Source: a virus. Taken from it: 34,552 bases of DNA. How positions within the stretch are numbered: position 1 is the stretch's first letter; each line of letters opens with the position of its first letter. The stretch covers positions 1-34,552 of IMG/VR virus record IMGVR_UViG_3300050821_005410; one strand, 5' to 3'. The position numbers were made by a program, and so were the translations under genes. Positions 1 through 34,552 of this stretch are shown one piece after another. The notes beneath the pieces are model-generated. The model worked only from the letters and a program-made list of their open reading frames with translations. It was not told the origin of the DNA and did not search any database.

Positions 1-98
1 GAGCGTACTATATCTTCGTTAAATACAGGCGTGAAGTTATTAAGTAGTGCACCTTTTAAGCTCGAACCATCGCGCACAGTCATGGCTAAATACGCATC
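1..98. repeat. Terminal direct repeat, copy 1 (circular join)
   Basis: These 98 bases are identical to 34455-34552 at the other end of the window. The repeat lies inside the major capsid gene and the capsid frame continues through it, so it marks the overlap of a circular or circularly permuted assembly and not a gene duplication. The unique genome length is then 34,454 bp. Confidence 0.95.
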
Positions 99-581
99 GG
101 ATGCAATGTTAACACCTTGCTCTAACAATTTAGCACCCGCTGTATCTACGGTAGTAAAGCTGTTAATAGCAACGCCTGCGGTCCCTGTGAAGAAGTTTAA
201 TTGCAGTTCCGCTGCACCAGAGATATCTTTTTCCATTTGCGTGATAATTTCTTGGATTGCAGGGGCTATAAATAATCGAGAAAAGTCCTCAATTCTTAGG
301 GACAAATCTTGAATGGTATAGGCAATCAGGGCGTTATATTGGTGAGCAATTACAATGGTCTCAACGGTTTCTATAATTGATTGCGGCACTGCTACGGAGC
401 CATCACCTACTATAAAGTGGTTTTGTCTACGTACTTGCAGGGTATCACCAATTTTATAGCCAGAGGACACAAAGTCATCTTGATAAATACGTGATGCTGT
501 CATCACGAAGGGTGCGTTATTTGCAAACATTGCCAATGCGGTATTGGATACCAAATCGGTAGTAATAAATTGGTTAGTCAT
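1..581 (-). CDS. Major capsid (coat) protein, P22 gp5-like, N-terminal part
   Basis: This is the first 193 codons of the coat protein; the rest is at 33824-34552 across the circular join, giving 403 residues in all. The start is the ATG at 581 (MTNQFIT), preceded by GGAG and AAGGA. The family is the P22 coat type (HK97 fold). The early part carries the bulk of the shell domain, including the segment around GAAELQLNFFTGTAG near residues 145-160. It lies directly downstream of the scaffold gene, as in P22. P22 coat is about 430 residues, so this is a slightly short member. It should be the most abundant virion protein. The family call is by motif recognition and gene order. Confidence 0.88.
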   Translation of the reverse strand, partial: MTNQFITTDLVSNTALAMFANNAPFVMTASRIYQDDFVSSGYKIGDTLQVRRQNHFIVGDGSVAVPQSIIETVETIVIAHQYNALIAYTIQDLSLRIEDFSRLFIAPAIQEIITQMEKDISGAAELQLNFFTGTAGVAINSFTTVDTAGAKLLEQGVNIASDAYLAMTVRDGSSLKGALLNNFTPVFNEDIVR

Positions 582-638
582 TTCCTTTGTCTCCATTTAA
601 TCCATTAAATGGCACATGCACTGCACTTATTAAAAGCT

Positions 639-669
639 GATGGTGCTAACAATCCTAGTCAACACCATC
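639..669 (-). terminator. Hairpin between scaffold and coat genes
   Basis: On the minus strand a 12-bp stem with two G-U pairs (GATGGTGTTGAC with GTTAGCACCATC) encloses a 7-base loop and is followed by AGCTTTTA. It resembles a weak intrinsic terminator or RNA-processing site between scaffold and coat, where a change in transcript level or stability would be useful. There is no long U-run, so full termination is unlikely. Confidence 0.45.
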
Positions 670-677
670 CTCTTTTT

Positions 678-1502
678 TTACTTCCATGTGCCGGCCTTCA
701 TACGCGCTCTAATTTCTGAGAGCGGCGTTTTATCCGTAATGGCACCTGCAGAACGCGCTGGATTTGCTTTGATGCTCCCCATAGGGGTAGTTTTATGGGC
801 ATTTGACGATTTGCCGTTATTGCCCCCCATCAATGAAAAAGACAGCTTGTTCACTTCACGTGCCTGGTCTAGTGGATGGAGTTGTGAAATTCTTTCAAGT
901 TCAGAGCGATTTTTTCCTAACTGGTAAGCTACATCTGCTGGATTTTCAACAAGTAATAGTGCATCCCGCACATGGTCGGTAAAGGGGGCATCGCTCTCTC
1001 TAACGACATCGTCAAAATCATCGTACTTATCTGAAGCCTTATCAAACTCATCGTTTAAGCGTTGGTATTGCTTATGTACATGAGCCATCTTTTGTGCTTC
1101 TTTAGCTTGTCTCTCTTCCTGGTCCTTCATTCCGAGAGCTAAGCGTACGGCATGATGTATTTTTTCCTCCTCGTTCATACCGGGCGAATTGGGTTGACCT
1201 GGTGATGAATAAGGATTGTTTGGTGAATGATTGGAAGGGTTAGCTGAGTCCATATTTGCGTTTTGAAATTGCGCTTGCATTTGCATCATTTGCTCTTGCA
1301 TTTGTCGCATTTCGCGCTGATGTTTCTTAGCTTGCATTCCTAGCCGTTTCTTTATGACAGCTTGAGGGTCATCTGGTTCGTTTTCCTTTTCTGTTGCTTG
1401 TGCTTCCGCCTCATCAACATACCCGGGATCTACCGCTCCAGTTTGTCCATCTTCATCATCCCCGTTTACCTGTCCTGCAAAAGCGTTTCTGTCCTCGTCC
1501 AT
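678..1502 (-). CDS. Scaffolding protein, P22 gp8-like
   Basis: The 274-residue product is highly charged and predicted to be largely helical. It has an acidic N-terminus (residues 1-50), a Met/Gln-rich coiled-coil segment (about 60-80, with the MRQMQEQMMQMQ pattern), an Asn/Pro/Ser linker (about 83-110), and further charged helices. It ends in a short basic helix, LSEIRARMKAGTWK, resembling the coat-binding basic tail of scaffolds. It lies between portal and coat, the P22 gp8 position, and should be an internal assembly chaperone absent from mature virions. The ATG at 1502 has GGAG nine bases upstream. Sequence similarity among scaffolds is low, so position and composition carry most of the call. 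Confidence 0.82.
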   Translation of the reverse strand: MDEDRNAFAGQVNGDDEDGQTGAVDPGYVDEAEAQATEKENEPDDPQAVIKKRLGMQAKKHQREMRQMQEQMMQMQAQFQNANMDSANPSNHSPNNPYSSPGQPNSPGMNEEEKIHHAVRLALGMKDQEERQAKEAQKMAHVHKQYQRLNDEFDKASDKYDDFDDVVRESDAPFTDHVRDALLLVENPADVAYQLGKNRSELERISQLHPLDQAREVNKLSFSLMGGNNGKSSNAHKTTPMGSIKANPARSAGAITDKTPLSEIRARMKAGTWK

Positions 1503-1678
1503 GAATTAAATCTCCATCTCAACGTCTTCCTGACGTTGCCAGTCATTCGGTTGACTAACTACCCTAGGCCCATACGGTCGGCCTGTAACCCTGAGAGATC
1601 CTTCCCTCGATACTATTTACTATAGACCTTAAAATTAACTAATTCTACCCCATAGGTACGACTTGATTTAAAATTTAA
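1503..1678 (-). promoter_or_regulatory. Structured leader upstream of scaffold gene
   Basis: No credible gene lies in this 176-base gap. Read on the minus strand it contains three hairpins in a row: GGCC at 1567-1570 with 1580-1583, a 5-bp stem at 1541-1556, and a 7-bp stem CAACGTC/GACGTTG at 1520-1538 with a 5-base loop. The segment is more GC-rich than the flanking AT-rich DNA. It is probably the 5' leader of the scaffold-coat transcript. No good promoter is visible. Confidence 0.4.
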
Positions 1679-2083
1679 CTATTTTTGTAAGTAGGTATCT
1701 AATTTTTCTAGGGTGGAATCTAATTTTTTTTGGAGTTCTACTATTTCTAGGGAGACTTTGAGATCGATTCTATAGTCGTTTTCAGCACGTTTTCTATCTA
1801 TATTAGTTAACCTATTTTGAGTCATTAGAATGAAAGGGGCCTGAAATACCGAAATACAGGATAAAATTAGATTTAATAGGATGAAAGGATATTGATCGAA
1901 AGAGTAAACAAATAAGTTAAAGGCAATCCACCCTCCAAAGAAGCACATAAAGATAATGATAAATTTCCAACTTCCCCCAAATTCAGACACCACATCGGCA
2001 GTTATCTCACTAAGCGTGGGTATATTTTCAGTTTCTTCTTTTTTTAATATCTCGTCAACCTGACAATCTAGATGATCTAACAT
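1679..2083 (-). CDS. DUF1003 family membrane protein
   Basis: From the ATG at 2083 the product has 134 residues. That ATG follows the portal stop and has GAGG nine bases upstream inside the end of the portal gene. A longer in-frame ATG at 2116 would overlap portal and lacks a comparable site. The core matches the DUF1003 pattern: FGGSW before a first membrane helix (about 38-57), a short loop with the DQYPFILLN motif, a second helix (about 64-85), then APFILMTQNR and a charged helical tail with NDYRIDLK. Bacterial homologues are inner-membrane proteins of unknown function. Here it sits between portal and scaffold, a place normally held by virion genes. It could affect the host membrane, aid lysis, or be a moron. 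Confidence 0.75.
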   Translation of the reverse strand: MLDHLDCQVDEILKKEETENIPTLSEITADVVSEFGGSWKFIIIFMCFFGGWIAFNLFVYSFDQYPFILLNLILSCISVFQAPFILMTQNRLTNIDRKRAENDYRIDLKVSLEIVELQKKLDSTLEKLDTYLQK

Positions 2084-2084
2084 C

Positions 2085-4262
2085 TTATTGATCCTCTTTT
2101 TTTGAAGGATTGGCATGCTTATGTAAATCCGCTAAAACCTTCGCTAAATCGGTAGCAAAAACTGATTCTGCTTTTTCTTTATCTAATCCATGCGCAAGAC
2201 GGGTCTTTTCAATGTTTGCCTGATGATTGTATATATCTAGCTTGCTATCTAATTGTATTTTTTGTGCTTTTAGTAGTAATTCTGCTTTTTCTAGTTCATG
2301 TTGTTGTTTCTCTAACTCTAATTTCTCTTGCTTGTTTTGAATCTCAGCCATTTGTGCCTGCATTTGCATTTGCATCATTTGTTGTTGAGGATTAGGTTGT
2401 TGGGGTGGTGGTTGTTTGCCTTCTTCTTTTGCTAATATCTCAGGCGGTACCAGTGTTTTGAAACGTTCTGCAATCTGTGGCATAAATTGTACGTCAAGGT
2501 TTTTAGCCCATAGGTCTGCAATGAGCGGGAATACCTGCGGACTGGCTGCTAATGTTTCTTGTAAAAACTCTAAGGCTATGTCTTTTTGTACTGCAAAACT
2601 TGGTCCAGTATCAATTTCAATATCATATTCTCCACCATCCAGAGCATTATCTCGAATTGGTTCTCCGTTTTCTGTTTCACTTGTAACCTTGTTTAATATA
2701 ATAGATTCTGTACGTCCATCCGCCTTAGAAATAACCATAGGCCTTTCACGTTCACCTACAATAACGGGCAATAAACTTAATACAACACGACCACCTTGCT
2801 CTATTGCTTGATTCAGGTTATCAAAGAATACATAAGCGGACATAGAGCCCTCTAATTTACGTTCACGCCGTGCTTTACCTGACATGTCCCTGCCTTGAAG
2901 TGCTTCTGTTTCAGAAAATCCTAATATTTCGCGTATATCCTGAGTGCCACGCTGGAATTGTTGTAAAAGGGTACCTGATAATTCCCAGGGCGGCATTTTT
3001 TGTGGCATTTGTCCCGTAGTTGGGTCTGGTTTAGCTATTAAAATACCCGATTGTAGCTCAGGATTTCTCCACATTTGTTCTTCACCCAGAATGTTATCGG
3101 GTGTACCGAGCCATTGTTCACGTCGTCTATTCTTAATTTCGGCTGCAATTTCACTTCCTACGTAGTTAACAAACTTCTGTGCATCTTTAGCTTCATGAAT
3201 GAAAGACTTTGTGTATTGTTGTCCGTTAATAAAATTAGAATCACCGTCTACAAAAATAATAGGCAAGTGTTTTGAGGGCCATTCTATGTATTTAATTATT
3301 TGATTTTGGGTAAGCATATATTGGCGTATCTTATAATCCTTACTCATACGTTCTGCGTGCACCTCAGGAATGGTCTTTCTAATTAGATTACCAACAACCT
3401 GGGCACCTTCTGCTACCTGCTTTAAGGTAGCAATATCCTTTTGCATGTTTTCCCATTCTTGTTCAGTAACCGTACTGCCATCCGTTAAGAGTAAAATCTT
3501 TAAAGGGAACCATTCTTTACGTGTGTATTTACAAACAACGATTGTGTCTCTAGTTTCCCACTGAAAATCTAAAAGTGAACGGGGATCGGAATAAGACACA
3601 GGATTCATCACCCAGGGGTAAGTGGCATAAAACTCTTCTTTTGTATAAAGATACTGGCGTGAACAAAAATTACCATCGCCTTTATGTGGCTTTAATGCGG
3701 TTGGATCAAAGGATGTGCGCGTTACATCCGGTATTAATTCAAAATTAATTACTTGATTAAATGACATGGGATTTTCATAGTCAAGATTAATCTCAAAGGC
3801 ACCATGGCCCATCATTAATGCTTGCTTAAAGGCTGTCTGATACACTAAATCATTTTGTGATTGATAGGATATGGTTCGTACTAAGTCTGCACGTAAATTT
3901 ATTTGTTTTTCGGATGATTTTCCGGTTAATGAACGTACCATTAAATCGGGCTTATTTTTACGCTGCTCGCCTGCTATCTTTTTAGTACAATCATAGAGCT
4001 TATTGAATGACATGGCAGGCTTAAATAACCTGCTAAATTCGGACCTCTCAACAGTTGACCATTGGTCACGTAAGACAAAATTCATATCATCTTTTCCACG
4101 TGTTATATTTTCACCAAAATAGCCATACCATAGTGTTATGTCTTCACGTGCTTTTTCTAATACTTCTTTTTCATCAATACCCGCTTCATCTAAAGTATCA
4201 TGTAATTCTTCATAAATACTGTCAATTTCATCCGTAGACATATCATTAGAAATAATTTCCAT
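2085..4262 (-). CDS. Portal protein, P22 gp1-like
   Basis: The product is 725 residues from the ATG at 4262, which has GGGG six bases upstream; a second ATG at 4274 would add four residues. P22 portal has the same length. The N-terminal region is typical of the P22-type portal family, with WYGYFGENITRGKDDMNFV near residue 45, followed by the clip/stem/wing core. From about residue 635 the tail is extremely Gln/Met-rich and then forms a long charged coiled coil, reminiscent of the P22 barrel. It forms the dodecameric DNA channel at the capsid vertex, binding terminase and then the gp4-like factor. The downstream DUF1003 gene is translationally close. Confidence 0.92.
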   Translation of the reverse strand: MEIISNDMSTDEIDSIYEELHDTLDEAGIDEKEVLEKAREDITLWYGYFGENITRGKDDMNFVLRDQWSTVERSEFSRLFKPAMSFNKLYDCTKKIAGEQRKNKPDLMVRSLTGKSSEKQINLRADLVRTISYQSQNDLVYQTAFKQALMMGHGAFEINLDYENPMSFNQVINFELIPDVTRTSFDPTALKPHKGDGNFCSRQYLYTKEEFYATYPWVMNPVSYSDPRSLLDFQWETRDTIVVCKYTRKEWFPLKILLLTDGSTVTEQEWENMQKDIATLKQVAEGAQVVGNLIRKTIPEVHAERMSKDYKIRQYMLTQNQIIKYIEWPSKHLPIIFVDGDSNFINGQQYTKSFIHEAKDAQKFVNYVGSEIAAEIKNRRREQWLGTPDNILGEEQMWRNPELQSGILIAKPDPTTGQMPQKMPPWELSGTLLQQFQRGTQDIREILGFSETEALQGRDMSGKARRERKLEGSMSAYVFFDNLNQAIEQGGRVVLSLLPVIVGERERPMVISKADGRTESIILNKVTSETENGEPIRDNALDGGEYDIEIDTGPSFAVQKDIALEFLQETLAASPQVFPLIADLWAKNLDVQFMPQIAERFKTLVPPEILAKEEGKQPPPQQPNPQQQMMQMQMQAQMAEIQNKQEKLELEKQQHELEKAELLLKAQKIQLDSKLDIYNHQANIEKTRLAHGLDKEKAESVFATDLAKVLADLHKHANPSKKEDQ

Positions 4263-4287
4263 GTAACACCCCATCCGTTGGGTTATA

Positions 4288-4317
4288 GCGACTTTAACAT
4301 AGAATTGTTAAAGTCGC
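4288..4317. terminator. Perfect 12-bp inverted repeat upstream of portal
   Basis: GCGACTTTAACA (4288-4299) and TGTTAAAGTCGC (4306-4317) form a perfect 12-bp stem with a 6-base loop between the Tad2-like gene and portal. The T-rich flank (CTTTTAA) follows on the plus strand, so it would terminate antisense transcripts better than the minus-strand operon. It may act in both directions, or as a processing or attenuation site. Confidence 0.5.
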
Positions 4318-4349
4318 CTTTTAATCCTCTAATCTAAGAGGTATTAAGC

Positions 4350-4601
4350 TTACTCTACTACAGTTGATGCATCTATAACTACGGGCGTCACTTCTGGCAA
4401 TTCAAATTCTTGCCAGTCATCAGCATAAAAATCTTCTATAGAGAATATAAAATTACCTGCATTAGGGTTTGGAACTAGTACTATCTTCCAAGCATGTTTC
4501 ATGCCTTTCATAAATTTTAAGTAACCCTCGTCAATAGGCCAAGCTGCTCTATGCATTTCTTTACCTGCTTTCAACTCTTCTAACGCTTGTAAAAAATTCA
4601 C
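4350..4601 (-). CDS. Tad2/DUF2829-like protein (possible anti-Thoeris)
   Basis: The product has 83 residues and a GTG start at 4601 with AAGGAG eight bases upstream. The N-terminus has the DUF2829 pattern: MNF, an ALEELKAGK helix, then an Arg and an AAW turn. It ends with the family-like EDFYADDWQEF segment. DUF2829 proteins include Tad2, which sequesters the cyclic ADP-ribose-type signal of Thoeris defence. The fold assignment is from motif order. The binding residues have not been compared, so anti-defence activity is inference. A second protein with the same ED-x-x-ADDW ending is encoded at 17230-17436. It sits in the packaging operon between the large terminase group and portal, so it would be made late. 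Confidence 0.62.
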   Translation of the reverse strand: MNFLQALEELKAGKEMHRAAWPIDEGYLKFMKGMKHAWKIVLVPNPNAGNFIFSIEDFYADDWQEFELPEVTPVVIDASTVVE

Positions 4602-4625
4602 TTACTGTACTCCTTGTGGTTGTTG

Positions 4626-4886
4626 TTATGGTAAAACTACTAATTGGCAAGACCCTGCTGTAAAGACAGGTTTATACCATTGGTGACCATCTGATGCCAC
4701 AGCTGCTACAAAATCACTAGCTAGCAAATCATTGCCATTAGCTGACAAATAACCGTCTAAAAATCCTGCTGCTGCAACTTGTGCTAATGTGTTATTAGGC
4801 GCATACAATCTACCAATACGCGGTATTACGTTGTTATTGTCGCTTGCGAAATGTAATTTTAATGTCACTGCTGCTTGTATAGTCAT
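4626..4886 (-). CDS. Small phage structural-type protein, unknown
   Basis: This 86-residue protein is rich in Ala, Asn and Leu. Its central pattern, AQVAAAGFLDGYL followed by LLASDFVAAVASDG, resembles small beta-rich virion-associated proteins. I cannot name the family. Its ATG at 4886 overlaps the stop of the zinc-ribbon gene upstream as ATGA, with GGAGG just upstream. It lies in the head gene region and could be a decoration or fibre-associated protein. Confidence 0.6.
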   Translation of the reverse strand: MTIQAAVTLKLHFASDNNNVIPRIGRLYAPNNTLAQVAAAGFLDGYLSANGNDLLASDFVAAVASDGHQWYKPVFTAGSCQLVVLP

Positions 4887-5050
4887 GGTATCCTCCGTTT
4901 ATTAAACCATTGATTTTCTAATCCCTTATTATAATTCTTAGTTATATTAGCAATAATATTCTTTAATTGCTCGTCACATACTACACACTTATCATCAACC
5001 ATGGATGATTTATTATATTTTCTACAATACAGACATTTTTTATCAAGCAT
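4883..5050 (-). CDS. Zinc-ribbon microprotein, 55 aa
   Basis: The ATG at 5050 overlaps the terminase stop (TGATG) and the TGA at 4885-4883 overlaps the next start (ATGA). That tight coupling on both sides is the main evidence that it is real. The 55 residues contain CLYC (6-9) and CVVC (22-25), two Cys pairs spaced as in a small zinc ribbon, then a basic C-terminus. Packaging clusters often contain HNH or zinc-finger accessory proteins, but this one is too short for a nuclease. Confidence 0.72.
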   Translation of the reverse strand: MLDKKCLYCRKYNKSSMVDDKCVVCDEQLKNIIANITKNYNKGLENQWFNKRRIP

Positions 5051-6609
5051 CAGAATATCCTCATTACAGGATTTGTCATATCAACCCGTGGCTTCCCTTG
5101 CATTTTATCAGCAGTTATCCTGTCACTAGCTATTTCTAAACACCCATACCCTAGGGCATCCATGGGGTGTGATGCCATGTTCTTATTGGGCTTATCCTTA
5201 TATCGTTCTTCCCCTGATACTGCTACTCTGGCAAACACATAATCTTTTACAAACCCTTTAAACAAGGTAGGACAATGCTTTCTATCGAGCAACAACCCAG
5301 GCTTACCATCTACCATCTTATTTAGAAAGTATTTAACCGAGGCAAGACGTGGGTCTATATCGTTTGTACGTGCTCCGCGTGTACGAATACCAAGTGATGA
5401 TAGCTCACCAATACATGACATTTCCTCTACCACTTCACTTCTACTATTACCGGCCGGGTCTGCAACCGAATCTCCCACTTTACAATACGGAAAATCCTTA
5501 GCTAATGATGGAATGACAATAGAGTCGGCAAAACTCCTTATTCCCATACCATCGCCTACGTATTCCTTTAAAATCATCAATTGACCACGGGGAGATAATT
5601 GCATCACAACACAAGCAGGCGTTAAACCAAAATCCCATCCTAATAATAACTTTTCTCCCTGGATTGCACTTAATGATTCTACTGCATGAAAATCCGGATT
5701 AAATTCAGGATACACGCGCTTACCAAACCCAACAGAGCCATATTCTCCAAGACAAAATACCTTAATAAACTCTTGTGATTGCCCTTCCGCCAGCATTTCA
5801 TAATAGTTATCAGGTAAATGATTAGCATTATCAGCACAAGGATTTCGCACCCACTTATTGTCCTCATTCTTTATCAATCCCGGTGGTTGCTTAAATAATT
5901 TATGATTCTCAAATTGTTGCTCTTCAAAGTCTTTAAATATCCAATGATCATCTTCGGGCGGATTCGTATCTGCAATAATTCCAGACCAATAGGGTTCTTT
6001 ACAAAAAGCCTTACTAGGATAGCGATTAACACGACCCTTCATATGCGCCAAAGCCGCTTTTGGGACCTCGGATAGTTCATTGATATAACACCCCGTTAGC
6101 TCCAGGGATTTAATCTTTCTTACGTCCTCGGGCCTATCTAGTGCTATAAATAACAATTCTAGCTCTACTATCCCCTTCCCATCATTAAAGCTATGCTCAT
6201 ACGTCATGATTGGCTTTTGACGTTTTCTAATATCGCCTAACTCTTCAAACCAAGCAAGCCAAGTAGCTAAGGTTGTTGTAGATAATTCACCGCTTGTATT
6301 TCTTACAATTCCCCATCGGCTTCTTCGTCTATTTGCATGCCACACTGGCATACTACAGGCACGTTGTACAATCTCTGTAACTGCCCACGTTGATTTTCCA
6401 CTACCATAAGGTCCCATAATGACACGGACAAAGCTGTTATCGCTATGAGCAATATGACCAGTTGCAGTTGGAACATAGATTTTATCTTCTCTAGTAGCAT
6501 GTATAATCATCCCTGTGTCATTTAATGTTATTTGACGCTCTACACCTTTTTGTCGTTGTTGTTCAATCTCTGCAATGCGTCTTGCAATAGCCGATGCGGT
6601 TAAAGTCAT
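5050..6609 (-). CDS. Terminase large subunit
   Basis: The 519-residue product has the two terminase domains. The ATPase has a Walker A motif GPYGSGKS at residues 66-73 and a hydrophobic strand ending CYINELSE at about 174-181 as the Walker B region. The nuclease domain starts near residue 320 with LLGWDFGLTP, whose Asp (about 326) is the first metal ligand of the RNase H-like fold, and a later VADPAG segment probably carries another. It pumps DNA into the prohead through the portal and cuts the concatemer. The ATG at 6609 overlaps the stop of the upstream zinc-ribbon gene, and the 3' end overlaps a 55-aa gene. Confidence 0.94.
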   Translation of the reverse strand: MTLTASAIARRIAEIEQQRQKGVERQITLNDTGMIIHATREDKIYVPTATGHIAHSDNSFVRVIMGPYGSGKSTWAVTEIVQRACSMPVWHANRRRSRWGIVRNTSGELSTTTLATWLAWFEELGDIRKRQKPIMTYEHSFNDGKGIVELELLFIALDRPEDVRKIKSLELTGCYINELSEVPKAALAHMKGRVNRYPSKAFCKEPYWSGIIADTNPPEDDHWIFKDFEEQQFENHKLFKQPPGLIKNEDNKWVRNPCADNANHLPDNYYEMLAEGQSQEFIKVFCLGEYGSVGFGKRVYPEFNPDFHAVESLSAIQGEKLLLGWDFGLTPACVVMQLSPRGQLMILKEYVGDGMGIRSFADSIVIPSLAKDFPYCKVGDSVADPAGNSRSEVVEEMSCIGELSSLGIRTRGARTNDIDPRLASVKYFLNKMVDGKPGLLLDRKHCPTLFKGFVKDYVFARVAVSGEERYKDKPNKNMASHPMDALGYGCLEIASDRITADKMQGKPRVDMTNPVMRIF

Positions 6610-6800
6610 TTTTCTAATACTTGTTTGGGCGGTTGAGTTTTATAGGGAGCATTCTTATAGTTTTCGCGTAAATGCTCTTGCGTAGTATAACGTGCACCGC
6701 ATTTTGTACACTCACGTCGTCGATAGATTTGATTTCTGTTCTCATCTTTGGTTGTCTCAACAACACGCGAATGAGTGTAATTACAAGCTCTACATTGCAT
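6606..6800 (-). CDS. NrdR-like zinc-ribbon protein
   Basis: The 64 residues closely follow the N-terminal zinc ribbon of NrdR. There is a CxxC pair at 3-6, SRVVET, a D-x-x-x-x-x-IYRRREC stretch, a second CxxC pair (CTKC) and ARYTTQEHL. The ATP-cone that follows in NrdR is absent. NrdR represses ribonucleotide reductase genes, and the ribbon alone can bind DNA. In phages such stand-alone ribbons often precede the terminase, and the role here is unknown. It is coupled to neighbours on both sides, with TAATG at its start and a 4-base overlap with the terminase start. Confidence 0.75.
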   Translation of the reverse strand: MQCRACNYTHSRVVETTKDENRNQIYRRRECTKCGARYTTQEHLRENYKNAPYKTQPPKQVLEK

Positions 6801-6985
6801 TATTTTCTTAGCCCTGTAAGTGTTTTATGGCGTGTGGCCTGTGTTGCTTTATTAAAACGCTCAATGCTTTTTGTGACGTCAACGGGTTTCCAGCTATCCG
6901 ATTTATACACCTCAAAAGAAGGTGCTGTTTCTTTTTCTTTCTTCTTGCGCTGTTTCTCAACCCATTTGTTTTGGATAACTAGCAT
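6800..6985 (-). CDS. Small basic protein, unknown
   Basis: The product has 61 residues, with a Lys/Arg/Glu-rich N-terminal half (VEKQRKKKEKE) and a basic C-terminus. No family is recognised. The ATG at 6985 has AAGGAT five bases upstream, and its stop overlaps the start of the NrdR-like gene. Its position in the terminase operon is the main support. Confidence 0.6.
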   Translation of the reverse strand: MLVIQNKWVEKQRKKKEKETAPSFEVYKSDSWKPVDVTKSIERFNKATQATRHKTLTGLRK

Positions 6986-6994
6986 ATAGAATCC

Positions 6995-7210
6995 TTATTT
7001 CTTTTTAACCTTTCCTAAGACTCTATCTGCTTTTGCGTCTATTTTGGCTTTACTTGATGCAGATAATTTTCCTTTATTTTCCATTTCAGAGGCTCTAGCT
7101 TTTGCGTTTCGAGCATGTGCCTTATCTTCCATGGGGTATTTGCGCTCACCAGGTAAACCAAACTCACTTTTTGGAATTTTGCTTCTTTTATTCGTTGTTA
7201 ATTTTGCCAT
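6995..7210 (-). CDS. DUF6582-like small phage protein
   Basis: The start chosen is the ATG at 7210 (MAKLTTN), with AGGG six bases upstream; a longer TTG-started frame has no better site. The 71 residues contain FGLPGERKYPMEDKAHARNAKAR, a pattern common in small phage proteins (DUF6582-like), followed by an Ala/Lys-rich helix and a basic tail. Its function is unknown. It is one of a string of small Lys-rich genes between the two terminase subunits. Confidence 0.68.
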   Translation of the reverse strand: MAKLTTNKRSKIPKSEFGLPGERKYPMEDKAHARNAKARASEMENKGKLSASSKAKIDAKADRVLGKVKKK

Positions 7211-7272
7211 TTCAATCCCTAATTGGAGCAAGACTTAAAGGACGGTAATAAGCCTTGCATAATATTATAATG

Positions 7273-7419
7273 CTATTTGCTTTTCTTCTTCTTTGAATTA
7301 GCTTCACTATAAGCAATAGCTACGGCTTGTTTTTGAGCTTTGCCAGCTTTCATTTCACGCTTTATGTTCTCACTAAAACCTTTTTTAGTACGCGCTTTAG
7401 AAGCTTTTAATAGGGGCAT
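7273..7419 (-). CDS. Small Lys-rich protein, DUF6496-like
   Basis: This 48-residue protein runs from the ATG at 7419. It has a basic N-terminus and the segment KAGKAQKQAVAIAYSEA, which recurs in very common small phage and bacterial proteins (DUF6496-like), followed by a poly-Lys tail. Its biochemical role is unknown; the charge suggests nucleic-acid contact. It lies in the small-gene run of the packaging operon. Confidence 0.65.
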   Translation of the reverse strand: MPLLKASKARTKKGFSENIKREMKAGKAQKQAVAIAYSEANSKKKKSK

Positions 7420-7428
7420 AGTAAATTC

Positions 7429-7605
7429 TCACCTGTGTTCTTCGGAAGTAGGTATTACTTTACTTTCTAACCATTTACCCAGTTGCTCTGATAATATCTT
7501 AGCTTCTTCTAAGAATGCTGCCTGCATATCAGGTTCGTGCGCTACAAAAGCCGACTCAAGAGCAGGTATCAAATGACTGGCTACAAAGTTACTTAATAAA
7601 CTCAT
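7429..7605 (-). CDS. Small helical protein, unknown
   Basis: The ATG at 7605 has AAGGAT five bases upstream and opens a 58-residue frame rich in Ala, Glu and Leu, predicted to be mainly helical. No family is recognised. It fits exactly between its neighbours at 7419 and 7615 in the packaging operon, which supports it as a gene. Confidence 0.62.
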   Translation of the reverse strand: MSLLSNFVASHLIPALESAFVAHEPDMQAAFLEEAKILSEQLGKWLESKVIPTSEEHR

Positions 7606-7614
7606 AATAAATCC

Positions 7615-7824
7615 TTATTTTTCATCTAATTGTTTAGTTAAATGAATAGGAACATATGACAAATAATCCGTTTTACCGTAGTTTTCCATTGTTTGAGGCG
7701 CAAGATTACGTAACGCACCCGCTTTGGCGAAAGCCTCCATGGTAACACGCTTACCTCGCACAACTCCGGGAGCTGGGTCATTGTAGCCTCGTGTTGGTTT
7801 CTGAGATACATATTTTCCGCTCAT
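7615..7824 (-). CDS. Small packaging-operon protein, unknown
   Basis: The 69-residue product has a Gly/Pro/Arg-rich N-terminus (KPTRGYNDPAPGVVRGKRVTM) and a helical middle. The ATG at 7824 has a strong GAGGAG site five bases upstream. No family is recognised. It sits between the terminase subunits with many small genes. Confidence 0.65.
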   Translation of the reverse strand: MSGKYVSQKPTRGYNDPAPGVVRGKRVTMEAFAKAGALRNLAPQTMENYGKTDYLSYVPIHLTKQLDEK

Positions 7825-7833
7825 AATTGCTCC

Positions 7834-7908
7834 TCAATATTTGCAGTCTTTCTTCTTCATTTTGTCTTTAAGTACTTTGTTACCCATCATCTTTTTATCT
7901 TCTTTCAT
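7834..7908 (-). CDS. Lys/Met-rich micropeptide, 24 aa (tentative)
   Basis: An ATG at 7908 opens 24 codons, about half of them Lys or Met, and fills the gap between the small terminase stop and the gene at 7824. The ribosome site is weak (AAAGA). Similar Lys-rich tiny proteins surround it, but chance cannot be excluded. Confidence 0.35.
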   Translation of the reverse strand: MKEDKKMMGNKVLKDKMKKKDCKY

Positions 7909-7918
7909 GTCTTTCTTT

Positions 7919-8350
7919 TCAGACTTTTTGATCAACTTCTTGACTTCTTTCTTTGCTACCATTCCCTTCATGACTTTCCCCGTCTTCTAGTTTTACCAAT
8001 CGCTGATTCATATCAATGAGTTGTGCTTGTGAGCTAAAGTGTTTATAGTGACGTCTTTCAAGCTTCCATGCAGCCGCTGTCCATTGGCCATCATCCATCG
8101 CTTTATCAATTTTATCAAGCCACATAAGGGCCGTTATACCCTCTGCTTCTTTTAAGTCTTTGAAAAATTCGATATAGGCTTCTTCTTTATTTATCTCTGC
8201 TTTATCACGCCAATTGTATAAGGTAGTGATATCTATACGTGCATAATTACAAGCCAACTCGTATGGCGCACCCTTACGAATAGCCATTAAAAGCTTATCT
8301 TTTGTTTCTTGAGTAAATTTAGTAGGTCTTCCTATGTGTCTCGGTTCCAC
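7919..8350 (-). CDS. Terminase small subunit
   Basis: This 143-residue protein starts with GTG at 8350, four to five bases after AAAGGA. Residues about 5-55 form a helix-turn-helix: GRPTKF, then an ACNYARI-x-x-x-TLYNWRDKA unit typical of small terminases, which bind the packaging site. A charged helical middle should form the oligomer ring, and the tail is acidic and polar. It is the first gene of the long leftward packaging and structural cluster, directly downstream of a candidate promoter. In many phages the pac site lies within or near this gene. Confidence 0.8.
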   Translation of the reverse strand: MEPRHIGRPTKFTQETKDKLLMAIRKGAPYELACNYARIDITTLYNWRDKAEINKEEAYIEFFKDLKEAEGITALMWLDKIDKAMDDGQWTAAAWKLERRHYKHFSSQAQLIDMNQRLVKLEDGESHEGNGSKERSQEVDQKV

Positions 8351-8387
8351 ACTAATCCTTTAGTGATATTTTTAAACTAATAATAAC

Positions 8388-8415
8388 ATAATAAAACAAA
8401 AATAAAAATAAACAA
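8388..8415 (-). promoter_or_regulatory. Candidate leftward promoter for packaging operon
   Basis: On the minus strand TTGTTT (8415-8410) and TATTAT (8393-8388) are separated by 16 bases, upstream of the small terminase gene. The whole 8351-8503 gap is very AT-rich, so chance matches are easy. Position at the head of the late cluster makes it plausible. Confidence 0.4.
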
Positions 8416-8444
8416 GAATAATATAAAATAATACAAAATAATTG

Positions 8445-8473
8445 TTGATATTAAAATATTTATGTAGTATATT
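8445..8473 (+). promoter_or_regulatory. Near-consensus sigma70-type promoter
   Basis: TTGATA (8445-8450), a 17-base spacer and TATATT (8468-8473) lie 31 bases upstream of the ATG at 8504, which has AGAGG. This is one of the best promoter matches in the window. It would drive the two small rightward genes at 8504 and 8695, divergent from the packaging operon. Confidence 0.6.
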
Positions 8474-8503
8474 GTATTTTCACAAACAAAAGAGGTAATA
8501 AAA

Positions 8504-8674
8504 ATGAAAACTATAGATTGGGAAGGCAAGGGAAATATAACTAAAGAAATTTATCAATTTGTAATTGAAAAAATAGAATACTGGAAAGATGAGATAGAAA
8601 AAAGTGGAAAAAATGATATAAAAACTGGAATAGTTTTAGCATTAGAACAATTAAAAGATTTTATAGAATATTAA
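8504..8674 (+). CDS. Small acidic helical protein, 56 aa
   Basis: The ATG at 8504 follows AGAGG with good spacing and a strong promoter. The 56 residues are rich in Lys, Glu and Ile and form a predicted two-helix unit ending ALEQLKDFIEY. No family is recognised. It is the first of two rightward genes between the packaging and replication operons, likely expressed early. Confidence 0.72.
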   Translation: MKTIDWEGKGNITKEIYQFVIEKIEYWKDEIEKSGKNDIKTGIVLALEQLKDFIEY

Positions 8675-8694
8675 AAACATAATTGGAGATGAGC

Positions 8695-8871
8695 ATGTAC
8701 GTATACATACAGACAGAAAAAAGCCCTGATTTATGGACGGTTGGTTTTTATAAGGTAGACGGGGAATTTTTCCCAGAAAGTGATCATAGCGACAAAGAGG
8801 AAGCAGCCAAAAGGGTTGCTTTGATGAACGGACAAAAGTTAGTTAGTTACGATCCAGAGTTGGAGAAATAA
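8695..8871 (+). CDS. Small conserved phage protein, unknown
   Basis: The start chosen is the ATG at 8695, six bases after GGAG; longer frames from upstream starts would contain that site. The 58 residues (MYVYIQTEKSPDLWTVGFY, then ESDHSDKEEAAKRVALMNG) resemble a small beta-alpha protein seen in many phages and prophages, of unknown function. It ends three bases before the convergent endolysin gene. Confidence 0.7.
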   Translation: MYVYIQTEKSPDLWTVGFYKVDGEFFPESDHSDKEEAAKRVALMNGQKLVSYDPELEK

Positions 8872-8873
8872 TA

Positions 8874-9287
8874 TTACCCAATAAGCTCAAAATGAACTAA
8901 ATCTTCAAGCATATGGGATGTGTTTAATAACCCTAAACCATCCCAAGATCCACCCCATCGCACAGAATGGCTCATTTTCCCATCGTCACGCAACTTTTGA
9001 GCTATACCCATTACATACCCACCGAACCACAAAGATAGTTGCTCTGTGACAAGATTTAGTGGGTAGGGCGAGACATCTACAGCCATTGCAGGCTGCTTAT
9101 TGTGACAACTATCGGGATAATGTAATTTGCTATGGCCTGCATTAAACGCAATTTCCTGATTTACTTGATTTCTATAGCCTTCAAGAATGGTGCAATCGTA
9201 ATACTTAATCACTTCGTAAAACAGGGCCTGTAGGTCGGGGTGGCATGTAGAAAGTTTAGAAAAAGATTCTTGACTAAATTTAGGCAC
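8874..9287 (-). CDS. M15-family endolysin (L-Ala-D-Glu peptidase type)
   Basis: A GTG at 9287 is the preferred start because AAGGA lies seven bases upstream; a TTG two codons earlier is too close to that site. The 137 residues have the M15 peptidase layout of T5-type endolysins: a helical start, a His at about 56, the AMAVDVSP metal-binding Asp at 71, RWGGSWD before residue 120, and a C-terminal HFEL whose His (about 132) is the third zinc ligand. It would cut the peptide of peptidoglycan. No signal peptide is seen, so a holin is needed, yet none lies beside it. It is the last gene of the replication operon, not part of a late lysis cassette. Confidence 0.85.
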   Translation of the reverse strand: MPKFSQESFSKLSTCHPDLQALFYEVIKYYDCTILEGYRNQVNQEIAFNAGHSKLHYPDSCHNKQPAMAVDVSPYPLNLVTEQLSLWFGGYVMGIAQKLRDDGKMSHSVRWGGSWDGLGLLNTSHMLEDLVHFELIG

Positions 9288-9310
9288 GCTCAATTCCTTT
9301 GAAAGTTAAA

Positions 9311-9326
9311 CCGCTCCGAGGAGCGG
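9311..9326 (-). terminator. GC-rich hairpin between nuclease and endolysin
   Basis: CCGCTC (9311-9316) and GAGCGG (9321-9326) form a 6-bp GC stem around a 4-base loop. On the minus strand TTTAACTTTC follows. It may partly terminate or protect the transcript upstream of the endolysin, whose AAGGA site comes next. Confidence 0.35.
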
Positions 9327-9348
9327 AAAGGAGGAGATAAAAATGAAA

Positions 9349-9735
9349 CTAGGTAAGTAAATAGCCTTCGATTATTCGTTTACCTTCTTCCCAACCGTAG
9401 CAGGTTTTTGCATCAAAACCAACTTTTTTCACAATTTTTTGAAACAATTCTTGTTCAATCCATGTACTTGTCGAACGTTCAGACTTAGTGTAACTCTTGT
9501 TGCGCTTAACTTCCAAAAAAAGTCCATGGTGTGATTTTGTTGGGTAATATATAAACAAGTCACTAACTCCAGGGCGTAGACCCAACAGCTTATCATTCCA
9601 GCCCTGCTCAGGAGTTTTCTTGCCCTCATTTTTTATTCGTAAAAAGTAATCACGAACAATTGGGTGGTAGCTTAGCCATTTCACAAGAGCGCGTTGCTCC
9701 TGATTCTCGCTGGGTATTAACTTCTTGGTTGTCAT
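9349..9735 (-). CDS. VRR-NUC domain nuclease
   Basis: The 128-residue product spans one VRR-NUC domain of the PD-(D/E)XK superfamily. A Glu/Gln-rich first helix leads to GLRPGVSDLF (catalytic Asp at 59), then GLFLEVKR (Glu 75 and Lys 77, the E-x-K pair), and a conserved helix around WIEQELF. Family members act on branched DNA. In phages they lie in replication operons, as here, downstream of O- and P-like genes, and probably resolve replication or recombination intermediates. The frame overlaps the end of a small upstream gene. Confidence 0.88.
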   Translation of the reverse strand: MTTKKLIPSENQEQRALVKWLSYHPIVRDYFLRIKNEGKKTPEQGWNDKLLGLRPGVSDLFIYYPTKSHHGLFLEVKRNKSYTKSERSTSTWIEQELFQKIVKKVGFDAKTCYGWEEGKRIIEGYLLT

Positions 9736-9826
9736 CCTTGACTTCCTTGGTGTTATAAAGCTGTTTTAGTAATTCTAAGGCTTCTTTTCTATCTGCTAGA
9801 CTAACTGTTTTTTTATTATTGTTCAT
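9650..9826 (-). CDS. Small protein overlapping VRR-NUC gene (tentative)
   Basis: The ATG at 9826 has AAGG seven bases upstream and opens 58 codons. The first 30 residues are charged and helical (SLADRKEALELLKQLY). The last 86 bases overlap the nuclease gene in another frame. The non-overlapping part fills an otherwise empty gap in a tight operon, which favours it. The long overlap and lack of a known family count against it. Confidence 0.45.
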   Translation of the reverse strand: MNNNKKTVSLADRKEALELLKQLYNTKEVKDDNQEVNTQRESGATRSCEMAKLPPNCS

Positions 9827-9840
9827 TATTAAACCTTTTT

Positions 9841-10044
9841 CTATGTAATCAAGTAAGGCAATTGATTGTACATTTCCTCATAACAAGCAATGGCTTCTTC
9901 AATCTTTTCATCCGGATATAATTGTAGCACTTCTTTGCAATGTTGACGTAACCAGCTTATATCATCCCCTCCTTGGGCATCTGATATTTTTTTAATAAGG
10001 ATGCACAGATAATTCTTTCGTGCTAGCCAGAGCGCTTTATTCAT
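9841..10044 (-). CDS. Small protein of replication operon, unknown
   Basis: The 67-residue product has a basic N-terminus (MNKALWLARKNY) and a long helical remainder (DEKIEEAIACYEEMY). Its ATG overlaps the stop of the P-like gene as TGATG, so it is probably translationally coupled. No family is recognised. It may be a replication accessory. Confidence 0.62.
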   Translation of the reverse strand: MNKALWLARKNYLCILIKKISDAQGGDDISWLRQHCKEVLQLYPDEKIEEAIACYEEMYNQLPYLIT

Positions 10045-10949
10045 CAGTCTTTAACCCAAGCTTTGTATACGGGTTTAGGTCCACTTTTCTTATAAGAGGA
10101 TTTCCCAGATGCAAAGCTTTCACGTTCATTAGGCGGTATGTAGCCTGCTTTTCTTAAATAATCTGCCTGGTCTCTCATGTTTAAGAACTTATTACGCGCT
10201 AGAACATACGAAGGTGGTAAAGTCATAGTTTCTGTTTCTGGAACTCCCATGAGATAGGTTTTGTATTCTTCAAAAATTGTTTGATCAAACTCTCTATGAC
10301 GTGGATTAACTTTATTAGCATCATAGTGTTTGTAGGTCTTTCCTCCACCAGCAATCTTTTTACTTTGTAGTATTTCCTGACATTTATTCATGCATTCACG
10401 GAATGCTTTGCTTTCTTCCTTGCTAGGAATTTTAGAAGGAGAAGGAAGTTCTTTTGGTTTGGAATTATAAACTTCTAGTTCAGCCCATGATTTTTGGGGC
10501 TCTACATGAAATTCTGAACGTGCAGCTGTGTAATGTTCTTTGACCTTTCTTTCTATCTCTTCAGATTTTCCGTTGTTTAGAGTCCAGCTTCCTATTTTGT
10601 CATAAACCATTTTTACAATAGGATGGCTAAAATCACGTGCTACCATCATGCGAATAACATCATGTGAGTCGGGTACACCTGCCTCAGTCATGCATAATTG
10701 CACTAATTCAGGTAGTGACGGTGGCGCTTTGGTAAATTCTGATAAAGATTTATTAACCGCTGCACGAACCTGTTCTAGAGAGAATTTACTTAACTCTTCC
10801 AGCCAATCTTCCATAGCCCATTGCCATTCCTGGTCGTTGCTTGCCCTACATGTCCATAGTCCGCCATAACGACCTTTGTATCTAGCAAATAGTCTAGCTA
10901 TTAATTCCATATCAACGGAATGAGTCAATTGTATTACCGTGCTGGTCAT
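10044..10949 (-). CDS. Lambda P-like replication protein (helicase loader)
   Basis: The 301-residue product resembles phage replication P proteins. Its N-terminal region has FARYKGRYGGLWT, a Trp-rich helix (EWQWAMEDW), EQVRAAVNKSL and a PPSLPELVQLC motif like the pattern near the start of lambda P. The middle is polar and the C-terminus basic. P proteins bring host DnaB helicase to the O-bound origin. It overlaps the 3' end of the O-like gene by 38 bases, and its ATG has AGGAG six bases upstream. The O-P pairing strengthens the call. It is longer than lambda P (233 residues). Confidence 0.72.
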   Translation of the reverse strand: MTSTVIQLTHSVDMELIARLFARYKGRYGGLWTCRASNDQEWQWAMEDWLEELSKFSLEQVRAAVNKSLSEFTKAPPSLPELVQLCMTEAGVPDSHDVIRMMVARDFSHPIVKMVYDKIGSWTLNNGKSEEIERKVKEHYTAARSEFHVEPQKSWAELEVYNSKPKELPSPSKIPSKEESKAFRECMNKCQEILQSKKIAGGGKTYKHYDANKVNPRHREFDQTIFEEYKTYLMGVPETETMTLPPSYVLARNKFLNMRDQADYLRKAGYIPPNERESFASGKSSYKKSGPKPVYKAWVKD

Positions 10950-11772
10950 ACGTTACTCCTGATTTACTTAAATACTTATTGATTACACGGGATAGAGAAT
11001 CACCTCCATTGGGTTTTTTATTTTGCACAAATGCCTCTTTAGGGGTTATTTCATCATTCCATAGCTCATTTTGCAGATAAGTAGAAGGGTGAGGAATATA
11101 TTGACAATTTTGCCATTGACTATCATTTTCTAATCTATTCTTAACATCATCACAAATTAACAATTCAATCTTGTATAGCTTTTTCCTATCCCATATTCGC
11201 TTTGCTCTTATTTTGTTTTTCTTTACTGGGTTTATTTTCCAATAATTTTCAAAAGAATCATCATTGGCGTGCTGGCGTGCAACGTCAGTTGCACATATGT
11301 CTTTAGTATTATGTTTATTTATGTCTTTAGTATTATCAGTATTACGTAGTCCCTCGTTTCCGTTCGTGTGCACTTCCGCTAGTGTGGGTTTCTGTACGTG
11401 CGGTGCAGATTCAAGCCACGCTTGAGTTTTATCGAATTTCTTGCCGTTTAATATGCGAATTTGCACATGTTGGTATTGCCCTTTCGCACACTTGTTTTGC
11501 ACGTACTCGATTAAATTTGCACGACGTAAATAGGAGAATATTTTTTTTATCTTTGCGTCACCAAAACCATAAACATTTCTTATGTTTTGTTTAATTGTTT
11601 TCCAATTGGGTGTTTTTGAGTAGAGATAACACCATACTAAGAAAGCATCACCGTCCTTAATATTGTTTATCACATTGTTGTTTATTTGGGTAAAACCAGT
11701 GCATTCTCTGGTTGTTGGTGAATCATCTGAAAGATTATCTAATCCTAGACTGTTGTCATTCGGTTCGCTCAT
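10912..11772 (-). CDS. Lambda O-like replication initiator
   Basis: The start is the ATG at 11772 (MSEPNDN), ten bases after GAGG; a TTG ten codons upstream has no site. The product is 286 residues. Residues about 28-110 are a predicted winged-helix DNA-binding domain (GFTQINNNVINNI, then KIKKIFSYLRRANLIEY). A low-complexity linker (about 130-165) coincides with DNA repeats that look like an origin. The C-terminal part, FENYWKINPVKKNKIRAKR through YIPHPSTYLQNELWNDE, matches the tail of many phage O/replisome-organizer proteins. It should bind the origin within its own gene and recruit the P-like loader. Confidence 0.82.
   Translation of the reverse strand: MSEPNDNSLGLDNLSDDSPTTRECTGFTQINNNVINNIKDGDAFLVWCYLYSKTPNWKTIKQNIRNVYGFGDAKIKKIFSYLRRANLIEYVQNKCAKGQYQHVQIRILNGKKFDKTQAWLESAPHVQKPTLAEVHTNGNEGLRNTDNTKDINKHNTKDICATDVARQHANDDSFENYWKINPVKKNKIRAKRIWDRKKLYKIELLICDDVKNRLENDSQWQNCQYIPHPSTYLQNELWNDEITPKEAFVQNKKPNGGDSLSRVINKYLSKSGVTYDQHGNTIDSFR
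11264..11345. other. Candidate replication origin inside the O-like gene
   Basis: The linker-coding part of the O-like gene holds stacked repeats: GGCGTGC twice (11266-11272, 11274-11280), a perfect 7-bp inverted repeat (11277-11283 with 11288-11294), and a 16-base direct repeat ATGTCTTTAGTATTAT (11297-11312 and 11321-11336). The repeats give NTKDI twice in the protein. Lambda and P22 also carry their origins inside the O-type gene. Assignment is by analogy. Confidence 0.5.
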
Positions 11773-11802
11773 GCTATAATTACCTCTGTTGTATGGACGC
11801 AA

Positions 11803-11940
11803 TGAGCCGTGATTGCCAATCTCTGGTGTCCGGTTGTTCTAAAAGCACGATTGGTTTATCTTGGCGGATTGCACAATCATGCGCTGTATATAAAATGTTC
11901 CAGCAGCTCGGAACAGTGAAGTAACCTAGCTGCTACCCCA
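11803..11940 (-). ncRNA. Candidate C4/P4-CI-type antisense RNA leader
   Basis: This untranslated stretch upstream of the O-like gene is clearly more GC-rich than its surroundings. It carries competing inverted repeats: AGCAGCT/AGCTGCT (11902-11908, 11928-11934), GTTCC/GGAAC (11897-11914), and repeated GATTG/CAATC units (11811-11821, 11867-11878, plus GATTGG at 11849-11854). A start-less minus-strand frame contains NILYTAHDCAIRQ and DTRDWQSRL, resembling Ash/Icd-like reading frames that overlay P4 CI and P1 c4 RNAs. The placement (promoter, leader, replication genes) matches P4. This is inference; a covariance search for the C4 RNA family is the deciding test. Confidence 0.5.
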
Positions 11941-11947
11941 TCTTATC

Positions 11948-11976
11948 ATTATACCTCAAACTTTTAACCATCCGAA
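11948..11976 (-). promoter_or_regulatory. Candidate leftward early promoter
   Basis: On the minus strand a perfect TATAAT (11953-11948) lies 17 bases after TTCGGA (11976-11971), a poor -35 match. It would start transcription near 11940, just before the structured leader and the O-like gene. No other good candidate drives the replication operon. A weak -35 box suggests activation or regulation. Confidence 0.45.
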
Positions 11977-12045
11977 TCATAATATAAAAATTATGAAATA
12001 ATAAGCCCTAATTCACTATTAATGTATTTATTTTTCAATAATAGC

Positions 12046-12074
12046 TTGTTTTTATAAAAAAATAGTGATACATT
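12046..12074 (+). promoter_or_regulatory. Candidate rightward promoter for Arc-like gene
   Basis: TTGTTT (12046-12051), a 17-base spacer and TACATT (12069-12074) lie 40 bases upstream of the ATG at 12114. The region between the two divergent promoters (11955-12110) is very AT-rich and contains no gene. Operators for the Arc-like protein would be expected here. Confidence 0.42.
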
Positions 12075-12113
12075 TGTGTTTATTAGATTTTTATATACTT
12101 CAATGAGGAATAC

Positions 12114-12311
12114 ATGAACAATAATAAAGATAAAAATAGTAAAGATAAAGCATTTCATTTAATAATGCCAAGGGAAACCTGGCTCTTAATTAAGAAGGCA
12201 GCCGTAGTTAATGATTGTTCTATGGGGGATGTGGTGGTGCATTGCGTAGAAAAGCATCGCAAGAAATTAACTGATAATTTTAACGATATTGGAGATATAG
12301 AGCTTTCATAA
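12114..12311 (+). CDS. Arc-like ribbon-helix-helix DNA-binding protein
   Basis: The 65 residues consist of a Lys/Asn-rich arm and a ribbon-helix-helix core. AFHLIMPRETWLLIKKAA lines up with the Arc repressor pattern F-x-L-x-x-PRE-x-x-x-L-x-x-K-x-A, followed by N-x-x-S-M and an amphipathic helix ending RKKL. Arc-type dimers insert the beta ribbon into the major groove. It is the first rightward gene, divergent from the replication operon and its candidate antisense RNA, so a role in the early switch is likely. The ATG has GAGG five bases upstream. Which promoter it controls is unknown. Confidence 0.7.
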   Translation: MNNNKDKNSKDKAFHLIMPRETWLLIKKAAVVNDCSMGDVVVHCVEKHRKKLTDNFNDIGDIELS

Positions 12312-12329
12312 AGGACTATGAAAATAGTG

Positions 12330-12361
12330 CTGAGGCCTAAGGGTGCAACCTAAAGCCTCGG
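12330..12361 (+). other. Hairpin in leader of the 12393 gene
   Basis: CTGAGGC (12330-12336) pairs with GCCTCGG (12355-12361) over 7 bp, with one G-U pair and an 18-base loop. It sits between the Arc-like gene and the next gene, whose AAGG site is at 12381. With no U-run it is more likely a processing or protective stem than a terminator. Confidence 0.35.
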
Positions 12362-12392
12362 TGTTCAAAACAATACTATAAGGTAAATTACT

Positions 12393-12914
12393 ATGAACGC
12401 ATTAAGTTTAGCGCATTCTAGCGCACAAAAGCAATCATCATGGAATGATGATCCCTTTGAACTTGGGAATAGATTTAAAAAGGATTTTAGAGTGAGCAAA
12501 GAGCAATTACTTGATAACTACGCCGAAGAATTAGTTGCAACCTATGCTAAATACGACGGTGAAAGTTACAATCTTTTATTTTCAAGCTTACCTGATGATG
12601 AACAATCCGAACTAGCAAGACTATACATGGACACAACCGACAGAGAAACAGGAGAATGTGTCCATGGTAATTGTATTGCTATAGATAACGCCTATACCTG
12701 TGCATTATTTGATATGTTACAAAATGATTGCCTTGAAACCCGTGAGAATTTTGCAATCATAACGCGTAAAAATATCATTCTTTATTACACACCTATCTTA
12801 CAAGAATTAATCAATACTGCTTGTGATTCTTACATGCATAATATCAATAACGAAAATGGTTATTATGCATCAAGAGACCTGGATTCTGGGGATATTGTCT
12901 GGGGTAAATTCTAA
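12393..12914 (+). CDS. Early-region protein, unknown
   Basis: This 173-residue acidic protein has a polar N-terminus, a helical middle (VSKEQLLDNYAEELVATYAKY) and a C-terminus with NGYYASRDLDSGDIVWGKF. No family is recognised. Three Cys residues in the middle (two in ECVHGNC) could bind metal. It is the largest gene at the start of the rightward operon and its TAATG stop couples it to the next gene. Early phage genes in this position often act on host functions, but nothing in the sequence shows which. Confidence 0.7.
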   Translation: MNALSLAHSSAQKQSSWNDDPFELGNRFKKDFRVSKEQLLDNYAEELVATYAKYDGESYNLLFSSLPDDEQSELARLYMDTTDRETGECVHGNCIAIDNAYTCALFDMLQNDCLETRENFAIITRKNIILYYTPILQELINTACDSYMHNINNENGYYASRDLDSGDIVWGKF

Positions 12915-13135
12915 TGATAGAAAAATACAGTTTATATGAATTTGAGATATTTGGCGGATATGCTCCTTTTCCAGGAGGTGATAGGGAATTTGTTTATAGG
13001 TATGAGATTTATAGCGAAGGGTGCCCTCCCTATGATGATGGAGTTATTGAATCTAGTGATTACTTTGAGAATGAGCAAGAGGCACGCCTTGCTGCAATAG
13101 ACCATATTGATAGATTAGAAAATGGAGAAAGTTAA
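12914..13135 (+). CDS. Small acidic protein, unknown
   Basis: The ATG overlaps the upstream stop (TAATG). The 73 residues are acidic and aromatic (GGYAPFPGGDREFVYRYEIYSEG) and end in a helix, ARLAAIDHIDRLENGES. The net negative charge and small size would suit a DNA mimic or an inhibitor of a host enzyme, but this is speculation. No family is recognised. Confidence 0.62.
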   Translation: MIEKYSLYEFEIFGGYAPFPGGDREFVYRYEIYSEGCPPYDDGVIESSDYFENEQEARLAAIDHIDRLENGES

Positions 13136-13136
13136 A

Positions 13137-13211
13137 ATGATAAAGGATTACATAACAGCAAAAGAAAGGCTTAGATTTAAGGTAAGACGATTATTCAAAT
13201 TCTTAAGATGA
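13137..13211 (+). CDS. Basic micropeptide, 24 aa (tentative)
   Basis: The ATG at 13137 lies nine bases after GGAG and directly follows the upstream gene. The 24 residues are strongly basic and amphipathic (RLRFKVRRLFKFLR). This could be a nucleic-acid- or membrane-binding peptide. Its location in a dense operon supports it; its length limits confidence. Confidence 0.42.
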   Translation: MIKDYITAKERLRFKVRRLFKFLR

Positions 13212-13221
13212 GGAGTTAAAT

Positions 13222-13395
13222 ATGCCTATATTAGTAGATTTTACAGGATATGAGTGCAATGGATGTGGGAGAACATCCGATGAAATGGCAATAAATGATG
13301 ATTGGAGTGACGATGATTTTGATAACAATTCACGTACAACAGTAGAGGGTAATTGGTATTGCCATATAGATTGTTTCAAAGATAGTAGGGGGTAA
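13222..13395 (+). CDS. Zinc-binding miniprotein, 57 aa
   Basis: An ATG at 13222, preceded by AGGAG, opens 57 codons. ECNGCG (12-15 Cys pair) and CHIDC (Cys 47 and 51) form a likely zinc site around an acidic middle (NDDWSDDDFDNNS). No family is recognised. It precedes a second Cys-rich miniprotein by one base after the stop. Confidence 0.62.
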   Translation: MPILVDFTGYECNGCGRTSDEMAINDDWSDDDFDNNSRTTVEGNWYCHIDCFKDSRG

Positions 13396-13396
13396 G

Positions 13397-13525
13397 ATGG
13401 AAATGCAATGTTGTTGTGAAAAGCATGAATGTGAAAATTATATAGACTATATGCATCATGATGATTGGTCCGCTCCAGAAGACTATTGTTGCGAAACATG
13501 TGCAGATACTTGCTATCCAGATTAA
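13397..13525 (+). CDS. Cys-rich acidic miniprotein, 42 aa
   Basis: This 42-residue frame starts with an ATG at 13397, just after GGGGG. Nine of its residues are Cys, in clusters MQCCCEKHEC and YCCETCADTC, with several His and acidic residues. It should bind metal or form a knotted fold. The adjacent gene at 13222 has a similar CxxC layout, so the two may act together. No family is recognised. Confidence 0.58.
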   Translation: MEMQCCCEKHECENYIDYMHHDDWSAPEDYCCETCADTCYPD

Positions 13526-13547
13526 TAAACTAAAGAGGTAATTAAAA

Positions 13548-14393
13548 ATGGCATTAAGAGCAAAACAACCACAGGCAGTTGAGAAAAGATTAAAGGCATT
13601 ATTTTATGGTGCTGCTGGGGTTGGTAAGACTACAGCTGCAATTCAGTTTCCTAAACCCTATCTAATTGATACAGAAAAAGGTGCTGAGAACGATCAATAC
13701 ACTACCATGTTACAAAAAGCAGGTGGTGTTATATTTCAAACATCAGATTTTGATGATGTTGTGAAGGAAGTAACATCACTATTAACAGAAAAGCATGAGT
13801 ATAAGACATTAATTATTGATCCATTAACAACACTTTATAATGACTTGTTAGATAAATCAGCTTTAAAAACAGGAACAGATTTTGGCAGACATTATTCGAC
13901 CGCCAACAAAAAAGTAGAACATTTAATAAATCTACTCTATAGGCTGGATATGAATGTTATAATTACTGCACATTCTAAAGCCCTTTATGGTCAAAATATG
14001 TCTATAATAGGTGACACATTTGATTGTTATAAAAAACTGGATTTTGTTTTTGACTTAGTACTAGAGATTCAAAAGAGAGGGAAAGATAGAATTGCTTTAG
14101 TAAAAAAATCTCGTATTGAATCTTTTGCTGATTCCGATCCATTTTCATTTTCTTATAATGCTATAGCTAAGTTTTATGGGAAAGATATTCTTGAGCGTGA
14201 TGCAGTAGCCCAAGAACTAGCAACAGAAGAACAAGTAAATGAAGTAATTAAATTAATAGATTTAATAAAAGTTCCTGAAGAGATATATAGAAAATGGCTA
14301 GACAAAGCTAGTTCTGATAAATGGGAAGAGATGCCCAAAGATGCAATACAAAAATGTATAGATCATCTAGAGTCAAAAATTAAGGGGAATTAA
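13548..14393 (+). CDS. Sak4-like RecA-fold ATPase (AAA_24)
   Basis: The 281-residue protein has Walker A GAAGVGKT (21-28), PYLIDTEKGAE after it, and a Walker B strand TLIIDPLTTL with Asp about 91. A later VIITAHSK (about 136-143) fits the sensor region of RecA/Rad51-like phage proteins of the Sak4/AAA_24 type. These help anneal or exchange single-stranded DNA and usually sit beside an SSB, as here. A helical C-terminus follows. A strong AAGAGG site precedes the ATG. Its TAA overlaps the next ATG, so the recombination genes form one translational unit. Confidence 0.85.
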   Translation: MALRAKQPQAVEKRLKALFYGAAGVGKTTAAIQFPKPYLIDTEKGAENDQYTTMLQKAGGVIFQTSDFDDVVKEVTSLLTEKHEYKTLIIDPLTTLYNDLLDKSALKTGTDFGRHYSTANKKVEHLINLLYRLDMNVIITAHSKALYGQNMSIIGDTFDCYKKLDFVFDLVLEIQKRGKDRIALVKKSRIESFADSDPFSFSYNAIAKFYGKDILERDAVAQELATEEQVNEVIKLIDLIKVPEEIYRKWLDKASSDKWEEMPKDAIQKCIDHLESKIKGN

Positions 14394-14557
14394 TGAGTAG
14401 TATAAATCTTAATGAATGGGAATCCCAAGTTAAGTCCAAGTTATCCTATACTTTCCCACTTGCTTCAGATAAAGATTGGAAAATTATAGCTAGAGTTTTA
14501 GAAGAAGAAATGAAAAAACTTAATATGATTAAAAACACTAAACTAGAAGGAGAGTAA
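14393..14557 (+). CDS. Small protein between Sak4-like and SSB genes
   Basis: The ATG at 14393 shares a base with the Sak4-like stop (TAATG). The 54 residues form a predicted helical protein with the pattern ASDKDWKIIARVLEEEM. No family is recognised. Coupling to the ATPase and to the SSB gene six bases downstream suggests a recombination accessory. Confidence 0.62.
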   Translation: MSSINLNEWESQVKSKLSYTFPLASDKDWKIIARVLEEEMKKLNMIKNTKLEGE

Positions 14558-14562
14558 TTATT

Positions 14563-15048
14563 ATGTTTGCCTATAACGTAATGTCAGAGCAGGAAGCAAT
14601 GAGTGAACGTTTTCAATTATTAAAAGAAGGTATCTATGATGCGGTTGTTACTGTATCCGTAGATACTAATTCAAGCAAGGGCCATCCTATGATGGATATA
14701 ACCCTTGCTGTGTATGATGAAAATGGAAAGACCCATGATGTAAGAGACTTTTTAGTATTTACTAAACAAATGATGTGGAAAGTCATCCATTTTGCAGACT
14801 CCGCAGGAATAGTAAAAGAATATGAAGAGGGAAAACTTTGCTCAGAAAATGCAATAAATAAACTTGTAAAAGTAAAGATTGCTATAGAGCAAGGAAAAGA
14901 AATACCAATTGATAAGCTAAATGGAAAGCCATTAGGTACAAAATACTTTGATAAAAACAAGGTTGAAGATTATATAAAGAAGTGCGATCAGGTAGCACCA
15001 AATTCAGAAAATAAGCATTTTATGGATGATGAAGTACCGTTTATTTAA
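14563..15048 (+). CDS. Single-stranded DNA-binding protein (DUF669-like)
   Basis: This 161-residue protein follows the pattern of phage SSBs of the DUF669 type: an N-terminal beta-rich domain with GIYDAVVTVSVD and KGHPMMDITLAVYDE, then a helix and another strand region. It ends with an acidic tail closing in DDEVPFI, like the DDxIPF tip that recruits partner proteins. It would coat single strands during replication and Sak4-mediated annealing. An AAGGAGAG site precedes the ATG. Confidence 0.82.
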   Translation: MFAYNVMSEQEAMSERFQLLKEGIYDAVVTVSVDTNSSKGHPMMDITLAVYDENGKTHDVRDFLVFTKQMMWKVIHFADSAGIVKEYEEGKLCSENAINKLVKVKIAIEQGKEIPIDKLNGKPLGTKYFDKNKVEDYIKKCDQVAPNSENKHFMDDEVPFI

Positions 15049-15075
15049 TGAAATAAAAAATATTAAGGAAAATAC

Positions 15076-15378
15076 ATGCAAGGTAATTTACGAAGATGGA
15101 GAAAAACATATAATGAGGTTCAGGAACTAGGAAAAGAGCTTTATAACTATTATCCGCATGTAAATGCACAAGGTAATTATGTTACTGCACGATTATTTGA
15201 CGATAAAGAAAAGGAAATTATAGAAAAAAGAATAGAAAAGCTTTGCAAGAATTCTGATAAAAATTTAGATTGTCTTGGATTAACAGGGAATGCGCCCTTA
15301 TGGAAATATAATATTGATGATACTTCAACCTGGGCTTCACATAATGACTTTAAGTACGGTCATTTGGTTAAAAGGTAA
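15076..15378 (+). CDS. Charged small protein, unknown
   Basis: This 100-residue protein starts after AAGGA. The N-terminal half is helical and basic (LRRWRKTYNEVQELGKELY), and the C-terminal part is polar. No family is recognised. It follows the SSB gene and could be a recombination or replication accessory. Confidence 0.62.
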   Translation: MQGNLRRWRKTYNEVQELGKELYNYYPHVNAQGNYVTARLFDDKEKEIIEKRIEKLCKNSDKNLDCLGLTGNAPLWKYNIDDTSTWASHNDFKYGHLVKR

Positions 15379-15386
15379 ATAAAAAT

Positions 15387-15632
15387 ATGACATTTTTTAC
15401 ATGCGAAATATGCGAGGAAGAATACCAGCAAAACCCAAATCAAGATGATGACCAGGTAGAGCGTAACTACCTGGCTACCTATGGAATCTTTGCAGAGGAA
15501 GAGGATTCTATGGATGTGTGCGCGGATTGTTATGAGCACTATATGCGATATCACGGAATACTAACCCCTAGGCAACATGAGGCATTAGAGATAGAGCTAG
15601 ATAAAAAGCAACAAGCTATGAGGATTGGGTAA
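15387..15632 (+). CDS. Zinc-finger-like acidic protein
   Basis: The 81 residues contain CEIC near the start (6-9) and CADC (45-48), two CxxC knuckles about 35 residues apart, with an acidic, Gln/Asn-rich segment between. The C-terminus is helical. No precise family is recognised. The TAATG stop couples it to the membrane-protein gene that follows. Confidence 0.62.
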   Translation: MTFFTCEICEEEYQQNPNQDDDQVERNYLATYGIFAEEEDSMDVCADCYEHYMRYHGILTPRQHEALEIELDKKQQAMRIG

Positions 15633-15886
15633 TGCCAAATTACGGAGCAGGAGTAGCCACAGGATTGATAATAGCCTCAGCTAGCAACAACTCAAACGCA
15701 AGTTCTGACACTTTCCTTGCAGTAAATCAATGTAACGCCATGGAGACTAAAAAGGAAACCAGGGAATGCTTGGTGCAGATACAGAAACAAATAGAGTATG
15801 ATGATTTTGTTGCCGGCACTGTCATGGGTACTATCGTTCTAGGGGTAATATTATTTATTATATTTCTTGCATGGGTGAACCGATGA
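15632..15886 (+). CDS. Small membrane protein with C-terminal helix
   Basis: The 84-residue product has a Gly/Ala/Ser-rich hydrophobic N-terminus (GAGVATGLIIASAS), a polar middle with two Cys, and a clear membrane helix at about 62-81 (VMGTIVLGVILFIIFLAW). It opens a run of three small membrane proteins. The N-terminal pattern recurs in the secreted protein at 17835. It could be a holin or exclusion protein. The stop overlaps the next ATG. Confidence 0.68.
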   Translation: MPNYGAGVATGLIIASASNNSNASSDTFLAVNQCNAMETKKETRECLVQIQKQIEYDDFVAGTVMGTIVLGVILFIIFLAWVNR

Positions 15887-16056
15887 CAAAAGAAACACCA
15901 CAACAAATCTTTGAAAGAAAAATAGATGAAAGAACGAAATACATTGCTAAGATTTTGGTAGAAACTAAAAAGACTAAATTGTTTGGCACTGGATTTATTG
16001 TTGGTAGTTGGTTAAGTTTCATTGTTTTTTCTGCTGTTTATTATATATGGGGGTAG
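15883..16056 (+). CDS. Single-pass membrane protein A
   Basis: The start is the ATG at 15883, overlapping the upstream TGA; an earlier start at 15871 would overlap more. The 57 residues have a charged amphipathic N-terminal half (FERKIDERTKYIAKILVETKK) followed by a membrane helix (FGTGFIVGSWLSFIVFSAVYY). It is paralogous to the next gene: both show the E-x-KI...R...KK...FG-x-GF-x-x-G...I-x-FS order. Small size and topology fit a holin, pinholin or exclusion protein. Confidence 0.65.
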   Translation: MTKETPQQIFERKIDERTKYIAKILVETKKTKLFGTGFIVGSWLSFIVFSAVYYIWG

Positions 16057-16060
16057 AAAA

Positions 16061-16306
16061 ATGCCAGTAATTAATAGAAAGCTTATGAGGTATAATGAAT
16101 TAAGAGAGAGGGCTGTGAATATTCTCCTAATTTATGCGCGTGGAGGTGACATGATTGATTTTGAAGAGAAAATACAAAAAGAGAGGGATATTATAATAAA
16201 AGCCTTATCTGACATTAAAAAAATGGAATGGTTTGGTGTTGGATTTGCATCTGGATGCACACTTACATGTATTATTTTTTCTATTATTTATTGGTATATA
16301 AAATGA
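16061..16306 (+). CDS. Single-pass membrane protein B (paralog of A)
   Basis: From the ATG at 16061, with GGGGG seven bases upstream, the product has 81 residues. An internal ATG at 16151, with GGAGG four bases upstream, would give a 51-residue form that exactly matches the paralog at 15883. Two start sites making two forms, as in some holins, are possible. The C-terminus is a membrane helix (FGVGFASGCTLTCIIFSIIYW). The stop overlaps the next ATG as ATGA. Confidence 0.62.
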   Translation: MPVINRKLMRYNELRERAVNILLIYARGGDMIDFEEKIQKERDIIIKALSDIKKMEWFGVGFASGCTLTCIIFSIIYWYIK

Positions 16307-16845
16307 TTGATTATGAGAAATTAAAATTAGCACATGATTTAGTAGAAAAAATTGATTATGGTATTAACTATCTTTGTGACAAATCTGTTGCTGGAAATCC
16401 CATTGAAAGATTTCAGTTAACTCATTATGGGAAAGAAGAGACTTTTTACTCAATTGACGACCTAATCGAAAAACTTCAAGAACTAACTCGGATTAAACCT
16501 AAATACAAAGTAGGCCAAGAAGTATGGCGTGTAAGTAATGAAGGCATACCAGAATCTTTTATAATAAAAGAAATAGATAAGGATGACTATGGAAACTGTT
16601 TATTTCTTGATGAAGATTACTGGTGGGAAGAAGAACAACTATATCCATCGCTATATAATTTAATAGATTCAAGAATCAATCATTGGAAAAGACTTAATAA
16701 AAAATATGTTTCTGAAACATATGGAAGTAACAAAGCTAAAGAACTAATAGATTCTTTAAAATGTGATCATGAAAGTGATAGAGTAATATATACAAGCAAT
16801 CCACCTTGTTTGAAGTGTGTAAAGTGCGGAAAATTCTATAAATGA
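16303..16845 (+). CDS. Unknown protein with SH3-like segment and Cys tail
   Basis: The ATG at 16303 overlaps the upstream TGA and is preferred to a start 25 codons earlier that would overlap the membrane-protein gene. The 180 residues have a helical N-terminus, a segment resembling a small beta barrel (KYKVGQEVWRVSNEG, then FIIKEI), an acidic aromatic stretch (DEDYWWEEEQLYP), and a C-terminal CLKCVKCGKFY zinc knuckle. No family is recognised. Confidence 0.65.
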   Translation: MIDYEKLKLAHDLVEKIDYGINYLCDKSVAGNPIERFQLTHYGKEETFYSIDDLIEKLQELTRIKPKYKVGQEVWRVSNEGIPESFIIKEIDKDDYGNCLFLDEDYWWEEEQLYPSLYNLIDSRINHWKRLNKKYVSETYGSNKAKELIDSLKCDHESDRVIYTSNPPCLKCVKCGKFYK

Positions 16846-17117
16846 ATAATTTAATTAAAGAAGAAAAAGATTTAGTAGTTGTTATGTGCCCTCCATTATC
16901 CTCTTATAAGGAGGCACCAAAAGACCATTCGCATAGTGAATTGTTTGAGTGTCCTAAATGTAAAGAAAAGATGTGGTTATCAGAGAGAAAGAAAGGAATT
17001 TTAATGTTTGCCTCATGTCTAAATAAAGAAATTTTACTAGGTTGTTATCATTGCATAAAGAAGATAACTGAAGATGACCCTTCACTTTTTTCTGAATGCG
17101 AGATGGTGAACTTATGA
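16842..17117 (+). CDS. Cys-rich small protein, unknown
   Basis: The ATG overlaps the previous stop. The 91 residues contain CPKC at about 37-40 and a CYHC pair about 30 residues later, consistent with a zinc ribbon. No family is recognised. It belongs to the ATGA-coupled series of small accessory genes. Confidence 0.6.
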   Translation: MNNLIKEEKDLVVVMCPPLSSYKEAPKDHSHSELFECPKCKEKMWLSERKKGILMFASCLNKEILLGCYHCIKKITEDDPSLFSECEMVNL

Positions 17118-17233
17118 ATGACTTCACTAAAGAGGAGTTAGAGGATTTACATGAATGGGGTAATACATATTGTGTTGATATGCCTATGATTGCAAAAATG
17201 CATCATTTAAATTTGAAAGGAAATCAATCATGA
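17114..17233 (+). CDS. Short protein sharing N-terminus with 17429 gene
   Basis: This 39-residue frame is flanked by ATGA overlaps on both sides, which supports expression. It opens with MNDFTKEEL, identical to the start of the 83-residue protein at 17429, then diverges. The DNA of the shared part is also nearly identical, so it looks like a truncated or remodelled duplicate. Confidence 0.6.
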   Translation: MNDFTKEELEDLHEWGNTYCVDMPMIAKMHHLNLKGNQS

Positions 17234-17436
17234 CTCTCACTGAAATATTTGATAAACATACTAATGATCAAAAAATTTATCGAACCTCCCGTTTATGGAT
17301 TACTCCGGTATCAATTGAGTGGGCTAAAGGTTTAAAAGCATGGGGCAATGAGGAATCAAGGAGTATGGGGTTTTGGATTCCTCAATTTATGCTTGAAGAT
17401 GCCGAGGCAGATGATTGGGAATTAGTTAATGAATGA
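17230..17436 (+). CDS. Second Tad2/DUF2829-like small protein
   Basis: The 68 residues begin with a helix followed by an Arg-x-x-x-x-Trp strand (YRTSRLWITP) and end with MLEDAEADDWELV. The ED-x-x-ADDW ending matches the protein at 4350-4601, and the layout fits the DUF2829 fold, which includes the Thoeris inhibitor Tad2. It is shorter and the middle is different, so the assignment is weaker than for the first copy. It sits among early accessory genes, where an anti-defence protein would be expected. Confidence 0.48.
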   Translation: MTLTEIFDKHTNDQKIYRTSRLWITPVSIEWAKGLKAWGNEESRSMGFWIPQFMLEDAEADDWELVNE

Positions 17437-17680
17437 CTTCACGAAAGAAGAACTTACAACCATCATTGACGCATTTAATTTTATTCATGGTGCTGCAGCA
17501 TGGAGAACGACAGAGGGATGGGATGATGAGTTGCAAGATAAAATACAATCCATGATCGATAACTATTGTGAACATGATCATAAAGTTCAATATAGATTGC
17601 CGACCCCGGTAGATGAATTATTTTCAGGAAAAGAACGATACGTTTTTTTATGTATAGAATGTAATGAGTATTTTTTATGA
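17429..17680 (+). CDS. Small phage protein with IQSMIDNYCEH motif
   Basis: The 83 residues begin MNDFTKEEL, then a helix, WDDELQDKIQSMIDNYCEHDHK, a pattern seen in a widespread family of small phage proteins of unknown function, and end with a Cys-x-x-Cys pair in LCIECNEYFL. A partial duplicate of the N-terminus lies at 17114. The stop overlaps the next ATG. Confidence 0.65.
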   Translation: MNDFTKEELTTIIDAFNFIHGAAAWRTTEGWDDELQDKIQSMIDNYCEHDHKVQYRLPTPVDELFSGKERYVFLCIECNEYFL

Positions 17681-17838
17681 TAATCAGTGAAAAACAAATC
17701 ATGCAGTTAATAACTATTGCCAACGCATATATTTCCACAATGCATAGAGTTGGTGAATATAAAAATGCTGAGATTGCACAAGATTTAATAGCAACAATTA
17801 ATTATCAACAACCCGAATCACTCAAGGTCATTGAATGA
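17677..17838 (+). CDS. Small helical protein, 53 aa
   Basis: ATGA overlaps at both ends (17677 and 17835) support this 53-residue frame. It is predicted to be helical (QIMQLITIANAYISTMHR, then AEIAQDLIATI). No family is recognised. Confidence 0.62.
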   Translation: MIISEKQIMQLITIANAYISTMHRVGEYKNAEIAQDLIATINYQQPESLKVIE

Positions 17839-18149
17839 TTATTAAGACTATTTTTTCTATTATTCTTTTATCTTTGTATTCTAATTGTTACGCAACTTTT
17901 GCTTCTGGTTTGGCTGTTGGAGCAGCAATTTCGTCTTCTAATTCTGGCAATAATGAAACTTTTATTTCAAGAAAGTTTGATTATGTTATTGCTTGTGACT
18001 TAGAGAATAAAAAAATAAATACGGATATTTATAAATACTTTTGTTTGAATTTTGATTTAATAAATGATGATGAAATTTTATTCATGAGTACCGTTTTTAA
18101 AACCGATCATTGGCCATCTAAAATAATCTATTATATGAAAAGAAAATAA
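17835..18149 (+). CDS. Secreted small protein, unknown
   Basis: The 104 residues open with a signal-peptide-like stretch (basic residue at 4, hydrophobic 5-14, likely cleavage after NCYA near residue 20). Next comes GLAVGAAISSSNSGNNE, which resembles the N-terminal motif of the membrane protein at 15632. Two Cys in the mature part could form a disulfide. Periplasmic export suggests superinfection exclusion or lysis control, but no family is recognised. Confidence 0.65.
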   Translation: MIIKTIFSIILLSLYSNCYATFASGLAVGAAISSSNSGNNETFISRKFDYVIACDLENKKINTDIYKYFCLNFDLINDDEILFMSTVFKTDHWPSKIIYYMKRK

Positions 18150-18180
18150 TTAAACTGTTTAAATAAACGTAGAGATAGTT

Positions 18181-18753
18181 ATGTTAAGAGTTAGTGATGA
18201 TGATTTATGGCTTTACTATAGCCACTATGAAAAAAGCAAAGGAAATCTCACAAGAAAATATTGTAAGGCTAATAATGTAGATTATGTAAAAATTAAAAGA
18301 TTTTTAAATAGATACACCTATAAAAAAAATGCACCTAAGGTGTTTTATGAAGAGCTTATTTCTTGGCATAAGAAATATATAGAGTCAGGCCTTAGCCCCA
18401 AAGTATTTTGTAAAAAAAATAATCTTAATATTTTGGAGATTTCTTGCATCGGTACACATTTAGAATATCTGGCTACCATTGAAAGATTAAAAAAAGAAAG
18501 AGGCGATCCAATTATTCCAAGTCAATTACAAGAAACAAAAGAACCATATAAAGATGCAAGTTTTTTTAATATTATTCCAAAAAAAGAATCTGTGACAGTA
18601 AATGAAAATCAAATTACTTTTGATAAAGTCGAAGTGATAGCAGAAAAAAATGATATTGAGCTAACTATAAAAAAAGGAATTAAAGTTATTTTATCTCCTT
18701 CTATCGAATCAAAAACCATTATTAAAATAATTGACTTACTAAAGGAACTTTAA
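18181..18753 (+). CDS. IS66-type TnpA-like protein
   Basis: This 190-residue protein has two predicted helix-turn-helix segments in the first 90 residues and a polar linker. Its C-terminal domain reads IELTIKKGIKVILSPSIE, then KIIDLLKEL, the pattern that closes IS66 TnpA (OrfA) proteins. TnpA and TnpB are accessory proteins needed by IS66 elements with the TnpC transposase. It abuts TnpB exactly (TAA then ATG), as in IS66. No TnpC follows, and inverted terminal repeats are not evident. Confidence 0.62.
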   Translation: MLRVSDDDLWLYYSHYEKSKGNLTRKYCKANNVDYVKIKRFLNRYTYKKNAPKVFYEELISWHKKYIESGLSPKVFCKKNNLNILEISCIGTHLEYLATIERLKKERGDPIIPSQLQETKEPYKDASFFNIIPKKESVTVNENQITFDKVEVIAEKNDIELTIKKGIKVILSPSIESKTIIKIIDLLKEL

Positions 18754-19104
18754 ATGTTAATACCCTATGAAAACAAAACTATTTACATGGCATCAAAGCC
18801 AGTCGACTTTAGAATGTCTATCGATGGCTTATCGAGTTTAATACAAAGAGAACAAGGCACTCATTTGCATGATGGTAGTATCTATGTATTCTATAACCAA
18901 CATAAAGACAAGATTAAATGCTTATTTTGGGACAGAAACGGGTTTGTTCTATACTATAAGCGTTTAGATAAGTGTAAATTTAAGTTTAAAGAAATGATGA
19001 ATTCGATTGAAACAATCAGTGCCGATGACTTGGAAGTGTTATTAGCAGGCTTTGAACCGCATAAAACGCACAAAAAACCTTTTCTATTAACAAATGCTGG
19101 ATAA
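18754..19104 (+). CDS. IS66 accessory protein TnpB (OrfB)
   Basis: The full-length 116-residue protein has the IS66 OrfB signature: the YMASKPVDFRMSIDGL block, a GSIYVFYN strand, DKIKCLFWDRNGFVLYYKRLDK, and a C-terminal LEVLLAGFE. It is unrelated to the RNA-guided TnpB nucleases. Its biochemical role is not established even in IS66. It is intact here but no transposase gene accompanies it, so it is either a deletion remnant or a retained phage gene. Confidence 0.85.
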   Translation: MLIPYENKTIYMASKPVDFRMSIDGLSSLIQREQGTHLHDGSIYVFYNQHKDKIKCLFWDRNGFVLYYKRLDKCKFKFKEMMNSIETISADDLEVLLAGFEPHKTHKKPFLLTNAG

Positions 19105-19129
19105 TAATTAATGTCTATAAGAATCAAAT

Positions 19130-19376
19130 TGAAGTTGATGTCTTTAGATAATGTTATGGCCGAAGATACTGGAGCACCCTTATAAAGACTCTTGAGACGA
19201 AGCGCGATTCTAGGTACTGGAGGATAAAGCAAGTATGTTTTCTGGAAAAATAGGCCACCTTTTTGGGAACAAGCAGTAACCAATCTGCACGGGAAGACGT
19301 GAAAGAGCGCTGAGAGAGCATACATACAAGAAGGACACCTGAATGCAATTGTTCCCACCATATAGAGAAGGATATT
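19130..19376 (+). ncRNA. Candidate structured RNA downstream of IS66 tnpB
   Basis: No credible frame on either strand fills this stretch, yet it is richer in G and C than its neighbours. A perfect 9-bp pairing (TGGGAACAA at 19264-19272 with TTGTTCCCA at 19349-19357) encloses a hairpin GCAG/CTGC (19273-19288) stacked directly on it. AGCGC (19201-19205) could pair with the 19306-19311 region. It may be an unknown ncRNA, the right end of the element, or decayed coding DNA. The strand is assumed from the neighbours. Confidence 0.35.
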
Positions 19377-19523
19377 ATGGACATAAAATTATCAGATTGG
19401 ATAGCAATAAACGAAATAGAAGAAGCCATTGATAAATATAGATCGGGTGATGAAACAGACTATGAAACACTACTTAAGATAAAAGAGATTTTAAATCGAT
19501 TTGGATTTTTAAAAGAAAGATAA
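19377..19523 (+). CDS. Small acidic helical protein, 48 aa
   Basis: The ATG at 19377 follows AGAAGG and opens 48 codons with a helical, acidic sequence (LSDWIAINEIEEAIDKYRS, then LLKIKEILNRFGFLKER). No family is recognised. It ends just before a perfect palindrome, suggesting the end of a transcription unit. Confidence 0.55.
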   Translation: MDIKLSDWIAINEIEEAIDKYRSGDETDYETLLKIKEILNRFGFLKER

Positions 19524-19719
19524 GTACTAGGTCTGATTATTACAATAATCAGACTTAGTGAGGAATTTGTATAGATTCACATACAATAAGTTTTACTAAT
19601 GAAAATATAGTATTATAACTTTACTGGTCAAAAACAGCACTACAACATGATTAATATTTATACCTTATTTTAGTATAGTTAAATAACAATTTGTTATAAA
19701 TTAGCAGGAAATTGGTATT
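19524..19719 (+). promoter_or_regulatory. Non-coding gap with palindrome and possible promoter
   Basis: A perfect inverted repeat at 19531-19554 (10-11 bp arms, GTCTGATTAT/ATAATCAGAC) follows the 19377 gene. It lacks a U-run, so it may be an operator or a weak bidirectional terminator. Downstream, TTTACT (19592-19597) and TATAAC (19614-19619), 16 bases apart, form a possible promoter for the gene at 19720. No gene is visible. Confidence 0.38.
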
Positions 19720-19908
19720 ATGGACGAAAAAATGTATTTCATAGAGTTTAGAACATGTGAAGGATCAATTCAGACATCTTTTATGGGAAAAGATTTTGTT
19801 CCAAATACTCCAATTCATGAATGGCCTACTTTTAGAGTGATAAGTTCCAACAAAAATGAAGCCATAGATGAAATGATAGCAAAACTAAATAGCCTTAAAG
19901 ATAAATAA
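19720..19908 (+). CDS. Small protein, unknown
   Basis: The 62 residues suggest a compact beta-alpha fold: KMYFIEFRTCEGSIQTSF, a PIHEWPTFRV segment, then a helix (NEAIDEMIAKLNSL). AGGA lies ten bases before the ATG; an alternative ATG at 19732 is possible. No family is recognised. Confidence 0.6.
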   Translation: MDEKMYFIEFRTCEGSIQTSFMGKDFVPNTPIHEWPTFRVISSNKNEAIDEMIAKLNSLKDK

Positions 19909-19969
19909 ATAATTTGCATGCCATAAAATTCTATATTACTATGCAAAACTTTTAATATATGGCGTGCAC

Positions 19970-20110
19970 ATGCAATTTTTTGATGTAGATGGGATTGAAC
20001 TGGATGTTCAAGACCCAATTTTTTTTATGGACATGGAGGAATACACAGAAACCAAAAAAACTTTAGATGAGATATTAAATACCTATGCTAATATACCAAT
20101 GGCTCAATAG
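19970..20110 (+). CDS. Small acidic protein, 46 aa
   Basis: The ATG at 19970 opens 46 codons of strongly acidic sequence (MQFFDVDGIELDVQDPIFF, then EEYTETKKTLDEIL). The ribosome site is weak. Its 3' end overlaps the WGR-like gene by 26 bases. It is supported mainly by position and codon use, and no family is recognised. Confidence 0.48.
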   Translation: MQFFDVDGIELDVQDPIFFMDMEEYTETKKTLDEILNTYANIPMAQ

Positions 20111-20309
20111 AGCGAAAGAGCGTTACTATAAAATAGAAGTGAACAATGACGGAAAAAATATCATTCTTAATTATGATTGGGGTTCTAATAATTCAAATCG
20201 TGGTGGCAAAAAAAGTATTTTTCTCTGTTCGCAAGAAGAAGTTACAAAAACAATCAGTAAAATGATGAAAAGGCGCAAGAACCGTGGATATGAATTAATT
20301 ACCTTATAA
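20085..20309 (+). CDS. Stand-alone WGR-like domain protein
   Basis: The 74 residues follow the WGR domain from end to end: a RYYKIEV strand, a DGKNIILNYDWG block at the position of the name-giving WGR (here WGS), a Gly-rich turn (NRGGKK), an SQEEV helix start, and the closing RRKNRGYEL. WGR domains bind nucleic acids in PARPs, some polymerases and regulators. A free-standing phage copy is unusual and its role is unknown. The ATG at 20085 lies inside the upstream gene, suggesting coupled translation. It ends two bases from the convergent fibre gene. Confidence 0.62.
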   Translation: MLIYQWLNRAKERYYKIEVNNDGKNIILNYDWGSNNSNRGGKKSIFLCSQEEVTKTISKMMKRRKNRGYELITL

Positions 20310-20311
20310 TG

Positions 20312-21115
20312 CTATGGGATAACTACATATCCTATTAAAATTGTTCCATTGAGATTAGTCGCAGCAGTGTTATTGTAAATAGTCAGCGTACTGCTTCCAC
20401 TACCCGCTGTTGCAGTTAATGTTATATTTTGAGTGGTATTAGTGCCCCCCATAATTGTTAACTGGATACTTGAGCTTGTAGTAATAAAAGTATTAGTCCA
20501 TGTTATGGCATAATTCGCCCCTCCAGCTGCCGTTAGCGCAGATGTAGTAATAACCCCTGCCGTACCGCTTGCTGTTACTGCATTTGCAGCCTCAACACCA
20601 TTTGCTTTTGTAGTTAAATAAATAGTGCCTGTTTGATCGGGAAAGGTTACATTCCTGGTAACATTCGTATTTGACATTATAAAATTAGTAATATGTAATG
20701 CATTAGTACCATTGGTAATAACAACAGGATTAGTAGTATTCGCACTTATAATTTGTAAGGTTCCAGCACCTTTGGGAAGTAGATTAAGATTTATATTAGT
20801 ATCTGATCCTTGTGCGGTAACATTTGGCCCACTTCCTGTCACCTGATTATTTAATGCAATGTAATTAACACTGGATGCAATCGCACTAAATCCCAAAATA
20901 TAATTACCATTAGAATCATTAATAAAAGTGGGGGCTTGCAAAACACCCGTCAAACCAGTCATTGAGGTAATGTTTGTATTAACAGGTGCATTTGCAAATA
21001 AAGAGCTTAATTGGGTAAAGGTTTCTTTGTAAGTTACGCCTGCTTGTACTACAGGAAAAATATCTGTTAAGGCAGGTGTGACAATAGATGGTAAAGCACT
21101 TATTTTAATTCCCAT
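20312..21115 (-). CDS. Tail fibre or adhesin, short paralog
   Basis: The 267-residue protein is Thr/Asn/Gly-rich and predicted to be all-beta. Its first 45 residues (GIKISALP, LTDIFPVVQAG, TYKETFTQLSSLF) match the start of the next gene upstream (21152-22591), so both should attach to the same virion site. The rest has a PDQTGTIYL motif common in phage fibres and a beta-rich C-terminus (GSGSSTLTIYNN), probably the receptor-binding tip. It ends the late cluster and meets the rightward operon tail to tail. Confidence 0.75.
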   Translation of the reverse strand: MGIKISALPSIVTPALTDIFPVVQAGVTYKETFTQLSSLFANAPVNTNITSMTGLTGVLQAPTFINDSNGNYILGFSAIASSVNYIALNNQVTGSGPNVTAQGSDTNINLNLLPKGAGTLQIISANTTNPVVITNGTNALHITNFIMSNTNVTRNVTFPDQTGTIYLTTKANGVEAANAVTASGTAGVITTSALTAAGGANYAITWTNTFITTSSSIQLTIMGGTNTTQNITLTATAGSGSSTLTIYNNTAATNLNGTILIGYVVIP

Positions 21116-21151
21116 AATTTAATCCTTTAATACAAATATTGATAGGCATGA

Positions 21152-22591
21152 TCATTGATAGTATTCCGTTACTTCAATATAACCCGAACCACCCGCACCG
21201 CCAGCAAAACCGTTTGTACCTGCACCACCCGCTGTGCCTGCAGCCCCTACTGCATAAGAATAGGTTGCACTAGGTGATGGAATGATTGCATCAATAAAAC
21301 CACCTGCACCGCCTCCGTTACCGTTAACGCTGTTTGCAATACCTGCTGTGCCACCACCACCACCACCGCCTGAGCCCGTATTAGTAGGAGCTGCGGTTCC
21401 TGCTACCTGTTGTTGACCACCACCACCACCACCACCAAAAGGTGAAGCAGCGCCTGACATACCACCTAAGTCAATAGTACCAGCCGTTAAGAATGTTCCG
21501 CCGCAACCACTACCGCCTGTCAATCCAGTGCCATAAGCGGGTGCTGAAATAGTTGCAGTGCCTCCTGTTCCTCCTCCCGCACCTCCGACTAGACCATTTA
21601 CAGCACCACCACCACCATTAGCAGTAAGTAATGAAGTGCCAAAAGTTGTATTTCCCCCTGCGACCGCTGCGGTCCCTGCGGTAGTTCCTGAACCGGAACC
21701 ACCACCACCGCCGCCTACCATTCTGACGCGTATATACAAGACGTTTGCCGGTGTAGTATAGGTCCCTGTACTAGACGTAAATCGTTGCTGTGTTGGTGCA
21801 GTTAGAAGGGAAGCAAACGTTGCAGAATTCCAGTTAGTGCCATCGGATTTTAAAACGTTACCAGAAGTTCCTGCGGTTGCTGGGTAAGTTGCAGTAGACC
21901 AAATAGGTGCCGTACTTGCACCAGAGCGTAAAATCTGCCCTTCTGTTGCGGTTCCTGAAAGTATTGCCATTGCTGACGCAGTACTGTAAACAATACCGCC
22001 ATTACTGGCTGTTAAGTTTGCATTAGAACCTCCGCGCGCTAAAGATAATTGGCCTGACCATCCTGCAGTAATGGAAGTTGCTTGTACAAGAGCTGTTGCA
22101 GGCGTTCCACCTAATGTGAGAGTGACATTCGTATCACTGACTTGCGTAAGAGCTGCCGGTGTTGGCAATTGACTTGTTGTTGCAACGGTTCCGCTTGTCG
22201 GCATTGTAATATTTGTAGTACCGGTATAAGTTTGGGTTACTGCGAAGTTACCTAACGTAGTAAAGGCATTCGCAAAGTTTAAATTACCTGAAAAAGTAGC
22301 AGTATTTGCACCATTATTAATGCCTGTTCCACCACGTGCAGGCGATAATTGACCTGCCCATCCTAATGTCATTGATGTTGAATTAAGTAAGGCTGTTGTT
22401 GGAGACCCTCCTAATACCATCGTTACATTAGTATCATTTACATTTGAAAGTGCTTGGCCATTTGCTTGAAATAAAGACAATAATTGCGAATTAGATTCTT
22501 TGTAGGTAGTTACACCTTGATCTACAGGAAAAACATCGGTTAGTTGTGCTGATGGAGCTGCTGGTAAATTACTTATCTTAATCCCTGCCAA
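21152..22591 (-). CDS. Tail fibre with glycine-rich receptor-binding domain
   Basis: This 479-residue protein starts with TTG at 22591; AGGAG lies nine bases upstream and the N-terminus then matches the ATG-started paralog at 21115. After the anchor come two copies of a 45-residue repeat (DTNVT-x-x-LGG-x-PxTAL ... GW-x-GQLS-x-ARGG) at about 52-100 and 153-195. A transition (SSTGTYTTP) leads to a C-terminal 190 residues with many poly-Gly runs (VRMVGGGGGGSGSG and others) closing with a conserved GSGYIEVTEYYQ. Such poly-Gly layered domains form the tips of some phage adhesins. It is a likely host-range determinant. Confidence 0.8.
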   Translation of the reverse strand: MAGIKISNLPAAPSAQLTDVFPVDQGVTTYKESNSQLLSLFQANGQALSNVNDTNVTMVLGGSPTTALLNSTSMTLGWAGQLSPARGGTGINNGANTATFSGNLNFANAFTTLGNFAVTQTYTGTTNITMPTSGTVATTSQLPTPAALTQVSDTNVTLTLGGTPATALVQATSITAGWSGQLSLARGGSNANLTASNGGIVYSTASAMAILSGTATEGQILRSGASTAPIWSTATYPATAGTSGNVLKSDGTNWNSATFASLLTAPTQQRFTSSTGTYTTPANVLYIRVRMVGGGGGGSGSGTTAGTAAVAGGNTTFGTSLLTANGGGGAVNGLVGGAGGGTGGTATISAPAYGTGLTGGSGCGGTFLTAGTIDLGGMSGAASPFGGGGGGGQQQVAGTAAPTNTGSGGGGGGGTAGIANSVNGNGGGAGGFIDAIIPSPSATYSYAVGAAGTAGGAGTNGFAGGAGGSGYIEVTEYYQ

Positions 22592-22597
22592 TTTAAT

Positions 22598-22738
22598 TTA
22601 CTCCTGTACTAAAATGCGCTTGGATGTTTCTGTTAAAATATCAAAATTATTTTGGGTCATAAGAAAAAATTCTTCAGGAGGATACCCACCGCCTCCATAA
22701 AAAATAATCATTATCAAACCACCATAAGCGCCTTGCAT
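22598..22738 (-). CDS. Small protein before fibre gene, 46 aa
   Basis: The ATG at 22738 opens 46 codons ending ten bases before the TTG start of the fibre gene. The sequence has a hydrophobic, Gly-rich first half (GGLIMIIFYGGGGYPPEEFFLM) and a polar second half. It may be a coupled leader peptide or small fibre accessory. No family is recognised. Confidence 0.5.
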   Translation of the reverse strand: MQGAYGGLIMIIFYGGGGYPPEEFFLMTQNNFDILTETSKRILVQE

Positions 22739-22792
22739 AAAATAGTCCTTTATAATAGTCGGCCATCCTATAAAGAATGGCCGATAATAGTA

Positions 22793-24373
22793 TTATACAG
22801 TTGCAGTAAGTAATTGATAAACCAATGTAAAAGTCACGTTGGTACCAGTACCAGCAGTATAAGCACCTGTCGCATTACTAAAGTAAATACCAAGTCCAGA
22901 TAGTGCAGTTTGAGCACCTGTTGCAATCGGGAATAAGTTACGTACTTGGCTAGTGGCCGCTGTAATGTCACCTGCAACTAACCCTGCAGCTGTAGCTATA
23001 GTTCCCGCACCATGTGCACCGTTCGTACCACCGGAACTATATTGAATAATTGGAGCTGTTCCCGTTGCATAAGGCGTATTACCTGTACTTGCCGTGTAAA
23101 CAGTGGCTTGCAAAATCAAAATCATTTGTGACGCCAAAGGATTGGCTACCAATGTTTGCGGTGTAGCATAAGCATTTGCCATTTGCGAAGGAGTTAAAGT
23201 CACGCTCACTTGATAAAGTTTACCAAGTTGTGTAATAGCCCCTGATACAGAAGCACCCGTAATGGCAGAATCAACAACCGCTCCAGAAGTACCAGATGCC
23301 TGCACCAAGTTACCACTAACTAAAGCCGCACCAGCAGCAAGAACGTTACCAGTAGCAGCACTAACATCAGGAAACGTTAATACTTGAGCTTGGGCTTGCG
23401 CTGTTTGGTTGCTTAAAGTAGTTCCAAAGTTACCAGTAGCATTATTAGCACCTTGAAGAGCAATAAAGCCTTTATTAGCAGTGGTTGAAAATGCTTTGAA
23501 TAGCCCTACAAATCCACCAGCAGCAAGACCACTTGATACCGCGCCCGCATCAACTTGTAATGCACCCGCTGTAATATGCTGAGTTCCTGCATTAGCAGAA
23601 AGTATAAAATTAGCGGTTGCTGCTCCTGAGTCAGGAATAGAAACAACCTGTGATTGTCCCACTGAAGAAGCATTGCTAATGGTAGTATTAAAGTTACCAC
23701 CAGAGTTTGTTACAGCAGCGAGTAATAATTCACCGGATGTTGCAGCACTGGGGAATGAACCCACGGTACCTGCAGCACCGGAAGATCCTGCTACCAAATT
23801 CCCTGAAGTAGCTACGATGTTACCTGTTGCAGCGGTTAAACCAAATCCAAGCGTACTGGTTGTTGATTGGGCTTTTAAATTACCTGATGTATCAGAAAAC
23901 ACAGCTAATGCATTAGCAGTTGATGCCGGGCCTGAAAAAGTTACAGTACCAGCAGTTGGGTTTGAATCAAATACAATCGCATCCACACCAATATTACTTG
24001 GTAAGGGTTCAACCAGAGCAAAAATATTTCCTGCATTAACAGAGCCTGCGCCTACTGAAACATAAAGACCCGCTTTGAATTGCTCTATATTTTGTAAATC
24101 AGCGGCACGTTGTAGTACAACAGTACTTCCTATGCTAAGCACTATATAAATACCTTGTTGTAAGGTAGATGTTTGCGTTTGAAGCAATATTCTGTCACCA
24201 ACTGCAGCCACTACGCTATCGACTGTCAAAGAGGAAGCACTGATAGTCAATGTTGCGCCAACACCGTTGTTATTAGGACCATTAAAATAAGTACCTGACA
24301 CATTCGATGTAGAGACTAATCTAACGGGTGTTAACCAGGGTGATAAAACGGTTTGTGATAAACTTGTAGACAT
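22793..24373 (-). CDS. Tail fibre/adhesin-like protein with repeats
   Basis: This 526-residue, Ala/Thr/Ser/Gly-rich protein has an N-terminal domain (about 15-135) found in many phage fibres: GTYFNGPNNNGVGATL, VAAVGDRILLQTQTST, QQGIYIVLSIGS. A repeated module follows (about 198-262 and 277-350) with GGNFNTTISN...PDSGAATANFIL and GNFGTTLSN...PDVSAATGNVL. The C-terminal 130 residues are a distinct beta-rich region ending TFTLVYQLLTATV. It should be a trimeric virion appendage. An AAGGAT site precedes the ATG. Confidence 0.72.
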   Translation of the reverse strand: MSTSLSQTVLSPWLTPVRLVSTSNVSGTYFNGPNNNGVGATLTISASSLTVDSVVAAVGDRILLQTQTSTLQQGIYIVLSIGSTVVLQRAADLQNIEQFKAGLYVSVGAGSVNAGNIFALVEPLPSNIGVDAIVFDSNPTAGTVTFSGPASTANALAVFSDTSGNLKAQSTTSTLGFGLTAATGNIVATSGNLVAGSSGAAGTVGSFPSAATSGELLLAAVTNSGGNFNTTISNASSVGQSQVVSIPDSGAATANFILSANAGTQHITAGALQVDAGAVSSGLAAGGFVGLFKAFSTTANKGFIALQGANNATGNFGTTLSNQTAQAQAQVLTFPDVSAATGNVLAAGAALVSGNLVQASGTSGAVVDSAITGASVSGAITQLGKLYQVSVTLTPSQMANAYATPQTLVANPLASQMILILQATVYTASTGNTPYATGTAPIIQYSSGGTNGAHGAGTIATAAGLVAGDITAATSQVRNLFPIATGAQTALSGLGIYFSNATGAYTAGTGTNVTFTLVYQLLTATV

Positions 24374-24412
24374 GTTGATATCCTTATCAATTGATTAATA
24401 ATTTACTTCTAG

Positions 24413-24715
24413 CTAGCTTCCCCATACGATACTAGTTGCAGTGGTTGAGGCACTATTTACCATGATGGAAAATATTGGATGCCAAACACCCGCAGCTAAT
24501 CCTATTAGAGTCTGATTCGTACCGTCCCACTTCATATAAGAGACGTTACCTGTTACGCCAACATAAATCCAGCGTGCGAATTCTACTGTTCCATTAGGTC
24601 CGTATAAGGTATCTAATGTGACACTTCCTGTGCGTGCGACACCTGCCATAACGCGTGTAGGGCCTGTGTAAGCATTGGGATCTAAAGCTGGAACATTAAC
24701 CAGTTGTACTGCCAT
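24413..24715 (-). CDS. Small spike-base-like virion protein
   Basis: The 100 residues form a beta-sandwich-like pattern: ARWIYVGVTGNVSYMKWDG, a glycine turn, AAGVWHPIFSIMVNS and a closing TTATSIVWG. This resembles small phage spike-base or decoration proteins (Rcc01079-type), where the order is strand, -YVG-TG-V-, -DG-, -AG---P. It lies between two fibre genes. The family link is by motif memory and needs checking. Confidence 0.55.
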   Translation of the reverse strand: MAVQLVNVPALDPNAYTGPTRVMAGVARTGSVTLDTLYGPNGTVEFARWIYVGVTGNVSYMKWDGTNQTLIGLAAGVWHPIFSIMVNSASTTATSIVWGS

Positions 24716-24733
24716 TGTTGAAACTCCTTCTAA

Positions 24734-26326
24734 TTACAACTTAATAAACACATTAAAGAAACTGGTAGGCTGCATATTGTTTACAGCAACACCGCCTCCA
24801 GGATTTGCCAATATTCCAGAGCCTAAATTATTATTATTCAGGAAAGTACTTCCAGAACCACCGGATGCAACACTGATTAATCCTAGGTTATTTAATATAG
24901 GATTAGGTAAATTACTTGTTGTAAGTGTATTGGTTTCCGAGGTACTTACATTTTGCCCTAATGCACGGGATGTTAAACTAGCACCAGCTCCTGCTCCTGC
25001 TAATGCACGACCCAATGAAAGAGGTAAGGTTAATGTTTTATTAGCAATAAAATCTGCTATAGCACTTGCACCACGTCCAGTGGATACAGGTGCCCATGTA
25101 TTTAATACACCATCCCATATTGTTTTATATAACTGGAAAGTATCTTTATTGGCCCTATTGGTTGCACCGGAGTTTACATTACCAATAGAGCCATCATTCA
25201 TAGCAACCCATCCATTAGGGGCCGATGATGAAAGACTAGTTCTTATATCACCAGTTCTAGGTGTTGAGTTAATTGAATTAATCTGATCGTAATCATCAAA
25301 TTCCTTATTGGGATTAATAGCACCTAAATACAAAGCAGGTTTTGTAAATAAAATATCACAGGCAGTACTCAATGGCATTTGCAGTTGAATATAAAGCGCA
25401 TCATCATCCGTTTGTGAATTAAGTGTACCTATGGATTTGCCACTAACATCCGGTACTGTAAATTCTAAAGGAAAAGATGTCCAAGTGGTGGTTAATGATA
25501 AAGTGCCTATAGAATTAAAAACCTCAGCACTTGCAGCTGTTCCTGAACCAAAATATTGCAACACATAGGCCGTTAAAGTTACCGGTGTTGCAGTAACTGC
25601 TGCCCATATCTTAAAGGTCATTATCTGATTAGATAAATTTTTAACTTTTTGAGTTATTGGAAATTGAAATGCTTTATAGGTTTCTCCAGCTACGCTGGTT
25701 GTGCATTGATAACGCAAATAATCAACAGGTGTCACATCAGGCGTTAATGGAGAAGAGGCTAATGCAAACAAGGGAAAGGTTATGCTGTCTGTGTTAACTG
25801 TAGTGTTTTTAACAAATCGTATATCAGGACCCACAACACCTTGCGCTGCAACAACAGGATTAATTAAGGCTGGAGTAAAACCTTTGTGATTAGATGGTGC
25901 AATGACTAAATTTGTAATATTGGTTGTAGTTGTATCAGGTATATGATCTATAAATTGATTATTAGCTATGTAATTTTTAAGACTCACATACGTTGTAGTA
26001 TTACCACCACCACCTGTGCCCCCTGGTAAATAATTTTCTACTTCCCATAAAAGTCCACCTTGGGCATTATAAGCCTGCAAGAAGTAACCATTATCAGGGC
26101 TAGTACTATCTACTGTAAAATAAATTGCACCCGGAGCCACTCCATTTAGATCAAAAACTAAAGGGTTTGGCCATGCCTCAGTACCCGCTGCATCTAAAAA
26201 GACAGGCTTATCCAAATTATTATTTAAGGAATCTTTAAATACAACATAGCCACCACCCGCAGCAGTACCATTTAAGTCTACTAATGCCCAGATGGGTTGA
26301 TCGCCTAAGACATAGGTTATTGCCAT
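24734..26326 (-). CDS. Tail fibre with C-terminal tail-collar domain
   Basis: The 530-residue protein has three parts. The N-terminus (about 1-95) is a beta-rich virion-binding domain (VLGDQPIWALVDLNGTAAGGGYVVF). The centre (about 100-340) looks like a carbohydrate-binding or jelly-roll region. The C-terminus (about 370-530) is a phage tail-collar domain: APNGWVAMNDGSIGN, a DTFQLYKTIWD helix, LTLPLSLGRALAGAGAG, ETNTLTTSNLP and a final NNMQPTSFFNVFIKL. It is probably the main fibre, linked to the podovirus tail hub. AAGGAA precedes the ATG. Confidence 0.85.
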   Translation of the reverse strand: MAITYVLGDQPIWALVDLNGTAAGGGYVVFKDSLNNNLDKPVFLDAAGTEAWPNPLVFDLNGVAPGAIYFTVDSTSPDNGYFLQAYNAQGGLLWEVENYLPGGTGGGGNTTTYVSLKNYIANNQFIDHIPDTTTTNITNLVIAPSNHKGFTPALINPVVAAQGVVGPDIRFVKNTTVNTDSITFPLFALASSPLTPDVTPVDYLRYQCTTSVAGETYKAFQFPITQKVKNLSNQIMTFKIWAAVTATPVTLTAYVLQYFGSGTAASAEVFNSIGTLSLTTTWTSFPLEFTVPDVSGKSIGTLNSQTDDDALYIQLQMPLSTACDILFTKPALYLGAINPNKEFDDYDQINSINSTPRTGDIRTSLSSSAPNGWVAMNDGSIGNVNSGATNRANKDTFQLYKTIWDGVLNTWAPVSTGRGASAIADFIANKTLTLPLSLGRALAGAGAGASLTSRALGQNVSTSETNTLTTSNLPNPILNNLGLISVASGGSGSTFLNNNNLGSGILANPGGGVAVNNMQPTSFFNVFIKL

Positions 26327-26390
26327 GCTTCACATTCCTTGTGATATTTTCATTATTTTACAGTATTTCTAATTAATTTAACATTAGTGC

Positions 26391-26420
26391 TTGTTTTTTA
26401 TCCAAAGTATCTATTATAAT
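26391..26420 (+). promoter_or_regulatory. Promoter for the antisense membrane peptide
   Basis: TTGTTT (26391-26396) and a perfect TATAAT (26415-26420) are spaced by 18 bases, followed by AGAGG and the ATG at 26444. It lies on the plus strand in a 206-base gap of the minus-strand structural cluster. Confidence 0.55.
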
Positions 26421-26443
26421 AATAATTTTAAGAGGTAATTAAA

Positions 26444-26518
26444 ATGCTTTCCATTATATTTTCTATTATATTAGTCGCTATTTGTTTTAAAATAATATTT
26501 TTTATTGATAATCTATAA
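26444..26518 (+). CDS. 24-aa transmembrane micropeptide
   Basis: A complete small expression unit lies antisense to the structural genes: promoter at 26391-26420, AGAGG nine to ten bases before the ATG, then 24 codons encoding almost nothing but hydrophobic residues (LSIIFSIILVAICFK and IIFFIDNL), enough for one membrane span. The ribosome-site context (AAGAGGTAATTAAAATG) nearly equals that of the early Sak4-like gene. It could be a moron acting in superinfection exclusion, toxicity or lysis. AT-rich DNA readily yields hydrophobic frames, so confidence is moderate. Confidence 0.5.
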   Translation: MLSIIFSIILVAICFKIIFFIDNL

Positions 26519-26532
26519 AAAATTAATTTATA

Positions 26533-28140
26533 TTAAAACAAATGTGATAATGCATTCATTGTTGCCCCAGTAGTTGCGCCTGCACCAACAATACCGGCTC
26601 CAATTTTAAGATTTTTTTTATTTTTTATTTTTTTAGTTAATGCGTTAATGCTTTCTTCAATTTCAGGAGTAAAATAACTACCAAACCCTGTGCTTTTTAT
26701 TTCTTCTAATTTTTTTAATAGGGCTTCTGGACTTAATTTATTTCCGCCAATTGCATCAAATAAAATCCTTCTTTTGGCTGTTTCTGGTAAGTCTTGCATG
26801 ATTTTATTTATATGGCCTATTTCTTCTATACCATTTTTATTAATTTTATTTGTAGGTGTATTGAATGCAGCATGTAAATCTTTAATATCTGTTTTTCCTC
26901 CGCGTGTAATATCTAAAATCTTATTATTTTCTAAGTAAGGCACTACATTTTCATTAAATAATTCTGATGCCTTTTTGTATTTATCACCAATTGTGTTATT
27001 AGATGTTTTATCAAATCTTTCTAAAAAATTTGTAATATCTGATTGTAATTGTTTTTGAGCTGATTTTATTTTAGATATCTGATGAATATCATCTTGCGTT
27101 TTAGAAGGATTTGATTCAAGTTTTCTTCCTAAGCTTCCTAATTCAGATTGTAATTTATGCGCATTATTAAATGTAGGGTTAGATTTAAATATATGATATA
27201 AATCTCCGACATTTAAATCTTTTATTTTATTTAATGTAGGTAAAGATTCATCGGGTTGATTTAATATAAATTGGTTATTTTTATATATTTTTTGATTGCC
27301 AGCTTTATCTAAAGCATAATCATAATATATTTTGGATTCTGCATTTCTATTTTCATAAGCATTTCTAATATCTTTAACTAAAGCCTTTGAATTTTCAGTA
27401 ACATTATTAGTTCCACCGCTTAAGTAATTTTCTAAATCTTTTGCTTGTTTTTCAGGTTGTATTTTTGCTAAGTTTTTTTGTAAAAATTGATTTTCAGTTA
27501 AAGAATTTTTAATTCCATTATATCCCTTACTAGCTGCTTCACCTAATAATCCACCAGTTGCACCTAAGGCCATTCCAGCTAAAGGATTTTCTGGAGTATA
27601 AGTACCTCCTAATATTGAATTTCCAGCGGTTCTTGTTGCGCCTGGTGATTTTGAAAATATATTAGTAGCATGTTTAATACCCTGGGCTATTATAGGAATT
27701 TTCATTGCAGATTGTACAGCTGGTTCTAAAGATGATAATTTACCTAATCCTTTTATAAGTCCAGGGCCTGCAAAAAATGATGCTAATTCGCCTGTACTTG
27801 TGCTTGCACCGTGAGGAATAACATCAATCATATTGGCTTTAGGAAGATTTCCTCCTAAAGAATTAATACCACTTACGCCTAAATTGGTTAATCCAGGAAC
27901 AATATTTGCCAATCCTTGTATAAATCCTCCCCCTAGATGTGCCGCAGAACGAAAAAGGTCTTCCATCGGAGCGAGAAAATGTTTTTCTATTGGTTGATTG
28001 ATATATTTTTCTGCATAATTCGCTGTTTTACTTAACAATCCAGGTTTAGGAAATTTTTTTGCAATAATTGATTTAATTTCATCGTGAGACAAATTTTCAG
28101 GAAATTCAGCTATTTTTCCATTTGGAAGCTCAATATTCAT
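26533..28140 (-). CDS. Putative ejection (internal virion) protein, P22 gp16/gp20 position
   Basis: The 535-residue protein begins with ELPNGKIAEFPENLSHDEIKSIIAKKF, a short motif at the start of several phage internal proteins. Gly/Ala-rich hydrophobic stretches follow (GGGFIQGLANIVPGL, AGMALGATGGLLGEA), then long charged helices from about 220 to 500 and a hydrophobic Gly/Ala tail. Amphipathic and helical make-up, with third place after the gp10-like gene, fits a P22-type ejection protein that leaves the capsid with the DNA and lines a channel across the envelope. Sequence families here are divergent. Confidence 0.65.
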   Translation of the reverse strand: MNIELPNGKIAEFPENLSHDEIKSIIAKKFPKPGLLSKTANYAEKYINQPIEKHFLAPMEDLFRSAAHLGGGFIQGLANIVPGLTNLGVSGINSLGGNLPKANMIDVIPHGASTSTGELASFFAGPGLIKGLGKLSSLEPAVQSAMKIPIIAQGIKHATNIFSKSPGATRTAGNSILGGTYTPENPLAGMALGATGGLLGEAASKGYNGIKNSLTENQFLQKNLAKIQPEKQAKDLENYLSGGTNNVTENSKALVKDIRNAYENRNAESKIYYDYALDKAGNQKIYKNNQFILNQPDESLPTLNKIKDLNVGDLYHIFKSNPTFNNAHKLQSELGSLGRKLESNPSKTQDDIHQISKIKSAQKQLQSDITNFLERFDKTSNNTIGDKYKKASELFNENVVPYLENNKILDITRGGKTDIKDLHAAFNTPTNKINKNGIEEIGHINKIMQDLPETAKRRILFDAIGGNKLSPEALLKKLEEIKSTGFGSYFTPEIEESINALTKKIKNKKNLKIGAGIVGAGATTGATMNALSHLF

Positions 28141-29504
28141 TATTTAATTTCCTCAAAATCTTGCTTTTCTTGATTCCAACGTACAGTAGCTTTATCTTTT
28201 TTTTCTATTTTTTTTTCATTTTTTTCATTTTTATGGTGAGAATACGATTCCACTGATTTTTTCATACCTTTATTTAAAACCTTATCCATTAAATCTTGTG
28301 CTCTAGTCCAAGTTTTTGGAGTAACCAAAGATTCATAAATCTTTATGTTCATTAACGATTTATCTTGCATTGCTTTTATAGCATGAACTGTAGCCTTTGC
28401 ATTCGCAGCCATTAATCTTAAGCCTGTAAGTTCAGGTACTAATCCACGCGCTGCTAAAAACTTAGCTTGTTGTTCTTCATTTTTTCCAGCCAAAGCCTCT
28501 TTTATTTGAACCGGACTATATTGCATTATTCTTTGAGAGTAAGGGCCTAGGCCTTCTTTAATGAATTTAGAAATTACATTCATTTCTTTTAATGCTGCTT
28601 GCCTATCTTTTAATTTAGTAACATTGCCTGTAGTTGCTAAAAAATCAGGCTCAGGAGGATTTTTAGGATCGAAACCATGTTTTTTATACAAATTTTCAAG
28701 AGAAGTTCCTTTTGATAATTCTCTATTAGCTTCATCTAAATCTATTCCGGCTCCATTTGCATAGGCTAAAATATTCATTTTTGCGTTAGCTGGTGCATTC
28801 TTCCATGCTTGTTGCTTTTCTTTTCTTTCCATTATTTCAAGGGCTTTATTAGCCTCTTCTGAGGTTTGATATTGTTGTGTTCTACCTGTTCCAGGAACAA
28901 ATCCCGATTTTATGTCTGAATAATCATTAGCAAATTTTGCATCGGGACTCAATTTTCCATTATTAATTGCAGGATTATTTAATTTATTCAATTGTTGTTG
29001 TATAAGTTTATTATAATCAAAAGGATTACTTTGATTAGTTTGAGCAATAGAAGGGACATAAGACTCATTAGGCTGCAAATTTTGTATAGAATTAGGAGGA
29101 TTTTGTTGCTGATTATTATTTTGTAATTGACTTTGCAAATACATTAGTCGCTGAATCTCACCCGTTCCACCAGGTTGATTTAAAAAAGGATATTTCCTTA
29201 ATAATTCATTTTTATCTACCTCATATTGTTTCAATTTAGGAGAAAATTTATTGTTTATATTATATTGTTGCGTTAATGCATTTCGTTCATTTATTTGTGA
29301 TTGTATATTAGGTCCATAATATTGATTCGTTAATCCAGCTAATTCATTGGCTAATCTTAATTTATCAGGAAGATATTGATTCTTAATTTGGTTTGCTTTT
29401 TCTAAAAGCATTTCATTAGATAATTTATTAATACCACCCATGGCAGTAACTAGACCGCCTCCAGGGCCAACATCAGCGACTACTCTTGGTAATGGTAATG
29501 CCAT
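28140..29504 (-). CDS. Putative ejection (internal virion) protein
   Basis: This 454-residue protein has a short Gly/Pro N-terminus, long Asn/Gln-rich helical segments (about 25-190), a more ordered centre (LEIMERKEKQQAWKNAPANAKMNIL; FIKEGLGPYSQRIMQYSP) and a highly basic coiled tail (KNEKKIEKKDK). The composition resembles P22 gp20-type DNA-transfer proteins. Its ATG lies between two other putative ejection genes; the stop shares base 28140 with the next start (TAATG). The assignment is by position and composition. Confidence 0.62.
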   Translation of the reverse strand: MALPLPRVVADVGPGGGLVTAMGGINKLSNEMLLEKANQIKNQYLPDKLRLANELAGLTNQYYGPNIQSQINERNALTQQYNINNKFSPKLKQYEVDKNELLRKYPFLNQPGGTGEIQRLMYLQSQLQNNNQQQNPPNSIQNLQPNESYVPSIAQTNQSNPFDYNKLIQQQLNKLNNPAINNGKLSPDAKFANDYSDIKSGFVPGTGRTQQYQTSEEANKALEIMERKEKQQAWKNAPANAKMNILAYANGAGIDLDEANRELSKGTSLENLYKKHGFDPKNPPEPDFLATTGNVTKLKDRQAALKEMNVISKFIKEGLGPYSQRIMQYSPVQIKEALAGKNEEQQAKFLAARGLVPELTGLRLMAANAKATVHAIKAMQDKSLMNIKIYESLVTPKTWTRAQDLMDKVLNKGMKKSVESYSHHKNEKNEKKIEKKDKATVRWNQEKQDFEEIK

Positions 29505-29513
29505 GTTAATTCC

Positions 29514-30158
29514 TTATATAAAACTTCCAATGAGGCCACCAATGCCGCCTAATGTATTCCAAAAATCTTGTTTTTTTCCAGCAGTTCTTCCATATGCTGC
29601 TTCACCTAAGTGTTGACCCATTTGATTATATAAATTAGAAAGCGTATTGGCAGATTCTCGACCACCGTTGATTAAATTATTTTGACCTTGACCGTATTGT
29701 GTATTAATACCTAATACATTCTGTAGCCATTGGTTTTGATCTTGGGATGAAATATTTCCAGCATTTTGTTGTAATTGTTGCATCAGAGGTGTGCTGCCAC
29801 TCAAACCACTTGCCGATGCCGCATTCTGGCCTGCATTTATAGATTGTTGTTGCAAATTATGCGCATAAGGGCTTTCTTGATACTGCCCCATTAAGTTATT
29901 AATAAATCCTGTGGGGTCTTTTTGTTTAGTTAGCCAGTCTTGATAGTCTTTAATTGCGCCTGTGCCAGCATTATAATAGGGTTGCTGCGCATTAACGCCT
30001 TGTCCTGCATAATTTTTGTATTCATTTGAATAAGCATCATAGGGCGCGCCAGAATTACCAAAAAGGCCACCAAAAAGCCCTCCAAGACCACTTAAAACGC
30101 CTTGTGGATTAAATCCATAATCTGGATTACGCCAGCCACCACCAAAAGTATTAGCCAT
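29514..30158 (-). CDS. Putative ejection protein, P22 gp7-like
   Basis: The 214 residues have a Gly-rich N-terminus (GVLSGLGGLFGGLFGNSG), a Gln/Asn/Ala-rich helical centre with the AGQNAASASGLSGSTPL motif common in podovirus DNA-transfer proteins, and a hydrophobic C-terminal helix (FWNTLGGIGGLIGSFI). In P22 the smallest ejection protein, gp7, is encoded first in the trio, as here. It would form part of the trans-envelope conduit. Confidence 0.68.
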   Translation of the reverse strand: MANTFGGGWRNPDYGFNPQGVLSGLGGLFGGLFGNSGAPYDAYSNEYKNYAGQGVNAQQPYYNAGTGAIKDYQDWLTKQKDPTGFINNLMGQYQESPYAHNLQQQSINAGQNAASASGLSGSTPLMQQLQQNAGNISSQDQNQWLQNVLGINTQYGQGQNNLINGGRESANTLSNLYNQMGQHLGEAAYGRTAGKKQDFWNTLGGIGGLIGSFI

Positions 30159-30198
30159 TTTTCACATTCCTTGTGATTTACTAAATCAGTATAATTTA

Positions 30199-30498
30199 TT
30201 AAACAATTACCGTCCATTGTCCAACACCAGCAACCACCTGCCAAATCTGTAACTGGGCAGTCCTTGGCAGTGTTGGCGTATTTGAATCACTTACATAAAT
30301 CATTTGCCCCTCAACCGGTGATTGAATTGCATCCCGCAAGGCTAGTGTTAAAACAGGTATAAATATTCCATGTAAGGATACATATTCACGCAATGACTCA
30401 ATAAAGGTTGCCATGAAATCAGACCATACATTACTTAAATAGCCCGCTTCTTTAATAACGGGATCGTACGTTGGAAAGTTATCTAAATCACGGGCCAT
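30199..30498 (-). CDS. Small tail protein in P22 gp26/gp14 position
   Basis: The 99 residues contain an amphipathic helix (YLSNVWSDFMATFIESLREYV) and a C-terminal beta-rich part with SPVEGQMIYVSDSNTPTLP, a motif frequent in phage tail-tip or knob subunits. It directly follows the gp10-like gene, where P22 encodes the tail needle gp26. It has no long coiled coil, so it is not a classical needle. It may plug or cap the tail hub. Confidence 0.58.
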   Translation of the reverse strand: MARDLDNFPTYDPVIKEAGYLSNVWSDFMATFIESLREYVSLHGIFIPVLTLALRDAIQSPVEGQMIYVSDSNTPTLPRTAQLQIWQVVAGVGQWTVIV

Positions 30499-30500
30499 AA

Positions 30501-32621
30501 TTACTCCGGCATGTCTTCAAAGTCCCAAGAGGCTCCTAATATTATAAAAGGAATGGTATTGAAAAATTCAATTCTTGGTACATATCCTTGGCCTCTTGGC
30601 GTCGTGCCTAATTTTCTCCATACTGTTCTAAAGGTTCTTTCGCCTAATTTTCCCATATTAGCAATTAATTTATTGCCATAGGTTTGTCCACCATCCCGTG
30701 AAATAGATAAAAACACATGCGGCTGGTTTCCTGCTACTATTTCCTCATCTTCTAGAATAATATTAATACTCGATTCAGTGAGTATGTCTTGACTTAATTC
30801 AGTCAGTAAGTCAACTTCTATAGCCATATCAATATCTTCTGAACCCTGCAATAAATCCAATTGAAATCGGTCTATACGTAATCTATTGTATCCTTCAGGT
30901 GTCATTTGACGCCCTATACGCATACGCCGTATGACCTCCCCATCATTAGTGGATGTATCGTCACTCACTATATAAAAGGTTGCTTGCTTGTAAGAGCCGT
31001 AATAATTTACACCATCAAAATAAGCATGCGTTTGAGCAGGGTGCCTATCACCATTAAGCACCTCTTCTTCGTGCCATCGCGGCTTATCGGTACTCATGGT
31101 GACATTTAATACAAAAGTGTGATTAGCTAATGTAAAATTAAGTCTATAGAAAATAAGGCCGTTTTCTTTAATAAGAACCCCTCTAGCATCGGCAACACCT
31201 GTAGCGGGATCGGCTGCATATTGTGCTAGCTGAAAATCAAGTGCCCTGTTACTGACTAATATGGATTCAGTGCCTTTAACCTCCATTACACCTGCAAGAC
31301 CATCCTTGTCTTGTGCTAGAAAGAACATGCAATCAAAGCCTACAGAAACACTACCTAAGGCAGGAGTACCTACCTCCATAAGCAATGAATTATTACGTCT
31401 GAACGGTAAATTGGTTCCAGCGCCCGCATTTTCCCAAACTTCTGTAAAGTTCTGAGAGAATAAGAATATTCGCCTATGTAATGTCCTACATGCAACGATT
31501 GTTCCAGGATGGGACGTAATGCTACCTAATTGCAATTGACCATTATTACTAACATAAATAGGTGCAGTTCCTGTGCTAGAGAAGGTAATTTCTGTCCCAC
31601 CATCAGTGGTTGAAATAGTAAAGGTAGTAGCATTAATGACTCTTTTTACATAATAGGTTGTGTTTTTTGAGATGGTTGGCGTGCCTGTTGGTAAAGTGCC
31701 ATTTCCACTAAATTGCACAGGTGTGCCAATTTGATAATTTAAGGTGGTTCCATTCGACAAAACAAGGTTTGGTGAGTTTCCGCTAGTCGCTACAAAACCA
31801 TTCCCAATGGATGTATTTTTAACAAAAATAGGTGCCACACCTGTTGTTGAGAAAGTAGTAGCGGTTCCGCCTACTGTGGTTGAAATAGTAAAGGTCGAAC
31901 CATCTACCACTGTTTTGACATAATAGGTTGTATTTAAAGCGATGGCCGGGGTTCCGGTTGGTAATGTCCCTGCTCCACTAAAGGCAACTGAAGAGCCCAC
32001 AGGATATTTTGTAGTGGACGCTGTAGTGAGTACTAAATTAGGCGATGCACCACTTGTTGCAAGAAAGGCATCAGGCGTAGGGGTTGTAAAATCAGGCCCC
32101 CAAACTAAACCCTGATTAAACATACTCAGTTGAAAATTATTGGTATTGCCGTTTGCTACTACAAAAAATCCATCTAAATAGCACACATCGATTGGATTAG
32201 AGGGAAAACTTGTATCCGTAATTTTAACAAAAGTTTGTGTATTATCATCCCATATCCAGCCGGTTTGACCGTCAACAATAATTACTTGAAAGGTATTTGC
32301 GTCTATTCCAACATAGCCTGCACTGGTTGGTAATGTGCCTATTTTGCTTGTTAGTAAGAATCCCGTAGAGCCTGTAGTTCTAAATACTGTAGAACCGTAC
32401 ACTTGATAAATAGCATTATTAAAAACAAAAGCAGCTCTCGCTCCTCCCATTTCATCGTCTAAATCAATATCAGAGTTAATTAATCCTGCTGTTGGTAATA
32501 AGCTTTTAGGGCGTTTTCCATCCGGGTCTAGGTATTCAAATAAGTTGACAGAGCGTTCTGCATTAATGGTTGTAATGCGTTGATTATCATAACTACCTAC
32601 TATGTCATAATCTTTTCTCAT
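30501..32621 (-). CDS. Packaged DNA stabilization protein, P22 gp10-like, with duplicated insert
   Basis: The 706 residues are far longer than P22 gp10 (472). The N-terminus (NAERSVNLFEYLDPDGKRPKS, then LLPTAGL) and C-terminal half match the gp10 tail-hub family. Between them sit two tandem modules of about 85 residues, at about 185-270 and 276-360, each running from F-x-ATSG-x-SPNLVL through FSG-x-GTLPTGTP, NTTYYVK and TFTISTT-x-GGT to a APIxV end. The DNA copies are alike but diverged. gp10 forms a hexameric ring below gp4, so the inserts may project around the hub as fibre-docking or adhesin domains. Confidence 0.85.
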   Translation of the reverse strand: MRKDYDIVGSYDNQRITTINAERSVNLFEYLDPDGKRPKSLLPTAGLINSDIDLDDEMGGARAAFVFNNAIYQVYGSTVFRTTGSTGFLLTSKIGTLPTSAGYVGIDANTFQVIIVDGQTGWIWDDNTQTFVKITDTSFPSNPIDVCYLDGFFVVANGNTNNFQLSMFNQGLVWGPDFTTPTPDAFLATSGASPNLVLTTASTTKYPVGSSVAFSGAGTLPTGTPAIALNTTYYVKTVVDGSTFTISTTVGGTATTFSTTGVAPIFVKNTSIGNGFVATSGNSPNLVLSNGTTLNYQIGTPVQFSGNGTLPTGTPTISKNTTYYVKRVINATTFTISTTDGGTEITFSSTGTAPIYVSNNGQLQLGSITSHPGTIVACRTLHRRIFLFSQNFTEVWENAGAGTNLPFRRNNSLLMEVGTPALGSVSVGFDCMFFLAQDKDGLAGVMEVKGTESILVSNRALDFQLAQYAADPATGVADARGVLIKENGLIFYRLNFTLANHTFVLNVTMSTDKPRWHEEEVLNGDRHPAQTHAYFDGVNYYGSYKQATFYIVSDDTSTNDGEVIRRMRIGRQMTPEGYNRLRIDRFQLDLLQGSEDIDMAIEVDLLTELSQDILTESSINIILEDEEIVAGNQPHVFLSISRDGGQTYGNKLIANMGKLGERTFRTVWRKLGTTPRGQGYVPRIEFFNTIPFIILGASWDFEDMPE

Positions 32622-32622
32622 A

Positions 32623-33357
32623 TTAGTAGGCCAAAATATTTTGCCAGTAGAAAGGCTCAGGTCTACTTAATATGGCAGAAGGTCTGACCGTTAAATCAGT
32701 CTCATTAGCATTTTTAATGATATTAAAATAATCTTTGTATTCTTCTTCTGCGGTCTCTGTCCAATTCCCAGAAGGATAGTAAGAGCGAAATTTGCGAGCC
32801 AAACAATATTTTAGAAAACCGTAATAAAAAGGCGGCAATGACATTAAGCTTTGATTAGCAATCACCTTATCAAGCATCACCTTAACGCCTAGCAAACAAG
32901 GATAGGGTTGGTCTGGTTGTGGATAAAGGGTTACGAAACTTTCTAGAGGCTGTCTATCTAAAAAGATAAAGCCGGGTCGTGTTGTTAATGGTAGTAACCG
33001 TGTTACCCCATAAAATTGTGCTTTATTAATAATTTGTAAAGGATAAATTATGCCTTGTCCTGCACTAGGAACTGTATAATTTGCAAAGGATAAGTCGATT
33101 AATCTATCTACGACCACGTCTGCGGGAATAATATCAGAGAACGAATAGGTGCCTTTACCTGCTACTAAAGGAAAAGAAACTTCGGTTAAATAAGGTATAT
33201 AAATACTATCGGCAGCAAATTTGTCTAAAAGTTCGTTTACAAGTTCTAATCCAGAGGAGAGCATAAAAGAATCAGGTGCTTCGCCCACACCTAATTCGCC
33301 TAGTAAATAGAGAGAGTTAATTATTAAATCATTGACGCTAAAATTTACCTGGCTCAT
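32623..33357 (-). CDS. Tail accessory factor, P22 gp4-like
   Basis: The 244-residue protein matches the P22 gp4 (head-completion) family. It has an N-terminal helical segment (INSLYLLGELGVGEAPDSFMLSSGLELVNELLDKF), a beta-rich centre, and a C-terminal helical part with ARKFRSYYP and EEEYKDYF. gp4 binds the portal after packaging and connects to gp10. It is longer than P22 gp4 (166 residues). It precedes the gp10-like gene by one base, as in P22. An intrinsic terminator lies just upstream. Confidence 0.82.
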   Translation of the reverse strand: MSQVNFSVNDLIINSLYLLGELGVGEAPDSFMLSSGLELVNELLDKFAADSIYIPYLTEVSFPLVAGKGTYSFSDIIPADVVVDRLIDLSFANYTVPSAGQGIIYPLQIINKAQFYGVTRLLPLTTRPGFIFLDRQPLESFVTLYPQPDQPYPCLLGVKVMLDKVIANQSLMSLPPFYYGFLKYCLARKFRSYYPSGNWTETAEEEYKDYFNIIKNANETDLTVRPSAILSRPEPFYWQNILAY

Positions 33358-33371
33358 GGCATATCCTTATG

Positions 33372-33418
33372 TTTAAAAAAATCAAAATATTCGACACATC
33401 TTTCTGATATGTCGAATA
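33372..33418 (-). terminator. Intrinsic terminator upstream of gp4-like gene
   Basis: On the minus strand TATTCGACA (33418-33410) pairs perfectly with TGTCGAATA (33396-33388); the stem extends with one mismatch, and TTTTGATTTTTTT follows. This is the best intrinsic terminator in the window. It would end or reduce the head-gene transcript before the tail genes. Confidence 0.68.
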
Positions 33419-33425
33419 CGTAGAC

Positions 33426-33629
33426 TTATTTCAAAGGGAATGCATCATCCATGCCAGCGGTTAGTTTACGTGCAAATCGTTGCGCGCATTCACCGTCATT
33501 ACTCATATAGGCATCAAACTCTTCCATTTCTTTTTTCATCATGGGTCTATTACCCATGTGTTTTTTCATGCGTTCTTGTTCACCTTTAACAAAGGCATTA
33601 TTAGATTGAACCATTTTATTATCTTTCAT
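33426..33629 (-). CDS. Small charged protein after coat, unknown
   Basis: The 67 residues are rich in Lys, Met and Glu (MKKHMGNRPMMKKEMEEFDAYM). The ATG overlaps the end of the preceding gene, with AAGGAA upstream. No family is recognised. It lies between coat and a terminator. Confidence 0.6.
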   Translation of the reverse strand: MKDNKMVQSNNAFVKGEQERMKKHMGNRPMMKKEMEEFDAYMSNDGECAQRFARKLTAGMDDAFPLK

Positions 33630-33811
33630 GATTTAGATTCCTTACGTTTGTCTTTGGACTTTTCATCCTTAATTTCCATCTCAACTTTTTCTCGGTATTG
33701 TTTGGCTTTTAAGGGGCTATCAAACCAAACACCGGAGGCCTTTAATTTATCGGCCTCTTCGGTTTCAACTACCCTTACCTCATCTATTGGATGGTATACA
33801 CAGGTCAACAT
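33626..33811 (-). CDS. Small head-region protein, unknown
   Basis: The 61 residues begin MLTCVYHPIDEVRVVETEEADKL, then SGVWFDSP, with a Lys-rich tail. Similar proteins lie beside capsid genes in many phages, but the function is unknown. The start is twelve bases after the coat stop with GGAT upstream, and the end overlaps the next gene by four bases. Confidence 0.65.
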   Translation of the reverse strand: MLTCVYHPIDEVRVVETEEADKLKASGVWFDSPLKAKQYREKVEMEIKDEKSKDKRKESKS

Positions 33812-33823
33812 AATTATTTATCC

Positions 33824-34552
33824 TTATGACAATACAACCACAGCGTATTGTGGGTGCCATGAAAACCCGCATAACAAATCTATACGCATATAGTTTTGAT
33901 AACCTAAAATATCACCTGTTTGAGTAACCGCTAGTGACAATCCAGTCTCTGGATCAACCGCTACAGACGCATAAGGCACTTGCAGTTTGTAAAGTGGAGG
34001 ACATACGATATCTAGCCCACGCGAGGGGTAAGCGACGTTTACGTTATGCGTACCTACCATGGTTACTGCTGCGTCATCCGGTATCGCATTACTTACGTTG
34101 CGGTTAGGATTAGTGGTATCCGAAATAATAGTAGGCGATACTAGTACTGTGATATTACCAGCACCATCAGAACTAGCATTAGCAGTTACTACAAATTGCA
34201 TATTTTGACCAGTTGCAGCACGTCCTACAGGGTTAACGGATTGAACGCCTGCAATGGATATTAAATCACCGGGTACAAAGTAGTTAGTGACACTAAATGA
34301 TGCACCATCCATTACAATCGTATTTCCTGATGAAACCGCACCGTTTACTAATAAAGTATCAGATGAATGTAAACGCGGACCTGCGCCAGCAGTATGATTT
34401 TTAATATTTTGAGATTGGAATATATCAAAATAAGATAAGTGACCGATTGCTGAAGAGCGTACTATATCTTCGTTAAATACAGGCGTGAAGTTATTAAGTA
34501 GTGCACCTTTTAAGCTCGAACCATCGCGCACAGTCATGGCTAAATACGCATC
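33824..34552 (-). CDS. Major capsid (coat) protein, P22 gp5-like, C-terminal part
   Basis: This is the remainder of the coat gene that begins at 581; the first codons here (34552-34455) repeat 98-1. An internal Met at 34537 is not the start. The region holds the insertion-domain-like segment typical of P22-type coats (YFVPGDLISIAGVQSVNP, then GQNMQFVVTA) and ends FSWHPQYAVVVLS. With the other part it makes a 403-residue HK97-fold coat subunit. Confidence 0.88.
   Translation of the reverse strand, partial: DAYLAMTVRDGSSLKGALLNNFTPVFNEDIVRSSAIGHLSYFDIFQSQNIKNHTAGAGPRLHSSDTLLVNGAVSSGNTIVMDGASFSVTNYFVPGDLISIAGVQSVNPVGRAATGQNMQFVVTANASSDGAGNITVLVSPTIISDTTNPNRNVSNAIPDDAAVTMVGTHNVNVAYPSRGLDIVCPPLYKLQVPYASVAVDPETGLSLAVTQTGDILGYQNYMRIDLLCGFSWHPQYAVVVLS
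34455..34552. repeat. Terminal direct repeat, copy 2 (circular join)
   Basis: This segment is identical to 1-98. Joining 34454 to 1 restores a continuous capsid gene, so the repeat is an assembly overlap or a sign of a circularly permuted chromosome. Confidence 0.95.

Follow-up and report, generated by a model that had tools for sequence, protein, structure and literature searches.

A conserved, probably structured leader RNA ahead of phage replication genes, with a promoter-like site directed head-on through it

Genome map and replication region

The window (here the whole stretch of DNA analysed, the 34,552 nt of IMG/VR virus record IMGVR_UViG_3300050821_005410) begins and ends with the same 98 bases (positions 1-98 and 34455-34552 form an exact direct repeat). 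A gene split by the window ends, probably the coat gene, reads continuously across this repeat and lies next to the scaffold gene. Because of the terminal repeat and the continuity of this gene, we take the window to be a complete virus map, circular or terminally redundant, of about 34,454 bp, a property overlooked by the first-pass annotation that had been made from the sequence alone. Profile searches found a P22-type portal and other virion proteins, and none of the window proteins scanned matched an integrase family. The region at 10.0-13.5 kb has no DNA similarity to sequenced phages.

Leftward genes for an O-like replication initiator and a P-like helicase loader are closed off by an intrinsic terminator, and a small gene whose product is weakly Arc-like diverges from them (Table 1). 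The divergent gene is the first of a rightward operon; most of the relatives whose sequence extends far enough have a similar one. As the first-pass annotation had recognised, an untranslated leader lies between a minus-strand TATAAT (the -10 box of the putative promoter pL) and the O-like gene, whose start codon is at 11772. From the sequence, pL transcription is expected to start near 11941, and hairpin A, the first of three structural elements, begins about 7 nt past that point. In about ten members among the relatives, a TATAAT- or CATAAT-like -10 box is placed 6-16 nt ahead of hairpin A, with poor -35 boxes; the L005/L015/L017/L033 group has no clear -10 there.

Further along the leftward strand, two small rightward ORFs (8420-8871) break up the genes between those for the endolysin and the small terminase, and promoter-like sites occur on both strands near 8420-8473. 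Together they suggest that the late genes have a promoter of their own.

Table 1. Coordinates of the replication region, the leader elements and the promoter-like sites in the window
Feature	Position	Strand	Basis or detail
O-like replication initiator, 286 aa	10912..11772	-	PHROG 9474/270 replication initiation protein, E 3e-12 and 5e-12
P-like helicase loader, 301 aa	10044..10949	-	PHROG 109, E 3e-9
Intrinsic terminator closing the replication unit	9311..9326	-	CCGCTCCTCGGAGCGG TTTAACTTTC
Shine-Dalgarno AGAGG of the replication initiator	11783..11787	-	sequence
Promoter-like site pR, TTGTCA-16-TATAAT, TGn before the -10	11753..11780	+	overlaps replication gene start, faces leader
Element C, GGACAC (11831-11826)/GCGTCC (11800-11795), with invariant TTGGC (11819-11815)	11795..11831	-	
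Hairpin B, GCATGATTG (11882-11874)/CAATCGTGC (11853-11845), inner UC/GA, hexaloop CGCCAA (11866-11861)	11845..11882	-	
Alternative stem GTTCC (11914-11910)/GGAAC (11901-11897), then TTTTATAT	11896..11915	-	scans as terminator; shares bases with hairpin A
Hairpin A, AGCAGCT (11934-11928)/AGCTGCT (11908-11902), conserved loop, here UUACUUCACUGUU	11902..11934	-	
-10 box TATAAT of putative pL	11948..11953	-	sequence; weak -35 TTCGGA 17 nt upstream
Small divergent gene, weakly Arc-like (ribbon-helix-helix)	12114..12311	+	PHROG 582 Arc-like repressor, E 0.008

Relatives and covariation of the leader

Relatives were first found in IMG/VR through the O-like protein, and the leader proved similar there. 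Viral and genome contigs were scanned by pattern, and the matches were checked against a covariance model of our own. This gave 20 distinct leaders including that of the window; these score 62-102 bits, other matches remaining below 16 bits. One significant copy was found per genome in all 11 relatives searched whole. A pattern scan of 84,980 species genomes returned 14 matches, of which the covariance model confirmed only one, in contig JAHFOW010000001.1 (L110; 34,065 bp), which belongs to a MAG and resembles a phage genome. A looser pattern, beginning CGGCCAAG, hit 92 stretches in viral contigs; the only known true members among them were L051 and L052 (same contig as L004), and most of the others had no covariance-model match. 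The leader of L003, compared by blastn with phages and plasmids, gave only chance matches of 20-26 nt, and a search of the window and its relatives with all Rfam families matched nothing except a tRNA in L034. The leader RNA is previously undescribed, with no matching Rfam family, and it occurs in a widespread group of uncultivated phages; the bacterial viruses that bear it are small and apparently non-integrating.

Two observations on these records may be added. L110, a contig of phage-genome size, was binned into a MAG of the Planctomycetota, which is either a host hint or a binning error. The records of L005, L017 and L084 encode a serine recombinase of 192-225 aa (PF00239, E about 1e-38) that is absent from the window; is it an invertase, or a resolvase for circular multimers?

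Folded as a single sequence, the window leader is only modestly better than its shuffles (z -2.2 on either strand), so that this fold alone could be chance. The reality of the leader rests decisively on comparison: compensatory changes in related phages, on which the first-pass annotation had made its proposal depend, were found as double changes across the 20 distinct sequences. Taking hairpin B and element C together, 97.6% of cells pair (such counts of cells are inflated by kinship among the 20 sequences, even though these include several different stem variants), and double changes occur at 8 of the 17 pairs. None of 500 shuffles reached the observed pairing, and a slide of the partner by one column lowers it to 22-39%.

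Considered separately, the 9-bp stem of hairpin B is 97.8% paired, with double changes at five of its nine pairs, and closes on the hexaloop CGCCAA (GGCCAA in two members). The family stem of element C, GGAYGC/GCRUCC, encloses an invariant UUGGC and is 96.7% paired, with double changes at two of six pairs. Repeated GATTG/CAATC units had been singled out earlier as complementary segments; the pair that closes hairpin B is indeed conserved, but the copies in element C are peculiar to the window (AGATTGGCAATC), relatives having AGTTTGGCAATT, TTGTTTGGCATA and others in their place. Loop B and UUGGC are complementary over 5-6 bp in all 20 leaders. Since both sides are invariant and thus free of covariation, their pairing is predicted from complementarity, and the retention of UUGGC in L121 and L124, despite loss of the local CCA, points to loop B as its partner. 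Between the leader and the start codon of L004 (400-480), four tandem ACGTCCATACACAG-like units repeat the 3' arm of element C.

Hairpin A is more variable. Its stems include AGCAGCU, AGCAAG, GGUGG, GGCGGG, GGUGAG, GCUGGG, GGUGGA and others (13 distinct stem sequences among the relatives), and the arms remain complementary: 93.6% of cells pair and none of 5000 arm shuffles did as well, a result favoured by our having picked the arms by eye. Most members keep a UACUUCAUGUU-type loop; L039 has no typical hairpin A. The two complementary pairs reported earlier, AGCAGCT/AGCTGCT and GTTCC/GGAAC, are both present in the window as overlapping alternatives, the second stem drawing on the loop end and on the bases right after the first stem of hairpin A. 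An H-type pseudoknot was considered for hairpin A in the AGCAGCT group and rejected, no nucleotide remaining to cross the 7-bp stem; for this reason the two stems are treated as alternatives. Of 19 relatives, 12 have an alternative stem of 5 bp or more (variants include GTTCTC/GAGAAC and GTACT/AGTAC). In the window it is followed by UUUUAUAU in the RNA and scans positive as a terminator, making it a possible attenuator; the combination of this stem with a U-run is found in only part of the family.

The leader precedes replication-initiator-like proteins of several distinct types (the family was profile-tested for the window protein, and judged by reading for the others, four of which are cut by the locus end). 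The swapping of initiator types behind a constant leader argues that the leader RNA is an independent module, and makes autoregulation by one initiator protein unlikely. In L005, L015, L033 and L124 the conserved start codon after the leader seems to open a short ORF, about 20-130 nt past element C, with the replication protein some 125 nt later; the short ORF is a possible leader peptide.

Strand of the fold and the head-on promoter

The mismatches indicate which strand folds. Read on the leader strand, hairpin B has 11 G-U cells versus 1 A-C, and all helices together have 14 versus 5; moreover the leader strand out-folds its antisense, relative to shuffles, in 17 of the 20 sequences. From the G-U excess and the better folding of the leader strand, the functional fold is most likely in the leftward transcript. 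The same figures speak against a fold that acts as DNA rather than RNA, for instance within a replication origin or as a single-strand initiation site. That the leader adjoins a replication initiator, and that element C alone has no strand preference (3 G-U versus 4 A-C), would suit such a role, which we nevertheless regard as very improbable. Judging by the covariation, we are left with little doubt that the locus encodes the leader at the 5' end of the leftward replication transcript, and that this leader represents a structured RNA family new among phages.

The first-pass annotation had missed a site on the opposite strand, pR, which is directed through the leader. It is the only promoter-like site in the window to match at 11 of 12 positions, and the best-scoring of the genome. 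Its -10 box sits between the Shine-Dalgarno sequence and the start codon of the replication gene, and its start, again deduced from sequence, is expected near 11787. The placement is a family trait: ATTATA, which reads TATAAT on the opposite strand, is found 1-4 nt ahead of the ATG in 18 of the 20 members, against a background of 0.19% of SD-ATG sites in the same data, and this position is retained though the proteins encoded there differ. TTG occupies the -35 position in 14 of those 18, although single -35 boxes are no better than shuffled ones. We infer from this conservation that pR is a promoter. In most relatives, of the consensus promoters in the interval from the replication start to the divergent gene, pR is the main one, and it therefore probably serves the rightward genes as well. 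Should both promoters be active, their transcripts would be perfectly complementary over the entire leader, about 155 nt. On the rightward strand after the leader, the window has no terminator-like site that would give a discrete antisense RNA.

Possible modes of replication control

The reading we prefer, although we rate it at somewhat under an even chance, is that the leader is a cis-acting replication-control switch that works like the Inc/Cop or pT181 antisense systems of plasmids. The leader would fold into hairpins A and B and element C, with loop B (CGCCAA) pairing with the UUGGC of element C, and with hairpin A swapping with the GUUCC/GGAAC hairpin, which in some members is followed by the U-run. 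The rightward pR transcript would be a perfect antisense of this leader; antisense pairing and head-on transcription would disturb the leader pairings, so that less replication initiator is expressed for as long as pR is active; this repression would relax once pR is silenced, possibly through the Arc-like protein. We infer, from sequence features, that both promoters work and that antisense or head-on transcription could unsettle the fold and reduce initiator expression. Several points weigh against the antisense switch: pR may be merely the promoter of the rightward genes, its -35 boxes taken singly do not surpass shuffled sequence, a clear terminator for a discrete antisense RNA was not found in the window, the loop B/UUGGC contact is too invariant to covary, and the alternative stem with a U-run is confined to part of the family.

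In pT181 countertranscript attenuation, the leader has two alternative hairpins, one of them terminator-like. The terminator-like U-run stem here is, unlike that of pT181, weak, and only part of the family has it; the likeness lies in a replication gene leader under an opposite transcript (title cited in PMC10724649). IncI, IncFII and pT181 plasmids all meter replication by antisense control (titles cited in PMC10724649). The I-complex/IncFII systems (Inc RNA/RepZ, CopA/CopT) resemble the phage locus in combining a structured initiator leader with an opposite-strand promoter-like site, and in a CGCCAA/UUGGCG hexaloop sequence, here a putative contact, whose complement lies farther down the same transcript (titles cited in PMC10724649 and PMC7646527). 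Loop B is complementary to UUGGCG, which those titles give as the motif of contact in the IncI antisense system. In contrast to these plasmids, however, the CGCCAA loop here belongs to the leader instead of the antisense RNA, an O/DnaD-like initiator, variable in type, stands in place of RepA/RepZ, a leader peptide of the RepY/Tap kind and a defined antisense end are unmatched, and the window matches no plasmid antisense family in Rfam. With initiator, leader peptide and antisense end unmatched, we say that the phage leader would work like these systems, not that it is one of them.

The first-pass annotation had placed the leader with the C4/P4-CI antisense RNAs (RF01695; P1, P7 and P4; targets c4-a1b1, RF03163), in which case a small RNA processed from it would confer immunity by repressing in trans. 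The resemblance is genuine in outline: C4, too, is a phage RNA in the leader of early or replication genes, and segments of it are complementary to other stretches of its own transcript, loop B here is complementary to a downstream site, and, as had been noted, no CI-type repressor is visible (HTH_3 was found neither in the window nor in nine relatives). Membership nonetheless fails. The window matched neither RF01695, whose covariance search had been proposed as a check, nor RF03163, whether at the gathering threshold or at E<=10, and the 19 relatives had no match to RF01695 or RF03163 at the gathering threshold, despite strong matches in the positive controls (RF01695: P1 68.8 bits, P4 74.9 bits; RF03163: P1 51 bits); conversely, our own covariance model found no match in P1 or P4. 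C4-type target copies would lie on both sides of B, with a1/b1 (RF03163) upstream, but in the leaders read TTGGC is found only downstream of hairpin B. The Ash/Icd-like frame that had been reported is a 13-codon ORF, MIVQSAKINQSCF, whose start, frame and peptide are unconserved in relatives, and the next gene is a replication initiator, not an antirepressor or kil gene after icd/ash. The anatomy differs as well, C4 being one long stem and two hairpins over 87 positions where the present leader has three separate elements, and here no lysogeny genes were found and a conserved head-on promoter-like site is present. We therefore consider a C4-like trans-acting RNA highly improbable. Superinfection immunity appears unlikely, given that a tyrosine integrase (PF00589) was not found in the relatives' virus records, that no CI-type repressor was found, and that the only true match in species genomes was the phage-like contig L110; immunity through loop B would moreover be unspecific, because this loop is nearly invariant among divergent phages. 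What survives of the earlier proposal is the plausibility of RNA-based control as a switch, in view of the conserved alternative pairings before the replication genes, although its C4 identity does not.

The main rival of the antisense switch is a leader that acts like the put antiterminators of HK022, binding RNA polymerase so that transcription continues past the terminator of the replication unit and reaches the late genes, which share the strand. In HK022, putL follows directly after PL, and put needs no phage protein to act on terminators at a distance of 10 kb (PMC9378689). The placement of hairpin A right behind pL is similar, hairpins immediately downstream of a phage operon promoter being common to both (PMC9378689); an intrinsic terminator separates the leader from the late genes in the window and in six relatives, those of the relatives being intergenic, comparable to that of the window and 2.3-3.3 kb downstream of the leader; the portal gene is on the leader strand in all eight relatives where it was found; and the leader is independent of initiator type. 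We still judge this reading unlikely. A put element is about 70 nt with two stem-loops, as against about 150 nt and three elements here, HK022 gives no match to our own covariance model (R1) at E<=10, the late genes seem to have their own promoter near 8420-8871, and the conserved head-on promoter, a feature that sets this locus apart from put, would be left unexplained. Also unlikely, and the less likely of these two, is a cis-acting regulator that is bound by a protein or refolded by a signal, in which the opposite promoter would be only an early rightward promoter and its overlap with the leader functionless. Single-stranded motifs are strongly conserved (the UACUUCAUGUU-type loop A and UCCGCCAAGAU of hairpin B), the rightward genes have pR as their leading promoter candidate, and binders can be named: the Arc-like protein, whose divergent gene accompanies the leader in most relatives, the ribosome, or a host RNA-binding protein. 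But the initiator families differ, making control by the initiator itself unlikely, and the opposite -10 is fixed in place even where the encoded protein differs.

Returning to antisense control, a broader version can be sketched, which we consider rather doubtful: that the new RNA family gives apparently non-integrating P22-portal phages a plasmid-style antisense control of their initiator, the leader, head-on promoter and divergent Arc-like gene forming a portable cassette that stays constant while initiator types swap, and that might support an episomal (phage-plasmid) state. Extrachromosomal mycobacterial prophages are comparable in lacking integration functions and in using RNA in replication control (PMC7157519); there, however, a noncoding RNA beside parABS is needed for replication, whereas the phage RNA described here leads into the gene of a protein initiator. 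The leader is a covariation-supported structured RNA outside Rfam that marks a control point of the replication genes, and it makes testable the question of whether phages with neither repressor nor integrase time or meter their replication by cis-encoded antisense, as plasmids do.

Two other features of the window may be recorded. The region 18181-19104 on the plus strand, in which a 190-aa ORF is followed by a transposase-like ORF (18754-19104; PHROG 623, E 4e-26), looks like the remnant of an IS66-type insertion inside the phage genome. Immediately upstream of the large terminase gene, a small protein with an NrdR-type zinc ribbon is encoded on the minus strand (6606-6800; PF22811, E 6e-13).
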